Shown: piece by piece, positions 1 through 64,000 of the stretch
Numbering within the stretch: the stretch's first letter is position 1
How the letters are laid out: the number at the start of each line of letters is the position of its first letter
NCBI RefSeq assembly: GCF_014207505.1
Contig: NZ_JACHGL010000003.1
Coordinates: forward strand, 62,001 to 126,000
Reading direction: 5' to 3'
DNA length: 64,000 nucleotides
Source: Leuconostoc carnosum
GTDB lineage: Bacteria; Bacillota; Bacilli; Lactobacillales; Lactobacillaceae
The notes under the pieces: model-generated
The model's input: only the letters and a program-made list of their open reading frames with translations
Databases searched by the model: none
What the model was told of the DNA's origin: nothing
Translations under genes and position numbers: made by a program

Positions 1-878
1 CCTGGCGCTTGCGTCCGTGTTTGATGTTTTTCATTGATAACTGCGCTGTCGTGATACTGATTAAGATCAATTTTGGCTTGTTCTTTCGTCGTAAAACGCC
101 ACGGTATAACATCCCCTTGTGGTGTTACTCTGCCAAAAACATGTACCGCTGGATCTTTAAATTTCACTTCAAAATATGGTGTTTTGACATAATTTTTAAT
201 CGCATCAAGTTGTTGATAAATACGCCAAACAATGACGGACTTCAACCGGCCTTCACGCGCTACGACCTTGAACCCCTGTTTCTTAGCCGCAGTAGTAGCA
301 ATTCGAGTCAACTGCATTGAAGCAAAATCCCACCGGTTACGGCTTTCACCCTTGACATACTCACCATCAGCTAGTTTATCCGAAACATCCCGTAGTTGAT
401 ACATGGCCTTTTGAATGCCAGAAGCTGACTCGTCCATAAAGTTTGCACGTAAAACTTGACCATGCCAACTAATTGCATCCAAGGCTTCCCAGGCAAGTAA
501 CTCACCCTCTCCAGAAGGGTCTGTGTCAGTTGCAATCACAATCGCATCGTATCTTAATTTTGATTCTTTTTTTAAGTCATCAATTATTTTTTTTGTGGAT
601 TCAATCTTACCCGTACGCATATGACGTTGACGAATATACGTCCGTGCCCAAGAAAAATCAGACAAGTTCCATGGTAAATGCTTCACTAACCAAGACTTGT
701 ATTGCTTTTTCAAATCTTCAGCAACCATTTCCTCGGGATCTTTTAGGGTCATCACATGACCACGCAAGTTGGTTATTTTATAAGTAAAGTCGTTAAATGA
801 ACCAGTCTTACCACCAAGTGCTTTGGTAAAATTAGTTGCTGCGGATGGCTTTTCAGTTAAAATGAGATAGTTTGGCAT
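1..878 (-). CDS. Type IA DNA topoisomerase (TopB/topoisomerase III-like), 5' part only
   Basis: Reading the minus strand from an ATG at 878 gives an open frame of 292 codons that runs off the window edge, so only the N-terminal part is present. Residues 8-13 (TEKPSA) open a TOPRIM fold, and residues 116-125 hold the acidic DTDPSGEGE motif that binds Mg2+ in type IA topoisomerases. These enzymes cut and pass single DNA strands to relax or decatenate DNA. The active-site tyrosine region would lie outside the window. TopB-like proteins of this kind occur in lactic acid bacteria both on chromosomes and on plasmids or conjugative elements; the window does not show which applies. The Shine-Dalgarno (AGAAAG region) is weak. 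Family assignment is firm, exact subtype is not. Confidence 0.85.
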   Translation of the reverse strand, partial: MPNYLILTEKPSAATNFTKALGGKTGSFNDFTYKITNLRGHVMTLKDPEEMVAEDLKKQYKSWLVKHLPWNLSDFSWARTYIRQRHMRTGKIESTKKIIDDLKKESKLRYDAIVIATDTDPSGEGELLAWEALDAISWHGQVLRANFMDESASGIQKAMYQLRDVSDKLADGEYVKGESRNRWDFASMQLTRIATTAAKKQGFKVVAREGRLKSVIVWRIYQQLDAIKNYVKTPYFEVKFKDPAVHVFGRVTPQGDVIPWRFTTKEQAKIDLNQYHDSAVINEKHQTRTQAP

Positions 879-1222
879 AAGTTCTTTTAATTATCTTTCT
901 GACAGTCTTATCTTTCATTTTAACAGATTATTAATCATTCAGGAATGAGTAGTGATGCGGCTACACTATTAATCCTACTGAATTCACCGGGAATATAATA
1001 TGTTAACAAAATCAATGACAATAAAAATTCCCTATTCTAGAAAATCATAATAATAAGAGATTCTCACGTGCATCTGAGATAAAAGTCGTGTATGATAAGA
1101 ATATGATTTTTAATTTTGTGTGTTTTAGCACAAAGTTTATTATTTGAGTTAGCAGTAACTCAGAATTAATACGCGATGAGAGATTAAATATACAATTCAT
1201 AAAGTGTCGGTATGGGGGTAAA
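879..1222. other. AT-rich intergenic region between divergent genes, with a small hairpin
   Basis: This region separates the divergent topoisomerase and Nudix genes and holds no convincing ORF. A perfect 7-bp inverted repeat (TGAGTTA, 4-nt loop, TAACTCA) sits at 1145-1162. A candidate plus-strand promoter, TTGTGT at 1116-1121 and TATTAT at 1138-1143 with 16-nt spacing, lies just before it. The repeat would fall at the start of the Nudix transcript and could be an operator, but no T-run follows it. Confidence 0.35.
917..945 (-). promoter_or_regulatory. Candidate promoter of the topoisomerase gene
   Basis: On the minus strand TTCCTG (945-940) and TAAAAT (922-917) are 17 nt apart, and the -10 box is preceded by TG one base upstream (extended -10). 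It lies about 40 bases before the topoisomerase start. Called by eye. Confidence 0.4.
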
Positions 1223-1723
1223 ATGGTAGTTAGAAAAAATTATATTGCGCGTATGCGTGAAAAAGTTGGTCACGAGGGAATGATTTTTGTATCAGCCTAT
1301 GGTGTCTTATGGAATGAAAAGCATGACGCAATCTTACTTGAAAAATGTTGGGACTCCGATGTCGGTTGGTGTTTTCCAGGGGGTTACTTGGAATATGGTG
1401 ATTCACCAATGCAAGCAGTTGTTAGAGAGTTTAAAGAAGAAACTGGTTTAGATGTTGAAGTGGTCCGCATGTTGGGGCTATCCACAAACTTGACAGCAAA
1501 AAATTCATGGGGCGATGCACAGGAAACTATTGGTGTCGGTTTTGAAGTCAGACAACTTGGTGGCATACTAAAAAAGGACGGGACAGAAACCATAGATTTA
1601 CAATTTGTGAACGTTTCACCTGAACCTAAGATGTTCGTACCAGAGGCTCAAAAAACCTTACATCGCGTACTAACAGAAAATGAAGTGAGTGATCGGCCCT
1701 GGCTTCGCGAGCATGAAAAATAA
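1223..1723 (+). CDS. Nudix hydrolase
   Basis: A 166-residue protein with a Nudix box at about residues 53-77: GGYLEYGDSP, then REFKEETGLD, which fits GX5EX7REUXEEXGU apart from a conservative Glu-to-Asp change at one position. Nudix enzymes hydrolyse nucleoside diphosphates linked to another group and use the REXXEE glutamates to hold Mg2+. The substrate cannot be read from the sequence; the size and N-terminal part resemble the broad MutT/ADP-ribose-type group. The start is supported by a GGGGG run 4-8 nt upstream. It is transcribed alone, towards the operon on the opposite strand, and ends at the 1761-1812 terminator. Confidence 0.85.
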   Translation: MVVRKNYIARMREKVGHEGMIFVSAYGVLWNEKHDAILLEKCWDSDVGWCFPGGYLEYGDSPMQAVVREFKEETGLDVEVVRMLGLSTNLTAKNSWGDAQETIGVGFEVRQLGGILKKDGTETIDLQFVNVSPEPKMFVPEAQKTLHRVLTENEVSDRPWLREHEK

Positions 1724-1760
1724 ATTATTCAACCAGAGAAAACAAACTAATCGTTAAACA

Positions 1761-1812
1761 AAAAAGACTTAGCGCTTAGATGTTAATTAACATCTAAGCG
1801 CTAAGTCTTTTT
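1761..1812. terminator. Bidirectional terminator, perfect 52-bp palindrome
   Basis: Two 26-bp arms (1761-1786 and 1787-1812) are exact reverse complements with no spacer. The ends are A5 and T5, so the RNA from either strand folds into a long hairpin followed by U residues. It lies between the convergent Nudix and ECF S-component genes and should stop transcription from both sides. Confidence 0.92.
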
Positions 1813-1829
1813 AATTATAAAACATCAAC

Positions 1830-2381
1830 TTATTCGATTGCCATTCGTGACATCAATGTCTGGTAAACAATAGCAACCACATACACGCCAATCACTCGAT
1901 CTAAGTAATCCGTACCCACTTGTACCAAGAAAACTGACAGTGCTTGGTTCAAACCAAAACCATGTAAGACCTGAACAATCATACTTGATCCAGATGATGT
2001 GATACCATGAAACAAAATTACTGTGATAATGGTACTTACAATCGTAGCTGGTATAGAGATAATCAGCGCGACCCACCAAATATTTTTAAAATTCGTTGGT
2101 CGCATTTTTTTATAAACAAATCCAGATACTAATGCTGTCGCTATTTGACTAGGCATATAGTAAATGGAAAAAAGGTCCCCCGTCGTCCCATTAATTAATG
2201 CCGTTAGAATACCAGTAAATAGGCCACCAATGGGTCCGAAGAAGGCACTTCCAAGCAAGGTACCAATTGTATCCAAGTAAATTGGCAAATGTGCATATAA
2301 GGCAAGATGCCCACCAACAATGTTAATAACAATAAATAATGCAATTAACGCAATTTTTTGTGCTGAGAAATGTTTTGTCAT
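1830..2381 (-). CDS. ECF transporter S component, probably for a queuosine precursor or nucleoside
   Basis: A hydrophobic 183-residue protein with five or six predicted membrane segments. The segment LDTIGTLLGSAFFGPIGG followed by a second glycine-rich stretch is typical of substrate-binding (S) subunits of energy-coupling-factor vitamin transporters, which work with a shared EcfA/A'/T module encoded elsewhere. Its start overlaps the nucleoside hydrolase stop by 4 nt (ATGA), so the two are translationally coupled. Predicted preQ1-regulated S components (QueT and QrtT types) are known in Firmicutes. A preQ1-I-like leader in front of this operon points to queuosine or a related deazapurine as substrate. 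Family is fairly sure; substrate is inference. Confidence 0.75.
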   Translation of the reverse strand: MTKHFSAQKIALIALFIVINIVGGHLALYAHLPIYLDTIGTLLGSAFFGPIGGLFTGILTALINGTTGDLFSIYYMPSQIATALVSGFVYKKMRPTNFKNIWWVALIISIPATIVSTIITVILFHGITSSGSSMIVQVLHGFGLNQALSVFLVQVGTDYLDRVIGVYVVAIVYQTLMSRMAIE

Positions 2382-3373
2382 GATAATCGCTCCAAGTTTG
2401 TCGCAATATTATCTAACTCATTTTCAATGTCAGCAACATTGCTAGCCAATAGACCACTAATAATATGTGCCATTGCAGATTTAGCATCCACAGCCTGCAA
2501 AATCGTTGCATTAGGTTGCTTTTTCCAAAAATCTGCACGATCTACAATGCTTTGACCAAGAGCAATTCCGTCCGTCACTACAGTCACATATTTATTAACA
2601 GAACGTACAAGTTCAGGATGCAATGCGTAGATAATCACTAACGGATCATTGATGACTGCGCCTAAAACATGTTCCTGTTGCCAATGAAAATCAAAATAAA
2701 ATGGCATAATTTGGGCAACAAATTTAGCCTTTTCTGCATCCAAATATTGCATCATCTGCAACATATTTGGCGTGAATTCGAGTTTGCGTGTAACATCTAG
2801 TGGGACTAGTTCAATGTTCAATGGACTATTTTGAAACACGTAATCAGCTGCGTCAGGATCAACCCAAAAATTATACTCTGCCACAGGGGATGTATTGCCA
2901 TTAGTCTGATCAGCACCACCCATCACAATTAAACGTGATACCTGTTGCCAGATATCTGGTTGCTGCTGAAGTGCTATGGCCACATTAGTCAGTGGTCCAA
3001 GTGCTAAAAACCAAACATCTTCATTTTCAGACAATAGCTTCGCATAACCTGCTTGTGCATCGCGTTGGCTCGGTTTCACGTCAGTCACTCGTTCAAGTTG
3101 ACTTTGGCCCAAACCATCTTCACCATGTGTGTCTTGTGCACTCACATATTCATGCTTTAATGGTACTTCTGCACCCGCAAAAACCGGGATATCCAATCGA
3201 TTGGCTTCTCGTAATACTTTTAATGCATTTTGAACACCAATTATTGTGGGTACATTCCCTTCAACAATACTAATGCCAATCACATCAAGTTTTGGTGACC
3301 GTAAAGCCACAAGTAATGCCAGACTATCATCAATGCCTGGGTCAGCATCGATGATCACTTTTTGTTTTCGCAT
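2378..3373 (-). CDS. Nucleoside hydrolase (IunH family), possible queuosine hydrolase
   Basis: A 331-residue protein that opens with KVIIDADPGIDDSLAL. The DPGIDD motif holds the catalytic Ca2+ in inosine-uridine nucleoside hydrolases; an internal LGPLTNVA and MGG region and a C-terminal VAEYNFWVDPDAA motif are also typical. The family cleaves the N-glycosidic bond of ribonucleosides. In Clostridioides difficile a family member (QueK) releases queuine from queuosine. Here the gene leads an operon with an ECF S component behind a preQ1-I-like element, so salvage of queuosine is a reasonable reading, though purine or pyrimidine nucleosides cannot be excluded. A strong AGGAGAG lies 6 nt before the ATG. 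Confidence 0.88.
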   Translation of the reverse strand: MRKQKVIIDADPGIDDSLALLVALRSPKLDVIGISIVEGNVPTIIGVQNALKVLREANRLDIPVFAGAEVPLKHEYVSAQDTHGEDGLGQSQLERVTDVKPSQRDAQAGYAKLLSENEDVWFLALGPLTNVAIALQQQPDIWQQVSRLIVMGGADQTNGNTSPVAEYNFWVDPDAADYVFQNSPLNIELVPLDVTRKLEFTPNMLQMMQYLDAEKAKFVAQIMPFYFDFHWQQEHVLGAVINDPLVIIYALHPELVRSVNKYVTVVTDGIALGQSIVDRADFWKKQPNATILQAVDAKSAMAHIISGLLASNVADIENELDNIATNLERLS

Positions 3374-3397
3374 TATCTCTCCTACCTTTCAAGGTTA

Positions 3398-3432
3398 CTT
3401 GGTTTTTTATCCTGGGCAGTTTACGAACCAGT
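3398..3432 (-). ncRNA. Candidate preQ1-I riboswitch aptamer
   Basis: The minus-strand leader shows a 4-bp stem CUGG/CCAG enclosing a loop that starts UUCG and ends just before CCC. It is followed by the A-rich tail GAUAAAAAACCAAG. This reproduces the class I preQ1 layout: P1 stem, GGUUC, an 11-nt loop, an unpaired C before the closing strand, then an A6 tail near the ribosome-binding site. The tail is 17 nt upstream of AGGAGAG, so control of translation is plausible. I could not find a clean P2 pseudoknot helix by eye, which is the main weakness. Context (nucleoside hydrolase and ECF S component) fits queuosine metabolism. Confidence 0.55.
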
Positions 3433-3470
3433 CCAATAAATGAGTTATTGATTTTGATAAATGCGTATTA

Positions 3471-3479
3471 AGTATAACA
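3471..3479 (-). promoter_or_regulatory. Extended -10 promoter of the nucleoside hydrolase operon
   Basis: TATACT (3476-3471 on the minus strand) is preceded by TGT, giving an extended -10 box without a good -35. Transcription would start near 3464, about 30 nt before the candidate aptamer. Confidence 0.45.
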
Positions 3480-3532
3480 AATCTTTTGCGAGAATACTGC
3501 TTAAATAATTATTTTATACGATATATTTGAAG

Positions 3533-3928
3533 TTATTTTTTGCGATTCCTTTCGGTTAATACTTGATTAATACGGCGCGCATTATCTCGTCCCTGTTTTC
3601 TAAAATAGATAAAAATAATGACATAGGTAATCAGAAATGTTGGTAGATTAACAATTGCAATAATAACATTTCCAAAAGTCAGCCAAATAAAAATACAATA
3701 AGTTAGCATTTCTAAAAGAAAATGACTCACAAGTTGCGTAATAAACGTGATTTTATCATACTCAAATATGAGAGATAATAGGCCCATAATGGCACTCATC
3801 ATCATCAACAAGATAAACTGCGTCATTGATGGTGTATCGTGGTTTAACGTAAACGATAGTAGTGAAATAAATGATCCAACACCAATACCTACTAGTAGAT
3901 ATACCAAAACTGCTTTAAAATGTTTCAT
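3533..3928 (-). CDS. DUF3021 membrane protein, partner of the LytTR regulator
   Basis: A 131-residue protein with four predicted membrane helices and a basic C-terminus (RKQGRDNARRINQ). DUF3021 proteins are commonly encoded directly after a small LytTR-domain regulator, as here: this start overlaps the LytTR stop by 14 nt. In streptococcal LytTR regulatory systems (such as HdrRM and BrsRM) the membrane protein restrains the DNA-binding partner. By analogy this protein may hold back the LytTR protein and respond to the state of the membrane. That role is inferred. The gene ends the four-gene operon; no obvious terminator hairpin was found after it. Confidence 0.75.
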   Translation of the reverse strand: MKHFKAVLVYLLVGIGVGSFISLLSFTLNHDTPSMTQFILLMMMSAIMGLLSLIFEYDKITFITQLVSHFLLEMLTYCIFIWLTFGNVIIAIVNLPTFLITYVIIFIYFRKQGRDNARRINQVLTERNRKK

Positions 3929-4382
3929 CTTCTGCTCTCCCTTCTAATCTGTTTAAAATACCTTTGATGAACCGTCTAGACACTGTAACCCGTGTGTCAT
4001 TTGTCAAAAAGGCATAGTAATTTCCAGAGAATGCCGCTTCCATCTTTGACAAATATGACAAATTCATGGCTGCCGATTTAGAAATTTGAACAAAATTAAA
4101 CTTTTGATTTTCTGCTAAAAACTTTTTTAGTGTCTTTCTGGTCGTTAACTTCTGGTTATTTTTGAGAGTAAATGTCAAATCATTGCCAAAACTCTCCATT
4201 AGCATGATATTTCCCTTGTCGACCACCCTGATATTATCGGCTGTTTTGATCGCAAGTTGCCGAGAAAATGTATTTTTAGCTTTGAGGTACTGAGCAATAT
4301 CTGCCAGTTCTTCAATATTGCGACCTGCGATGACAACTTTAACTTCTTCTAGTTCATCATCAATATTGATGTTTATTTCCAT
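3915..4382 (-). CDS. LytTR-domain DNA-binding regulator
   Basis: A 155-residue protein whose C-terminal half (about residues 65-150) is a LytTR domain: VDKGNIMLMESFGNDL, a KTLKKFL stretch and FVQISKSAAMNLSYLSKME, typical of the beta-rich LytTR fold. The N-terminal part is short and has no receiver domain, so the protein is not a classical response regulator. I chose the ATG at 4382 (MEINI); a start five codons upstream is also open. It overlaps the ABC permease end and the DUF3021 start. It probably controls its own operon, as LytTR/DUF3021 pairs usually do. Confidence 0.8.
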   Translation of the reverse strand: MEININIDDELEEVKVVIAGRNIEELADIAQYLKAKNTFSRQLAIKTADNIRVVDKGNIMLMESFGNDLTFTLKNNQKLTTRKTLKKFLAENQKFNFVQISKSAAMNLSYLSKMEAAFSGNYYAFLTNDTRVTVSRRFIKGILNRLEGRAEDETF

Positions 4383-5088
4383 TTTTATTACCCACAACCA
4401 CTTTCATAATCACACCAAGAATACCTAATAAAATAAGTAGATATAGACCTATTTTACCAGATATATAATCCGTGTCATTGAGATGCTTTGTATAATCAGT
4501 TATAAATAGTTTAATTGGCAAGTAATTACCTAATTTACCCACATTCATATTGCCCATAATACCCGAAATAATCATGATGGCAAAATAGCTAATCATAGAA
4601 ATCCCATAAACCTGTGAAAACTTCTTCAAAATCATTGTTAATAAAAATATAATCATGAAATAGACTGCCGTACTTAAAATCTGAAAAATAGCCATCTGCA
4701 CCATAATTGATGGGCTAGGTAATGGCAAATTAAAATGAGATAGAAAAATCCATGAGTAAATGATGCTTGATAACAAAACAAATCCTGTTAGGGCAATAAA
4801 TTTATGTAGCGCTTGCGATACACGTGAATAACCAAAAAGTTCAGCGCGTAACGTAAAGCCATGTTCCACTTCTTGCGAAAATAGTGAACTGAACCCGACA
4901 AATACCATTGACAGCGGTATTGTAGAAAAAAAGCTGAGATAAAGCTGATTTAATGCTTGTGGTACATTGTCATAGCTACTCCCAAAAACTAACGCCATCA
5001 TTGGTGCAAATGCAAATCCAAAGAATAACGTTATCATATTGCCTAATAAATTTTGAAATTCAAAGACTAATTTTCTTTTTTGAATCAT
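4360..5088 (-). CDS. ABC transporter permease (ABC-2-like)
   Basis: A 242-residue protein with about six predicted membrane helices and no catalytic motifs, in the size range of ABC-2-type permeases that work with the ATPase just upstream. Its ATG overlaps the ATPase stop by 4 nt and its end overlaps the LytTR gene, so the four genes form one tight operon. ABC-2 permeases with LytTR partners often export lipids, peptides or antimicrobial compounds, but the sequence does not give the substrate. The residues after the first helices (SQEVEHGFTLRAELFGYSR) look like the cytosolic coupling region. Function beyond transport is unknown. Confidence 0.75.
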   Translation of the reverse strand: MIQKRKLVFEFQNLLGNMITLFFGFAFAPMMALVFGSSYDNVPQALNQLYLSFFSTIPLSMVFVGFSSLFSQEVEHGFTLRAELFGYSRVSQALHKFIALTGFVLLSSIIYSWIFLSHFNLPLPSPSIMVQMAIFQILSTAVYFMIIFLLTMILKKFSQVYGISMISYFAIMIISGIMGNMNVGKLGNYLPIKLFITDYTKHLNDTDYISGKIGLYLLILLGILGVIMKVVVGNKNGNKHQY

Positions 5089-5885
5089 GCGCGTTGTCCC
5101 TTCATAACTTCCGTATAAACTAATTCAATATCACCTTGTGTCCGCCTAAAATCATCCCCATCGTCAATAAGTTGTCTTGCGACTGAATACTCTTCTTCAG
5201 GCTGCTGTACCTTAATATTTTTGTCGACGTTGTTGCCAACAATAAATGCTGAATAGCCGACATATTGCTTAAATAGATTTTTAGGTGCATCAAAGGCAAT
5301 TACTTGTCCATTATCGATAATTAAGAGCTTATCAGCTAGCTGTTCGATTTCTTTGGCATAGTGTGTCACCATGATAACGGTTGTTTGATGTTCTTTAAAA
5401 TATACTTTCAATTGCTTGATGAGTGCCTGTCGGCTTTCAAAATCAAGACCAGTTGTCATTTCATCCAAAAACAGTAATTCTGGTTCTTGATAAAGTACCA
5501 TGATTAGGCTCATACGTTGCTTTTGCCCGCCAGATATATTTTTAAAATGGTGAGATAATTGTGACCTGAAATTAAAAAAATCAATTAATTCAACTAACTT
5601 CTTATCTTTCTTGATGCTTGTGTTCAATAATCCTTCCATAATTTTCTGATTTGTCATAGTATCAATATAATATTGCTCCTGCATCAATATGCCGACATCA
5701 TCAGTATTAAGTGTGACTTGCCCCTTAAAAGGAACTAATCCTAAACAACTATTCACTAACGTCGATTTCCCTGATCCTGATTGTCCCATCACACCAATAA
5801 TTTCACCCTTATTAATGGTTAAATTCGGCACTGTCAAAGCAAGCTTTTTCCCGTATGATACATTTAATCCTTTAATTTCTAACAT
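5085..5885 (-). CDS. ABC transporter ATP-binding protein
   Basis: A 266-residue ATPase with Walker A GQSGSGKST, signature ISGGQKQR, Walker B LLFLDEMTTGLD and the H-loop VTHYAKE. It energises the permease encoded next. A longer reading frame starts at 5903, but its first ATG lies inside the ribosome-binding site (AGAAGGGAGA); the ATG at 5885 has that site at the right distance and gives the usual MLEIKGLNVSYG opening. First gene of the ABC/ABC/LytTR/DUF3021 operon. The roughly 50 C-terminal residues beyond the ATPase core have no recognised domain. Confidence 0.88.
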   Translation of the reverse strand: MLEIKGLNVSYGKKLALTVPNLTINKGEIIGVMGQSGSGKSTLVNSCLGLVPFKGQVTLNTDDVGILMQEQYYIDTMTNQKIMEGLLNTSIKKDKKLVELIDFFNFRSQLSHHFKNISGGQKQRMSLIMVLYQEPELLFLDEMTTGLDFESRQALIKQLKVYFKEHQTTVIMVTHYAKEIEQLADKLLIIDNGQVIAFDAPKNLFKQYVGYSAFIVGNNVDKNIKVQQPEEEYSVARQLIDDGDDFRRTQGDIELVYTEVMKGQRA

Positions 5886-5933
5886 TGTAATCTCCCTTCT
5901 CATATTGGCTTTATTTTAGCAATTTAGGGGATC

Positions 5934-5961
5934 AAAAAAACCGCTTTTGTGATAAGCGGTT
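5934..5961 (-). terminator. Terminator after the nucleotidyltransferase gene
   Basis: An 8-bp stem (AACCGCTT/AAGCGGTT, 5939-5946 and 5954-5961) with a 7-nt loop is followed on the minus strand by seven T residues. It closes the operon that starts at 10229 and insulates the next ABC operon. Confidence 0.85.
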
Positions 5962-6021
5962 AAGGTGAGTGTATAACATGTGAAAATATTATGCGAGTTA
6001 CCAAGAAAAATGATACTTGAT

Positions 6022-7262
6022 TCAGTCATCAGCAACCTCCAAACGATTATTAACTAACTGTACTGTTTTGCCAAATAATTGTTCATTTTGACCTTCTCTC
6101 AAATGATCCAACAAATTCAGCATTTCTGTTATCTTGGGCGTTGTCATGCCCTTCTCCCCTTTTCGTATGGCAGTGCCAGATATATTATCTCGCCATAATT
6201 TCACAAATGGCTTAATCCGAGTTTCGTCATAGATATCATGTAACAACATACCACCTTCATCCGTTCCTAATAGTCATGTAACTGAATGTGAGAATGGCGT
6301 TTTTTGATAGCTTTAATAATGGCGTAAAATCCATCTGTTCGATAAAGATTAGGTTCAAATAATATCTCTACCTTATTCTCTAGCCCAGCTTCTTTTATTG
6401 CAGCTTTTAACATGAATACACGATTTTCTGCCTCGTAAAAAACTTGACCGGTTGGAAAAAAATTAACAAGCGGATCAGCTGTCGCAGATTTTTCATAGTA
6501 ACGTTTACCAGCACGTTGATCAACAATCTTAATCATTCCCTTATCTAAAAGATACTGGTGCATCTTAGGAATAACTGTTGGATGAATATAAACTTTGTCT
6601 AACTGTCGCTTGTCAATAAAATCCTTTAAAATTGCAATATGTGACTTGTGTACGGGATTAAACGTCCCTAGATATAAACCAATCCCACCTTTAGACGGAA
6701 GTAATCCCCAAATATCTGTTATCAAACTAATGAGTACCCCAATGACACCCAGCAGTAGCCCCATAATAACGAAAAATACCTGTACATTCTTGTATCCTAA
6801 TGCAGCCAATGCACTGATAATCACATTCAAGCTTAAAGCAAAAAAGATATTAGCAAATCGATTACCTTTATCATGATTACTTAGCGTAATTGCCAGATAT
6901 TGTAAGCCCTGTGATGCTAAAGAAGTTAAACAAACAGCCCCAATTAAACCACCAACCATTTTGAGATTATTGGGATCGATAACATTGCCTTTAACTAGCA
7001 GACCTAGAACTAGAAGATTGTAAAGGCTCTGCCATACCAATTTTGTTAACTTACTGAGGAACATCGAACCAGTTAACCTAAAGCCTTTTTGTTCTAAATA
7101 AGTACTGATAAGCGTGAAAATGGGTAGAAATACCGCTGTAAAGGCACTAACGCCAATCAAATAAAAATTCGCATATTTTCCAGTTGGGACAGCATACGCC
7201 AAGTACATGATTAGTCCCATACTCAGTGCAATTTTTAAAAAAATACTATTGAATAATTTCAT
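6022..7262 (-). pseudogene. Membrane-anchored NMNAT-like nucleotidyltransferase, split by a frameshift
   Basis: The first frame (7262-6267, 331 residues) has about six membrane helices (residues 1-185) followed by an adenylyltransferase domain with GTFNPVHKSH (199-208), a form of the GxFxPxHxGH nucleotide-binding motif. It stops after QLHDY. In the next frame (-1) the sequence continues with LLGTDEGGMLLHDI and, further on, DNISGTAIRKG, the C-terminal ISSTxIR-type motif of nicotinate/nicotinamide mononucleotide adenylyltransferases. So a single-base change near 6270 splits one protein of about 415 residues. No slippery heptamer was seen, so programmed frameshifting is unlikely; an assembly error is possible. 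The second part has its own GAAGGTGG and ATG at 6249. The start overlaps the FtsX gene by 4 nt. Confidence 0.8.
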
Positions 7263-9472
7263 AAAAAGTACCCAATTTTAATTTTTGTGATACGACGGCT
7301 TGCAGATATAACAATTAGGCTACTTTCCACAACAAGTAGTAAAATAATGGCAATATCATATGATAACGGCAACTGAACAGTAAATTGTGTTAATCCACCT
7401 AAATCAACAAGACCATTCAATAAAAATGACCCGATAAATCTATCAAGAATCAGGCTCAATCCAATACCCAGAGCAAGTGCAAATCCTGCTCTAAATAAAT
7501 ACTGCACTTTCAGCTGGACGTTGGTAAACCCTAACATTTTTTTCAAGGCTAACTGCCGTTTTTCCGTTTCAATCGTCAAGTAGCTTACGAGATAAACAAA
7601 CAAACCAGAAATAACGAGTGTCAAAATTGAAATAATACTAGCTAACAATTTGACTGCAGTTTGGATTGTTGTGATTAAACTTTTTGAACTTGCGCTTGTA
7701 TCTGTCAGTTGGACCTTATCTCGGTGAAACCCGGTCAATAGCTTATCTTTTTGATCTGTACTTTTCAGGTTAATATAAGTATTGTTCATTGGTAAATCTA
7801 AATCAACCAAACTGTACGCTTCTTTCCCTAGATTATTAATGGTCTGATAAGTCCCCACAATTGTCATCTCAGTGTTATCAGATAATTGTGTTTTAATATG
7901 AACTTTTTGTCCAACTTTAAGTTTTAATGTCTTTATGAGGTTACTTGATAGCAACAACTCTTGCTGGTTTTTGGGCGTGTGCCCTGATAATACCTTCATT
8001 TCATATGGTATTGTACTGTACCGGTGTACAGGTATCACTTCATCTTTTAGGACAATCTTAGTTTCTTGAATATAACCACTTGATTTAATTGATGTCAGAG
8101 TATTGATTTGTTGCAACGCTTCACCTCGTATTGTGTGATCTGGCGTGCGCATGACAACATCAACCTTTGGTAATCCAAAAAGGCTGTCAACATGACCTTT
8201 AAAGCCTTGATTTAGGGTTGCAATCATTAAACTCAAAAATACAAAAAGTCCTATCACAAGCGTAAAAGTCATATAATGTCCAATTTTTTGAACATAATCT
8301 TTAAACGCAATCCCTATTTGAAGAGGTAGCGAATTTTTAGTCAAATCAAAATTAAATTTACCTTGCTTGGATTTACTTTGCCCATCTTGAAAAGCTGATG
8401 CTGGCGAAATATTACCAGTCTCTTTAAGTGATAATAAGATAATTATCATGGAGAGACCTAACATCAGCAAAGTGATAGCAAGCACTACAACAATATTAAG
8501 TGGTATATGTTTAACACTTGTAAAGCCATTTAAGTGCCAGAAAAATATAAATGCTACATTACTTGTCCAGAAACTCGCCAATATAGCAACAAATAGCCCA
8601 GCCATATTACTTAATAAAAAAGCAGACACATAAGCCAACTTGACTTGACGACCACTCATACCTAACGTTTTGAATGTCGCAATTTTTTTACGATCCTTGG
8701 CTATGCCAGAAACAAGTGCAAAGCGTATCACAAACTGACAAATTCCAAACAAAAAAATGGCAGCTAAAATAATAACCAAAGCCACAATAGTAGGCAACAT
8801 CGTGTAGGCTTTCTGAATGTAAGCTTTATCATAAATCAAATCTGCTTTTAGTCGATTATGATAATCTGATAGCAGATTATCTGCATTTTTAGGTTTTTTT
8901 ACTAGGTCAACAAAGGCCATCTGAGTCATTTGGCTACCTTTTTGGGCTACCAAGGTATTGAAAGTCGTTTGTGATACAATGCCCTGCTTATACTTAAAAA
9001 GCGGGCTACCAAGTAGCTGATCTTCATAAAAACCTTTCACAATCAAGTTTTTATTCCCAATATGAATCGTATCACCACGTTTAAAATTACCAGTTGATTC
9101 TAGGTATGACGCAAGTATAACCTCATGGTCTGACGGTGCCTGTACATTGACACGCGTGGTATCATCTGAGAGCAGTAAAGCAATATTTTGCTTATCTTTG
9201 CCTTCAACTTGCGTGATAATATTAGGTACAGATGAAACATTTTTTACATTCTTAAGACCTTTTAAATCAGCTGCCACATCTTGTTGCGTATCTTGTTTGA
9301 CAAGGATATCAGGTAACTTATGAGTGCGGTATGCTGTTTGATACTGCGAAACATTTGCTTGATAAGCTGTTAAGACTGTAATCATCGTTAAACTTGATAA
9401 AAGGGTTAGAATAGCAATTGTCACCATAAAGGCTTTTTGTCCTAAAATTAATGACTTGACAATTTTTTGCAT
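7259..9472 (-). CDS. FtsX/MacB-type ABC transporter permease
   Basis: A 737-residue permease with an N-terminal membrane anchor, a large extracytoplasmic region (about 45-225), three helices, a second membrane anchor and extracytoplasmic loop, and a last group of three helices. This is the double-FtsX layout of peptide-resistance exporters such as the BceB/LolCE-like group. It follows the ATPase gene by one base and overlaps the nucleotidyltransferase gene, so the three are co-transcribed. The substrate is unknown; an HxlR regulator is encoded divergently. Full length, with no sign of damage. Confidence 0.85.
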   Translation of the reverse strand: MQKIVKSLILGQKAFMVTIAILTLLSSLTMITVLTAYQANVSQYQTAYRTHKLPDILVKQDTQQDVAADLKGLKNVKNVSSVPNIITQVEGKDKQNIALLLSDDTTRVNVQAPSDHEVILASYLESTGNFKRGDTIHIGNKNLIVKGFYEDQLLGSPLFKYKQGIVSQTTFNTLVAQKGSQMTQMAFVDLVKKPKNADNLLSDYHNRLKADLIYDKAYIQKAYTMLPTIVALVIILAAIFLFGICQFVIRFALVSGIAKDRKKIATFKTLGMSGRQVKLAYVSAFLLSNMAGLFVAILASFWTSNVAFIFFWHLNGFTSVKHIPLNIVVVLAITLLMLGLSMIIILLSLKETGNISPASAFQDGQSKSKQGKFNFDLTKNSLPLQIGIAFKDYVQKIGHYMTFTLVIGLFVFLSLMIATLNQGFKGHVDSLFGLPKVDVVMRTPDHTIRGEALQQINTLTSIKSSGYIQETKIVLKDEVIPVHRYSTIPYEMKVLSGHTPKNQQELLLSSNLIKTLKLKVGQKVHIKTQLSDNTEMTIVGTYQTINNLGKEAYSLVDLDLPMNNTYINLKSTDQKDKLLTGFHRDKVQLTDTSASSKSLITTIQTAVKLLASIISILTLVISGLFVYLVSYLTIETEKRQLALKKMLGFTNVQLKVQYLFRAGFALALGIGLSLILDRFIGSFLLNGLVDLGGLTQFTVQLPLSYDIAIILLLVVESSLIVISASRRITKIKIGYFL

Positions 9473-9473
9473 T

Positions 9474-10229
9474 TTACCACCCCATCTCTAGTAGCCAAGC
9501 TTCAACTTCTGATCGCCTAGCTTTGAGTTGGCTAGCGTCATAAGGTGTAAAAATACGGTCACCATAAATCTGCCCATCTTTTATGAATAAAATTCTATCA
9601 GCACGAAGTGCTGCCTTTAGATCATGCGTGACCATGACAATTGTTTGCCCGTTTTGATTATTTAAAGTGAGATTATCTAGTACTTCTATACCAGAAGTTG
9701 AGTCCAAGGCCCCTGTTGGTTCATCTGCAAAAAGAATTTTCGGTTGATTAATCAGACTTCTAGCAATCGCCACACGTTGCTTTTGTCCACCCGATAAATG
9801 ATTAATTGCTTGATTAGCATGGTCTCCTAATCCCAATCCAGTAAGCAAATCTTTGGCACGTTGTATCACTTGCTTTTTAGATTTTGATTTCAATAGGAAT
9901 CCTGGCAGACACACATTTTCTAACACGCTCAAATGTTCAATCAGGTTAAATGATTGAAAAATAAAACCAATTTCTTTGCGTCTAAATCTTGATAAAGCTT
10001 TATCAGAAAGTTTGGTTAAATCTTGTGCTTCAAAAACCACTTGCCCACTTGTCGGCTGATCCATAGTTGATATGTTTTGTAATAGCGTTGACTTGCCCGC
10101 ACCTGAAGGTCCCATAATCACGGTGAAAGTCGATTCAAAAATTTCTAAATCAATCCCCTCTAAAATTTGGTTATTGTTGTCATATCGCTTAGATAAGTTT
10201 TTAACTTGAATAATACTTTTCTCTGTCAT
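9474..10229 (-). CDS. ABC transporter ATP-binding protein (MacB/LolD-like)
   Basis: A 251-residue ATPase with Walker A GPSGAGKST, signature LSGGQKQR, Walker B ILFADEPTGALDS and the H-loop VTHDLKAA. It belongs to the group that drives FtsX-type permeases by mechanotransmission. The C-terminus carries a longer-than-usual tail (residues 225-251). AGAAGGGG lies 9 nt before the ATG. It leads an operon with the FtsX permease and the broken membrane nucleotidyltransferase, and its promoter region is shared with the divergent HxlR gene, which is the obvious candidate regulator. Confidence 0.9.
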   Translation of the reverse strand: MTEKSIIQVKNLSKRYDNNNQILEGIDLEIFESTFTVIMGPSGAGKSTLLQNISTMDQPTSGQVVFEAQDLTKLSDKALSRFRRKEIGFIFQSFNLIEHLSVLENVCLPGFLLKSKSKKQVIQRAKDLLTGLGLGDHANQAINHLSGGQKQRVAIARSLINQPKILFADEPTGALDSTSGIEVLDNLTLNNQNGQTIVMVTHDLKAALRADRILFIKDGQIYGDRIFTPYDASQLKARRSEVEAWLLEMGW

Positions 10230-10310
10230 TGGTTTATGCCCCTTCTTATGATATATTAACTATAATAAACAGAAGTGATATTATTCACAATAAGGGAAAA
10301 AAAGTATACT

Positions 10311-10613
10311 ATGCCAACTACCTGTCCAGTTCAAGACACAATTGATGTCGTTAAAGGAAAATTTACCATTGAAATTCTAGAAGCAATCCATAACGGTTAT
10401 AATCATTACGGCATGATGAAAAACCATATCCCTACTATTAATCCTAGAATCCTTGCTACAAGGATAAAGGCACTTGAATCAAACGGCATTATTACACGGG
10501 AACATTTACCCACTATTCCGCCACAAATTGCCTATCATTTTACAGATAAAGGATTAAAACTATTACAGCTCGTACCTGAAATTAAGGCTTGGTATGGTGA
10601 TTATCATGAGTGA
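10311..10613 (+). CDS. HxlR-family transcriptional regulator
   Basis: A 100-residue winged-helix protein: PTTCPVQDTIDVVKGKF, then INPRILATRIKAL (recognition helix region) and a C-terminal KGLKLLQL helix, matching the HxlR/MarR-like fold. The conserved N-terminal cysteine (CPV) is present; in some family members it senses electrophiles or disulfide stress. I placed the start at the ATG (10311), which gives the usual HxlR N-terminus; a GTG 36 bases upstream is open but less typical. It is divergent from the ABC operon. GTGA and TCAC half-sites around 10276-10289 could be its operator. Confidence 0.88.
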   Translation: MPTTCPVQDTIDVVKGKFTIEILEAIHNGYNHYGMMKNHIPTINPRILATRIKALESNGIITREHLPTIPPQIAYHFTDKGLKLLQLVPEIKAWYGDYHE

Positions 10614-10646
10614 TGAATTGCTGTTTTGAGTCAATATAAGCACATA

Positions 10647-10672
10647 AAAAAGCCAAACTCGTTTGGCTTTTT
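10647..10672. terminator. Bidirectional terminator after the HxlR gene
   Basis: Arms AAAAAGCCAAAC and GTTTGGCTTTTT (10647-10658 and 10661-10672) form a hairpin with an A-run before and a T-run after, suited to stop transcription from either side. Confidence 0.88.
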
Positions 10673-10787
10673 ATAATTAAAATAATTTCAAAAGATGTAA
10701 TAGTGGTAATTGACCGAATAACCACATTGATATCAATAATACTGTGATTATAAACTTAAAAATAATTCTTTTATGAATTCTTGGTCT

Positions 10788-12725
10788 TTATTTATTCAAA
10801 GACTGTAATTTTTGACGTAGTTCGTTATTTACAGCATATATATAAGTACCATGAACACCTCGTGTTAATAGAATATTGACTACGTTTTTTAAAAATGCCT
10901 TGTTTTCAATTGTATTATAGTTTCCATTTTCTTTTCGAATTTTAAGATGATCATATGAAAAATCTGCATTAATGTCTAGAGAATTTGATTTTTCGTTCCA
11001 TATAATGGAGGGTCCCAAAATCACACCAACATAGTTTAAATCAATTCCTTGCACAGTGAAATCACTCCCAACTTCACCAATACTTTCATTAATTTCTTGC
11101 CAAGGTATTTGCTTTTTCTGAGCCTCTTGCACTTCAGATAATTCTAAGTTCCATGGCATTACTTCAGTACCAAAGTTTACCGTCCAATATTTTCCATCTT
11201 TCGGTCTTGATTTTTGCGAGTACTGCCAATCATATGTTGCTACTATTCTACTTAAGCCATCGTCTTGGTTTTTAATTTTAATTGCTTCTTTAAATGCTTT
11301 AGCCTCATCAAAAAATTTAATGTCATATGCTTCATCATCAGGAATAGTAACTAGTGAATTTTTTTCAAAATGTGCTAAGTCTTTAATCCATTTTTGTGTT
11401 TCTTGATTAGCTTGTATACGCCACTGATCATCTAAGTAGACTGTTTTGGTATCCAGTCCATTAAGTAAGTTAAACAAATCCACATTATTCTCTACCTTAC
11501 TTCGCGCTGATATAACTTGTTTTGGATCATAGACTACGACTAATGTTCTAGCTAACTCATGCAAAGCGATCAAGTCGGGTTTCCACTGATTTTTATTAAC
11601 TCGACCATAGTTACCACTCCACAAGAGATGGGCTTCATCTACAAGGAGAACATCAACCATTTTCCCTTCATTAATAAATCTTGGTACGTCCATAACAACA
11701 TCACTACCCATATTGAGCTTTTTTGCAATTTGCTCATAGGTTCGCCGTTGCTGTTCATGACGTACTAATAAAACCGTTTTTGATGTATGTTGTGTCTTCA
11801 AATCATCATTTAAAACCGGGTATGGATTACGCCAAATATCATAAAAAAGTTGAGACATTAGAACCGTTTTACCTGAACCGGCTAATCCTTGAATCTTGAT
11901 AACTTTATTATTTGCGCCATTCACAAGTGTTTCTGCAATGACAAGTCCTATTTCGTTTTTTGCTTGCTCCTGTTGTCGACTTAAAGACTTAAATGGACTA
12001 TTAGCAAACAGTGCTGAATTACGTATATCACGAATACTTGAAACAACCTTTTGTTTATATAAACGTTCCCATATTTCAGGAAATATTCCTGTTCTATAGG
12101 CTTCGCGACCATAGAAGTCAATCGATAGTCCATTATTACGACCATTGTATATTTTTTCAAACTTTTTATCACCCAACAAGTAATTCATAAACATTTGCTC
12201 AAGTTCAAGTGTTGCAGATTTATTAAATTTTGTATGTCCAATGATGTAAAGTTTTTCTTTTTCCCCATCAGAATCACTTTTAATAGCATTTAACTTATCA
12301 TCAGATGATCTTAGATGCTCCATTGTTCTACGTACAATAGAACTTGCTTCACCGACATAGACTAATTGCTTAGTCTGTCCCGAGTATTGATTCAACTTTT
12401 GTCCAACTCCTAAATAAAGTGTTGGATAATTGGACAAAATAGTATTTCTCTCGTTTTTTTCAAATTTAATGATACCATCGCTAGAGTAGTCAATGGCAGT
12501 CATTATTAAATTATTACTTTCTAAAAAATCAAATACTGAGAGAATTTCATGAGCATTTAATTCCAACAAATTAAAATATTCAGCTAATAACTCATTGGGT
12601 ATTGCCCGCTTATTTTTTTCCCAATTTTGAACGGCTTGCCTAGTAACGTTCAAAACTTGCGCGACATTTTCTTGAGTAAGTCCTTTATTTTCACGTTTCT
12701 CTTTAATTAATTCATATATTTTCAT
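10788..12725 (-). CDS. XRE HTH / GIY-YIG / DUF2075 helicase-like fusion protein
   Basis: A 645-residue protein in three parts. Residues 1-55 are an XRE helix-turn-helix (LTQENVAQVLNVTRQAVQNW). Residues about 100-185 resemble a GIY-YIG nuclease: LVYVGEASSIVRRTMEH and a distal glutamate in ATLELEQMF, with a degenerate first motif (LYLG). Residues 270-645 are a DUF2075 superfamily 1 ATPase with Walker A GLAGSGKT (280-287), Walker B LLVDEAH (360-366), VQGIDLNYVGV and LLTRGVHG. DUF2075 proteins are often fused to GIY-YIG nucleases; the DNA-binding N-terminus is unusual. A role in phage defence or DNA repair is possible but unproven. There is no clear Shine-Dalgarno before the ATG. Confidence 0.85.
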   Translation of the reverse strand: MKIYELIKEKRENKGLTQENVAQVLNVTRQAVQNWEKNKRAIPNELLAEYFNLLELNAHEILSVFDFLESNNLIMTAIDYSSDGIIKFEKNERNTILSNYPTLYLGVGQKLNQYSGQTKQLVYVGEASSIVRRTMEHLRSSDDKLNAIKSDSDGEKEKLYIIGHTKFNKSATLELEQMFMNYLLGDKKFEKIYNGRNNGLSIDFYGREAYRTGIFPEIWERLYKQKVVSSIRDIRNSALFANSPFKSLSRQQEQAKNEIGLVIAETLVNGANNKVIKIQGLAGSGKTVLMSQLFYDIWRNPYPVLNDDLKTQHTSKTVLLVRHEQQRRTYEQIAKKLNMGSDVVMDVPRFINEGKMVDVLLVDEAHLLWSGNYGRVNKNQWKPDLIALHELARTLVVVYDPKQVISARSKVENNVDLFNLLNGLDTKTVYLDDQWRIQANQETQKWIKDLAHFEKNSLVTIPDDEAYDIKFFDEAKAFKEAIKIKNQDDGLSRIVATYDWQYSQKSRPKDGKYWTVNFGTEVMPWNLELSEVQEAQKKQIPWQEINESIGEVGSDFTVQGIDLNYVGVILGPSIIWNEKSNSLDINADFSYDHLKIRKENGNYNTIENKAFLKNVVNILLTRGVHGTYIYAVNNELRQKLQSLNK

Positions 12726-12746
12726 AGCTTAATTATCTCAAAACAC

Positions 12747-12787
12747 AATAACGTAAAAAGCAACATTATGTTGCTTTTTATGTTATT
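12747..12787. terminator. 41-bp imperfect palindrome: terminator and possible XRE operator
   Basis: Two 19-bp arms (12747-12765 and 12769-12787) match with one mismatch around a 3-nt loop. The core GCAACA/TGTTGC is flanked by A and T runs, so it can terminate the DUF2130 transcript. It also begins about 20 bases upstream of the XRE-fusion start codon, where an autoregulatory operator would be expected. Confidence 0.75.
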
Positions 12788-14171
12788 ACCCTACACCCTC
12801 AAACTTCGCCTTCATCGTCGGATTGCCACGTGTTAGCTTCTTAACACTCACATCATCCAACTTATTATTAGCTAAACGTAATTGATTCTCATACGTTGTT
12901 AATGACCGTTTAACAGCTTCCATGCGTGCAATCGATTTATCAATCTCGTCAATAGCATTTTTGAAATTCTTTGATGCGCTCTGGTAGTTTTTACCAAAAG
13001 CGTTCTTAAAATTGGTTAGATCACTTTCAAAATGTGTGATATCAATATTTTGCTCGCGAACTTGTTCCAATTCTTGCTTATATTCAACAGTATTCAGTGC
13101 AGCGTTACGCAACACGCCGATAAATTGAATGAAGAATTGCGGACGAATAACATACATTTTTTCATAGTCATTAACTTGGACAATGCCTGTATTATATAAG
13201 TCGCTATCAGCTTCAAGCATTGAAACAAGGACTGCGTACTCAGTCTTTTTCTCACGGCGGTCTTTATCTAATTCTTTGAAAAAGTCGGTATTCTTATGTT
13301 TTGCTGCTGTCGTGTCAGCCTCATTCTTCATATCAAACATAATACTGATAAATTCCATATCTTCTTGATAATCACGGAAAATAAAGTCGCCCTTTGAGTT
13401 CGCTTCTGATAATGTATTATCTTTTTCAAAATAGGCATTAGGAAAGGCATATGGACGGATTTTATTGAATTCAGTCATGGCATATTGTTCCAAACTTTCA
13501 CCAATTTCTTTAGTTGATTGGCGTGCCTTAAAATCCTTATAAAATTCTACCTGTTCGTTTGCTGTTTTTAATTGGGCTTCATATTGACTTTGGATATTAG
13601 CGAGCTGTAACTGCTTTTCTTGATCTTTTAATTGCAATTGAGACGTTAGCTCTGACAATTTCTGATCACGTTCCGCTAATTCACCTTGTGTTGCAGCATC
13701 TTTTTTCAATAACTGCGTTTCCAACTCAGATTGGTTCTGTTGTTTAATTGATGCAATCTTGGTTTCAAGTGCCACAATTTCCGATTCTTTTTGAGTAATG
13801 GTAGCTTGTAAATCTAAGTCTTTTTGGACCAATTGTGATTTAAGCTCAACTTCATTTTGTTGGGCAATGCTTTTAAGCTGTGTTTCTAATTCAACAATCC
13901 GTGTGGCTTTATCATTAATATTTTCTTGAAACTGCTGTTTTTGCTGCTGTAATTGGTTCGCTAATTCTGCCTTGGTTTGTTTATCTTGCTGTGATTCCCA
14001 ATCTTCCTTAGCTTGTGCTAACTTTTCATCGAGAATCTCAGCTATTTTTCCATTAATCACGCTGGTGTCGATGTTCTGTTCATCAGTTAAATCAACAACA
14101 TCCCCTAATTGGGCTGTTTGATCCAAGACAAGTTCTGTCTGTGATGCAATATGGAATTTAATTTTTGACAT
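12786..14171 (-). CDS. DUF2130 coiled-coil protein
   Basis: A 461-residue protein. Residues about 50-215 are a long, glutamine-rich coiled coil. They are followed by a DUF2130 domain with SKGDFIFRDY and FISIMFDMKNEADTT, spacing reminiscent of a PD-(D/E)XK-like nuclease core as in RmuC-type proteins. A second helical stretch (about 375-450) ends the protein. The molecular role of DUF2130 is not established; the fold suggests a DNA-associated nuclease or scaffold. It lies directly upstream of the XRE/GIY-YIG/DUF2075 gene on the same strand, separated by the 12747-12787 hairpin, so the two are probably transcribed separately. Confidence 0.8.
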   Translation of the reverse strand: MSKIKFHIASQTELVLDQTAQLGDVVDLTDEQNIDTSVINGKIAEILDEKLAQAKEDWESQQDKQTKAELANQLQQQKQQFQENINDKATRIVELETQLKSIAQQNEVELKSQLVQKDLDLQATITQKESEIVALETKIASIKQQNQSELETQLLKKDAATQGELAERDQKLSELTSQLQLKDQEKQLQLANIQSQYEAQLKTANEQVEFYKDFKARQSTKEIGESLEQYAMTEFNKIRPYAFPNAYFEKDNTLSEANSKGDFIFRDYQEDMEFISIMFDMKNEADTTAAKHKNTDFFKELDKDRREKKTEYAVLVSMLEADSDLYNTGIVQVNDYEKMYVIRPQFFIQFIGVLRNAALNTVEYKQELEQVREQNIDITHFESDLTNFKNAFGKNYQSASKNFKNAIDEIDKSIARMEAVKRSLTTYENQLRLANNKLDDVSVKKLTRGNPTMKAKFEGVG

Positions 14172-14321
14172 GCTTAGTCAATCCCCCATCTTTTTTAAAA
14201 GTACATAATTATTCTTATTATAACAAAGTTTGTTTTAACCAATTAAATTTTATGATATCAATGGCATAAAGTATCTGTATCGTTTTGTGTGAATAAAAGT
14301 ATTAGATAATTATATAGAAAT

Positions 14322-14354
14322 AAAAAACGACTGATCACAAAACAGTCGTTTTTT
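14322..14354. terminator. Terminator after the amino-acid permease
   Basis: Arms AAAAAACGACTG and CAGTCGTTTTTT (14322-14333 and 14343-14354) surround a 9-nt loop. It lies 6 bases beyond the permease stop codon on the minus strand. Confidence 0.9.
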
Positions 14355-14360
14355 GGTCAT

Positions 14361-15683
14361 TTATTTTTGACGTTTTTGCATGATGAAGTACAATGGTAAT
14401 CCTGCAAGTGTCGCAGCGACACCAGTCAATGCTAATTGCCATTCTGTCATAAGTGTCATCACAATAATGAATAAACCACCTAAAATCGCAATAATAGGCA
14501 CGATCGGATACAGAGGTACACGGTAAGGTCGTTTAAGATCAGGCTCTGTGTGGCGTAGCTTAATGACCGCGACAAAAACCAAAGTGTAGAACAACCAAAT
14601 AACGAAAACTAGCATGTCCGTCAGCATATCAAAGCCACCCATAAACATTAAGCCAATCGCTAAGACAAGTTGGAAAGTGCCAGCAACATAGGGCACTTGG
14701 AAACGGTTCAACTTCACTAACTGGTTTGAGAATGGCAAGTTATTTTCCAAAGCCATGGCATATGGTAGGCGCATACCAGTCATTGTATAACCATTCAAGG
14801 TGCCATAAATAGAAATTAAGATACCAATTGTAATCAACTTCCCACCGAAGCCACCAAAAATTTGTTGTGCAGCATCCATCGCAGTATTGGCATTCCCTTG
14901 AATCGCATTAAAAGGTAAAGCATGTAAAAAAGCATAATTAACAAGCAAATAAATTGACATGATACCCAGTAATCCACCAGCAATTGCGCGAGGCAGGTCG
15001 CGGGTTGGATTTTTCATTTCACCAGCAATATTACCGACATGAATCCAACCATCATAGGCATACATGGTTGCCAATAATCCAGCACCCATAGCCGAAGCCC
15101 AACCACCAACCGCATGACCTGGAACCACTGGAAAAATGCTCACATCAACACCACCTGGCTGTAATAGCCCAAAAATAATAATCAATGACAATGGAATCAG
15201 CTTGAAAAATAACGTAATGGCTTGGAATTGACCAGCGATTTTTGAACCCAACATATTAATAGCTGCAACTGACACCAGTGCGGCAATTCCGGAAGGAATA
15301 ATAGCCACATATCCCCAGTGAAAGAGATTAGCTACCTGCGTTCCAAAGATAATGCCTTTAGCTGCTAAACTAGCCGGGAAATAAATAATAATTTGTGCCC
15401 AACCTAATACATAACTCGCTAATTTACCGTAGGCGCGTTCGATATATACCAACATACCGCCTGTTTGTGGTAATGCCGCAGCCAATTCAGCACCTGTCAA
15501 ACCTGCAGCCAAACTAATCAAGCCACCCACTAACCACACAAATAATGACATGCTCGTTGAACCTGTCGCATTAGCGACACTTGAGGCTTTATAGAACACG
15601 CCTGCACCAATGACTGTTCCCACAACAGTTGAAATAGCCGGAATTAACGTCATGGTGCGATTAAGATTTTGATTCGTCCCCAT
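14361..15683 (-). CDS. APC-family amino-acid permease
   Basis: A 440-residue membrane protein with about twelve predicted helices. The first helix carries VVGTVIGAGVFYKASSVA, the GAGIF-like substrate-binding motif of amino acid-polyamine-organocation carriers, and LPQTGGMLVYIERAYG is the usual second conserved stretch. It most resembles the LAT-like branch, which includes exchangers such as SteT/YkbA. It probably takes up or exchanges amino acids across the cytoplasmic membrane; the exact substrate is not readable. AGAGGT precedes the ATG. It is monocistronic, with a terminator just after the stop. Confidence 0.88.
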   Translation of the reverse strand: MGTNQNLNRTMTLIPAISTVVGTVIGAGVFYKASSVANATGSTSMSLFVWLVGGLISLAAGLTGAELAAALPQTGGMLVYIERAYGKLASYVLGWAQIIIYFPASLAAKGIIFGTQVANLFHWGYVAIIPSGIAALVSVAAINMLGSKIAGQFQAITLFFKLIPLSLIIIFGLLQPGGVDVSIFPVVPGHAVGGWASAMGAGLLATMYAYDGWIHVGNIAGEMKNPTRDLPRAIAGGLLGIMSIYLLVNYAFLHALPFNAIQGNANTAMDAAQQIFGGFGGKLITIGILISIYGTLNGYTMTGMRLPYAMALENNLPFSNQLVKLNRFQVPYVAGTFQLVLAIGLMFMGGFDMLTDMLVFVIWLFYTLVFVAVIKLRHTEPDLKRPYRVPLYPIVPIIAILGGLFIIVMTLMTEWQLALTGVAATLAGLPLYFIMQKRQK

Positions 15684-15861
15684 GTTTACCTCTTTAACTA
15701 AATTTAATGATACCTTTCTATATTAACAGGTTATTAGACAACAAACATACCATTTTTCAATTTCTTAAAAAGCATCATTCTTGAATTAATAATTACTGTC
15801 CTCCTGCTAACAATTATCCTGACATTTACCGTGCAATTTAAAAAATAAGATAATTGATCAA

Positions 15862-15904
15862 AATAAAAATGCTAGTCAATTATTTGTTGACTAGCATTTT
15901 TATT
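15862..15904 (-). terminator. Terminator of the tRNA-Asn/tRNA-Thr transcript
   Basis: Two 18-bp arms (15862-15879 and 15887-15904) with a 7-nt loop and a TTTTTATTTT tract on the minus strand lie 14 bases after the tRNA-Thr gene. Confidence 0.88.
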
Positions 15905-15917
15905 ATTTTTAGTTTAG

Positions 15918-15991
15918 TGCCGACGAGAGGAATCGAACCTCCGACCCCAGGTTTACGATACCCGTGCTCTACCAACTGAGCTACATCGGCA
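15918..15991 (-). tRNA. tRNA-Thr (anticodon CGT)
   Basis: A 74-nt cloverleaf on the minus strand: acceptor TGCCGAT/GTCGGCA, D-arm GCTCAGTTGGTAGAGC, anticodon loop ATCGTAA and T-arm GGTTCGATTCC. The anticodon CGT reads ACG codons (Thr). CCA is not encoded. It is transcribed about 30 nt behind a tRNA-Asn gene. Confidence 0.95.
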
Positions 15992-16021
15992 AGATGATAA
16001 CTATAATGAGTTATCTGATAA

Positions 16022-16094
16022 CTCCGACTGTCGGGCTCGAACCGACGACAACCTGATTAACAGTCAGGTGCTCTACCAACTGAGCTAAGTCGGA
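16022..16094 (-). tRNA. tRNA-Asn (anticodon GTT), downstream copy
   Basis: A 73-nt cloverleaf on the minus strand with acceptor TCCGACT/AGTCGGA, anticodon stem CCTGA/TCAGG and loop CTGTTAA. CCA is not encoded. It has its own promoter and appears to be co-transcribed with tRNA-Thr. Identical to the copy at 16201-16273. Confidence 0.96.
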
Positions 16095-16118
16095 ATAATT
16101 GCTTAACACAACTATTTA

Positions 16119-16147
16119 ATTATGCCAGTTTCATTCTTATTTGTCAA
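16119..16147 (-). promoter_or_regulatory. Promoter of the tRNA-Asn/tRNA-Thr unit
   Basis: Minus strand TTGACA (16147-16142), 17 nt, then CATAAT (16124-16119) with TG just before the -10 box. It lies 25 bases upstream of the tRNA. Confidence 0.8.
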
Positions 16148-16161
16148 CACTTTTCAAGTCA

Positions 16162-16191
16162 CAAAAAAAGCAAATCTAATAAGATTTGCTT
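16162..16191 (-). terminator. Terminator between the two tRNA-Asn genes
   Basis: A 10-bp stem (AAGCAAATCT/AGATTTGCTT) with a 4-nt loop, followed by a run of T on the minus strand. It ends the transcript of the upstream tRNA-Asn copy. Confidence 0.87.
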
Positions 16192-16200
16192 CTCATAAAA

Positions 16201-16273
16201 CTCCGACTGTCGGGCTCGAACCGACGACAACCTGATTAACAGTCAGGTGCTCTACCAACTGAGCTAAGTCGGA
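16201..16273 (-). tRNA. tRNA-Asn (anticodon GTT), upstream copy
   Basis: Same 73-nt sequence as the 16022-16094 gene, with anticodon GTT and no encoded CCA. It has a consensus promoter that lies just beyond the lysS stop codon and is followed by its own terminator, so it forms a one-gene unit. Confidence 0.96.
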
Positions 16274-16297
16274 ATAATTGCTTAACACAACTTAATT

Positions 16298-16327
16298 ATT
16301 ATATCTAATAATTGGTCATCATGTCAA
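16298..16327 (-). promoter_or_regulatory. Consensus promoter of the upstream tRNA-Asn
   Basis: Minus strand TTGACA (16327-16322), 18 nt, then TATAAT (16303-16298): both boxes are perfect matches to the sigma-A consensus. The promoter fills the gap between lysS and the tRNA. Confidence 0.88.
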
Positions 16328-16341
16328 GCTTTTTTATTAAT

Positions 16342-17897
<1,556 letters not shown>

Positions 17898-17979
17898 ATT
17901 TTATTCCAGTATATACTGACCGATTTTAAAAGTTTTCACTAATATTAACTATACCAAAAAATTGTCATAAGCTCAAAGG

Positions 17980-18876
17980 TTAGTCAGCATTGTTTTCATT
18001 AATTTCAGAAATGATTTCACGTAACTCATCTGGCGTGAAAAAGTAACGTTTTCCTGAGAACTTACCCACAACTTCAGCACCATCATCTTCATCAATCATG
18101 GCTTGTACCTCTTTGACTGGTAAGGTAGTTAACATTTTATGATATGCCTCTTTAGTTGGTTCAGCAGCTAAACCGACACCCGCAACTTGTATAATATCGA
18201 CTTCACCTTGACCAAAAATGGCTTCTAATACTGCTAGTGGTGTATAGCCATCTACTAGCATATCTGAGAGAGACGGCATATTTTTCAATGCCATTTCTAA
18301 CTGATTGATTGCCTCATCAGTAGCATCTGGTAATGCCTGAACTAGAAATCCGCCAGCAACCTCCACCGTATCGTCAGCATTCATATAAACCGACACACCG
18401 ACGACAGAAGGTATCTGTTCAGACTGTGCTAAATAATACGTAAAATCATCCCCTATTTCACCAGAAACCAGTTGACTCTGACCAATGTATGGATCTGAAT
18501 AAGGCGCAAACTTAGTAATTTGCAAAAAACCATTCGTACCAACTGCAGCAGGAATGTCTAACCGACCGTCATTATCTAAGATTGGCTCAATTTTTGGATT
18601 AGTCACATAGCCACGTATACTACCCTTTGCATCGGCTTCCACAACAACGTTACCGATCGGACCACGACCGTTAATTTGAATCGACATCCGTTCTTCACCT
18701 TTTAGAACGGATTGCGCTGTCAAAGCTGTGGCAAGCATACCTCGACCTAACACAACTGATGCTAAACGTGATGTTTCATGTATTGTAGCAGCTTCTTTCA
18801 CAAATTCTGTGCCATTTAAAGCATAGGCGCGAAAATACTTATTCTTGGTAATCGCTTTAATAAATTGATCTGACAT
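17980..18876 (-). CDS. hslO: Hsp33-family chaperonin lacking the zinc cysteines
   Basis: A 298-residue protein with the normal Hsp33 core: AYALNGTEFVKEA, LGRGMLATAL and the MSIQINGRGPIG motif. Hsp33 is a cytosolic holdase that is switched on when four zinc-bound cysteines oxidise. In this protein the usual CxCS(K/R)E is AEPTKE (238-243), the usual CxFC is GKFS (271-274), and the whole protein has no cysteine. The redox switch is therefore gone while length and fold motifs are kept. It may be constitutively active or regulated by unfolding alone. It lies between ftsH and lysS, the standard neighbourhood; a terminator separates it from ftsH. Confidence 0.93.
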   Translation of the reverse strand: MSDQFIKAITKNKYFRAYALNGTEFVKEAATIHETSRLASVVLGRGMLATALTAQSVLKGEERMSIQINGRGPIGNVVVEADAKGSIRGYVTNPKIEPILDNDGRLDIPAAVGTNGFLQITKFAPYSDPYIGQSQLVSGEIGDDFTYYLAQSEQIPSVVGVSVYMNADDTVEVAGGFLVQALPDATDEAINQLEMALKNMPSLSDMLVDGYTPLAVLEAIFGQGEVDIIQVAGVGLAAEPTKEAYHKMLTTLPVKEVQAMIDEDDGAEVVGKFSGKRYFFTPDELREIISEINENNAD

Positions 18877-18928
18877 AGTTAGATTATCTCTCTATTTTTT
18901 TGTATTTGTTAGTTATTTTTAACTGCAA

Positions 18929-18955
18929 TAAAAAAGTTGACGTTACCGTCAACTT
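18929..18955 (-). terminator. Terminator after ftsH
   Basis: A 9-bp stem (AAGTTGACG/CGTCAACTT) with a 4-nt loop, followed by a T-run on the minus strand, begins 6 bases beyond the ftsH stop. Confidence 0.88.
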
Positions 18956-18960
18956 CTATT

Positions 18961-21066
18961 TTACTGATTTTTGTCGTTCTTGTCATCATCTGACTTATCA
19001 TCACTTGATGGTTCTGCTTCTGAACTATCATCCTTTGAGTCATCATTTTTTTCTTCTGAATCATCATGGTTATAACGCGTTTCTGCTTCTGAATCTTTAG
19101 CATCAACTGCTGCTTTAGCCTCTTCAAAAGACTTCGCAGTAGCTAATTCATCATCTTCTTGGATATCTTTACGTGTAAAGTTACCTGTTTCATAGATATC
19201 ACGAATTTGCTTTTCATCAAGTGTTTCGACTTCAAGTAACGCCTCTGCAATTGCAGCTAACTTATCTTTATTTTCAGCAATGATAGCCTTCGCATCGTCA
19301 AATGCTTCTTGAGATAAGCGACGCACTTCTTCATCAATCAAACGTGCTGTTTCATCAGAATAGTTACGATTACCAGCTTGTTCAGCATAGCCAACACTGG
19401 CATTACCTTCCAATTGAACCATACCTAACTTATCCGACATACCAAAGGCAGTCACCATTTGGCGTGCCAATCCTGTCGCTTGTTGGAAATCGTTTGAAGC
19501 ACCTGAACTAGCTTCATTAAATGTGAAGATTTCAGACGCGCGACCACCCATTAATCCGGCTAATTGTTCTTTAGCTTCTGAGTAACGTAGATTAAAACGG
19601 TCATTTTTAGGTGTCATCAACGCATAACCGCCGATACGACCACGTGGCACAATCGTTACCTTACGGACAATTGAAGCTTCTGAACGAACTAAGCCAACCA
19701 ATGCGTGTCCAGCTTCATGATAAGCCGTCACACGACGTTCTTGTTTGGACATACCACGATTTGTTTTAGCCGGTCCTTGGAAAATACGGTCTTCGGCTTC
19801 ATCAATATCAGCAGCATCAACCTTTTTCTTGTTACGACGGGCTGCTAACAATGCAGCTTCGTTTAGCAAGTTCTCTAAGTCTGCACCAACATAGCCTGGT
19901 GTTTGTTGCGCAATAGCTTTCAAATCAACATTATCTGCTAATGGCTTGTTCTTAGCATGAACATTCAAAATTGCTTCACGTCCCTTAACATCAGGTGCGC
20001 CAATCAAAATTTTACGATCAAAACGACCAGAACGTAGCAAGGCTGGATCCAAAACATCAGAACGGTTTGTTGAGGCTAAAATAATAACCCCTTCTGAACC
20101 TTCAAAACCGTCCATTTCAATCAAGATCTGGTTCAAAGTTTGCTCACGTTCATCATTTCCACCGCCCATGCCTGTACCACGACGACGACCAACAGCATCA
20201 ATTTCATCAATGAAGATAATAGCAGGTGCTGATTTTTTAGCATTTTCGAACAAGTCACGGACACGTGAAGCACCCACACCAACAAACATCTCAACGAAAT
20301 CTGAACCAGACATTGAGAAAAATGGGACACTGGCCTCACCAGCAACAGCTTTGGCTAACAATGTTTTACCAGTTCCCGGAGGTCCCTCAAGCAATACACC
20401 TTTTGGAATACGTGCACCTAAGCTTACAAACTTCTTTGGTGACTTCAAAAATTCAACCACTTCAACTAATTCTTGCTTTTCTTCTTCTGCACCAGCAACA
20501 TCAGCAAAGCGTACTTTGTTATCTTTTGGATCAGATGGCTTAGCTTTGGACTTACCAAAGCTCATCATGCCACCTTGACCACCCTTACCACCGCCAGCTT
20601 GATTCATCATGACGTAGAATACGGCCACAATCAAAATTACTGGAATAAGCGATACTAGCAAGTTAACCCAAAATCCAGATGACTCTTGCTGTTTCGTCAC
20701 CAAATCTGTATTGGTTGTTCTTGCATTTTGTGTCACTGACTGCAATGACGCATCATTAGGTAGTAATGTTGATGTGTATCGTGTAGCAGTTTGTGTTTGC
20801 TTTAATACACTAAACCCTTTATCCGACTTAACCTTTTGCGGTTTTCTATACTCACCTGTAATGTTATAAATACCATTACTTGGCTGCACTGTGACTGACT
20901 TCAAATCCTTATCATTCAATGCTTTCATAAATTCGCTTGATGTCAAGGTTTTCGTTGTAGACTTGTCATTACCAAACAAGCCATAAATCATACCTACAAC
21001 AGCAAGAAAAATGAAAATATAGAATACAGAACTTCTTAAGAAGCCACCTTTTTGATTATTGTTCAT
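18961..21066 (-). CDS. ftsH: ATP-dependent zinc metalloprotease FtsH
   Basis: A 701-residue membrane AAA+ protease. There are two N-terminal membrane helices (about 10-27 and 130-150) around an extracytoplasmic domain. The AAA+ module follows, with GPPGTGKT, Walker [12 protein letters not shown] and the second region of homology. The zinc site HEAGH lies in the protease domain. The last 55 or so residues are a low-complexity Asp/Ser/Lys tail. FtsH degrades misfolded membrane proteins and some regulators. A TGAGGAAG site precedes the ATG. It follows hpt by 22 bases and belongs to the tilS-hpt-ftsH transcript. Confidence 0.97.
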
Positions 21067-21088
21067 TAAGCTTCCTCAATTCTAGAAG

Positions 21089-21628
21089 TTAATCAGAATA
21101 AACTTCTTTTTTCAAAATACCGACGTACGGCAAATTACGATACATTTCTTTATAATCTAATCCATAACCAACAACAAATTCATTACGAACATCAAAGCCA
21201 ATATAGTCAGCTTTAATCTCAACTTTGCGACCTTCTTTTTTGTCTAATAATGTCGCAACTTGAATTGATTTTGCGCCACGTTCAGCCAATAATTTTTTCA
21301 AAAATAGCAAAGACTGTCCAGTATCTACAATATCTTCTAAAATGATGACATCACGTCCTTGAACATCTGAATGAATATCAGTCACTAATGAAATTGAATT
21401 TGTACTGCTGACACCACCATGATAACTAGAAATTTTAATAAATTCTAATTTAACGTACAAATCAACTTCGCGCAATAAGTCAGCTGTCCAGAGATAAGCT
21501 CCTTTTAACACTGACAACACAACTGGTTCTTCACCAGCATAATCTTTCGTAATCTGTTTGCCCAAGCGAACAGCTGCATGGTGTATGCTGTCCTGATCAA
21601 ACAATACTTCTTGTATATCGTTATCCAC
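21089..21628 (-). CDS. hpt: Hypoxanthine phosphoribosyltransferase
   Basis: A 179-residue type I phosphoribosyltransferase with the PRPP-binding motif DVIILEDIVDTGQSL and a C-terminal VVGYGLDYKEMYRNLPYVG loop typical of HPRT. It salvages hypoxanthine and guanine to IMP and GMP. The start codon is GTG, with GAGG 7 nt upstream, and it overlaps the tilS stop codon by one base. The tilS-hpt-ftsH order is widely conserved in Firmicutes. Confidence 0.96.
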   Translation of the reverse strand: MDNDIQEVLFDQDSIHHAAVRLGKQITKDYAGEEPVVLSVLKGAYLWTADLLREVDLYVKLEFIKISSYHGGVSSTNSISLVTDIHSDVQGRDVIILEDIVDTGQSLLFLKKLLAERGAKSIQVATLLDKKEGRKVEIKADYIGFDVRNEFVVGYGLDYKEMYRNLPYVGILKKEVYSD

Positions 21629-22941
21629 TACTTTTCCTCAATTCGCCATGCTAACCAATTTAAATTTAGTTTCGCATCTTGTTTGCTGGTAAACTCTGCG
21701 CTTACACGCCAATGATCACGGATTTTTACTGCGACAATGATATCATCAGTCGTTGTTAAGACCATCATGTCTTGTCGCTCAGCTATTGACAATTTTTCGT
21801 CAATAGCTAACCGCCGTAGTTTCTTATGACCATCTATGAGTGCAAGTTTATCACTAGTCGCTACCGGACGCAAGTACAAATGCGGCACTGGTTTTGCGAG
21901 TTTAAATGAGAAACTTGCCACATCATTATCCGGTTTAGAATCTGTCCATTTAACCGCATAGTTTGCAAAAATTTGCCATTGATTTAATTTTAACATAATT
22001 GGCGACAAAACTTGAGATGTAATTGTCATTTCTGTTGCATTTTTAACATATAACTGTTGATATTCTTTAACAAATTCAATATTTTTTGATAATTGTAGTC
22101 TACCAACAGGTTTTTGCTGATTTTTTAGTAGCTGCATGATTTGCATGATCTGCGCTTGCTTTAAACGATATACGCCTTGCTGTTGAATAAAATCAACAAT
22201 TGCTGGCTCAAGCCACCTTTCTGGAATTTTCGTCCAGTCATGACTGATTGTTTGCACATAAATTTTAGTTTGTTCAGCAATCAAATCATTTTGCCGTTGG
22301 AGTTGTTGTGCAAAATCATTAATGTGTGCAACAGCTTCTGGATTGATTTTTTTAAATGCTGGTAAAATCTCATGACGTAAGTAGTTACGCGGTGTATAGC
22401 TTGTGTCACTATTTGTAAAATCTTCTCGCCAACTCAGCTGATACTGTTGTGCATAACTTATGATTTCTTGTTTAGTTATCGACAGAAATGGACGAACTAC
22501 TTGTTGATTATACACATGCATCCCAGTTAATTGCGACAATTTACCGCCACGAATGAGCTTGAGTAACACCGTTTCTGCTTGATCGTCACCATGATGAGCA
22601 ACCACAACCGTTTGTGTCTGATATTTTCTTGTTAATTGTTTAAAAAAATTATAACGTAATGTACGAGCCTGGCTTTCAATGGCCTTTTCAGGAATATCTA
22701 ACCAGTCAATCGACTCAAACGTTGCTTCATATTTTTTAGCTAGCGCTTGTACAAAGGCGGCATCTCCATCGCTCTCTTCGCGCAGATGATAGTTCACATG
22801 TGCTACTATAAGCTTAGCTTTAGGCAAATGTTGTCTTAATGCATGTAACAAAACGACTGAGTCAACACCACCTGAAACAGCTACAACCAAAGTTGCATCC
22901 CACTGATATTTATTTAATTGTTGCTGAATTTTTTCAATCAT
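21628..22941 (-). CDS. tilS: tRNA(Ile)-lysidine synthetase
   Basis: A 437-residue enzyme with the N-type ATP pyrophosphatase P-loop VAVSGGVDSVVLLHAL at about residues 19-34. It joins lysine to C34 of the CAU-anticodon tRNA-Ile so that it reads AUA; the gene is normally essential. The N-terminal catalytic domain is followed by the longer helical and C-terminal substrate-binding domains seen in the full-length TilS type. It sits between divIC and hpt with a one-base overlap, as in most Firmicutes. Confidence 0.96.
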   Translation of the reverse strand: MIEKIQQQLNKYQWDATLVVAVSGGVDSVVLLHALRQHLPKAKLIVAHVNYHLREESDGDAAFVQALAKKYEATFESIDWLDIPEKAIESQARTLRYNFFKQLTRKYQTQTVVVAHHGDDQAETVLLKLIRGGKLSQLTGMHVYNQQVVRPFLSITKQEIISYAQQYQLSWREDFTNSDTSYTPRNYLRHEILPAFKKINPEAVAHINDFAQQLQRQNDLIAEQTKIYVQTISHDWTKIPERWLEPAIVDFIQQQGVYRLKQAQIMQIMQLLKNQQKPVGRLQLSKNIEFVKEYQQLYVKNATEMTITSQVLSPIMLKLNQWQIFANYAVKWTDSKPDNDVASFSFKLAKPVPHLYLRPVATSDKLALIDGHKKLRRLAIDEKLSIAERQDMMVLTTTDDIIVAVKIRDHWRVSAEFTSKQDAKLNLNWLAWRIEEK

Positions 22942-22967
22942 GATAGAAAAAGCACCCTTATAGGTGC

Positions 22968-23363
22968 TTAATTATTGTCAACTGGTAGATTATAGACAAT
23001 CTCTCCTTGCTTAGTGTAACCATACTTATCACGTAAAATTTGCTGCAAATAAGTTGGATCTTTTATTCGCTTTGTATTAGATTTGAGTTGTGTATTTGTT
23101 TTTTCTACTGCCGTTAAACGATCTTGTGTAGAGGTTAGCGTCACATTAACTGTGTGTAGTTTTACCTGGCTAACTAAAAGTTGCACGGCAAAAATAGTTG
23201 CTATGAACGCACCAAAAAGTAGAATTCGTTTTTCACGTCGCGCGTGCGCCTTTTTATAATAACGCTTAGCCTGCAAATTAGCAGACTCAGAGTTTTGAAT
23301 AATGGTTTTAATTTCAGGCGTCACATGCTGCTTATTCAATTGTCTGCTATTATAAGTCGACAT
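22968..23363 (-). CDS. divIC: Septum formation initiator DivIC/FtsB
   Basis: A 131-residue bitopic protein. A basic cytosolic N-terminus (KRYYKKAHARREKR) leads into one membrane helix (about 50-68), then a short coiled coil (LTSTQDRLTAVEKTNTQLKS) and a small C-terminal domain ending PTYLQQILRDKYGYTK. These are hallmarks of DivIC, which joins FtsL and DivIB in the divisome and helps activate septal wall synthesis. I used the ATG at 23363 (MSTYN); a GTG three codons upstream is possible. No strong Shine-Dalgarno is visible. Position between rqcP and tilS matches other Firmicutes. Confidence 0.92.
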   Translation of the reverse strand: MSTYNSRQLNKQHVTPEIKTIIQNSESANLQAKRYYKKAHARREKRILLFGAFIATIFAVQLLVSQVKLHTVNVTLTSTQDRLTAVEKTNTQLKSNTKRIKDPTYLQQILRDKYGYTKQGEIVYNLPVDNN

Positions 23364-23434
23364 AGGATTCACTTATTACTAGTTTGGCACGTTCTTATGA
23401 ACTTTTCAACAATATTTACTAATATTTAAACAAA

Positions 23435-23713
23435 TTAATTATCTTGCTGTCGGAAATCTTGCGCATACGATTCATGCAAAACTTCATACATATCAGCAGA
23501 AGCTTCCTTTTTTGTGGTTTCCACAATTTTTAAAACTTTAACCGTTAGCGTTTTATTACCAAAGCGTACTTCTAATTCATCATTGGTCGATACATCTGAT
23601 GATGATTTAGCTACCTTACCATTAATTGAAATGCGCCCTTGATCAGCTATTTCTTTAGCCACCGTCCGGCGTTTAATCAATCGAGATATCTTCAAATATT
23701 TATCTAGTCGCAT
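23435..23713 (-). CDS. rqcP: S4-domain RNA-binding protein RqcP
   Basis: A 92-residue protein made almost entirely of an S4 domain: [20 protein letters not shown] and [16 protein letters not shown]. It matches the YabO/RqcP family, which works with RqcH in adding alanine tails to nascent chains on stalled large ribosomal subunits. It follows mfd, the standard position in Firmicutes. AAGGAAAG lies just before the ATG. Confidence 0.92.
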
Positions 23714-23752
23714 TTTTCTTTCCTTAATTATTAATTTTTATAGTGTATTGTC

Positions 23753-26700
23753 TTATTCATTTTTGTCTTGTGGCATGTCGCGATTGACAACCACTACTAG
23801 GAATTCGCGCAGCACATTTAACCAGATACTGCTTTCAGCAACATCGTTAACAGTTAAAATAACCTGTAAATCCCCAGCTTCCGTACGAACAGCAGCTTTC
23901 AAAGGCACATCAACCAAAGTTTCAAAAATAGCTTCTCCTGATAATTGTTGTGTAGCCTGATCACTAAATTGAATGGTTACTTGGTTCCTTTGTCGCCGAA
24001 TATTAGTCACTTGTGCTTGATCAGCAAGTTGCTTAATCTGACCTACTAGTAGTAAACGAGCAACTTCATCAGGCATTTCACCATAGCGGTCCAACATATC
24101 AGACTCAATTTCTTCAAAGTTATCATCTGTTTTTGCTTGACGAATACGTGTATATAACTCAATTTTTTGCGCATTATCTGAGACATACTCGTCCGGTAGA
24201 TAAGCCAACACACCAAGAATTAATTCAGCATCTGTCTCTTGTAACTGATCTTTCGGTGCATTACCCTGTTTCTCTGCCACAGCCTCTTTAAGCATTTTAG
24301 TATACATATCATAGCCCACGGAATCAATAAATCCGTGTTGTTGTTTACCAAGTATATCACCAGCACCACGAATGCTTAAGTCACGCATTGCAATGCGGAA
24401 ACCTGAACCGAGTTCAGTAAAATCGCGAATTGCTTCTAAGCGTTTCTCTGCTTCTTCACTTGGTGTACGCATAAAGGGATAAGTGAAGTAAGCATAGGCC
24501 AATCGAGCTGAACGGCCAACTCGCCCACGCAATTGATATAATTGTGCTAAGCCCATATGGTCAGCATTTTCCACAATTAACGTATTGGCATTAGGAATAT
24601 CAACCCCTGTTTCAATAATAGTAGTGGTCACCAAGACATCGTAGTCCCCATTTAAAAAATCATATAAAATACTTTCTAGTTGACTTTCAGACATTTGCCC
24701 ATGAATAGCTGCCACACGTGCTGATGGTACTAAATCAGTAATTTGGCTGGCCACACGATCCAAGTCTGCTACGCGATTGTGCAGGTAAAAAACTTGTCCA
24801 TTGCGGGCTAATTCTTTTTCAATAGCATCGCGCACAATCGTCCAATCAGCTTCCATGACATATGTCTGAATCGGATAACGATTGGCAGGTGGTGTTTCAA
24901 TAATTGACAAATCACGCGCGCCGACCATTGCCATATTCAATGTTCGTGGGATTGGTGTAGCCGTTAACGTCAGCACATCGACACTAGATCGTAACTGTTT
25001 AAGACGCTCTTTATGTTTCACACCAAATCGTTGTTCTTCATCAATAATCAAGAGGCCTAAATCAGAAAAATCAACGTCTTTACTGAGCAAACGATGTGTC
25101 CCAACAACGACGTCAATCTCATGTTTATTAAGCTGTTTAATCACTGCTTTATTTTGAGATGGTGTTTGAAAACGACTTAAAACACCAATTTTAATGTCTG
25201 GAAAATCACTAAAACGCGCGAGTATCGTCTCATAATGTTGCTGCACAAGAATAGTAGTTGGGGCTAAGAAAGCGACTTGTTTCCCCTCATTTGCCGCTTT
25301 AAACACGGCACGTAAGGCTACTTCTGTTTTCCCAAAACCAACATCCCCAACTAATAGTCGATCCATTGGTCGTGGCTTTTGCATATCGACTTTTATTTCT
25401 TCAATTGAGCGGATTTGATCTGGCGTTTCAGGATATCCAAAAGCTGTATCAAACTTCAGTTGATTCGTATCATCAGGCGGAAAAGCATATCCTTGTTGCG
25501 CTTCACGTTTCGCGTATAATGCTAACAAGTCGTCAGCAATGTCTTCAATTTTGGCAGCAACTTGTCGTTTGGTCTTTGCCCATTCACTACCACCTAATTT
25601 ATTTAATTTAGGTGCTTTAGCTGTATCCGAAGCCCCAACGTATTTTTGAATTAAATTAAGCTGTGTGACTGGAATAAAAATCTTGGCATTTTTTTGGTAG
25701 GCAATAGACAGATAATCTTGCTTGCCACCATCAACCGCAATAGTCTGTAGCCCTTCGTAACGGCCAATACCGTGATTAATATGCACAACATAATCGCCAA
25801 CGTTTAACTCATTGTACGATTTTAAGCGCTCCGCGTTAGCAATTTTACGTGTTTTTGGTGCTGATCTTCTGGCTTGAGCAAACAATTCGTGTTCTGTTAG
25901 CACTGTCAGATGTAGTTGTGGCCATTCAAATCCCGCTGTTAAATTACCTGCTGTTAATTGTACTTGATGCGGTAGTATATTTTTGGTTTCACTGATTGGT
26001 ATTGTTAGATCGGCTAACGATGCACTAAAATCTCGTCGCCTTTTAGCATCATTAATGAGCAAAATGACTGTCGTTCCAGCATTTTGGGCATAATCCAAAT
26101 CATTTTTAAGTGCTGACAGTTGACCATAATATTGATTGGCTGGTCGTGTAGTGACTTCTACAATATTTGTAAATTTAACGCGATTCAGCCCACGTTGAAA
26201 GTTAGCAAGATACAATGTTGGGCGTGTATTGTGCCCTAATAGGTCATTTAAATCAGCTCGCCACGTTTGATTTGGTAATAATTGGTAACTAGTCGTTTGA
26301 TTATCAATCCATTCTTGATCACGCGTTAACTGTTGTAGACTTGTTTCTGTTATTCGTGTGTATTCGTCAAGAACAATTAAAGCATCATCATTTAAATAAT
26401 CAAAGATCGTTATTTGTCCATCAAAAAAATGTTTCGCATAGGGTAGTAGTTCACTACCACGTTGTCTTTCATTTAACACATGCTGTGTCAGGTTAAAACC
26501 ATCTGTGGCATGCTTCTTTTCAACACCCTGCAATTGGCTACGATATTGACTAAATGCCGTTTCAATAGCCAATTTAGCTCGATCATAATTTGCTTCCGAG
26601 ACAACAAAATCAGTTGCTGGTTCGATGGCCATCTCATCTAACGTCTGAATACTTTTTTGTGTTGCAACATCAAAACTTTTTAACTGATCAAGTTCATCAT

Positions 26701-27283
26701 CAAAGAAATCCAGCCGAATTGGATCTTCTAAAGTTAATGGGTAAATATCCATAATTGACCCACGTTGTGCAAATTCACCAGGTGTTTGGACCAATTTAAC
26801 TGGTGTATAACCCATCATCATTAACGTATTTTTGATTTGATTCAAATTATAATTTTGCCCAACATGCACCTTGAGTTGCGCCTCACGCAATGTCATCGGT
26901 GCTGGCAATAATTGCTCAATCCCTGTTAAATTAGTCACAACCAGCATTGGCTGATTAGCTAATAAAGCAATTAATGTTTGTACACGTTGCCGCCTTAATT
27001 CTGGTGAACTAATAGCCATTTCAGTGGCTACGGATTCTTCCGCCGGAAAATGATAAACCGCATCTCCTACCAAAGAGGTCAAATCACTGTACAGTTGCTC
27101 AGCATGTGCCTGTGTATCAGTTATAACCAACATTTGACGTGGCTGTACTTTAAACATAGCCGCAATACTAGCTGCGCGAGCTGTACCATTGACGCCTAAA
27201 AGCAACTGTGCTGATTGCGCAGTTGCCTGTTGATTCAAATTTTTAATTGTATCAGTCTGACCTAAATAATTAACTAAACTCAT
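23753..27283 (-). CDS. mfd: Transcription-repair coupling factor
   Basis: A 1176-residue protein, full length for Mfd. In order: a UvrB-like N-terminal module, a CarD-like RNA-polymerase-interacting domain (LNVGDYVVHINHGIGRYEG), a RecG-type SF2 translocase with Walker A VGDVGFGKTEVA and the DEEQRFGVKHKERL box, and the C-terminal autoinhibitory domain. It pushes stalled RNA polymerase off DNA lesions and recruits UvrA. The start directly follows the pth stop codon, so the two are co-transcribed. Confidence 0.97.
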   Translation of the reverse strand: MSLVNYLGQTDTIKNLNQQATAQSAQLLLGVNGTARAASIAAMFKVQPRQMLVITDTQAHAEQLYSDLTSLVGDAVYHFPAEESVATEMAISSPELRRQRVQTLIALLANQPMLVVTNLTGIEQLLPAPMTLREAQLKVHVGQNYNLNQIKNTLMMMGYTPVKLVQTPGEFAQRGSIMDIYPLTLEDPIRLDFFDDELDQLKSFDVATQKSIQTLDEMAIEPATDFVVSEANYDRAKLAIETAFSQYRSQLQGVEKKHATDGFNLTQHVLNERQRGSELLPYAKHFFDGQITIFDYLNDDALIVLDEYTRITETSLQQLTRDQEWIDNQTTSYQLLPNQTWRADLNDLLGHNTRPTLYLANFQRGLNRVKFTNIVEVTTRPANQYYGQLSALKNDLDYAQNAGTTVILLINDAKRRRDFSASLADLTIPISETKNILPHQVQLTAGNLTAGFEWPQLHLTVLTEHELFAQARRSAPKTRKIANAERLKSYNELNVGDYVVHINHGIGRYEGLQTIAVDGGKQDYLSIAYQKNAKIFIPVTQLNLIQKYVGASDTAKAPKLNKLGGSEWAKTKRQVAAKIEDIADDLLALYAKREAQQGYAFPPDDTNQLKFDTAFGYPETPDQIRSIEEIKVDMQKPRPMDRLLVGDVGFGKTEVALRAVFKAANEGKQVAFLAPTTILVQQHYETILARFSDFPDIKIGVLSRFQTPSQNKAVIKQLNKHEIDVVVGTHRLLSKDVDFSDLGLLIIDEEQRFGVKHKERLKQLRSSVDVLTLTATPIPRTLNMAMVGARDLSIIETPPANRYPIQTYVMEADWTIVRDAIEKELARNGQVFYLHNRVADLDRVASQITDLVPSARVAAIHGQMSESQLESILYDFLNGDYDVLVTTTIIETGVDIPNANTLIVENADHMGLAQLYQLRGRVGRSARLAYAYFTYPFMRTPSEEAEKRLEAIRDFTELGSGFRIAMRDLSIRGAGDILGKQQHGFIDSVGYDMYTKMLKEAVAEKQGNAPKDQLQETDAELILGVLAYLPDEYVSDNAQKIELYTRIRQAKTDDNFEEIESDMLDRYGEMPDEVARLLLVGQIKQLADQAQVTNIRRQRNQVTIQFSDQATQQLSGEAIFETLVDVPLKAAVRTEAGDLQVILTVNDVAESSIWLNVLREFLVVVVNRDMPQDKNE

Positions 27284-27850
27284 TTACCCATTATATTTAT
27301 TACTCAATTCAGTTGTAGCTGCACCAGCTATCCAATCCGAAATTGCCTGTGTACTACGATCTAACATATCATCAACTACTTGCGTTTCTACTTTTGAAAA
27401 GTGACCTAATACATAGTTGATCACCACGCGTTGCTCGTGATCTGGATGTCCTAAACCAAATTTCAACCGTAAAAACGATTGCGAACTTGTATGCGCTATA
27501 ATGCTTTTTAACCCATTATGTCCACCAGCTGAACCTTTTGCGCGAAAACGTAATTTCCCAAGCGACATGTCCATATCGTCAACCAATACTAATATATCCG
27601 CAATATCGCCTTGATAATAATCCAATATTGCACGAACAGCTTTACCAGAATCATTCATGTAAGTCGTTGGTTTCACCAGCATCACTGGCTCCCCTGCTAT
27701 ATTAATTTTAGCTGTCGTAGCAAATTGCTTACTTGGCGAAAATTTGGCATTATTTGCTTGTGCAAATGCATCTAGCGCCATAAATCCGATATTGTGCCGC
27801 GTTTGATCATACTCTGACCCTATGTTACCCAAACCAAAAATAAACTTCAT
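27284..27850 (-). CDS. pth: Peptidyl-tRNA hydrolase
   Basis: A 188-residue esterase that recycles peptidyl-tRNA released from ribosomes. GLGNIGSEYDQTRHNIGF contains the catalytic His-20-type residue and the conserved Asn; LVKPTTYMNDSG and DDMDMSLGKLRFRAKGSAGG are the other family motifs. It leads the pth-mfd run. The upstream AGAAAG gives only a moderate ribosome-binding site. It is divergent from the CBS-domain gene. Confidence 0.97.
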   Translation of the reverse strand: MKFIFGLGNIGSEYDQTRHNIGFMALDAFAQANNAKFSPSKQFATTAKINIAGEPVMLVKPTTYMNDSGKAVRAILDYYQGDIADILVLVDDMDMSLGKLRFRAKGSAGGHNGLKSIIAHTSSQSFLRLKFGLGHPDHEQRVVINYVLGHFSKVETQVVDDMLDRSTQAISDWIAGAATTELSNKYNG

Positions 27851-27975
27851 TTTTTAAATTATCTTTCTATAAGTTATACATTCACTCTTCTTAGTATACC
27901 ACGCACAGACAACCATTTTGTGTTATCATATAATATGGCTATTTCATGATAATAAAATTAGACTAGGACACGATT

Positions 27976-28620
27976 ATGTTTCAAAAATCTCTAGTAATCC
28001 CTAAATCACAACTAACAACTGTTACTGAAAATACAACAATTCAAGAAGTTTATGATATTTTCAATGACTCAAAAAGTGCACATACTCGGACAATGCCCAT
28101 TCTTGATGAATCTGGTCGCTTATTCCGTGGTAACATTTATAAACAACACGTATTCGAACATATTGCTAAAGGTGGTGATATGAATTTGCCAGCTACTGCT
28201 ATCATGCGTAACTCCACCAAATTCATTTACACAACCAGCAAATTCTACGAAGTTTTTTTTGCGATTCGTGATTTACCTTTTATTGCTGTACTTGATGAAA
28301 ACCACGAGTTTTATGGTATTTTCACTCATGATAAATTAATGGATCTCTTATCACAAAGCTGGTCAGTACGTTCTGGCGGTGTCACAATTGCCGTTTCTAC
28401 ACACAATGCTCAAGGTGATCTCAGTAAAATTTCAAAAATCATCACCCGTTATTCAAATATTGAATCACTACTCACTATTCAATCTGATAATGAACCCTTA
28501 ACGGTTTTATTTACATTATCTTTACAAGCAGACAGTGAACAATTGACACGTTTAATCAAACATCTTGAAAGAAAGAAGTTTGAGGTACGAAGTATTGAGA
28601 ATCTGAATCGTTTCAAATAA
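27976..28620 (+). CDS. CBS-domain protein (CbpB/YkuL-like)
   Basis: A 214-residue protein with two CBS motifs (about residues 15-65 and 75-135), then a C-terminal part (about 145-214) that looks like an ACT-type fold. Proteins of this layout in lactic acid bacteria and streptococci, such as CbpB, bind cyclic di-AMP or adenine nucleotides and pass the signal to partners such as Rel. The ligand cannot be read directly; a KimA-type c-di-AMP-linked potassium transporter is also encoded in this window. It is a single-gene unit ending at a convergent terminator. Confidence 0.82.
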   Translation: MFQKSLVIPKSQLTTVTENTTIQEVYDIFNDSKSAHTRTMPILDESGRLFRGNIYKQHVFEHIAKGGDMNLPATAIMRNSTKFIYTTSKFYEVFFAIRDLPFIAVLDENHEFYGIFTHDKLMDLLSQSWSVRSGGVTIAVSTHNAQGDLSKISKIITRYSNIESLLTIQSDNEPLTVLFTLSLQADSEQLTRLIKHLERKKFEVRSIENLNRFK

Positions 28621-28658
28621 AAAAGTCAATGGTGATTAACTCATCATTGACTTTTTTT
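28619..28658. terminator. Convergent terminator between the CBS gene and menA
   Basis: A long stem (AAAAAGTCAATG pairing with CATTGACTTTTT, extended by GTGA/TCAT with one wobble) followed by T residues on the plus strand and A-rich on the other side. It can serve both converging genes. Confidence 0.9.
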
Positions 28659-28663
28659 ATTTG

Positions 28664-29551
28664 TTACAACCCAATACCCACTAGCACAACAACTGTCATA
28701 CCAAGCATAAGGATGACTAAGTTTTTAATCGCTAAAATAAAAGTTTCCTCTTTAATCGGATGATTCACAAAATCACGTGCATTTTTAAGCAAGATTGGTA
28801 ACAATACAATCAACGCATAGCTAGTGATCGGTAGCCAATTGATAACAGTTGCTACCATTAATATGATAAATGCCAGTACTACCCACATTATATAAAGTCT
28901 TTTGGCTAGCGTAATACCAAGGTAGTGAACCAAAGTATGTCGCTTATTTTCTTCATCTTCTGCATAATCAGCAATATTATTTGCAAACATAATTTCTGAA
29001 ATGAAAATAACTAGTGGTAAACTCACAACAAACCATTGAAATAAAACAGACGGAAACAGTGTCATACGAGTATTAACATAAACTTGCGCCACAAAAATGA
29101 GATAACCCATGGTAATGCCAGATACCACTTCACCAAATGGTGTATTTGTAATCGGCTTTGGTCCTGCCGAATAAAAATAACCAATTAAAAAGCTAATGAT
29201 ACCAATAATCCACGTCTTATAATCTGTTAGCAATGCAACTGATATACCAGCAACAACAGCAATAACTGCTAGTAATTCAGCAACATGTAATACTTGTTTG
29301 TCAGTAATAACATCGCCCGCAGCCGATTCTCGCAAAAATTGATTTGCTTTTTGACGCTTATTATCTTCGTAGCGATTAAATGTATTAACGGCCAAATGCA
29401 CACTAACAGTAGCGATAATTAGGAGTATTGAATTTACCCAATTTAAGCGCGCATATTGCCATTGACTATATACCAAACCAAAAAGAAGTGGCGCAATACT
29501 CGGGATAACTACACGAATTTCAACTAAATCTAAAAATTGTTTTGGTGTCAT
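28664..29551 (-). CDS. menA: UbiA-family prenyltransferase, probably MenA
   Basis: A 295-residue protein with eight or nine membrane helices. The two aspartate-rich motifs of UbiA enzymes are present as NTFNRYEDNKRQK and NNIADYAEDEENKRHTL, which bind Mg2+-prenyl diphosphate. MenA joins a polyprenyl chain to 1,4-dihydroxy-2-naphthoate in menaquinone synthesis. Many Leuconostoc and relatives have incomplete menaquinone pathways, so the substrate is less certain here. I start at the ATG at 29551, where AAAGGA is 9 nt away; an upstream ATG in frame contains that site. Confidence 0.82.
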   Translation of the reverse strand: MTPKQFLDLVEIRVVIPSIAPLLFGLVYSQWQYARLNWVNSILLIIATVSVHLAVNTFNRYEDNKRQKANQFLRESAAGDVITDKQVLHVAELLAVIAVVAGISVALLTDYKTWIIGIISFLIGYFYSAGPKPITNTPFGEVVSGITMGYLIFVAQVYVNTRMTLFPSVLFQWFVVSLPLVIFISEIMFANNIADYAEDEENKRHTLVHYLGITLAKRLYIMWVVLAFIILMVATVINWLPITSYALIVLLPILLKNARDFVNHPIKEETFILAIKNLVILMLGMTVVVLVGIGL

Positions 29552-29601
29552 TATTAAAAATCCTTTGATCATTTATTATTTTGTGTGACAATCAGTTGTT
29601 A

Positions 29602-30249
29602 TCAATTATTTTTTTGACGTTCATAAGGTGTTAAGCGGACTCGACCTTCAAGATACTCACCGACAAAAATATCACTAAAACGTGCAAATCCTTGGTTGTT
29701 AAGTTCATTTAATAACCAATCTTCATCATGTCCAATAATTTCCAGAACATCAGTGTTTGCTTGTCCATCAAAAATAATTGGATACTTCATGTTTTCTTCA
29801 CCGTCTAAGATGACGTTCAATTGTCCGTTTTGCTCCAACATGGCACGCTTAACTTGAGACAGATCGTACACACCTTCGGCACGTAGTTTAAACATTAAAT
29901 CATTAGCAGATAGGCCAGCTGACAGAACATTTTTGATATTAACTGCACCACGTTCAACGACCACCCTTGGCTGGCCATCTATCAAATATTTAATAAAACG
30001 ATTGTGTTCTTTCAAAAAATTAACCGTCATGACAAGCATTGTCCATATAATTAGTACAATGGTAAATTGATAGACTGTAATTGTGTCGGAATAGATTACT
30101 GCACCAATAATGCCACCAAGTACATAGTTTTGCACTTGATCTAAGGCGCTTGTTGGTGCTAAATTGCCTTTTCCCATGATGTTAATTTGAACAATTAAAG
30201 CTAACAACCCAATGGCTAATTTTGTTAGGATTGGTAAATAAATACTCAT
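29602..30249 (-). CDS. DUF421 membrane protein (YetF-like)
   Basis: A 215-residue protein with three N-terminal membrane helices (about 1-80) and a cytosolic YetF-type domain (KNVLSAGLSANDLMFKLRAE, then VKRAMLEQNGQLNVI), the DUF421 layout. Its start overlaps the stop of the DUF3290 gene by 4 nt. DUF3290 and DUF421 genes are commonly paired in lactic acid bacteria and probably form one membrane complex of unknown role. Confidence 0.85.
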   Translation of the reverse strand: MSIYLPILTKLAIGLLALIVQINIMGKGNLAPTSALDQVQNYVLGGIIGAVIYSDTITVYQFTIVLIIWTMLVMTVNFLKEHNRFIKYLIDGQPRVVVERGAVNIKNVLSAGLSANDLMFKLRAEGVYDLSQVKRAMLEQNGQLNVILDGEENMKYPIIFDGQANTDVLEIIGHDEDWLLNELNNQGFARFSDIFVGEYLEGRVRLTPYERQKNN

Positions 30250-30689
30250 TTGATAACCTTCACTTCTGAATTCACTAGATAAACACGTGTGAGATTATAA
30301 GATTGTTGGTCTGTACTCATAGTTAAACGATAATATTTTTTGGCAATTTTAACTAACATACCGTCGCTGACTGTCTTCGTGTTAAAAAATAGTTGCTTCG
30401 TAGATATACCCTGTGCCTTAGCAAATTGTTTGCCAAAACTAGACATTTGCGTTCGTTGGTTATCTAGCGATTTTGCTTGCTCATAATCTGTGTATCGCGC
30501 ACCAGCTAAAAATAAAAAAAATAGCAGCGCAATAATACTTAATTCGCGATATCGCGTTTGCATACGGTTACGCATAAACGCCACTGCCCCTACCGCCATC
30601 AAAATAAAGGCTATAACCATCAATGAGATGCCTATCGTATCATTGATACTCGAATGTTTTGCTAAATAATCAGCCGAATAAAAAGTCAT
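30246..30689 (-). CDS. DUF3290 membrane protein
   Basis: A 147-residue protein with an extracytoplasmic N-terminus and two membrane helices (about 20-38 and 48-64), followed by a soluble domain (KQLFFNTKTVSDGMLVKIAK). This is the DUF3290 family, found next to DUF421 genes as here, with translational coupling through an ATGA overlap. Function unknown. The promoter region between 30690 and 30807 is shared with the divergent pepC. Confidence 0.85.
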   Translation of the reverse strand: MTFYSADYLAKHSSINDTIGISLMVIAFILMAVGAVAFMRNRMQTRYRELSIIALLFFLFLAGARYTDYEQAKSLDNQRTQMSSFGKQFAKAQGISTKQLFFNTKTVSDGMLVKIAKKYYRLTMSTDQQSYNLTRVYLVNSEVKVIK

Positions 30690-30807
30690 TATACTATCAT
30701 CCCTCCGCTAAATATCATATCATATTCTTTGTTTAACTCAATATACCTTCTACTTGAAGCAATAACTCAAAAGCGCTATATTATAATCATATGAAAAGGA
30801 GTTCATT

Positions 30808-32145
30808 ATGTCTTCAGAAATTACAAAACAAGAAATTGCTGATTTCAAGCAAGCGGCACAATCACCACTAACAACCATTGCCCAGCGTGCGACAATTAAA
30901 AACGGCATCCATAATGCCAGTTTCAACCACGAAATTCTAAATGCCAATACCCCAACTTTTTCAATTGATCTTGATACTGGTAAAGTTGCCAATCAAAAAC
31001 AATCCGGTCGTTGCTGGATGTTTGCCGCCCTCAACACAATGCGTCATGATATGAAAGATTTATTCCAATTACCTAGTGATTTCCAACTATCTCAAAGTTA
31101 TACCTTCTTCTGGGACAAATTTGAAAAGGCCAACTACTTTTATCAAAATGTCTTGGACACTGCGCAAGAGCCACTTGATTCAAGAAAAGTTGCCTTCTTG
31201 ATGACAACCCCACAACAAGATGGTGGGCAATGGGATATGATTGTTGCTATCATTGAAAAATATGGCGTTGTTCCTCAATCTGTTTATCCAGAATCTGCTG
31301 CCTCTTCCGCATCACGTGAATTCAACACGACATTTAATACCTTGTTACGCCATGATGCAACAATTCTACGCGATTTAGTGGCGCACAAAGCAAGTGAGGA
31401 AACAATTGACGCCACTCGTAAAGCATTATTAGCAAATATTTACCGCGTACTCACTATTACTTTTGGCGAACCACCAGTAGAATTTAACTTTGAATACCGT
31501 GATAAAGACAATCAATATCAAATAGTCAAAAACTTAACGCCACAAACTTATTTTGAAAAATTCGTTGGTTGGGAATTATCTGATTATGTGTCAATTATTA
31601 ATGCGCCCACAGCTGATAAACCGTATAATGCCACATATAACGTTGAATTACTCGGTAACGTTGTCGGTGGACGTCAAGTCAAACACTTAAACGTCACAAT
31701 AGAGACCATGAAATCACTAGCCATTGCCCAACTAAAAGATGGTAAATCAGTTTGGTTTGGTGTTGATATGGGACCACAAGTCGATCGTAACAACGGATTA
31801 ATGGCCGATGGTATCTTCTCAACTGATGACTTATTCCAAGTCAATTCCAAAATGACTAAAGCACAACGTTTAGATTATGGTGATAGTCTCATGACTCATG
31901 CCATGGTTTTGACTGGCGTTGATTTAAACGAAAATGAGCAACCCACAAAATGGAAAGTTGAAAATTCATGGGGTGAAAAGGCTGGTAAAGATGGTTACTT
32001 CACCATGTCAGATGAATGGATGAGTGAATTCGCTTATCAAATTGTTGTTAACAAGTCGTACTTAAGTGATGAATTAGTTGACATTTACGATAATAATCAA
32101 CCAAAATTACTGGCACCTTGGGATCCAATGGGTGCATTGGCTTAA
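30808..32145 (+). CDS. pepC: Aminopeptidase C (bleomycin hydrolase family)
   Basis: A 445-residue C1-family cysteine peptidase. The catalytic cysteine lies in NQKQSGRCWMFAALN (about residue 70), the histidine in LMTHAMVLTGV and the asparagine in KVENSWGEKAG. PepC is a cytosolic hexamer that removes N-terminal residues from peptides during growth on milk or plant protein. AAAAGGAG lies 8 nt before the ATG, and TATAAT at 30782-30787 probably marks the promoter. It stands alone, divergent from DUF3290/DUF421. Confidence 0.96.
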   Translation: MSSEITKQEIADFKQAAQSPLTTIAQRATIKNGIHNASFNHEILNANTPTFSIDLDTGKVANQKQSGRCWMFAALNTMRHDMKDLFQLPSDFQLSQSYTFFWDKFEKANYFYQNVLDTAQEPLDSRKVAFLMTTPQQDGGQWDMIVAIIEKYGVVPQSVYPESAASSASREFNTTFNTLLRHDATILRDLVAHKASEETIDATRKALLANIYRVLTITFGEPPVEFNFEYRDKDNQYQIVKNLTPQTYFEKFVGWELSDYVSIINAPTADKPYNATYNVELLGNVVGGRQVKHLNVTIETMKSLAIAQLKDGKSVWFGVDMGPQVDRNNGLMADGIFSTDDLFQVNSKMTKAQRLDYGDSLMTHAMVLTGVDLNENEQPTKWKVENSWGEKAGKDGYFTMSDEWMSEFAYQIVVNKSYLSDELVDIYDNNQPKLLAPWDPMGALA

Positions 32146-32175
32146 TAATTTAGATAGTAAAAATATAACAGTCGC

Positions 32176-32577
32176 TTACTCAATATTTTCTGGTTTAAAA
32201 TTAGCATCAATGCTTGCATGCGGTGCTAATTTTTTTAATGTGCTTAAACTTATTTCCAGCTCACTGGTGTCACTAGTAATAAAAGGTTTAATGGTTTTAC
32301 CAGATAAGTCATTGGCCTTCAAAAATCCTTGCATAGCCAATGACATGTCCTTCCCCCAAATAGGATAGCCCAGATAAATGATGTCATCAATCATATCAAT
32401 TTTCTTTACCATGGGTATCACGCCAGTCATTTTTTCTTTCGTAAAACGTACCATCATCAGTGGATTGTTTTTATACGGTTTATCTAATTCAATTTCATAA
32501 AGACGGTCACCTGTTTTTTCAGAAATTTGTGTTGCAACTGCTTTAGTGTGCCCGGAAAGCGAGTAATAAATAATCAT
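32176..32577 (-). CDS. Flavodoxin-like protein
   Basis: A 133-residue protein starting MIIYYSLSGHTKAVA, the phosphate-binding loop for FMN of flavodoxins, with IYLGYPIWGKDMSLAM as the second flavin-binding loop. It probably carries electrons or acts as a small FMN-dependent reductase in the cytoplasm; partners are unknown. It is one of few genes between pepC and groEL and is transcribed alone. Confidence 0.85.
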   Translation of the reverse strand: MIIYYSLSGHTKAVATQISEKTGDRLYEIELDKPYKNNPLMMVRFTKEKMTGVIPMVKKIDMIDDIIYLGYPIWGKDMSLAMQGFLKANDLSGKTIKPFITSDTSELEISLSTLKKLAPHASIDANFKPENIE

Positions 32578-32629
32578 AAATTCTCCAAAATAATTTTATA
32601 TAGATATTGCTAATAGTATAGTTTATTTT

Positions 32630-32698
32630 AAAAGGCCTAGCAACTCTGTCTGCTAGACCTTTTATCTCAAAATAAAAAACCTCGGATTGAGGTTTTTT
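32630..32698 (-). terminator. Two tandem terminators after groEL
   Basis: The first hairpin met by the polymerase is AAAAAACCTC/GAGGTTTTTT (32674-32698). The second, with 13-bp arms and one mismatch, is at 32630-32663. Both lie between the groEL stop and the flavodoxin promoter. Confidence 0.88.
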
Positions 32699-32728
32699 GA
32701 AACACGATATTAATTATTTTAATTCTGC

Positions 32729-34363
<1,635 letters not shown>

Positions 34364-34445
34364 TTAGTATGCTTAATTTTTATATCATGATAGATAATTA
34401 ATATTCATCTATCATTCTTTTTAAAACACAAAATTGATTAATTAT

Positions 34446-34730
34446 TTATTCAACCACTGCTACAACATCTTTTTCATGAAGCGCTAAATAATCAGTTCCT
34501 TCAAATGATACTTCTTGACCTGCATACTTATCAAACAAAACTTCATCACCAACTTCAATTGATAGTTCACGGATTTTACCATCATTTAACACGTAACCTG
34601 TGCCCACAGCAACAACTTTACCTGTTACAGGCTTGTCCTTAGCATTACTTGCTAACACAATACCACCAACTGTTTGTTCCGCAGCTTCTGTTACTTCAAT
34701 AATCACACGATCACCTAATGGCTTCAACAT
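34446..34730 (-). CDS. groS: Co-chaperonin GroES
   Basis: A 94-residue protein starting [13 protein letters not shown], with the mobile loop region [17 protein letters not shown] and the [14 protein letters not shown] strand. It caps the GroEL ring. I use the ATG at 34730, which has GGAGGTA 7 nt upstream, not the longer frame that begins inside the leader. First gene of the groES-groEL operon. Confidence 0.97.
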
Positions 34731-34759
34731 GAGACAATACCTCCGATTTGATTTTGATT

Positions 34760-34786
34760 TTAGCACTCTTTTATATTGAGTGCTAA
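34760..34786. promoter_or_regulatory. CIRCE operator (HrcA site)
   Basis: TTAGCACTC, 9 nt, GAGTGCTAA is an exact match to the CIRCE consensus. It lies between the promoter and the groES start, so HrcA bound here would block transcription until heat shock. Confidence 0.97.
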
Positions 34787-34797
34787 CTACACCTTTA

Positions 34798-34825
34798 AGT
34801 ATATCACTTTACCTTTTATTGTCAA
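34798..34825 (-). promoter_or_regulatory. groES-groEL promoter
   Basis: Minus strand TTGACA (34825-34820), 16 nt, then TATACT (34803-34798). The start point would fall just upstream of or within CIRCE, as expected for HrcA control. Confidence 0.88.
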
Positions 34826-34852
34826 TAAAAAAAGACGCACCTGCAATGCGTC
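34826..34852 (-). terminator. Terminator after the YitT gene, abutting the groES promoter
   Basis: A GACGCA/TGCGTC stem is followed by a run of T on the minus strand. The T-run ends where the groES -35 box begins, so terminator and promoter are back to back. Confidence 0.8.
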
Positions 34853-34907
34853 ATTTGCTCGCGAATCTTACTGATAATTGAAGATTTACTCGTGCTTTTA
34901 TATTCAA

Positions 34908-35741
34908 TTAAATAAAGGTACCACCATGAGCCTCACTAATATCATAAGCTATCATAAAGGCTTGCGGATCAACTAAATGCACCCCACGTAAAAGGTGATT
35001 GTAATCTTGATTGTCTAAAATAACCATCAGCATTTCACGACCATCACCAGTATATCCACCCCGCACATCTAGCGAAGTAAAACTCGTTTCATTATGAGAA
35101 AGATAGTTTTTAATGCCCTCAATATTGTTATTACTTGTGATATACACCATTTTGCGTCGATCTAACCCTGTCTCAATATAATTCATAATAACAGCTGTAA
35201 TCATTAATGAGAATAAGGCCAACAAAAGTGGTTCAATGCCGCCAGTCGCTATGTTTCCCAATGAGACAACAGTGTCAATGACAAGTAACGAAAATGCCGG
35301 TGCAATTCGAAAATATTTTTTTAAAATCATTGGTGGTACTGCCGTACCACCACTCGAGGCATCAACGCGATATAGTAAAGCTAAACCAACGGCAAAAATT
35401 GTCCCCCCCACTAAGACTGCAAATGTGCGATCAGTTAATACTTGGCCACTTGGTGTTATTTTTAATAGTATAGGTAACACGAAACTACCAAAAGCGATGC
35501 GTGCTGTCGTCCCACGATCCAAAAAAACAGCTGCCAAAATAATCATCAAGACATTCACAACTAAAACAACAATTGCACGATCAAAGCCAAATAATTGATT
35601 GGTTAAAATTGCCAATCCTGTTGCGCCACCTGCAGCTACTTTAGCTGGTGCATAAAAGAAGTTAATACTTACCGCTACTAATTCCAGGGCTGCAACGATG
35701 GTCAAATAACGTAAAACTTGATGCCTTTGTAAATACTTCAT
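34908..35741 (-). CDS. YitT-family membrane protein
   Basis: A 277-residue protein with five or six membrane helices (YitT domain, about 10-190) and a cytosolic C-terminal DUF2179 domain (about 205-270). The pattern FFYAPAKVAAGGATGLAIL and VDASSGGTAVPPMI is typical. The role is unknown; these proteins are often called membrane transporters without proof. It overlaps the DUF956 stop by one base and may be co-transcribed with it, at the tail of the mannose PTS operon. Confidence 0.85.
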   Translation of the reverse strand: MKYLQRHQVLRYLTIVAALELVAVSINFFYAPAKVAAGGATGLAILTNQLFGFDRAIVVLVVNVLMIILAAVFLDRGTTARIAFGSFVLPILLKITPSGQVLTDRTFAVLVGGTIFAVGLALLYRVDASSGGTAVPPMILKKYFRIAPAFSLLVIDTVVSLGNIATGGIEPLLLALFSLMITAVIMNYIETGLDRRKMVYITSNNNIEGIKNYLSHNETSFTSLDVRGGYTGDGREMLMVILDNQDYNHLLRGVHLVDPQAFMIAYDISEAHGGTFI

Positions 35742-36115
35742 TAACTACCCATCTTTCGTTTCTTAGAAAAAATTGCTTTGACACGTTGCCAAATTGTTGG
35801 ATTTCTCAAGATTTTATCATCCCCGATATGTTCACGCATAGTTTTTAAGATTTTTCCTGCTGCTTTGGCAGAAAAATCAAAATTACCTCGATCTGTCACA
35901 ACACGAAAACGACGACCTATTTTTTTATTTGAAACGTTAACATAAACAATATTAACATTTGCCCAAGGAATTTGAATGTAATCAGACACATTATTATCAT
36001 TAAAAAATTCAAATGCCTTATCGCCAATCAGAAATTTACCATATCGAGCGCCAATTCCCAAAAATGAAATACCTTGGGTTGTTAATTCAACACTGCTATT
36101 AAGTGATTGTACCAT
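35741..36115 (-). CDS. DUF956 protein (ManO-like), linked to the mannose PTS
   Basis: A 124-residue soluble protein of the DUF956 family (ManO-type), regularly found after manXYZ in lactic acid bacteria. Visible features are a beta-rich N-terminal half (FLGIGARYGKFLIGDKAFEF) and a basic C-terminus (KAIFSKKRKMGS). Its precise role is not known; the genomic link suggests control or assembly of the mannose-type PTS. A hairpin between manZ and this gene may lower its expression. Confidence 0.85.
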   Translation of the reverse strand: MVQSLNSSVELTTQGISFLGIGARYGKFLIGDKAFEFFNDNNVSDYIQIPWANVNIVYVNVSNKKIGRRFRVVTDRGNFDFSAKAAGKILKTMREHIGDDKILRNPTIWQRVKAIFSKKRKMGS

Positions 36116-36180
36116 ACCTTACTCCCCACCTTTCACTCATCACTTAATGGCAGAAATGAGTATGTTGTTTTCTATGTACA

Positions 36181-36210
36181 AAGGCGCTCGTCTATTCAGA
36201 CGGGCGCTTT
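36181..36210. terminator. Hairpin between manZ and DUF956
   Basis: A 10-bp stem (GCGCTCGTCT with AGACGGGCGC, one wobble, 4-nt loop). The long T-run is on the plus-strand side; in the direction of the man operon only CTTTG follows, so this is probably a partial terminator or RNA-processing stem. Confidence 0.5.
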
Positions 36211-36230
36211 TTTCCCATATAATTATTATA

Positions 36231-37145
36231 TTACATAATGTGTAGCACACGCATAAGAATTCCAAAAATAAAGATACCAATAATCATTACAATAGGTGAT
36301 ACATTTTTCTTAAGCAACCACATAGCCAAGAATGTCAGCAACAATCCCATTAAACCAGGAATCAAACTGTCTAAGTTAGCTTGCAATGTATTAGGTTCCA
36401 TTCTTGTCAAAGACAATCCAGAAGCTTGGTCACCTAAAATTTGTTGTAATTTACCACCAGTCACTGAGCCATTAGGAAACTTAATATAAGCGCCTTCGGC
36501 TAACCTTTTAGCCGGTAATTCAACGGCAAACTTAATTGAAACCCAACGCTCAACTAGGACTGCTAAGATAAACATACCAAGAATTGACGCACCTTTGGTG
36601 ATATCTTTCAATAAACCACCTGAAAGATCTTGCGTGATAGCAGATCCGGCACGGTAACCAAATTCTTGCGTATACCAGATAAATGACATACGAATTAAGT
36701 TCCACAAAACAAAGAACAAAACTGGTCCTAAGATATTGCCAGATAGCGCTAATGAGGCTCCCAAGGCACCAAGAATGGGACGAACAGTGAACCAGAAGAC
36801 TGGATCACCAATACCAGCCAATGGACCCATCATACCAATCTTAACACCTTGAATGGCAGTATCATCAATTGCGGCACCATTGGCACGTTCTTCTTCCAAA
36901 GCCAACGTCACACCAATAATAGGTGAAGCCACATAAGGATGTGTATTAAAGAATTCCAAGTGGCGCTTTAAAGCAGAGGCGCGATCTTCTTTTGTTGTAT
37001 ATAATTTTTTAATAGCTGGGATTAAAGAATAGGCCCAACCAATGTTTTGCATACGTTCATAGTTCCACGAACCTTGTAGGAATTGAGAACGCCATGCGAC
37101 AGACAAGCGATCATTACGTGTAAGTTCAACTTTTTCAGCCATCAT
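36231..37145 (-). CDS. manZ: Mannose-type PTS subunit IID
   Basis: A 304-residue protein with the cytosolic N-terminal helical part typical of IID (LTRNDRLSVAWRSQFLQGSW, GWAYSLIPAIKKLY) and a C-terminal membrane region. With IIC it forms the sugar channel for mannose, glucose and related sugars, and is also a known receptor for class IIa bacteriocins. AGGAAGGGG precedes the ATG. Third gene of manX-manY-manZ. Confidence 0.95.
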   Translation of the reverse strand: MMAEKVELTRNDRLSVAWRSQFLQGSWNYERMQNIGWAYSLIPAIKKLYTTKEDRASALKRHLEFFNTHPYVASPIIGVTLALEEERANGAAIDDTAIQGVKIGMMGPLAGIGDPVFWFTVRPILGALGASLALSGNILGPVLFFVLWNLIRMSFIWYTQEFGYRAGSAITQDLSGGLLKDITKGASILGMFILAVLVERWVSIKFAVELPAKRLAEGAYIKFPNGSVTGGKLQQILGDQASGLSLTRMEPNTLQANLDSLIPGLMGLLLTFLAMWLLKKNVSPIVMIIGIFIFGILMRVLHIM

Positions 37146-37156
37146 ATTGCCCCTTC

Positions 37157-37969
37157 CTAATACTGGTTCAAAATGCTACCGACCGGATCACCCGAGTCGC
37201 CACCATTTGAACCACCACCACCGCTATTGCCACCCATCTTTGATAGATTAATGTAAATCAAAGCAAGTGCAAGACCGATAGCACCTAACGCAATTAATGT
37301 TAATTCACTAACAGCTGCTAGAGCAAAACCAATGGCGAAGAAAGGCCATACTTCACGCGTTGCCATCATGTTAATAACCATTGCATATCCAACTGCAACA
37401 ACCATACCACCACCAATGGTCATACCACCAGTCAACCAATCAGGCATAGCACCTAATGCTGATTGAACAGCCGCTGCAGGAATCGCAATCAACAAGCCTG
37501 CAGGAATCGCAATACGTAAACCTTGTAGCAGTAAGCCAAACAAGTGCAAACGTTCAATTGTTTGATACTTACCCTCTTTAGCAGCAGCATCGGCACCATG
37601 GGTCAACCCAACAGCGATTGTACGAACAATCATTGTTAAAAACAAACCGGCAACAGCTAATGGAATAGCTGAAGCAACGGCAACACCAATACCTGTTGAC
37701 GTAAAGTTATCACTCTTAACCATGATAATAGCCGAAGCTACCGAAGCTAACGCGATATCTGGTGCGACAGCCGCACCGATGTTAGCCCAACCAAGCGCAA
37801 TCATTTGTAATGACCCACCTAGCATAATTCCTGCGGTCAAATGGCCAGTAGCCATCCCAATCAATGTTGCCGAAACCAATGGTTGGTGGATTTGAAACTG
37901 ATCTAAAATACCCTCCATACCAGCAAAGAATGCAATGATTACGACTAAAACTATTGCAATTATAGACAT
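37157..37969 (-). CDS. manY: Mannose-type PTS subunit IIC
   Basis: A 270-residue integral membrane protein with the IIC pattern: FFAGMEGILDQFQIHQPLV, then MLGGSLQMIALGWANIG and the conserved GAAVAPD. It transports the sugar while IIAB phosphorylates it. The C-terminus has a glycine- and serine-rich tail (GGNSGGGGSNGGDSGDP), which is longer and lower in complexity than in most IIC proteins. Between manX and manZ. Confidence 0.95.
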   Translation of the reverse strand: MSIIAIVLVVIIAFFAGMEGILDQFQIHQPLVSATLIGMATGHLTAGIMLGGSLQMIALGWANIGAAVAPDIALASVASAIIMVKSDNFTSTGIGVAVASAIPLAVAGLFLTMIVRTIAVGLTHGADAAAKEGKYQTIERLHLFGLLLQGLRIAIPAGLLIAIPAAAVQSALGAMPDWLTGGMTIGGGMVVAVGYAMVINMMATREVWPFFAIGFALAAVSELTLIALGAIGLALALIYINLSKMGGNSGGGGSNGGDSGDPVGSILNQY

Positions 37970-38004
37970 AGTTTAAACACCTTTCATATAAATGTTCTAC
38001 AAGA

Positions 38005-38955
38005 TTAACGAACATTAGCTTTCTTGATTAATTCAAACAAGTTAGCCTTATTGTCACTAGGTACTTTACGTACATCAAATGTGACACCTAAATCGCGTAA
38101 CTCTTCGAATGCAGCAACATCAGCTTTATCCATTGAAAGCACACGATTAACCATCGTCTTACCTTCTGAATGTGCCATGGAACCAACGTTTAATGACTTA
38201 ATTGGTACACCACCCTTAACTACAGCCAAGACATCCCCAACTGTTTCAAATAATAAGAAGGCATCCACACTACCGAAGCGATCATCTTTTGCTACTTCAA
38301 TCATTTTACTAATTGGAACAATGTTAGCTCTGACACCATTTGGTGCCGCTTGTTGAATTAAGTTTTTACGTAGCTCATCGTGAGCAACTGCATCAGAAAC
38401 TACGATAATACGATTTGCCTTTGAATCAGGCGTCCAAGCAGTGGCCACTTGGCCATGCAACAAACGAGTGTCCAAGCGGGCCAACTTAATATTAATATGA
38501 CCTGCCTTTAACCCAGCTGTTGAAGCACCTGGTTTAACTGCTTTAGACGCAGCTTCTTCAGCTTCAGGAATTGACTTCACACCATCTTTAGCAACTGGCA
38601 CTAAATACTTAGCTAAGTCCGCTGCAGTATTCATACCAAGCCGTCCACCATAAGCCTCAATCAGCATCGGCAAGTTCAACCCCGCGATAATAGCTGTATG
38701 TTCAGGATTCTGCTGTTGAATCAAGCTAGCGCGATTAAACGGTGAGCCACCCCAAAGATCAACTAGAAATAATGTATCATCATCATTACCAAATTTTGCC
38801 AATGCTTCCTGATAATGCTTATCCAAATCATCGGGTCCTTCGGTAGGCTGGAATGTGACAACTTCAACGTTTTCTTGTTCTCCAAAAATCATTGAACCTG
38901 ACATCAAAATGCCCTTGGCGAAGTCACCATGACTGGCAACAATAAGATTAACCAT
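38005..38955 (-). CDS. manX: Mannose-type PTS subunit IIAB
   Basis: A 316-residue fusion. The IIA domain (about 1-125) carries IVASHGDFAKGI with the phosphorylated histidine. An Ala/Pro-type linker (about 125-155) leads into the IIB domain with LARLDTRLLHGQVATAW and its own active histidine. It takes phosphate from HPr (ptsH in this window) and passes it to the incoming sugar. I start at the ATG at 38955, with AAAGGAGA at the right distance; a longer frame begins inside that site. Expression is under carbon catabolite control from the cre sites upstream. Confidence 0.96.
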   Translation of the reverse strand: MVNLIVASHGDFAKGILMSGSMIFGEQENVEVVTFQPTEGPDDLDKHYQEALAKFGNDDDTLFLVDLWGGSPFNRASLIQQQNPEHTAIIAGLNLPMLIEAYGGRLGMNTAADLAKYLVPVAKDGVKSIPEAEEAASKAVKPGASTAGLKAGHINIKLARLDTRLLHGQVATAWTPDSKANRIIVVSDAVAHDELRKNLIQQAAPNGVRANIVPISKMIEVAKDDRFGSVDAFLLFETVGDVLAVVKGGVPIKSLNVGSMAHSEGKTMVNRVLSMDKADVAAFEELRDLGVTFDVRKVPSDNKANLFELIKKANVR

Positions 38956-38991
38956 CGATAATCTCCTTTTCAATAAATTGTTTACTTATTG

Positions 38992-39028
38992 ATTATAGCT
39001 AATTAACACCAAAATGTAAACGCTTACA
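38992..39028 (-). promoter_or_regulatory. manX promoter overlapped by a cre site
   Basis: Minus strand TTTACA (39020-39015), 17 nt, then TATAAT (38997-38992). The perfect cre palindrome TGTAAACGCTTACA (39015-39028) covers the -35 box, so CcpA bound here should repress transcription. Confidence 0.88.
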
Positions 39029-39084
39029 AGACAATTTCCAAATTATCTCTTTCCAAATATTAGTATACACTGTTTTCATATAAA

Positions 39085-39098
39085 AGTAAACGCTTTCA
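39085..39098. promoter_or_regulatory. Second cre site upstream of manX
   Basis: AGTAAACGCTTTCA fits the CcpA box with one weak end. It lies 57 bases upstream of the first cre and may cooperate with it or act on the transcript from manA. Confidence 0.7.
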
Positions 39099-39146
39099 TT
39101 ATTGAACAAAAAGCATATGACTTTTTCTGAAAACGACGTCATATTT

Positions 39147-40127
39147 TTAGTTATCTAGGTAAGCGAGTTCTTGTTTTTGATAACTTTTTGGCGTTACAAA
39201 GCTAACAATGATTTCACCATCACCTGTTATCATGTAGTTACCAGTGTCTTTTAACATAATAAAATTATCACCTTTTTTCAATTGATAAGTTGCTTGACCA
39301 TCAGTCAAACTCAGATCACCATCAATGACATTGAACAATTCATACTTATGGTGCTGGTTGAAATGACTTTCACCACGGATAGACAGGCGGTCAATTGTAA
39401 ATTTTGGTGACGTGAGTAAGCGCGTTATAATTGTATTATCTTGAATTCGCGTGCGTTGATTTAAAATTGGATCGACATGTGGCACTTTTGTAACAGCAAG
39501 CGCTTCTTCAATTTGTAACGGACGCGGCTGATTTGTTTTTTTATCTAAACGATCAAAATCATAAAAACGATACGTCGTATCTGAACTCTGCTGTATTTCT
39601 AAGGCTAAAATACCAGAACCTAGGGCGTGGAATGTCCCTGCTGGGACGTAGAAGAAATCACCACGTTTCACGGGCAATGTACGTAATAGTTTGTCCCAAT
39701 CGCGCTGGTCAACTAATTCAGTCAGTTCCTTAGCATCTTGGGCATGATGTCCATAATAAAGTTGCGCACCCGGCTTGGCATCCAAGATATACCAACTCTC
39801 AGTTTTACCGAAATTTTCCGACGACTGTTTGTCATTAGGATGAACCTGAATTGATAAATTCTCATTAGCATCTAGTATTTTAACTAGCAAAGGAAATTTT
39901 TCATCTGCATCGTGACCCCCAAATAATTCTGGGTGTTCTTGCCACAACTGAGATAGTGTTTGCCCTTGGTAAGAGCCATTAGTAATTGTGGACACACCGT
40001 TTTGATGTGCAGCAATCACCCACGCCTCCCCAACGTGGTCAGAATCTAGTTGATAGTTAAATTGTTTTAATTGTGTGCCACCCCAAATTTTATGATGTAA
40101 TTCAGGTTTTAACATTAAAATAGTCAT
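39147..40127 (-). CDS. manA: Mannose-6-phosphate isomerase, class I
   Basis: A 326-residue cupin-type zinc enzyme. WGGTQLKQFNY opens the protein; IQVHPNDKQS provides zinc ligands and FFYVPAGTFHALGSG the second metal and substrate region. It converts mannose-6-phosphate, the product of the adjacent PTS, to fructose-6-phosphate for glycolysis. AGGAGAAATAG precedes the start. A cre site is found upstream. It is transcribed in the same direction as manXYZ but from its own promoter region. Confidence 0.96.
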   Translation of the reverse strand: MTILMLKPELHHKIWGGTQLKQFNYQLDSDHVGEAWVIAAHQNGVSTITNGSYQGQTLSQLWQEHPELFGGHDADEKFPLLVKILDANENLSIQVHPNDKQSSENFGKTESWYILDAKPGAQLYYGHHAQDAKELTELVDQRDWDKLLRTLPVKRGDFFYVPAGTFHALGSGILALEIQQSSDTTYRFYDFDRLDKKTNQPRPLQIEEALAVTKVPHVDPILNQRTRIQDNTIITRLLTSPKFTIDRLSIRGESHFNQHHKYELFNVIDGDLSLTDGQATYQLKKGDNFIMLKDTGNYMITGDGEIIVSFVTPKSYQKQELAYLDN

Positions 40128-40175
40128 GATGCTATTTCTCCTTTAGTTACTCATACATTACTTTTCAATAAATTA

Positions 40176-40189
40176 TGTATGCGCTTTCA
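40176..40189. promoter_or_regulatory. cre site upstream of manA
   Basis: TGTATGCGCTTTCA resembles the CcpA box (TGAAAGCGCATACA on the other strand). It lies about 50 bases before the manA start, where it could regulate that promoter. Confidence 0.7.
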
Positions 40190-40197
40190 TTTTACCA

Positions 40198-40238
40198 CAA
40201 AAAAGAAAAGGGCTTATCTTAAATTAAACCCTTTTCTT
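40198..40238 (-). terminator. Terminator overlapping the nitroreductase 3' end
   Basis: Arms AAGAAAAGGG and CCCTTTTCTT (40203-40212 and 40229-40238), followed on the minus strand by T residues. The hairpin includes the last codons of the nitroreductase gene. Confidence 0.75.
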
Positions 40239-40957
40239 ACTGGATAATTTGATAATGGTGTTAAATTCTCTTGGCGTGTTAATACTTTAGCATTATTACG
40301 AATCCAAGAATTATCTGCACCCCGTTTATCATAGTATTTAACCATGACGTCATCATAGGTTTTCACCGCTTGTTCCATTTGCTTTTGATCATACTTATCT
40401 GTCATCAAAATACCTGGCAATGATAGTTTAGGCTTAATGCCTGGATTTTGTGCCGGATAACCAACAGAAAATCCCATAACAGCCTTAACAAATTTTGGTA
40501 AGTGTAATCGTTCCTCATATAATTCAAAAGAACCGACCGCACCAGCCATCGTCACGCAACCTAATCCTAATGACTCAGCTGCGACTTGCGCACGAGCCAA
40601 TGCCACACCAGCAGAAACCACACCACCCTCTAGCATTGAATAATTAGATAGTCTTGCTTCAGCTTGACGACGTGTTTCATCATCGAGTCCAATTAAATCT
40701 TTGTTAAAATCAACAGTAACAACGAAAAATCGTGTGGCTGTTTCAATATAAGACATACCAACCTGTGCACTAATATCAGCTTTAAATTGTTGATCCGTGA
40801 TTTCAATAAACGTCACTGGCTGCAAGTTACTAAAATTTGGTCCAGCATAAGCAGCTGTAAAAATAGTTTCAACCATTTCGTCTGATACTGGTTCATCTGT
40901 GAATGCACGGATGGACATATGTTGCTTTAATAAATCGATCGTTGAATTTGATATCAT
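40214..40957 (-). CDS. NADPH-dependent nitroreductase/FMN reductase (NfsA-like)
   Basis: A 247-residue oxygen-insensitive nitroreductase-type flavoprotein. QHMSIRAFTDEPVSDE carries the FMN-binding SIR motif, and the N-terminal part FTAAYAGPNFSNLQPV and the C-terminal PGIKPKLSLPG fit the NfsA/Frp branch. It reduces nitro compounds, quinones or free flavin with NADPH. The open frame extends 66 codons upstream, but that part has no family features; the ATG at 40957 gives the expected N-terminus. Confidence 0.87.
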   Translation of the reverse strand: MISNSTIDLLKQHMSIRAFTDEPVSDEMVETIFTAAYAGPNFSNLQPVTFIEITDQQFKADISAQVGMSYIETATRFFVVTVDFNKDLIGLDDETRRQAEARLSNYSMLEGGVVSAGVALARAQVAAESLGLGCVTMAGAVGSFELYEERLHLPKFVKAVMGFSVGYPAQNPGIKPKLSLPGILMTDKYDQKQMEQAVKTYDDVMVKYYDKRGADNSWIRNNAKVLTRQENLTPLSNYPVRKGFNLR

Positions 40958-41087
40958 ATCCCGCACCTGTGCACTAAAATATCTAAATATCGCTTTGACA
41001 TTTATTTCTGCACATTCCTTTAATCTAATATACATAGATTTTACCATATATTTATGATAAACTAATAAGAATATTAAGGAGGGTTTT

Positions 41088-41570
41088 ATGCAATTTGGGA
41101 AATTTCGTGTGGGATTACGCACGTTAAAGACCGGGTTAGCTGTCATGATTATCATTACAGCTTTCTACTTTTTAAAGCGTCCTCCTTTCGTTGCAGCCCT
41201 AGCTTCCGTTTTTGCGTTACGTGAAAGTTGGGATAAAACACTAAGTTTTGCGAAAATTCGGTTAATCTCGAACACCGTTGGCGGCCTTTTGGCACTGTTA
41301 TATTTCTTAGTTCATGTCCATACACATAATGCAGCTTGGGTATCTATCCTATTATTGCCTCTACTCGTTATTATCGCAATTGTTTTCTTGGATGGTTTTA
41401 ATTTTAACAGTGGTGTCATTGGTGCACTAGCTGCACTACTCATGATATCGCTTAACATCCCCGCTGGAGCTACCGTATTATATGTTATTGATCGAATTGT
41501 TGACACATTTATTGGTGTTTTGGTTGCTATCAGCGTCAATCGTTTTGCCTCACCAGATCAAAAAAAATAA
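41088..41570 (+). CDS. FUSC-family membrane protein (aromatic acid exporter-like)
   Basis: A 160-residue protein with five predicted membrane helices: RVGLRTLKTGLAVMIIITAF, RPPFVAALASVFALRESWDK and a C-terminal VDTFIGVLVAISVNRF, typical of the fusaric-acid-resistance-like (FUSC/DUF939) membrane domain. Unlike larger family members it lacks a cytosolic C-terminal domain. Export of aromatic acids is a family-level guess. AAGGAGG lies before the ATG. Divergent from the nitroreductase. Confidence 0.8.
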   Translation: MQFGKFRVGLRTLKTGLAVMIIITAFYFLKRPPFVAALASVFALRESWDKTLSFAKIRLISNTVGGLLALLYFLVHVHTHNAAWVSILLLPLLVIIAIVFLDGFNFNSGVIGALAALLMISLNIPAGATVLYVIDRIVDTFIGVLVAISVNRFASPDQKK

Positions 41571-41596
41571 GACTAACGTCTTATTTTTTTTTGATC
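41556..41596. terminator. Bidirectional terminator between the FUSC and HAD genes
   Basis: Arms of 18-19 bp (GATCA8TAAGAC and GTCTTAT9GATC) around a TAAC loop, with A and T tracts on both sides. It overlaps the FUSC stop codon and faces the HAD gene stop. Confidence 0.9.
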
Positions 41597-41607
41597 TAAT
41601 TATGAAT

Positions 41608-42426
41608 TTAAATGCCCAAATACATTTCAATCGTTTCGAGTACACCATCATTCACATTCGTATTTAATGCTTTATTAGGAATTGCAGCCAGCATAAAATC
41701 CTCAGCATTTGGCATCACGAAACCATTTTTGTATTTTTTTAACATTTCTAAATCATTACTATTGTCTCCAAAAGTCATGACCTCATCATCTAACACATCA
41801 TAATAATCTTGTAATACTTGTAAACCAGTTGCCTTATCAACGCCTTTACCTAAGACATCAACTGAGCCAAATCCAGAACCCGTAGCATGCAATTCAGCAC
41901 CAAAAACCTCACGTAGTGCAGCAACATGTTGTTGCACCTCATTATTTGGCCACACAAAAGTCACTTCTAGAATACGATCATCCACTAACATCAACTTTTC
42001 AACTTGTTTAACATTTGGATAAAACTGAAAAACCATTTCAGCTACAGGACCGGTGGCATGGTTAGAAACATATGTTGCTTCTTCACCTGTCATAATAATA
42101 ATATTTTCAGCTGACTCAGGATTCCTAGCATTCCAATCAATTACTTTTTGCAACTGATCAAACGACAAATGAACTGAATATAGCTGCTCTTGAAGTGTGG
42201 CAACCATTGCCCCATTTGAGCCAACAAAATCCATTTCATAGCCTTTATCAATTGTTGGCAAGAACAACTCCTGTAAATTTTTAACTTGTCGTCCAGAGGC
42301 TGCTACAAATCGAATCTCCCTTGTCCGTAGGTTATCTAAAATACGCTCAAATCGACCCTGACTATAGATATCATTTTCCGTCAAAAATGTGCCGTCCATA
42401 TCGGAGGCAATTAGTTTAATTGTCAT
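41608..42426 (-). CDS. Cof-type HAD-superfamily phosphatase
   Basis: A 272-residue haloacid dehalogenase-like hydrolase. DMDGTFLTEND is the nucleophile motif (DxDGT), ASGRQVKNL is motif II, and GDNSNDLEML is motif IV, with a type C2B cap between. Cof-type phosphatases act on small sugar phosphates or flavin/nucleotide phosphates; the exact substrate is not known. Its start overlaps the GtrA gene by 4 nt. Confidence 0.9.
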   Translation of the reverse strand: MTIKLIASDMDGTFLTENDIYSQGRFERILDNLRTREIRFVAASGRQVKNLQELFLPTIDKGYEMDFVGSNGAMVATLQEQLYSVHLSFDQLQKVIDWNARNPESAENIIIMTGEEATYVSNHATGPVAEMVFQFYPNVKQVEKLMLVDDRILEVTFVWPNNEVQQHVAALREVFGAELHATGSGFGSVDVLGKGVDKATGLQVLQDYYDVLDDEVMTFGDNSNDLEMLKKYKNGFVMPNAEDFMLAAIPNKALNTNVNDGVLETIEMYLGI

Positions 42427-42845
42427 TCATGACTCCTTTTTTTAAAAATAAGCAATTTACTCAATACAAAATTAGATACGATTACAAATATATTTTGTAT
42501 GATATTCCAAATATTGGCATCTTGTTGTAACAGATCGACACCAAAGCTCAAAATAAAATAGCCAATAATACCTGTTAATAGACGTGCAAGATAAAATTGC
42601 CAAATCTCTCTTATAATAGCCAATGCTGAACTATTATTTGAGTGAAAAACCCATACCCGATTCGTTAAATAAGCAAATAATACTGCCCAGAACCACGCAA
42701 CCACATAGGCAATTGTATGGCTTGTATGTAATAAGTTATATAACACAAAAAAAACAATGATATTGACAATTGTCGTCAAAACACCAAATATAATATACAA
42801 CCAAACAGACTCATATTTTGTCCACAAAGATTTTAATTTTAACAT
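42423..42845 (-). CDS. GtrA-family membrane protein
   Basis: A 140-residue protein with four membrane helices. YIIFGVLTTIVNIIVFFVLY and FLTNRVWVFHSNN are the hallmark GtrA motifs. GtrA proteins are thought to move lipid-linked sugars (undecaprenyl-phosphate sugars) across the membrane for cell-wall or teichoic-acid glycosylation. No glycosyltransferase lies next to it here; it is coupled to the HAD phosphatase. Confidence 0.9.
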   Translation of the reverse strand: MLKLKSLWTKYESVWLYIIFGVLTTIVNIIVFFVLYNLLHTSHTIAYVVAWFWAVLFAYLTNRVWVFHSNNSSALAIIREIWQFYLARLLTGIIGYFILSFGVDLLQQDANIWNIIQNIFVIVSNFVLSKLLIFKKRSHE

Positions 42846-42890
42846 TATTACTCCGATTAATTTACCAATTATATCATAATTTAAATAAGA

Positions 42891-42910
42891 AAGCCGCCAC
42901 TTGGCGGCTT
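42891..42910 (-). terminator. Terminator after the FemAB gene
   Basis: An AAGCCGCC/GGCGGCTT stem with a 4-nt loop, then TTTCTTATTT on the minus strand, begins 2 bases beyond the stop codon. Confidence 0.87.
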
Positions 42911-42911
42911 A

Positions 42912-43949
42912 TCAACTAAATTGTTTCAAATACTCTTGGTACCCTGCTTCATCAATAACCCAATCTAATTCACCAATATATTCGGCATGTGGGTCATGAT
43001 ATGCAAAGCCGTGTTTAAATTTATACAGACCATCCTCAGGTACAAAGTCTCCCACGCCCCCGAAATCGTACTCAACTTTACCAAGTGACAGACCCCACTT
43101 TAGCATTTCCCATTGTACAGCGTAAGGTGCATAATGCTTGGCATAGTCACGATTTGAACCAGCATACATATACCAAATCTCGTCACCATAACTAAAACCA
43201 ATACCACTCGCAATGACTTGCCCTTCAAAATGAGCTAAGAAAACTTTAAATAGGCCAGTTCCTTGCCATAATTGTTGCATCTGTAAAAAGTAATCAATCG
43301 GGCGATGCGTAATATGTTGCGCTGCTGCCATTAAAACATATGTTTCAAAGAAAGCACGCACATCAGCTTCACTATCGCCATTCGTTACCGTCACCCCATC
43401 TTTAGCAGCACGACGAATTTGATTACGATAATCGCGCTTAAAATGTAGCATAAGCTCATCTTCAGTGTTAATCGGGGAAGCACCTTCGCCACGACCATCA
43501 TAATATAATACAATATTTTTACGTGGTTGAATATTACCATGCATATGTTCAACATCACGGTTACGTGTGACAAACCCAGCAGACTTGTATGCCTCATTTA
43601 ACCCATCGCTATAAGCCACTTCTGGGTCTAAACGAATAAGAAAAACATTATCTGGCAATGCCGCTAATGCTTCATGGATCATTGCTTTAATTAATCCAAT
43701 ATCATTGATATCAGCAATTGGGCCACGTCCAGCGTAGCCTAATAGTTTGCCTGGAACTGCTTCAACAGTTAGAACAGTCAGCACAGCATCAATCTGACCA
43801 TCTGTTTCATGGTAGACATAAACATGTCCCCAATTAGCTTTCAAATCACCCCACAGAGGATCTTGGGTTACTTGACCGCGTGGATCCTCACGAACAAATT
43901 TCTGATATGCGATTACTTTTTGTTTGTCATTTAAATCTAAAACAGCCAT
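42912..43949 (-). CDS. FemAB-type peptidoglycan branching aminoacyltransferase (MurM-like)
   Basis: A 345-residue protein with two GNAT-like halves: WGHVYVYHETDGQIDAVLTV, then NIVLYYDGRGEG and VEYDFGGVGDF near the end. FemX/MurM enzymes add the first residues of the peptidoglycan cross-bridge to lipid II from aminoacyl-tRNA. Leuconostoc-type walls have Ser/Ala-containing bridges, which fits. It follows rex by two bases, so it is likely co-transcribed with it. Confidence 0.88.
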   Translation of the reverse strand: MAVLDLNDKQKVIAYQKFVREDPRGQVTQDPLWGDLKANWGHVYVYHETDGQIDAVLTVLTVEAVPGKLLGYAGRGPIADINDIGLIKAMIHEALAALPDNVFLIRLDPEVAYSDGLNEAYKSAGFVTRNRDVEHMHGNIQPRKNIVLYYDGRGEGASPINTEDELMLHFKRDYRNQIRRAAKDGVTVTNGDSEADVRAFFETYVLMAAAQHITHRPIDYFLQMQQLWQGTGLFKVFLAHFEGQVIASGIGFSYGDEIWYMYAGSNRDYAKHYAPYAVQWEMLKWGLSLGKVEYDFGGVGDFVPEDGLYKFKHGFAYHDPHAEYIGELDWVIDEAGYQEYLKQFS

Positions 43950-43951
43950 TT

Positions 43952-44602
43952 TTATAATCCTGTCGTAATTGAACCATAATTATCAATGAAATAAACTAAT
44001 GTTTGTAATTCATTGGTCAAATCAACGTTTTGCACACGTACATCAGATGGCACTGTGACACGTAGTGGTGTAAAGTTCAAAATCCCTTTAATTCCTGCAT
44101 CTATCAGCTGGTCTGTAATTTCCTGTGCCACACCTTGTGGTACTGTCAGGATAGCGATGTTAATCCGTTGTGCTGTGATTTGTTCTTTCAAATCTGACAT
44201 ATCATAAATAGGTACACCAGATAAAATCGTGCCAGCGCGTGATTCATCAACATCGAACGCTGCCGATATACGCATATTTGATGATTGATGGAAATTAAAG
44301 TTCAGTAGTGCTTGTCCCAAGTTACCAGCACCAATTAAAGCGACATTAATCAAACTATCTTGATCTAACACATTGGCAAAAAAATCAAGCAAGGCTTTAA
44401 CATCATAGCCATAGCCGCGTTTACCCAACGCACCAAAATATGAAAAATCGCGACGAATAGTTGCTGCATCGAATTTAATTGCATCACTAAGTTCTGATGA
44501 CGAAATACGATTTGTGCCAGCATCATGCAAAAAAGTTAAATAACGAAAATAAATCGGCAAACGCTTTGCCGTAGCACGAGGAATTTTAGGTTGTGGTGTC
44601 AT
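43952..44602 (-). CDS. rex: Redox-sensing transcriptional repressor Rex
   Basis: A 216-residue repressor. The N-terminal winged helix (about 1-80) includes [26 protein letters not shown]. The Rossmann domain has [16 protein letters not shown], which binds NADH/NAD+. Rex releases DNA when NADH is high and controls fermentation genes. I start at the ATG at 44602 with TTGGAGAAT upstream. It has its own promoter and a Rex-like box beside the -10 element, implying autoregulation. Confidence 0.95.
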
Positions 44603-44649
44603 GATATTCTCCAATAGATGAATTTTACATAGGTTAAGTCATTTTATCA

Positions 44650-44706
44650 GTTCACTTTGTGAACTTTTGCATAACTATTATATCATATAACTACGTACAT
44701 TGACAA
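44650..44706 (-). promoter_or_regulatory. rex promoter with Rex-like operator
   Basis: Minus strand TTGTCA (44706-44701), 18 nt, TATAAT (44682-44677). Just downstream lies TTATGCA-AAAG-TTCACAA (44674-44657), close to the Rex consensus TTGTGAA-N4-TTCACAA, and an overlapping perfect repeat GTTCAC-3 nt-GTGAAC (44650-44664). Confidence 0.7.
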
Positions 44707-44732
44707 AAGATAGTGATAAATTCACAATCTTG

Positions 44733-45749
44733 TCATGGTTTTAATAATTCAAAATCTAGTCCTGGGTCTGTATTCAAGTCTAAATCAGCAAAAATATTTT
44801 GCTTGAAATTCCAATAACCTGCAGCGCCAATCATTGCCCCATTATCACCTGTATATTGTAACGGTACTGGAATAAATGCTGTTTGTGAAAAATCTTCTAA
44901 TAGTATCTTTAATTCATCTCGTAGCTGACTATTTGCTGCAACACCACCAGCCAAAACAAAACTTCTAACTGGAAAATTTTGTAATGCGCGACGTGTCCGG
45001 CCAATTAAAGCATCGACAACAGCATTTTGAAAACTTGTTGCTAAGTCATCTTGATTGATGGTGTCACCTTTTTGGTCAGCGTGATGCACATAATTTATTA
45101 CCGCACTTTTCAAGCCTGAAAAACTAAAATCATAATTATCTTCATGTGCCATAGCAGTTGGAAATTTAATTGTTGCTTGACCTCTATGCGCCATGTCATC
45201 AATTGTTTTACCTGCTGGGTAAGGTAATTTTAATAATCGACCGACTTTATCGAAACTTTCTCCTGCAGCATCGTCACGCGTTTCACCAAGCACTTCAAAA
45301 TGATTTTCTTCACGCATGAGCACCAATTCAGTGTGTCCACCAGAAACCATCAAGGCGAGTGCCGGATAAATGATGGGTGCATTGAAGTTAGCTGCTGCAA
45401 TATGTCCAGCTAAATGGTTGACAGGTATAATGGGCAGATTATGAGCCAATGCAAAAGTTTTAGCCCCCATTAACCCAACTAACAGTGAACCAACTAATCC
45501 AGGGCCATAAGTTACAGCGACAGCATCCAAATCTTCGGGTTTCGTCTCTGCTAATGATAGCGCATCATCTAAGACGCGTGTAATCCATTCAATATGGTGG
45601 CGACTCGCAACTTCTGGTACAATCCCACCAAAACGTTGATGTGAATTGATTTGTGTGGCAACTGAATTGCTCAATACAATGTGTCCGTCTTCAACGATAG
45701 CAACGCTCGTCTCATCTGCACTTGATTCAAAGGATATAATTTTGGTCAT
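44733..45749 (-). CDS. tsaD: tRNA N6-threonylcarbamoyladenosine synthesis protein TsaD
   Basis: A 338-residue ASKHA-fold protein (Kae1/YgjD family). Metal ligands are in [10 protein letters not shown], and [11 protein letters not shown] and [11 protein letters not shown] are the other conserved stretches. With TsaB and TsaE it transfers threonylcarbamoyl to A37 of ANN-decoding tRNAs. The N-terminus reads [10 protein letters not shown] where most members have SCDET. No Shine-Dalgarno lies near the ATG; a strong one 43 nt upstream is separated by a hairpin (see the leader entry). Confidence 0.97.
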
Positions 45750-45800
45750 TTTATAAATATGTGATTAAACGACTCGCAATCGTTATCACATGCTCCTTCC
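45750..45800 (-). promoter_or_regulatory. tsaD leader: Shine-Dalgarno, hairpin, 9 nt, start codon
   Basis: Minus strand GGAAGGAG (45800-45793) is followed after one base by a hairpin. ATGTGAT-AACGA (45791-45780) pairs with TCGTT-TA-ATCACAT (45772-45759): 12 bp, a 2-nt bulge and a 7-nt loop. Nine bases (45758-45750) then lead to ATG. A 12-codon GTG frame (45789-45751) also fits inside this leader and ends one base before tsaD. The arrangement matches the lysS leader. Confidence 0.55.
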
Positions 45801-45950
45801 ATTAGAAAAATACGTTTTTAAAATACTGTAATCTCTTTTAATTAACAATTAGCTTTGTGGCTTTTACTTTGAACGATGCATACCAAACTGGTGCGAATTT
45901 GTTCTCGTGACTACAGTGAAATCCAAACTCAAGCTGTCAAAAAAATAATC
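45801..45950. other. Intergenic region between the HerA-type ATPase gene and tsaD
   Basis: With the tsaD leader this makes a 201-base gap. No ORF with a ribosome-binding site was seen, and no clear terminator for the ATPase gene. It must hold the tsaD promoter unless transcription continues from upstream. Confidence 0.4.
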
Positions 45951-47171
45951 CTAACGAAATCTTGGTGATTGCGTTTCATGTTTTATATGTGACGCACTAA
46001 TATTTACTGCCACAGGCTCATGATTAAATAACTTCAAGAAGCCAGCACCGATCTCTAAATCACGTACACGTGCTTGATTAAACTTATGATTACTGATCAA
46101 AGCCGTCAGCTCTTCACTATCATTTAACTGGTGTACTAACAAACTCCCAAATTGGCCTCTCAATTGTGCTGGTATATCTAACGGTGATTGTGTTGAAACG
46201 ACAGCATAAATACCATATTTTCTGCCCTCTCTCAGGACTTTAAAAATACCAGAGTCAGTGAGCGACTGATACGCCTCCGGCATGTACCGATGCGCCTCAT
46301 CAAGATAAATTGTAATTGGCAGCCGTTGTTGACTAGTCGTGCGTAAAGTGATTAATTGCTTTAATAAAATTGATAATATGAGCCGACTCGTGGCACTATC
46401 AGCAGGAATGGCACTCACATCAATAACTAGTGTCTTATTTTGGCTATCTTTTTCAGAAAATAATTTGAGCACATAAAACAAATCAGTTTGAGTCGTTAAG
46501 TGAGCTGACAATAACCGAGATTGATGAAGATTAAAAAGACGTTTAAAATCTGGCGCATTAAGCACATTTTTTACATTTAAAATTTCTGACCACAACTGAC
46601 GAATTGCCAATGTATCTAATTCTTGTCCCAACAATTGATAGTCGGCTTGCGCATCACTATACGGCACACTAAATTCTTGAATAATTTGTTCAGTAATCAA
46701 CAATGCATCATAGTCTGTCGCATAACTTCTGAGTTGTCGTCGCTCATTGTCAAACGTCTTAATACTTTTATTGACTTTATTCAGAATGCCGGTTTCTTTA
46801 ACAATATTTTTCTGTATTTTAAGTGATTCGATTGCTTGAGCAAGTTTTTCGATCAACATTGGCGTGTGAATATTAAGTAAGCTAGCCACTTCTGAAACTG
46901 TTAAATTAGCAAAATCTAAATTAGCATTTTCGCCAAGTTTATAGTGTACAGCGTTAGGAATATCACTAAATTCACCTGTTGCATCAAAAACAACATTTGT
47001 TTGTTTGAGAGTTTGCATGGCGCTAATCAGTGACAAAAGCGATGTTGATTTCCCACTACCTGTGGCACCAATAATCATTAAATGATGTGATAACAATATG
47101 TTGGGATCAATTGATAATGCTTCTTGTTTTTGTTGATCTTCAGCAAAACCACGAATAAATTGGCTGGTCAT
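45951..47171 (-). CDS. HerA-type ATPase (DUF87-like)
   Basis: A 406-residue P-loop ATPase of the HerA/FtsK superfamily: Walker A IIGATGSGKSTSLL at about residue 36, and Walker B PITIYLDEAHRYMP followed by KVLREGRKYGIYAVVSTQSP. Such proteins pump DNA, usually together with a nuclease such as NurA; no nuclease is encoded beside this one. I start at the ATG at 47171 with AAGGAG 7 nt upstream. It lies between the rimI-like pair and tsaD, an unusual insert within a tRNA-modification cluster. Confidence 0.85.
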   Translation of the reverse strand: MTSQFIRGFAEDQQKQEALSIDPNILLSHHLMIIGATGSGKSTSLLSLISAMQTLKQTNVVFDATGEFSDIPNAVHYKLGENANLDFANLTVSEVASLLNIHTPMLIEKLAQAIESLKIQKNIVKETGILNKVNKSIKTFDNERRQLRSYATDYDALLITEQIIQEFSVPYSDAQADYQLLGQELDTLAIRQLWSEILNVKNVLNAPDFKRLFNLHQSRLLSAHLTTQTDLFYVLKLFSEKDSQNKTLVIDVSAIPADSATSRLILSILLKQLITLRTTSQQRLPITIYLDEAHRYMPEAYQSLTDSGIFKVLREGRKYGIYAVVSTQSPLDIPAQLRGQFGSLLVHQLNDSEELTALISNHKFNQARVRDLEIGAGFLKLFNHEPVAVNISASHIKHETQSPRFR

Positions 47172-47199
47172 AACATCACTCCTTAAAGGCGTCGTTTCA

Positions 47200-47640
47200 T
47201 CACACATTTTTGGCCATCATAAGCGCATCATGACCATTTCTATAATACTTTTTTCGGTGATGATAAACTTCAAATCCCAACTTCCGATATAACGCAATAG
47301 CTGCTGTATTAGTCGCATCTACCTCTAACAAAAAACGCGTCACATCGGGCATAGTCAACACCTTCTTTAACAATGCTTGTGCAATGCCTTGTTGTTGGTA
47401 GTCTGGATGAACCGCAACACTACCGATTTCAACTTCATCTAAAATTTGCGTTACGCCCACAAAACCACCAACCGTCACAAAATATCGACTACGTGGACTA
47501 TTTAATTCGTGTTCAAAGACACTTTTTGGCCATGGTGACGGGTTAAATGCCACGTCAGCAATGTCAAAAATATGAGCTAAGTCTTTAATTGTTGCTATTC
47601 TGATTGTCAATTGTTCTTGCCATTGAAACCGCATCTTCAT
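47200..47640 (-). CDS. GNAT acetyltransferase (RimI-like), second copy
   Basis: A 146-residue GNAT protein. VEIGSVAVHPDYQQQGIAQALL carries the acetyl-CoA-binding Q/RxxGxG/A motif, and LLEVDATNTAAIALYRKLGF is the typical RimI C-terminal part. RimI acetylates the N-terminus of ribosomal protein S18, and homologues act more widely. Its 5' end overlaps the preceding acetyltransferase gene by about 56 bases. Start is uncertain between ATGs at 47640 and 47634; GGAG is upstream of both. It is clearly diverged from its neighbour. Confidence 0.85.
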   Translation of the reverse strand: MKMRFQWQEQLTIRIATIKDLAHIFDIADVAFNPSPWPKSVFEHELNSPRSRYFVTVGGFVGVTQILDEVEIGSVAVHPDYQQQGIAQALLKKVLTMPDVTRFLLEVDATNTAAIALYRKLGFEVYHHRKKYYRNGHDALMMAKNV

Positions 47641-48142
47641 GGTCTCCAAGATAATACCCTTTTTTAATACCTGTTTGTTCATAGCCTAAACGCTGGTACA
47701 GTGCAATCGCACCACTATTTGATGCTCTGGCTTCTAATGTCATCGTCATCACACCAATTTGTTCAGCAAATAGTCTAATTTCTGTCATAATGGTCGATCC
47801 CAAACCAATATTTTGCCAAATCGGTAGCACCGCGATATTAGTAATATGAATATCCTGTGTGTCACGACGATATGCTCCGCCAGCAAAAGCGACAATCTGT
47901 GCATTGCGTTCTGCTACTAGATAAAGACGGATATGCGGTCGCGATAATTCACTCAAAAAATCTCGTAATAACCAGGGTGCTTGACCATCATAAACTGCCT
48001 CTTCAATTTTAATTAAAGTGTCAATATCTTGACTGGTGGCACGACGTAATGTAAACGAATATCCTTTTGTGTCAATTACCTTTTGTTCAAATTTTGGCAA
48101 CATTAATGGCAATTTTTTATGATGATTAAACTTCAAAAACAT
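47585..48142 (-). CDS. rimI: Ribosomal-protein-alanine N-acetyltransferase (RimI-like)
   Basis: A 185-residue GNAT protein that directly follows tsaB, the usual position of rimI. ITNIAVLPIWQNIGLGSTIM is the acetyl-CoA-binding motif and LEARASNSGAIALYQRLGYE the conserved end. I take the ATG at 48142, which overlaps the tsaB end by 17 bases; an upstream GTG (48163) and a later ATG (48103) are alternatives. A second, overlapping GNAT gene comes after it. Confidence 0.87.
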   Translation of the reverse strand: MFLKFNHHKKLPLMLPKFEQKVIDTKGYSFTLRRATSQDIDTLIKIEEAVYDGQAPWLLRDFLSELSRPHIRLYLVAERNAQIVAFAGGAYRRDTQDIHITNIAVLPIWQNIGLGSTIMTEIRLFAEQIGVMTMTLEARASNSGAIALYQRLGYEQTGIKKGYYLGDHEDAVSMARTIDNQNSNN

Positions 48143-48836
48143 AATTTTCAGGTTTATCCTCACCCGGATGTGCTGTAATCCAATTTAATTCAGCTTGCGT
48201 TTTACGTAAGTATTCTGGGTTAAAGTTTGCCACATCAATCACTGGTTGCGCTTGTTGCCCAAGCTTCACGATACCATATCCATCTGGTAAACTTTCCGCT
48301 GAGCTTACTATTGTTGCTTGCGTGCCAAAAGTTGTTTGTATCGTTTCTAAAAATATATCGGTATCACCGATAAACGTTATCTTTTCACTCCGACTTTGTA
48401 ACCAAGTAAACAAATTAGCAATTGGTTGATGCTCATCTGCCAACACATTTTGTCCATTTAAGTAAACACCGGCAAACACATTATCATTTCGTGCATTAAA
48501 AAGTGGCACTACGAGTTGTGTGCTAGTAACTTGCGCAGCCAAGACAGCTAAACTTGAAACGCCAACAATTTCAGTATTAAGCGTATCAGCCAACACTTTA
48601 GCAACAGTCACGCCAATACGTAACCCTGTAAACGACCCAGGACCTTGTGCCACGACAATACGATCAATATCTTGTAAAGCCCAATTTTCAGTTGCCAATG
48701 TCTCTTTAATTGCGGGCAACAGCTGAATGGAATGGTTGCGTGCCTCATTAGTCGAAAAGACATGTAAAACCTGATTATTTTCCGCCAAACTCACGGTCAG
48801 TGGTTGGTTACTTGTATCAAATGCTAAAATCTTCAT
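48126..48836 (-). CDS. tsaB: t6A synthesis protein TsaB
   Basis: A 236-residue ASKHA-fold protein: ILAFDTSNQPLTVSL at the start and IVVAQGPGSFTGLRIGVTVAK, the family's signature. TsaB forms a complex with TsaD and TsaE for tRNA t6A37 formation. It leads tsaB-rimI-rimI2-HerA-tsaD. The transcription start would lie just after the terminator at 48854-48877. Confidence 0.95.
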   Translation of the reverse strand: MKILAFDTSNQPLTVSLAENNQVLHVFSTNEARNHSIQLLPAIKETLATENWALQDIDRIVVAQGPGSFTGLRIGVTVAKVLADTLNTEIVGVSSLAVLAAQVTSTQLVVPLFNARNDNVFAGVYLNGQNVLADEHQPIANLFTWLQSRSEKITFIGDTDIFLETIQTTFGTQATIVSSAESLPDGYGIVKLGQQAQPVIDVANFNPEYLRKTQAELNWITAHPGEDKPENYVFEV

Positions 48837-48853
48837 AAGTTATATTTTAACAC

Positions 48854-48877
48854 AAAAAAGACCACCTTACGGTGGTT
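48854..48877 (-). terminator. Terminator after the decayed sigma/anti-sigma operon
   Basis: An ACCACC/GGTGGT stem with a 4-nt loop is followed by six T on the minus strand. It lies 14 bases after the last recognisable anti-sigma codon, so it has outlived the genes it served. Confidence 0.82.
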
Positions 48878-48890
48878 GTGCAAGTACTTG

Positions 48891-49574
48891 TTATTTAAGC
48901 GGTTCTTGATAAGGCATAATTGGTGTTATAACACCAACGTTAGTAGCGTAAACTTAAGGCAAATTGTCTAATTTAGCCAAATTTTTTGTTCTTCCTGTCA
49001 CAATAACACCTGCCAATATTATAAGGTGAAAATTGTATTTCCGAACTATGATAGCCTAGTCAATAATAATTAATCATGACATTATTAGGCAACATAGTCC
49101 TTATATCATCGTAAGTATAACGTTTATCAAATGTTATAGCCACTTCACCCAGAGTATTGTTCATACTGATTAATGTTTTAGCTTCATGCGTAGGTGAAAA
49201 ATTAACTGTTCTATTTTTGGTATATGTTGCGCTACTTTTCGTATTAAAAAAAGTGGGCTCTTTCTGTTTGGTTATCTTATTCTGTACAATACTTTGTGTA
49301 TTTGAATTTTTTTAAAAATAACATCTCCTGCTATTAGCTCTTGACTTTTTTCTCCATTGAATCCAAAAGTTATATTTCGCTCTGGATATGCAACTCGATA
49401 TAACCACGGTCTTAGTTTATCAAGTGGTAACACCAGATCTGTTTGAATCCATTTAACAAATATATCCTGCACAATATCTTCTGCATCTTGCTTTTGCATA
49501 TTCTGATTAATCAAAAAACCAATAATCTCATGTGCTATATCAACTAACATTTATTCATAATGATCTATTTTCAT
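48891..49574 (-). pseudogene. Decayed ECF sigma factor fused to an anti-sigma factor remnant
   Basis: The minus strand begins ATG at 49574 (MKIDHYE), hits an in-frame TAA (49553-49551), then continues with sigma-70 region 2 (DAEDIVQDIFVKWIQ, LRPWLYRVA). Immediately after RVA the sequence changes to an unrelated stretch (YPERNITFGFNGEKSQ). It continues, after a shift at a 7-T run (plus strand 49307-49313), into a Sigma_reg_C-like anti-sigma domain (GEVAITFDKRYTYDDIRTML). That is broken by TGA where Trp is expected, shifts frame again (LAGVIVTGRTKNLAKLDNLP), meets TAA, and ends at 48891. An internal deletion that joined sigma and anti-sigma is the simplest explanation. Not functional as a regulator. 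Confidence 0.85.
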
Positions 49575-49635
49575 CCCCCTCTCATTTCATGAAATATAAC
49601 GAATATCTACTGATTTGGTTAAAAAATTTTTACCA

Positions 49636-49666
49636 TAAAAAAATCCACTTTAACTATTAAAGTGGA
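49636..49666 (-). terminator. Terminator after ptsI
   Basis: An 11-bp stem (ATCCACTTTAA/TTAAAGTGGAT) with a 3-nt loop and a T-run on the minus strand, 30 bases beyond the ptsI stop. Confidence 0.9.
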
Positions 49667-49696
49667 TCAAATATATCTTATTAAAATTAATTGGTT

Positions 49697-51412
49697 TTAT
49701 TTAACGGTGGCTTCAACTAATGCAATAACTTCATCATTAGTTTCAGCATCCAAAGCCTTTTCAGCCAACAACTTCATGTCAGCCGTATTCAGCTTCTTCA
49801 TCAATGATCGTGTTTGCAAAATAGATGGTGCACTCATTGAAAATTCATCCAATCCCATACCAACAAGTAGTGGCACGGCGATTGGATCACCAGCCATCTC
49901 ACCACACATGGCAACGAATTTACCTTCGTCGTGTGCTGCCTTAATCACATTATTAATTAAACGTAAAATCGATGGGTTATATGGTTGATACAAATACGCC
50001 ACGCGATCGTTACCACGATCAGCTGCCATTGTATAAGCAATCAAATCATTAGTTCCGATTGAGAAGAAATCAACTTCTTTGGCGAATTTATCTGCCAAAA
50101 CTGCCGCAGCTGGAATTTCAATCATAATACCTAACTTGATATCACCCATCACGACACCAGCTGCTTCAAGCTTAGCACGTTCATCAAGGTATATCTTCTT
50201 GGCATCACGGAATTCAGCCAATGTCGCAATCATTGGGAACATGATCCACAAATCACCGAAAGCTGATGCACGAATCAAGGCACGCAACTGCGTACGGAAA
50301 ATGTCCGTTTGATCTAGTGAAATACGAATCGCACGATAACCCAAGAAAGGGTTTTCTTCTTCAGGTAATTTCCAGTAATCAAGGTGCTTATCGCCACCAA
50401 TGTCCATCGTACGGACAGTTACTGGCTTACCATCCATCTGCTCAACAACAGATTTGTAAGCTTCAAATTGTTCATCTTCTGTTGGGAGGTGATCAGATTC
50501 CATATACAAGAATTCTGTTCGATACAAACCAACACCCTCAGCACCATTATTCAGAACAGCAGCCATATCTTTGGGCGCACCAATGTTAGCACCGACAGTA
50601 AAGTGCTTACCATCTGCACTGACAGACTGTTGGTCTTTTAACAATGCCCACTCAGCACGTTGTGCTAAATAATCTGTTGCCTTCTGCTCATAAATTGCTA
50701 ACGTTTCAGCAGAAGGATCGACGATAACGTCTCCTGTTAAACCGTCAACAATAACCGTCACACCACTTGCCACTTCTTTTGTAGCAACATCAGTACCAAC
50801 AACTGCTGGTATTTCTAATGTTCGTGCCATAATCGAAGCATGAGCCGTACGACCACCCATATCAGTCAAGATTCCCTTAACGAATTGGCGATCAAGTTGT
50901 GCCGTATCAGAAGGCGTCAGATCCTTAGACACCAAAATTACTGGTTCATTGATCAATGCTGGGTTTGGCAATGAAACATTGAGCAAATGTGACATCACAC
51001 GTTTCGTCACATCACGAATATCTGCCGCACGTTCTTGCATATAAGCATTGTCAGTCATTGCTTCAAACATACTAACGTATGTGTCTGTTACTTCTTTAAC
51101 AGCTTGCTCAGCATTGACCTTTTCATCAGCGATTTTTTGTTTAAATGCGCCAGACATTTCAGGATCTGATAAAATCATCAAATGTGCCTCGAAAACTTGC
51201 GCCTCATCAGCACCTAAGTTTTGCTCAGCTTTCGTTTTAATAATTTCAACATCTTTACTAGAAGCTTTCAAAGCATCGTCGACACGTGCTTGTTCAGCCG
51301 TCACATCTTTAATTACTGTCTTTTCAAAAGACAATTCTGGATCAACTAACAAATAGGCTTTTGCAATTGCTACGCCATTACTTGCCGCGATTCCTTTGAA
51401 GTTCTTAGTCAT
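49697..51412 (-). CDS. ptsI: PTS Enzyme I (phosphoenolpyruvate-protein phosphotransferase)
   Basis: A 571-residue protein with the phosphohistidine motif [13 protein letters not shown] and PEP-binding signatures [13 protein letters not shown] and [22 protein letters not shown]. It transfers phosphate from PEP to HPr, the first step for all PTS sugars including the mannose system here. The start lies two bases after the ptsH stop. Confidence 0.98.
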
Positions 51413-51414
51413 TG

Positions 51415-51684
51415 TTATTTTGCGAGTCCTTCTTTTTCCATGGTTTCGACAATAGCCTTAATTGCTGCTTCTTCGTCGTCGCCTTCTGCCTTAATTGTCA
51501 CATCGGCGCCTTGGCCAACACCTAATGACATGACACCCATGATTGACTTCAAGTTAACATCCTTGCCTTGATATGACAAAGTAACATCTGATGTGAACTT
51601 TGAAGCTGCTTGTACCAACAATGTTGCTGGACGTGCATGGATACCTGTTTCTGCTACAATATTAAAGTCTTTTGATTGTGTCAT
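51415..51684 (-). CDS. ptsH: Phosphocarrier protein HPr
   Basis: An 89-residue protein with the phosphorylated His in [13 protein letters not shown] and the regulatory Ser (position about 46) in [12 protein letters not shown]. HPr-His-P feeds PTS permeases; HPr-Ser-P, made by HPr kinase, is the co-repressor of CcpA. GGAGA precedes the ATG. Two cre sites are found upstream. Confidence 0.98.
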
Positions 51685-51732
51685 AATTAAATTCTCCTTT
51701 TTAGCTGTTAATCAGCTTCTGTTATTAGTTTA

Positions 51733-51746
51733 TCAAAGCGCTTACA
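51733..51746. promoter_or_regulatory. cre site near the ptsH promoter
   Basis: TCAAAGCGCTTACA (TGTAAGCGCTTTGA on the minus strand) is a good CcpA box 49 bases upstream of the ptsH start. Confidence 0.78.
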
Positions 51747-51977
51747 AAATATCAAGTAAAATATCATGCAAATCCTTGTTATATCAGGCAATAGCCCGTA
51801 AATGCCCATCTGACGGCATTTTAAATGTAAACGTTTTCATCAAAATCAAAAATTGTTTTCTGTAAATTAAAAAACGAAATAAACACTATTCACTCATTTT
51901 CTACTCAAGTTAACCAACAACCTCCTCATCAAATCCTGAGTCTGCAAAAAAGCAATCACTCTACTAACTAGCAACTA
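51747..51977. other. Intergenic region between ptsH and tsaC
   Basis: Apart from the cre site at 51826-51839 I see no gene or RNA element here. It should contain the ptsH-ptsI promoter, but no -35/-10 pair stands out. Confidence 0.4.
51826..51839. promoter_or_regulatory. Second cre site upstream of ptsH
   Basis: TGTAAACGTTTTCA (TGAAAACGTTTACA on the minus strand) is a strong CcpA box. At 142 bases upstream it could act as an activation site if the promoter lies between the two boxes. Confidence 0.78.
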
Positions 51978-52006
51978 AAAAAGAAGTGATTAACTCACTT
52001 CTTTTT
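51978..52006 (-). terminator. Terminator after tsaC
   Basis: Twelve-bp arms (AAAAAGAAGTGA/TCACTTCTTTTT) with a 5-nt loop and T-run on the minus strand. It overlaps the tsaC stop codon. Confidence 0.9.
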
Positions 52007-53012
52007 AAACACTAAATTCTTGATTACCCGCCGATTTCGCCAAGCGGTTATTATAAGCTTTACCTAAACCAATCGGTGACATTTTTTCGACATATATTGT
52101 AGCTACTTGTATTTCATCATCATAAAAACGCAACCCTGAAAACAACTGTTCTGTTGCGCTTTCAAGCGTTTCACCCAACGACCAACTCTGATCTAAAGAT
52201 AATTGCATGGCTGAAAGTGTTGGTTCTTGCGCCATGACAACATCATTTTTTTGTAACTCATTTTTTAGATCTAAAGCGTCTAAACGGTCAAACATGACAA
52301 CATTTTTATCTGGTGCATAATGGCGATATTTCATACCAGGTGCTTTTGGTGTCACATTGCTAGCAACTGATTTGGTGCTTGTGGCATCAACCACTGGCAT
52401 GTTTAACACAGCTTCTAATTGTTGCTGTGTGACAGCCCCAGGACGTAAAATAGTTGGCGTCGTAGCTGACATATCAATCACAGTTGATTCAACACCAATT
52501 TGAGTCGGACCATCATCAACAATACCGGCAATTTTACCTTGCATATCATGCCAAACATGTGCTGCAGTTGTTGGTGATGGCTTACCTGATGTATTCGCAC
52601 TAGGTCCAACTATTGGTACCCCTGCTGCACGAATAACTGCTCGTGCCACGTCATTATCTGGTAAACGGAAAGCCACTGTTTGCAAACCACCAGTCACTAA
52701 CATGGATACTTTACCTGGCTTAATTGGCAAAATAATGGTCAGTGAACCAGGCCAGAAATGCGCCATCAATAGTTGAGCCATGTCGGAAATAGTGACAAAA
52801 GGGTCTAATTGCGCTATATCAGCAACTGTCATAATTAGAGGATTATCTGACGGACGTCCCTTTGCTATGAATACTTTTTTAACAGCCTCGTCATTTGTTG
52901 CATCCGCCCCAAGACCGTATACAGTTTCAGTAGGAAAAGCAACAACTTCACCTGCCTTTAATAAATCACCCGCGCGTTGTGTTTCTTGATTTGTTAATCG
53001 CTCTGTTTTCAT
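52005..53012 (-). CDS. tsaC: L-threonylcarbamoyladenylate synthase
   Basis: A 335-residue YrdC/Sua5 protein. The YrdC domain (about 8-200) has GEVVAFPTETVYGLGADAT and AKGRPSDNPLIM; the C-terminal Sua5 domain (about 225-330) contains SPGKYRHYAP-like APGMKYRHYAPDKN. It makes threonylcarbamoyl-AMP from Thr, bicarbonate and ATP, the first step of t6A. An ATG at 53027 is also open; neither start has a close Shine-Dalgarno. The gene follows prmC. Confidence 0.93.
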   Translation of the reverse strand: MKTERLTNQETQRAGDLLKAGEVVAFPTETVYGLGADATNDEAVKKVFIAKGRPSDNPLIMTVADIAQLDPFVTISDMAQLLMAHFWPGSLTIILPIKPGKVSMLVTGGLQTVAFRLPDNDVARAVIRAAGVPIVGPSANTSGKPSPTTAAHVWHDMQGKIAGIVDDGPTQIGVESTVIDMSATTPTILRPGAVTQQQLEAVLNMPVVDATSTKSVASNVTPKAPGMKYRHYAPDKNVVMFDRLDALDLKNELQKNDVVMAQEPTLSAMQLSLDQSWSLGETLESATEQLFSGLRFYDDEIQVATIYVEKMSPIGLGKAYNNRLAKSAGNQEFSV

Positions 53013-53051
53013 TATCAACTTACGCATCAATAATCTATTAGAAAACCAATG

Positions 53052-54062
53052 CTATACTCCTTTCACTACACGAATCATACGGTCTAATCCTGCAAAATCT
53101 TTTTTAAGCGTGATTTCAGCATCAGGCATGGCTGATTTTAAGATATCGACCACTTGCTGTCCTTGTTTATATCCTATTTCAAAATAAGCTCGACCATGAT
53201 TTGTTAGATGCTTATCCAGACCAAGCGCAATTTTTTCATAAATAGCTAATCCATTGTGATCGGCAAATAAAGCCATATGTGGTTCATACGTGATAACGCT
53301 ACTATCCATCTCATTTTCATCAGTTGTTGCGATATAAGGTGGATTACTAACAATAATATCAAATTCTAAATTAGCAATCGCACTGAATACATCGCTTTCA
53401 ACCATATGCACATTATTTAAGCCAAAGCGCTGAGCATTCATTTCAGCAACTGACAGTGCATTTGATGAAATATCGGCAGCAAAGCCTCTGACACGTGGGT
53501 TTTCTAGCATCAAAGTCTCTATAATAGCCCCAGAACCAGTACCAATATCTAATACTGACACTGGATTACCAACGGTAGACGAAGCATCTTTTAAAATCCA
53601 TTCAACTAATTGTTCTGTCTCCGGTCGCGGTATTAAGACACGATCATCAACCATAAATTCACGACCATAAAAAGGTGCATGTCCTAAAATATATTGTGGT
53701 GGTTGATTATCAATTAATTTTGCAACCCAACTCGGCCAAACTGCAGCTAATCCAGTGGGCATCGTGCGTGTTATATTAGCACGTAAGTAAGCATAATTAA
53801 TATTTAATGCACCACTTAACAAAAAGTCAACATTGTCTTTAGCATCATCTTCTGGCACGCCAACACCAACTAATTCACTAATCGCCCATTTACGACCTTC
53901 AAGTAATGAAATTTTAACATTAGCAGGACTTTTGGGTACCCTAATATCATCCCAGTCGTACCATTTAGGGGCAGTTAATTTATCAAGCGTGATTTTCTTA
54001 ATTGGTTCACCACGACCAACTGATTTAAATTGTTTTGGTGTATCAAAATGTTTTTCAGTCAT
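53052..54062 (-). CDS. prmC: Release-factor glutamine methyltransferase
   Basis: A 336-residue SAM-dependent methyltransferase. VLDIGTGSGAIIETLML binds SAM and IIVSNPPYIATTDENEMD carries the catalytic NPPY. It methylates the glutamine of the GGQ motif in release factors RF1 and RF2. About 50 N-terminal residues (rich in Lys, Trp and Asp) precede the normal family start. It begins two bases after the prfA stop, so the substrate gene and modifying gene are coupled. Confidence 0.95.
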   Translation of the reverse strand: MTEKHFDTPKQFKSVGRGEPIKKITLDKLTAPKWYDWDDIRVPKSPANVKISLLEGRKWAISELVGVGVPEDDAKDNVDFLLSGALNINYAYLRANITRTMPTGLAAVWPSWVAKLIDNQPPQYILGHAPFYGREFMVDDRVLIPRPETEQLVEWILKDASSTVGNPVSVLDIGTGSGAIIETLMLENPRVRGFAADISSNALSVAEMNAQRFGLNNVHMVESDVFSAIANLEFDIIVSNPPYIATTDENEMDSSVITYEPHMALFADHNGLAIYEKIALGLDKHLTNHGRAYFEIGYKQGQQVVDILKSAMPDAEITLKKDFAGLDRMIRVVKGV

Positions 54063-54064
54063 AT

Positions 54065-55138
54065 TTAGGCTTTATTCAGTTCAGATAACTTCGCTGTTTG
54101 GTCAGCAATAACCAATGCATCAACGACTTCACCTAACTCACCATTCATAATACGATCAAGTTTATTCAAAGTTAAGCCTATCCGATGATCAGTTACACGA
54201 TTTTGTGGATAATTATACGTTCTAATACGTTCAGAACGGTCACCCGTACCAACGGCTGACTTACGTTTTTCGGCATATTCAGCTTCATTTTGTTGCGCAT
54301 AATAATCGTAAACACGGCTAGCCAATAATTTGCGTGCCTTATCACGGTTTTTTATTTGCGTACGCTCTTCTTGCATTTTAACCATGATACCTGTAGGTTT
54401 ATGAATTAAACGTACAGCTGTCGACACTTTGTTAACATTTTGTCCGCCGGCGCCACCTGAACGGAAAAATTCTTCATCTAAATCGGACTCATTTAATTCA
54501 AAGTCAATATCTTGAAATTCGGGCATCACACCAACTGTTGCTGTTGAAGTATGCACACGTCCTTGCGTTTCCGTCGACGGTACACGTTGCACACGATGCG
54601 CACCAGACTCAAACTTCAATTTAGAGTACACATTGTCACCAGTAATCATGACAGCAACTTCTTTATAGCCACCTACTTCAGTCGTACTTTCATCGATAAT
54701 GCTCAACACCCAATTTTGTCGTTCAGCGTATCGCCGATACATATCTAATAGGTCAGCGGCGAACAGTGACGATTCATCACCACCGGCTGCGCCGCGAATT
54801 TCCATAATAATGTTTTTATCATCATTGGGGTCTTTTGGTATCATCAAAATTTTTAATTGACTTTCAAGTTGTTCTTTTTCTGGTCTCAACGTATTAAGAT
54901 CTTCTTTGGCCAAAGGTGCCATTTCATCGTCATCTAAAAGGTCTTCAGCATCTGCAATGTCTTGCACCACTTGCTTATAATGTGTATAAACCTCAACAGT
55001 CTCACGCATTTCCCCAGCTTCTTTAGATAACTGCGTATAATGCTGACTATCATTCATTACTTCTGGGTCAGCCAGCTGTTCATTTAGTTCATCATAGCGG
55101 TCGATAACAGTTTGTAAGGATTGAAATATTGGATCCAT
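54065..55138 (-). CDS. prfA: Peptide chain release factor 1
   Basis: A 357-residue class I release factor. The codon-recognition part carries a PxT-like region ([13 protein letters not shown]); [13 protein letters not shown] holds the GGQ loop that triggers peptide release at UAA and UAG. GGAGAG lies before the ATG. Next gene is prmC, which methylates this protein. Confidence 0.98.
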
Positions 55139-55232
55139 TTTTTACTCTCCAGTGTATGTTTTAAACTTAATGCGCTTAAGCTTAAAACATATGATTATTT
55201 TATGTACGAGACTAACAGTCTCTTAGGTATAT

Positions 55233-55835
55233 TTATTTAACAGGAAACATATCAGCTATTTTAGCTAAATCTGGATTGAACCAATGCCGACGACAGGTTG
55301 GAATATAGGCTTCATCGCCACCAATAAACACTTGCGCCCCTTCACGCTGCGGTTTACCATCAACAATGCGTAGCTGTGTGGTTGCCTTTTTACCACAAAA
55401 GGAACAAATTGTTTTCATTTCTTCTAATTTATCAGCTAGCTCAATCAATCGTTTAGAGCCTTCAAACAGATGGTTGAAGGCATCTTGTTTTAAACCAAAA
55501 GTCATAACTGGAATGTGTAAATTGTCAACAACATGAGCCAATTGATCAACCTGTTCAGCAGCAAGAAATTGTGCCTCGTCAATTAAGACAACGGCTAAAT
55601 TATCATCTTTCATGCTTTTGATCAGCTGATATAAATCGGCCTCAGGTTTAACCGCAACCGCCTGCCGTGACAGTCCCATACGACTAGCAACAATCCCCAC
55701 CCCAGCACGCGTATCAACAATTGGCGTCATCAATAATACTTTGCGCCCTTGCGATTCATAATTATGTGCAACTTTTAAAATCTCAATCGATTTTCCTGAA
55801 CTCATTGCGCCGTATTCAAAGAATAATTGTGCCAT
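55233..55835 (-). CDS. tdk: Thymidine kinase
   Basis: A 200-residue type II thymidine kinase with the P-loop YGAMSSGKSIEIL and AVVLIDEAQFL Walker B. The zinc site is retained as CSFC and CRRH. It salvages thymidine to dTMP. Upstream of the ATG no Shine-Dalgarno is visible (GACACACTAAAAAT), suggesting a weak or leaderless start. It precedes prfA, a common arrangement in Firmicutes. Confidence 0.96.
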   Translation of the reverse strand: MAQLFFEYGAMSSGKSIEILKVAHNYESQGRKVLLMTPIVDTRAGVGIVASRMGLSRQAVAVKPEADLYQLIKSMKDDNLAVVLIDEAQFLAAEQVDQLAHVVDNLHIPVMTFGLKQDAFNHLFEGSKRLIELADKLEEMKTICSFCGKKATTQLRIVDGKPQREGAQVFIGGDEAYIPTCRRHWFNPDLAKIADMFPVK

Positions 55836-56271
55836 ATTTTTAGTGTGTCAACAATCATTTATAAAAACTAGAAACATGCAGATTTTAAGCTATGATACTT
55901 GATCAAAACGGCAATATTCTAACTACAAATAACCGAAAACGCAATATCTCCCTTTTTATCAATTTAGATTTATCCTCAGCACTCATGCACCGAGCTTTTA
56001 TTTTCGTACCACATCAATTGTGTCTGATGTTAACTTAGACGCTACTATCATTTATTATAGCAATTTTTAAGGCAACAAAAAAGCGAATCCTGCTTTTTTG
56101 TATTCCAAAATAACGCCATATATATCCTGCCTTTATTTTATTGACTCAAAATTCTTGACAAATCATCAAACCGTTTTAAGTTTGTACCCATTGGTCGAGT
56201 TAATTTTTAACCAAAAACACCAACCCTACCCTAGTTCATGGTAAAATGATAGACATGAAAGTGGGGATATT
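55836..56271. other. Gene-free region between tdk and murT
   Basis: No supported ORF in 436 bases. A short hairpin with A and T tracts (ACAAAAAAGC/GCTTTTTTGT) at 56075-56101 is a possible weak terminator. Near its end an extended -10 box (TGGTAAAAT, TAAAAT at 56242-56247) probably belongs to the murT-gatD promoter. The rest is AT-rich without visible structure. Confidence 0.5.
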
Positions 56272-57630
56272 ATGACACTTAAAAGTTCACTGGCACGCGC
56301 CACAGCCAAAAGTTCTTATTGGGTTTTGCGACACATTTTGCATCGCGGTGGGACAAGTTTACCTGGTAAACTAGCTGTGGCTATTGACCCAGATATTTTA
56401 AAAACAATACAACAAGACTTTGACTTAATTATCGTCACTGGCACAAATGGTAAGACGTTAACGACAGCATTAATTACACGTGTTTTACAAGCTGGTGGTT
56501 ATGAGGTAATTACTAATCCTTCTGGATCCAATATGATCCAAGGTATTACCGGTACTTTAGTAACTACCAAAGTCAAATCATCACCTAATGGCAAAAAGCC
56601 ACTTGCTGTGCTTGAAGTTGATGAAGCCAATGTCGAAAAAATTACAAATGCTATCCACCCAAAAATGTTTGTCTTAACAAATATTTTTCGGGATCAACTT
56701 GATCGCTATGGTGAAATCTACACGACTTATGATAAAATCATTGCTGGTATTAAAAACGCACCTGATGCGCTCGTTTTAGCTAATGGTGACTCGCCGATTT
56801 TTACACGTGGTGACTTTACCAATACCCGTCGCTACTTTGGCTTTAATCATATCAACCCGACAGACTTTAAGCCTGCAGTTGCCCCTATTAATACCGACGG
56901 TATTCTATCACCGACGGATCATTCTGTTCTACACTATGATTTTATTACCTACGCTAACCTGGGTAAATATTTTAGTACTACAGACCAGTTTGCACGTCCA
57001 GAACTGAAATACCAAGTGACAAGTGTTGATCAATTAACGCCGAAATATTCACAATTCAGCATTGATAATACCCCTTTACGGATTGAAATTGGTGGATTGT
57101 ATAATATATATAACGCTTTAACGGCTTTTTCTGTGGGACGGGAGTTTGGTGTTACGCCCGCACAAATCAAAAAAGCATTTGAATCTAACGCTCAGATATT
57201 TGGCCGTCAAGAAGCTATCAACGTTGATGGCAAAGATGTCACCATTGTGTTAATCAAAAATCCTGTTGGGGCAAATTCAGTCATCGATATGATGCTAACC
57301 GAAACAGATGAATTTTCACTATTAGCACTGTTAAATGCCAACTATGCTGACGGTATTGATACCAGTTGGATATGGGATGCTGAATTTGAAAAGCTGCACC
57401 ATACTAACATTAAAGCCGTTGCTACTGGTGGTGAACGCTACCAAGATCTACGCGTACGTTTGAAGATGGCTGGTTTTGCTGAACAAGCCGTTTATGAAGA
57501 TTTAACTAAAATTGTTGCTGCAATTAAAGCGCTCCCAACAAAAAAAGTTTACATCGCTGCAACTTACACAGCTATGCTCCAATTGCGTGAGCAATTAAAA
57601 GCTGCTGGTTATATCAAGGGAGGTTTCTGA
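56272..57630 (+). CDS. murT: Lipid II isoglutaminyl synthase subunit MurT, without the zinc ribbon
   Basis: A 452-residue Mur-ligase-type protein: IIVTGTNGKTLTTALI binds ATP and FVLTNIFRDQLDRYGE is the second Mur motif. With GatD it amidates D-Glu in lipid II to D-iso-Gln. Most MurT proteins carry a Cys4 zinc ribbon in the middle; here the corresponding stretches read SPTDH (213-217) and STTDQ (235-239), and the protein has no cysteine at all. The surrounding YDFITYANLGKY pattern is kept. GGGG precedes the ATG. The gatD start overlaps its stop. Confidence 0.95.
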   Translation: MTLKSSLARATAKSSYWVLRHILHRGGTSLPGKLAVAIDPDILKTIQQDFDLIIVTGTNGKTLTTALITRVLQAGGYEVITNPSGSNMIQGITGTLVTTKVKSSPNGKKPLAVLEVDEANVEKITNAIHPKMFVLTNIFRDQLDRYGEIYTTYDKIIAGIKNAPDALVLANGDSPIFTRGDFTNTRRYFGFNHINPTDFKPAVAPINTDGILSPTDHSVLHYDFITYANLGKYFSTTDQFARPELKYQVTSVDQLTPKYSQFSIDNTPLRIEIGGLYNIYNALTAFSVGREFGVTPAQIKKAFESNAQIFGRQEAINVDGKDVTIVLIKNPVGANSVIDMMLTETDEFSLLALLNANYADGIDTSWIWDAEFEKLHHTNIKAVATGGERYQDLRVRLKMAGFAEQAVYEDLTKIVAAIKALPTKKVYIAATYTAMLQLREQLKAAGYIKGGF

Positions 57631-58361
57631 TGGCTAATTATGATATTTCTGTCGCTCACTTGTATGGTAATTTGATGAACACTTATGGCGACTACGGTAA
57701 CATCATCGCCCTGACCTACTATGCTAAACAAATTGGGGTTACAGTCGATTACCACTTAGTCTCCCTTAATGATCATTTTGACCCTGAGACATATAATTTT
57801 GTTTTATTTGGTGGCGGACAAGATTACGAAGAAACAATTGTCGCTCATGATTTAAAAACAAAAGCTGAACAAATCAAGACATACATTGAAAACGATGGCC
57901 CACTATTGGCAGTATGTGGTGGTTTCCAGCTGTTAGGGCATTACATGATTATGGCAGATGGCACCAAAGTTGATGGTATCGGGGTCATGGATCACTATAC
58001 AACTAACATGCACGATGACAAAATCACTATTTTAAATGGTAAACGACTCACAGGTAATATTGTTATTAAAAACAATGATACTGGAGAAACCTATCATGGC
58101 TTTGAAAATCATCAAGGTCGCACTTTCTTAGGTAAAAGTGAACGTGCGTTAGGCACTGTCATTTCCGGTAATGGTAACAACGGCTTAGATAAAACTGAAG
58201 GTGTCATTTATCGAAATGTCTATGGTTCGTACTTTCATGGCCCAATCTTTACCAGAAATGGTAATCTAGCCAAACGAGTTCTAGCTACCGCTTTATCAAA
58301 AAAATACCCTAATGTTAATTGGTCTGAAAAATTAAGTCAAATTGATACAGAAACATTTTAA
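57630..58361 (+). CDS. gatD: Lipid II isoglutaminyl synthase subunit GatD
   Basis: A 243-residue class I glutamine amidotransferase-like protein. LLAVCGGFQLLGHYM has the catalytic Cys and NVYGSYFHGPIF the His. It cleaves glutamine and supplies ammonia to MurT. The start overlaps the murT stop by one base. A terminator follows. Confidence 0.95.
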   Translation: MANYDISVAHLYGNLMNTYGDYGNIIALTYYAKQIGVTVDYHLVSLNDHFDPETYNFVLFGGGQDYEETIVAHDLKTKAEQIKTYIENDGPLLAVCGGFQLLGHYMIMADGTKVDGIGVMDHYTTNMHDDKITILNGKRLTGNIVIKNNDTGETYHGFENHQGRTFLGKSERALGTVISGNGNNGLDKTEGVIYRNVYGSYFHGPIFTRNGNLAKRVLATALSKKYPNVNWSEKLSQIDTETF

Positions 58362-58375
58362 CAATGATAATAATT

Positions 58376-58417
58376 AAAAACCAGCAGATGTCTTTTGGAA
58401 AACATCTGCTGGTTTTT
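58376..58417. terminator. Terminator after murT-gatD
   Basis: Sixteen-bp arms (58376-58391 and 58402-58417) with a 10-nt loop, A5 before and T5 after. It can serve gatD and the small gene on the other strand. Confidence 0.92.
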
Positions 58418-58457
58418 GAATTGATTTCACATTAAACACTTGACATCAACATGACTG

Positions 58458-58619
58458 TTACTCTTTATCCTGTGTTAATTTTTCATTTCGTTTACTGGCT
58501 TTAACTTTATTAACCTCGCGATGGTACCAACGCATAATCATCACTAACCCAATTGTAGAGATTAGCATTGCAATGACCACCCAAACAAAAAATAAAATTA
58601 ATTTCATATCTTGTGACAT
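58458..58619 (-). CDS. Small single-pass membrane protein (53 residues)
   Basis: An ORF with one membrane helix (about residues 6-29, LILFFVWVVIAMLISTIGLV) and a strongly basic tail (RWYHREVNKVKASKRNE). Start at ATG 58619, or at a second ATG four codons later; no good Shine-Dalgarno is visible. It fills most of the 364-base gap between gatD and the KimA gene and faces the shared terminator. Such short basic membrane proteins are easily missed. No family was recognised. Existence is likely but unproven. Confidence 0.5.
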   Translation of the reverse strand: MSQDMKLILFFVWVVIAMLISTIGLVMIMRWYHREVNKVKASKRNEKLTQDKE

Positions 58620-58725
58620 TATCATAGTTCACACAGATGTTTTCACAAAATCTATGTGTGATTCCTTTCAAATTAATTCATTTATATACACAACCCAAAG
58701 GGTTGTTCAACCGACACAGCAAAGT

Positions 58726-60570
58726 TCACTCTGACAAATGGTAATAGTATGTTGAAACTGATATATCTTCTCTTGCAGCAAAAGCTGCACGTAAACGTAA
58801 TGAATTTTGGTTGTGCAAAATATTTTGCCAAGGTTTCTTAGGAACAAATTGTGGCACTAAGACAGTCACTGAATGATTCCGCTTTTGTGATTGTTTGACG
58901 ACAGCGTCAACGAAACTCAATGCTGGTTTCACAATTGAACGATAAGATGAATGAATATCAACATAGCGAACATCCGGAAAATCATTCTTAAATTGTGTTG
59001 CCGTTTTCAATTCTTTTTTGGGATTAACATCAAAGCTAACGTGCATGGCGACAACATAATCACCAATGGATTGTGCGTAATCAATCGCTTCCGTAGTCAC
59101 TTTTGTAATATTAGAAACTAACACAATAACCGTTGCCCCATCATAGTGGTGGCGCACAGCATTATCATTATTAGCATAAGAGAGTTTCAACTGACGTGCA
59201 ATGCTAATGTAATGATGCCTGATTCTCAAGAATACATATAAAACTGTTGGCATAATCAATAGGTACGGCCAGACATGTTCAATACGTGTGGCAAATAGCG
59301 TGATAACCAACACAGCTGAAATAAATGCCCCAACAAAATTAATAAAGGCTTTAAACAGCCAGTTTTGGGGCTTTTTACGCCACCAATGAATAATCATTCC
59401 CGATTGAGACAAAGTAAATGGCACAAACACACCAACGGCATATAGTGGAATTAAAGCATCCGTTGACCCATGGAAAATAACTATTAAAATAGCAGCACCC
59501 AGCGCCAAAGATAAAATACCGTTCGAATAGCCGAGACGATCACCACGATCCATGTACAAATGTGGTAAATATTTATCACGGGCTAAATTCAAAGCCAACA
59601 TGGGAAATGCTGAAAAGCCAGTATTAGCAGCAACGGCCAAAATCAATGCTGTTGCCAATTGGACAATATAAAAGCCAACACCATAGCCACCAAATGTTTT
59701 CGCAGCAATTTGCGATAACACAGTTGAATGTACATTTGGTTTAATACCATACCAATAACTCAAAAATGTAATACCACCAAAAAACACTGCTAATATTAAA
59801 GCCATTGCTGCAAGCGTTGCCGCTGCATGCTTCTCTTTTGGTGCTTTGAAGTTTGGTACAGCATTTGAAATCGCTTCGACACCTGTCAGGGATGATGAAC
59901 CACTAGAGAATGCCCGCATGAATAAGACAAACGATAAACCAGAAAAGCTTGTGCCAATTCTAGTCGTTGCTTGATAAGGTAATTGGCCCGTCACTGCTTG
60001 AAATAATCCCCATAAAATCATCACGATCAATACGCAGATGAAAAAATAAACAGGAAACATCAAAAAATTAGCACTTTCACGTAAGCCACGCAAATTCATC
60101 CCTGTTAACAGAATAACAACCACAATAGATAGTGGCACCGTAAATGGTAAAATCGCAGGAAATGCTGCTGTGACAGCATCTGCAGCTGCTGAAGCTGAAA
60201 CAGCCACCGTTAACATATAATCAACTAATAATGATCCACCAGCAACTAACCCCGCTTTTGGCCCCCAATTTTCACTTGCAACAGCATACGCCCCGCCACC
60301 AGAAGGATAAGCGTGGATAATTTGCCGATAACTCATTACAATAGCCGCCAGTAATACTAACACCAATAAAGCAATGGGAATTTGTAGCCATAATGCTGCC
60401 GCTCCTGCTATAAACAAAGCAGTTGTGATAGATTCAGTACCATAAGCCACTGATGACAAAGCATCTGACGATAATAATGCCAATGCTTTAGTTTTAGACA
60501 AAGATTGACCACCCTCATCAAGTGTTTTTAGTGGCTTTCCAATTAAGATGCGTTTGATATTTTCAAACAT
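58726..60570 (-). CDS. kimA: Potassium transporter KimA (APC superfamily)
   Basis: A 614-residue protein. FENIKRILIGKPLKTLDEGG and ALALLSSDALSSVAYGTES open the membrane domain of about twelve helices, matching KimA (YdaO) from Bacillus subtilis in order and length. The last 150 residues are a cytosolic USP-like domain. KimA imports K+ with protons and is inhibited by cyclic di-AMP. It is transcribed alone. A small hairpin (ACAACCC/GGTTGTG, near 58690-58706) after the stop is a weak terminator. Confidence 0.9.
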   Translation of the reverse strand: MFENIKRILIGKPLKTLDEGGQSLSKTKALALLSSDALSSVAYGTESITTALFIAGAAALWLQIPIALLVLVLLAAIVMSYRQIIHAYPSGGGAYAVASENWGPKAGLVAGGSLLVDYMLTVAVSASAAADAVTAAFPAILPFTVPLSIVVVILLTGMNLRGLRESANFLMFPVYFFICVLIVMILWGLFQAVTGQLPYQATTRIGTSFSGLSFVLFMRAFSSGSSSLTGVEAISNAVPNFKAPKEKHAAATLAAMALILAVFFGGITFLSYWYGIKPNVHSTVLSQIAAKTFGGYGVGFYIVQLATALILAVAANTGFSAFPMLALNLARDKYLPHLYMDRGDRLGYSNGILSLALGAAILIVIFHGSTDALIPLYAVGVFVPFTLSQSGMIIHWWRKKPQNWLFKAFINFVGAFISAVLVITLFATRIEHVWPYLLIMPTVLYVFLRIRHHYISIARQLKLSYANNDNAVRHHYDGATVIVLVSNITKVTTEAIDYAQSIGDYVVAMHVSFDVNPKKELKTATQFKNDFPDVRYVDIHSSYRSIVKPALSFVDAVVKQSQKRNHSVTVLVPQFVPKKPWQNILHNQNSLRLRAAFAAREDISVSTYYYHLSE

Positions 60571-60629
60571 ATCATTTCTCTCAATACAATTATTTATTAC
60601 TCAACATATTGTACGCTACTTTATCATAA

Positions 60630-60654
60630 TAAAAAAGACGTCTATATGACGACT
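60630..60654 (-). terminator. Terminator after the peptidase C26 gene
   Basis: A 7-bp stem with one mismatch (AGTCGTC/GACGTCT), then six T on the minus strand, between this gene and kimA. Confidence 0.7.
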
Positions 60655-60692
60655 CTGTAACAATACGAACCATTATGAATAACATGACATAT

Positions 60693-61409
60693 TTAAATCT
60701 TAGCCACAAAAGCATTAAATAGTTTCTGGGTTTCTGGGTGCGCCATCAGCAACATTTCAGGATGCCATTGTACGGCATAAAGGTGACGTAATTCATCCGA
60801 AAAAGCTTCAATCACGCCATCTGTACTTGTGGCATCTAACGTTAACCCTTCTGCTAAATCCTTGACAGCTTGATGATGAAATGAGTTAACCAAAGCCGTT
60901 TCATCCACTACACCATCTAACCAACTATGCCCTTGCCACACTAAGTGATGCGTTGGCATGTACCATTTCGTTGGATATTGATTATGTTTTACTGTCATAC
61001 CCGCATACTGGCTTGGTAAATCCTGATACAATGTACCACCCAATGCGACATTAATTACCTGCAAACCACGGCAAATACCAAAAATGGGCTTTTCTTGACG
61101 AATAGCTTCTCTAACTAACGCCAACTCAAAATCATCTCGTCCATGATCAATCTCAGCTAATTTCAAATGTGGCTCTTCACCAAAATACTCAGGTGAAACA
61201 TCTTGTCCACCAGCAAGCAATAAGGCATCAACTGTGTTGATATAATCTTCTGCTAACTTAGTGTCACCAATGGGCAATATGATGGGTAATGCACCAGCAT
61301 TTGCTACACCGTCAATGTAATTTTTCTGCATATAATCAACGTAGTTTGTGCCGAACCGTGGGTTAGCATGCAATACATTATTAGATGGAATACCAATTTT
61401 TTTAACCAT
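60693..61409 (-). CDS. Gamma-glutamyl-gamma-aminobutyrate hydrolase family protein (peptidase C26)
   Basis: A 238-residue class I amidotransferase-like hydrolase. KPIFGICRGLQVINVALGG carries the catalytic Cys nucleophile and AVQWHPEM the His-Glu pair. Relatives hydrolyse gamma-glutamyl compounds such as gamma-Glu-GABA (PuuD) or act on folate polyglutamates. No putrescine genes lie nearby, so the substrate is open. AAGGATA precedes the ATG. It follows the oligopeptide-binding gene. Confidence 0.88.
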   Translation of the reverse strand: MVKKIGIPSNNVLHANPRFGTNYVDYMQKNYIDGVANAGALPIILPIGDTKLAEDYINTVDALLLAGGQDVSPEYFGEEPHLKLAEIDHGRDDFELALVREAIRQEKPIFGICRGLQVINVALGGTLYQDLPSQYAGMTVKHNQYPTKWYMPTHHLVWQGHSWLDGVVDETALVNSFHHQAVKDLAEGLTLDATSTDGVIEAFSDELRHLYAVQWHPEMLLMAHPETQKLFNAFVAKI

Positions 61410-61471
61410 TTTTATATCCTTATTTTAAACTAATTAATCCTAGTCGTAACTAAAATAATTATATGTCATCA

Positions 61472-63070
61472 TTATTTGGCATATTTATAATTTTGATAAC
61501 CAACCAATGGGTAATGAAGATTTTTAACCGTTTTGCTTTGCAAATGGACGTTTGATGCTTGGTACAATGGTGTCACACCATTTTCTTCATTATTAATTCT
61601 AGCTGCTTCTCGTTGTAACTTGTATCGTGCGTCATTTGCCTCATTATGGCGGTTAATTTGTTCGTAAACTTTATCATACGCCTTATTTTCCCAATTTGTA
61701 AAGTTGATGGCTCCCTTCGAATAAGGAATATCTAAGAAGTCAATAGGATCATCATAATCCGTTGACCAAGATAACGTACCTGCCTGAAAATTGTGATTAT
61801 TGAAAGCAGCAATTTCAGCATTTAAAGGTAAACGATGTAAATTAATGACCACATTTGGTAATGTGGATTCAATGCTCTGCTTCAAAAAGGTACCTACTGC
61901 CTTATAAGAATCAGTATCAGCTGTATTCAATGTGATTTCAATTTTTTGCTGACCTAATTCTGCTTGCGCTTTTTTGAAATATACCCGTGCCTCAGATTGA
62001 TTATACGGTAACGATAGCCCATCATTCAAATCTTTACCAGCAATTTCAACTTCACCACTTGGCACAATTGACTTAGCGGCTGTCGAGCCATCCCCTAATG
62101 CTTCTTTAGCTAATTCCTGACGATTAATCGACAAACTAATCGCCTTTTTTAGGTTTGTATTACTTGCTATTTTATCCTTGGCATTCCATACAATAAACGC
62201 AACACGACCTGCAGCTGTTTGCTTAATTTCGTCAGCATTTGTCTTTTTAATATCAGATAATACACTACCTGAAATTGCTGCTTCATCAACATTTTTCGTT
62301 TGGAATTGTTTAGCAGCTAGTGTTGCATCACTAATTTGTGTGGCTTTAATTGTATTATAATGTACATTTTTGGCATCACGGTAATGCTTATTTTTAGCAA
62401 ATTCCCAAGTTGTTGATGACTGGTTCCATTTTTTGATCGTGTAGGCACCATTTGATACAGTAGTAGCTGCAGTTTGTCCGTACTTTTTGCCATATTCCTT
62501 CACTTTGTCAGGATTAATGGGATATAGTTGATTAGCTAAAATAAAATTAAAGTAAGGTACTGGATGTGATAACTTGATCTTAACTGTCTGTTTATCCACA
62601 GCTTCAATACCTAATTTATCCAGACTTCCCTTGTGATTATATACCTCGTCATAGCCTGCAATATCCTTAAAATGATTTGCACGTGTTGATTTTGTTTTTG
62701 GATCAACTTGTCGCTTAACAGATGCTACGAAGTCCTGTGCTGTTAAATCACTACCATCTGACCATTTTTGACCGTTCTTTAAATGAATTGTATAAGTTGT
62801 GTCATTTTGTGTTGGTTTAACGATTTCTTTAGCAGCACCAGCAATAATTTTACCGTTTTCATCAGTTGTGTAAAGGCCTTCTAACGTTTGAACTTCAGCC
62901 CAATTAGCCCCTATATCGTCAGCATAATTAGGATCTAATGTTGAAATATTATTCTGCGTTGCGATCCGCAAAATTGCCTTATCAGGTGACTGCCTATTTT
63001 GCACAGCCATCACAATTCCACCAATGACTAACACCGCCACTACAGCACCAATAATTGTCTTTTTACCCAT
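61472..63070 (-). CDS. Oligopeptide ABC transporter substrate-binding protein (OppA-like), no lipobox
   Basis: A 532-residue SBP_bac_5 protein: LRIATQNNISTLDPNYADD, KNGQKWSDGSDLTAQDFVAS and INRQELAKEAL fit OppA. It binds peptides outside the cell for an Opp importer. No opp permease or ATPase genes lie alongside. The N-terminus (KTIIGAVVAVLVIGGIVMAVQ) is a membrane-spanning segment that lacks the cysteine-containing lipobox usual in Gram-positive OppA. It is therefore likely anchored by this helix, not a lipid. GGAGAG precedes the ATG. Confidence 0.9.
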   Translation of the reverse strand: MGKKTIIGAVVAVLVIGGIVMAVQNRQSPDKAILRIATQNNISTLDPNYADDIGANWAEVQTLEGLYTTDENGKIIAGAAKEIVKPTQNDTTYTIHLKNGQKWSDGSDLTAQDFVASVKRQVDPKTKSTRANHFKDIAGYDEVYNHKGSLDKLGIEAVDKQTVKIKLSHPVPYFNFILANQLYPINPDKVKEYGKKYGQTAATTVSNGAYTIKKWNQSSTTWEFAKNKHYRDAKNVHYNTIKATQISDATLAAKQFQTKNVDEAAISGSVLSDIKKTNADEIKQTAAGRVAFIVWNAKDKIASNTNLKKAISLSINRQELAKEALGDGSTAAKSIVPSGEVEIAGKDLNDGLSLPYNQSEARVYFKKAQAELGQQKIEITLNTADTDSYKAVGTFLKQSIESTLPNVVINLHRLPLNAEIAAFNNHNFQAGTLSWSTDYDDPIDFLDIPYSKGAINFTNWENKAYDKVYEQINRHNEANDARYKLQREAARINNEENGVTPLYQASNVHLQSKTVKNLHYPLVGYQNYKYAK

Positions 63071-63183
63071 CTTCGTCTCTCCATGCTTGCACTGTTAATT
63101 GCTTAATGCTTTATAATACCATATTACAAACGTGACTGCCGTTTTTAGCGCTTGTAGTCAATCTAGTAAATTATCTCAAACTT

Positions 63184-64000
63184 TTAAACCGTTGCTAACC
63201 CCTCTTGCAATGCTGTAATTAAATCATCAACATTTTCAATACCAATTGACAAGCGAATCAAATCTGGTGTGATACCAGCCAACGCCAATTGTTCGTCACT
63301 TAACTGGGCGTGCGTTGTTGATTTTGGATGAATAATCAAGGATTTAGCATCACCAACATTGGCGAGCAACGAGAAAATATCTAAATGATTAATCAATGTT
63401 TTGGCACCCTCTTCGCCTTGTTTCAATCCAAAGGTGAAAATAGAACCCACACCTTTTTCAAAATACTTATCAGCCAGCGGCTTGTAGGGTGACGTTGGTA
63501 GCTCAGGGTAGCTCACCCAGGCTACTTTGTCATGCTGATTTAAAAAGGCGACAATTTTTCGTGTATTTTCAACATGACTTTCAACACGCAAAGATAGTGT
63601 TTCTAGACCTTGAATTAAGTAAAAGGCTGACTGAGGTGATAACGTAGCACCTGTATCACGTAAATATTCTGCTCGAATTTTTGTAACAAATGCGCCTGCA
63701 CCTAAATCTGCCCATACTAACCCATTGTAAGATGGCGTTGGCTGTGTGAAATCAGGATAGCGACCAGAAGCAGCATAGTCAAAATCACCCTTTTCAACAA
63801 CCACCCCGCCTAAGGTAGTACCATGACCACCAATAAATTTGGTTGCAGAGTGGACGACAACATCAATCCCATAATCAAGTGGTCGTGTTAAAAATGGTGT
63901 TGCAAAAGTCGAATCAACAATTGAAATAATACCGTGTTTCTTAGCTATAGCTGCCACAGCTTCAAAATCTATAATATTAAGTTTAGGGTTCCCTAAACTT
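63184..64000 (-). CDS. Cys/Met metabolism PLP-dependent enzyme, 5' end outside the window
   Basis: The frame is open from 64000 (reading [15 protein letters not shown]) to the stop at 63184; the N-terminus is cut off. [13 protein letters not shown] has the PLP-binding lysine, and the end ([32 protein letters not shown]) matches O-acetylhomoserine sulfhydrylase (MetY) and cystathionine gamma-synthase. The TTHAQ motif and overall pattern favour the O-acetylhomoserine sulfhydrylase branch. It would make homocysteine from O-acetylhomoserine and sulfide. Confidence 0.9.

Follow-up and report, generated by a model that had tools for sequence, protein, structure and literature searches.

The queK-qrtT-queL operon of C. 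difficile was reportedly first described by Yuan et al. in 2019. According to PMC11477304, this operon is preceded by a preQ1-I riboswitch; QrtT takes up preQ1, queuosine (Q) and queuine, QueK converts Q to queuine, and QueL converts queuine to preQ1. The same enzymes are described in PMC11130926, which distinguishes two C. difficile QrtT proteins: one takes up preQ1 only, whereas its counterpart accepts queuine and Q as well as preQ1. Both queK and queL are also named among preQ1-riboswitch genes in PMC12519234.

We analyzed a 64,000-nt stretch of Leuconostoc carnosum DNA (the window), which lies in a 1.82-Mb genome (G000), and compared one of its operons with these systems (Table 1). As in the published C. 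difficile operon, a preQ1-I aptamer is followed by a nucleoside hydrolase gene and then by the gene of an ECF S component, a likeness judged by layout and by a Terrisporobacter locus (L099). It differs from that operon in having no queL relative and in a short leader with a start-codon clamp. The operon is a queL-less form of the published salvage operon, and the absence of queL is new. The sequence-only reading had proposed a riboswitch-led queuosine-type salvage unit, which our evidence supports in kind, and we consider it likely that this is a preQ1-repressed queuosine-family salvage operon of Leuconostoc, of the type queK-qrtT.

Table 1. Operon and leader features in the window (basis left empty where none is given).
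Feature	Position	Strand	Basis
Extended −10 box TATACT, with TG one base before	3471..3476	-	read from sequence
5′ clamp strand CGCAUUUAUC, near the predicted start of transcription; complementary to start-codon region	3456..3465	-	permutation test, folds
P0 hairpin CAAUAA-CUCAU-UUAUUG, separated from the 5′ side of P1 by 2 nt	3434..3450	-	permutation test, 69 leaders
preQ1-I riboswitch aptamer	3393..3437	-	RF00522 match; P1 = 3428-3431 (CUGG) with 3412-3415 (CCAG)
att core CTGCCCAGGATAAAAAA, 17 bp, repeated at both prophage ends in G010 and G006; intact in window	3403..3419	-	
Hairpin ACCU-UGAA-AGGU beside Shine-Dalgarno sequence	3384..3395	-	sequence and fold
Shine-Dalgarno sequence AGGAG	3379..3383	-	sequence
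Start-codon strand of 5′ clamp, GAUAAUGCG	3369..3377	-	permutation test, folds
Nucleoside hydrolase, QueK clade, 331 aa, PF01156	2378..3373	-	Pfam, tree, residue 242
ECF transporter S component, QrtT-like, 183 aa, PF12822	1830..2381	-	Pfam, adjacency

A preQ1-I aptamer near the curated threshold

A cmscan search of positions 3200-3700 (501 bases) matched the RF00522 model end to end (positions 1-45 of 45; 38.5 bits, E 2.3e-6), 0.5 bits below the curated gathering score of 39, and bears out the proposed preQ1-I identity. In a scan of the whole window three tRNAs were the sole Rfam matches at the gathering threshold, the aptamer not being among them. The leader reads, on the minus strand, P1 strand CUGG, loop UUCGUAAACUGC, CCAG and GAUAAAAAACCAAG, and its P1 hairpin, CCC and A-rich tail stand in register with the model. 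The elements pointed out earlier, namely the CUGG/CCAG stem, a loop starting with UUCG, CCC (3414-3416), a run of six A (3403-3408) and a hydrolase with the motif DPGIDD starting at 3373, can all be read from the sequence. The span 2378..3479 given for the operon holds at the leader, where the −10 box reaches 3476, and falls short at the other end, where the S component runs on to 1830. At the RF00522 gathering score no match came from any of 20 loci (18 orthologue loci, L002-L019, and two others), the other Leuconostoc copies of this leader included; in the genome search these copies score from 38.5 down to 28.8 bits.

We collected relatives by an alignment-based scan of genome contigs and examined the best 80 of 127, which span Lactobacillaceae, Enterococcus, Streptococcus, Lachnospiraceae and other Bacillota. 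In all 80 of these best-scoring loci the hydrolase is followed, within about 400 bases, by a relative of the S component. Among them, 40 loci were tested with RF00522 and 35 (16/20 and 19/20) exceed the gathering score; aptamers before related hydrolase-S component pairs in other families score 39-54 bits. A 35-nt core consensus, typed by hand from Rfam-matched leaders, fits 68 of the best 80 loci with 0-5 mismatches, against a minimum of 11 mismatches over 511 control windows taken from the minus strands of 40 loci. By eye, seven more loci (L079, L085, L124, L131, L143, L144, L155) have an aptamer with an indel, L150 has P1 and the loop with a doubtful tail, L077 and L081 are cut by prophages, and L097 and L133 have no visible aptamer. 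Because 35 of the 40 related leaders exceed 39 bits, the window aptamer reads as a near-threshold relative of clear members; a chance leader is ruled out by these loci together with the fit of the core relative to controls. The window leader is a real preQ1-I family riboswitch, and preQ1 is the predicted ligand of the RNA at 3393-3437.

P1 shows a compensatory change, with CUAG/CUAG in two loci (L013, L018) and CUGG/CCAG in most leaders shown. The columns of the candidate P2 helix are nearly invariant across leaders, so covariation is uninformative there; at the P2 strand, CCAAG replaces the CUAAG of RF00522 in Leuconostoc and some lactobacilli. G000 contains a second RF00522 match (G000:C5:94529-94574; 3530-3575 of L074), and behind it stands the gene of QueT (PF06177). 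This leader likewise places a preQ1-I aptamer ahead of an ECF S component, and differs in being compact, with its Shine-Dalgarno sequence beside the A-rich tail.

The hydrolase has an orthologue in 17 of 19 Leuconostoc genomes. The other two (G013, G017) have neither a queK orthologue nor any RF00522 match, though tgt and queA are present, and in an 890-contig assembly (G018) the hydrolase is frameshifted and the leader one A shorter. Eleven loci, without exception from Clostridia or unplaced Bacillota, have an ORF of 228-234 aa behind the S component. Of three such ORFs tested, two gave a Radical_SAM match slightly short of the Pfam cut-off, and the RaSEA model matched each of the three, far below its own cut-off. 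A 229-aa ORF in L153 is unlike this third gene and resembles Mrr, and no third ORF adjoins the pair in several clostridial loci (e.g. L089, L096, L112). The Terrisporobacter locus combines an aptamer (5 core mismatches, under the gathering score), the hydrolase, the S component and a radical-SAM-like third gene.

The gene pair is also found on two plasmids, preceded in both by DNA matching the window leader: pLPCN-2 of Lacticaseibacillus paracasei (L190, NZ_CP050502.1; typed conjugative), where IS5 transposase genes flank it on both sides, and pCF3A-343-2 of Enterococcus faecalis (L196, NZ_CP142821.1; typed non-mobilizable). Upstream of the operon in the window, on the same strand (3533-5903), lies a gene for a DUF3021 protein, with neighboring ORFs that by eye resemble a DNA-binding regulator and an ABC transporter pair.

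Two covarying helices outside the RF00522 model

The leader has two covarying helices, P0 and a clamp that joins the 5′ end of the mRNA to the start codon, neither of which is in RF00522. The window leader shares with that model the full-length match, P1, CCC and the A-rich tail; to its 45 positions and single hairpin it adds these two elements. In 69 distinct leaders, P0 forms at least four consecutive pairs (G-U allowed) in 63. Over the 69, the mean pairing energy is −5.14 kcal/mol; permuting the 3′ arms raises it to −1.73 kcal/mol, and none of 5000 permutations reached so low a value. The arm sequences vary widely (CAAG/CTTG, CGGGG/CCCCG, CAAAAC/GTTTTG and others).

We placed the mRNA 5′ end from the TATACT box five bases upstream. 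Boxes like it occur at similar leader positions in many relatives, and a consensus scan that also requires a −35 box found no promoter at the leader. The 5′ end of the window mRNA, CGCAUUUAUC, is complementary to the start-codon region, GAUAAUGCG. We tested this pairing in other leaders using the 22 nt next to P0: of 84 rows tried, 73 were usable (six had fewer than four P0 pairs, three had no start and two no aptamer), and these included 47 short leaders, or 28 once near-copies were removed. The 28 short leaders gave a mean of −9.36 against −7.42 for permuted pairings, and the 10 among them without TGCAT gave −8.98 against −5.73, with 0 of 20000 permutations as good in either set; here as for P0, such counts are not probabilities, the leader sequences being kin. 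Other clamp pairs include GTTCATT/AATGAAC (L087) and GTATTCAT/ATGAATAC (L103). An earlier, looser test run without permutation was weak (49 leaders, mean −8.99 vs −7.89, median rank 0.375, 8/49 in the best tenth). The clamp found no support in long, terminator-type leaders, where 1473 of 20000 permutations did as well (29 leaders, 21 minus near-copies).

In the window, the clamp appears in both the minimum-energy and the centroid fold. The best fold of the leader contains the clamp, P0 and the hairpin beside the Shine-Dalgarno sequence and accounts for 0.3% of the ensemble; the whole leader folds no better than shuffles (z −0.13). The ligand-free minimum-energy fold also pairs part of the aptamer with downstream AACC..AGU, a pairing absent from the centroid.

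By eye, we found neither P0 nor the clamp in 24 other RF00522 matches or in the G000 queT leader, all of which look compact; the downstream gene of these leaders was identified in G000 only. The terms 'start codon', 'AUG', 'hydrolase' and 'qrtT' do not occur in the available portion of a 2024 review of preQ1 riboswitches (PMC11625349). Within the limited literature examined here, parts of papers included, P0 and the clamp are new.

Substrate, transport and the fate of the base

The S component matches PF12822 (38.8 bits, cut-off 30.7), and its ORF overlaps that of the hydrolase by four bases, in agreement with the coupling noted earlier. Its nearest NCBIfam model, ECF_S_CD3073, scores 87.7 bits with a cut-off of 180. 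We regard it as QrtT-like, and it may carry queuosine-type nucleosides or bases; G000 has two EcfT-like genes (PF02361).

The hydrolase matches the inosine-uridine-type family PF01156 at 290 bits and scores below 55% of the cut-offs for RihA (208.5/433), RihC (205.9/382) and ribosylpyrimidine nucleosidase (166.8/459). In a tree of 57 rows, a 97/97 branch separates 40 operon hydrolases, including L099 and L120 from operons of preQ1-I aptamer, hydrolase, S component and radical-SAM-like gene, from 17 paralogue rows, including two other hydrolases of G000; C. difficile QueK itself is absent from this tree. L020 and L027, the two rows closest to the operon clade, sit on long branches and are weakly supported; beside L020 (G037) lies a relative of the S component (34%), and no aptamer was seen in the L020 leader. 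Residues 11, 15, 16, 40, 160, 166, 168 and 243, which we take to be metal and ribose ligands, are conserved in 87 of 87 clade members. The enzyme shares with RihA, RihB and RihC the fold family and Asp/Asn/Glu residues, presumably of the active site, and differs at position 242, where Asn stands in all 87 clade members in place of the His found in 16 of 17 paralogue rows. In inosine-uridine hydrolases this His protonates the leaving base. Because 7-deazaguanine bases have no N7 to protonate, Asn242 would fit a 7-deazaguanine leaving group, and it suggests a substrate of that type. The hydrolase belongs to the QueK clade and is predicted to cleave a queuosine-type nucleoside.

These features bear directly on whether a hydrolase of the usual kind, acting on pyrimidine or purine nucleosides, and a transporter could stand behind a preQ1-like sequence by coincidence. 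Pfam does assign the protein to the general family PF01156, and its closest solved structures are of the RihA type, and yet the pair and the aptamer are kept together over several families. We dropped this reading, which we regard as very improbable, on the separate clade and the clade-wide Asn242, so the expectation that the protein would not group with ordinary inosine-uridine hydrolases has held up.

Both tgt and queA are present in G000 (queA in 40 of the 41 genomes searched, G000 included). For preQ0 synthesis, whose absence the sequence-only reading had named as a point to check, we searched queC and queF: queC matched over model positions 2-61 of 210 only (22.2 bits, cut-off 22, within a 414-aa frame), a kind of short match listed for nearly all genomes, and queF reached 25.4 bits, under its cut-off of 27.3, in an ORF that we take from its sequence to be FolE-like. 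On these two results we dropped the idea that G000 makes preQ1 itself. No queL was found in 16 Lactobacillales genomes, G000 included, in a search that recovered it in 4 of 4 clostridial controls (one being the query's own genome); a first search, run without a positive control, also gave none in 19 Leuconostoc genomes. The search for queG found none in 19 Leuconostoc genomes (7/14 controls positive), and that for queH none in the same 19 (4/41 overall; 2/14 controls positive). In all 19, G000 and 18 others, queA was found without queG or queH, leaving epoxyqueuosine reduction without a known enzyme here. The window also contains genes for tRNA-Thr and two tRNA-Asn(GTT) at 15917-16274; tRNA-Asn is a queuosine-bearing tRNA.

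TGT could be aligned for 30 of the 41 genomes (nine Leuconostoc rows, G019, G024 and 19 other Lactobacillales; the Leuconostoc group set is L001 and L176-L185). We number residues after Zymomonas TGT and take Cys158 and Val233 to be specificity residues and Cys-x-Cys to belong to the Zn site. The nine Leuconostoc rows, G019 and G024 have Ala at the Cys158 place and no Cys-x-Cys, whereas all 19 others keep both; Val233 is kept in 30 of 30. A tie between this pocket and the presence of queK fails, as G013 has the motif without queK (L185), and in G026 queK coexists with the ordinary pocket (L167).

Because queA is kept and the searches found no queL relative in G000, queuine released from queuosine would have no demonstrated onward route unless TGT takes this base or the hydrolase acts on a preQ1-level nucleoside instead. 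Under the second of these readings, TGT would receive preQ1 and QueA would then act, queuosine not being the main substrate. It draws on the retention of queA in all but one of the searched genomes and the absence of queL from 16/16 Lactobacillales, and the riboswitch class senses preQ1, which would be the product of that route; against it, free preQ1 nucleoside is not known to be abundant, and some members of the clade come from Clostridia that carry a QueL-like gene, where the published route (PMC11477304) runs from Q through queuine to preQ1. We think a preQ1-level substrate rather unlikely. The alternative is recycling over import, with QueK freeing queuine from the cell's own tRNA breakdown, the S component importing free base and TGT taking queuine. 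The altered TGT pocket of the Leuconostoc group would suit it, and ready-made queuine would bypass the step for which queG and queH are missing. The retained Val233, the other presumed specificity residue, and the two genomes in which pocket and queK part company speak against it, and we judge recycling rather unlikely as well.

For the preferred reading of a preQ1-repressed salvage operon, the following scheme proposes the substrate, the direction of regulation, the transport specificity and the coupling of clamp to ligand. When preQ1 is scarce, the leader would be open and both QueK and QrtT would be made. QrtT, with a shared ECF module, may import queuosine-type nucleosides or bases, and QueK would cleave the nucleoside, supplying TGT with a 7-deazaguanine base. 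With abundant preQ1, the aptamer pseudoknot would form and the ribosome-binding site and AUG would be occluded, the closed aptamer core bringing the mRNA 5′ end to the AUG. Alternatively, the clamp may lower translation irrespective of ligand. Because queL is absent from the 16 Lactobacillales, free queuine would have no demonstrated entry to tRNA if TGT is preQ1-specific.

Prophages joined within the aptamer

Phage DNA lies inside the aptamer in 3 of the 17 operon-bearing Leuconostoc genomes (L003 in G010, L009 in G002 and L012 in G006), and in these leaders nothing 5′ of the aptamer's 3′ half is left in place. The loci concerned also include L068-L073 and L075. Both prophage ends and the att core, which is the 3′ half of the aptamer, were established in two genomes, G010 and G006. 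In G010 the missing aptamer half was located some 43 kb off in the same orientation (28.1 bits), beside a tyrosine integrase gene; in G006 the sequence CTGCCCAGGATAAAAAA stands at both ends of about 41 kb, with an integrase related to that of G010. The two phages have different terminase and portal families. The G002 case comes from one prophage end, with phage endolysin and tail genes running to the contig end.

At the operon side, the phage ends of all three genomes carry TATAAT 59-60 nt before GCCCAGG. The idea that these ends re-create the clamp found no support, as 63, 253 and 115 of 500 shuffles were equally good. An IMG/VR contig in which attL occurs proved to be none other than the G006 prophage (100% over 1042 bases), and the short attR-side pattern matched two viral contigs (L188, L189) in what by eye looks like coding sequence with no tie to the operon. 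The int/attL DNA had no match in the phage collection, where the 1365 records of related integrases are all less than 60% identical. A riboswitch as attachment site is absent from the titles on prophage, riboswitch and attachment site, and the accessible part of a Leuconostoc phage review (PMC4009412) gives tRNA genes as targets in Oenococcus and does not mention riboswitch sites.

These junctions suggest that the prophage frees the operon from preQ1 control. Taken as a whole, the queK-type leader of Lactobacillales may be a distinct riboswitch architecture, with the mRNA 5′ end clamping the start codon round a P0-aptamer core, and the aptamer DNA may serve as an attachment site of temperate Leuconostoc phages, lysogeny replacing sensor and promoter by a TATAAT-bearing phage end and cutting the operon from preQ1 control; on this combined statement our confidence is evenly balanced.

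The range of the riboswitch-controlled queuosine salvage operon is widened from Clostridia to lactic acid bacteria, where, as searched, it comes without QueL, on which the usefulness of salvage in C. difficile depends. It becomes a sharp and testable question which base these bacteria truly take up. A specialist would be surprised by the additional RNA helices and by the phage attachment site: two covarying helices are added to one of the smallest riboswitches, and a riboswitch used as a phage attachment site offers a natural experiment in which one operon can be observed either with its sensor or without it. If the attachment-site reading is true, the operon would escape preQ1 control throughout lysogeny.
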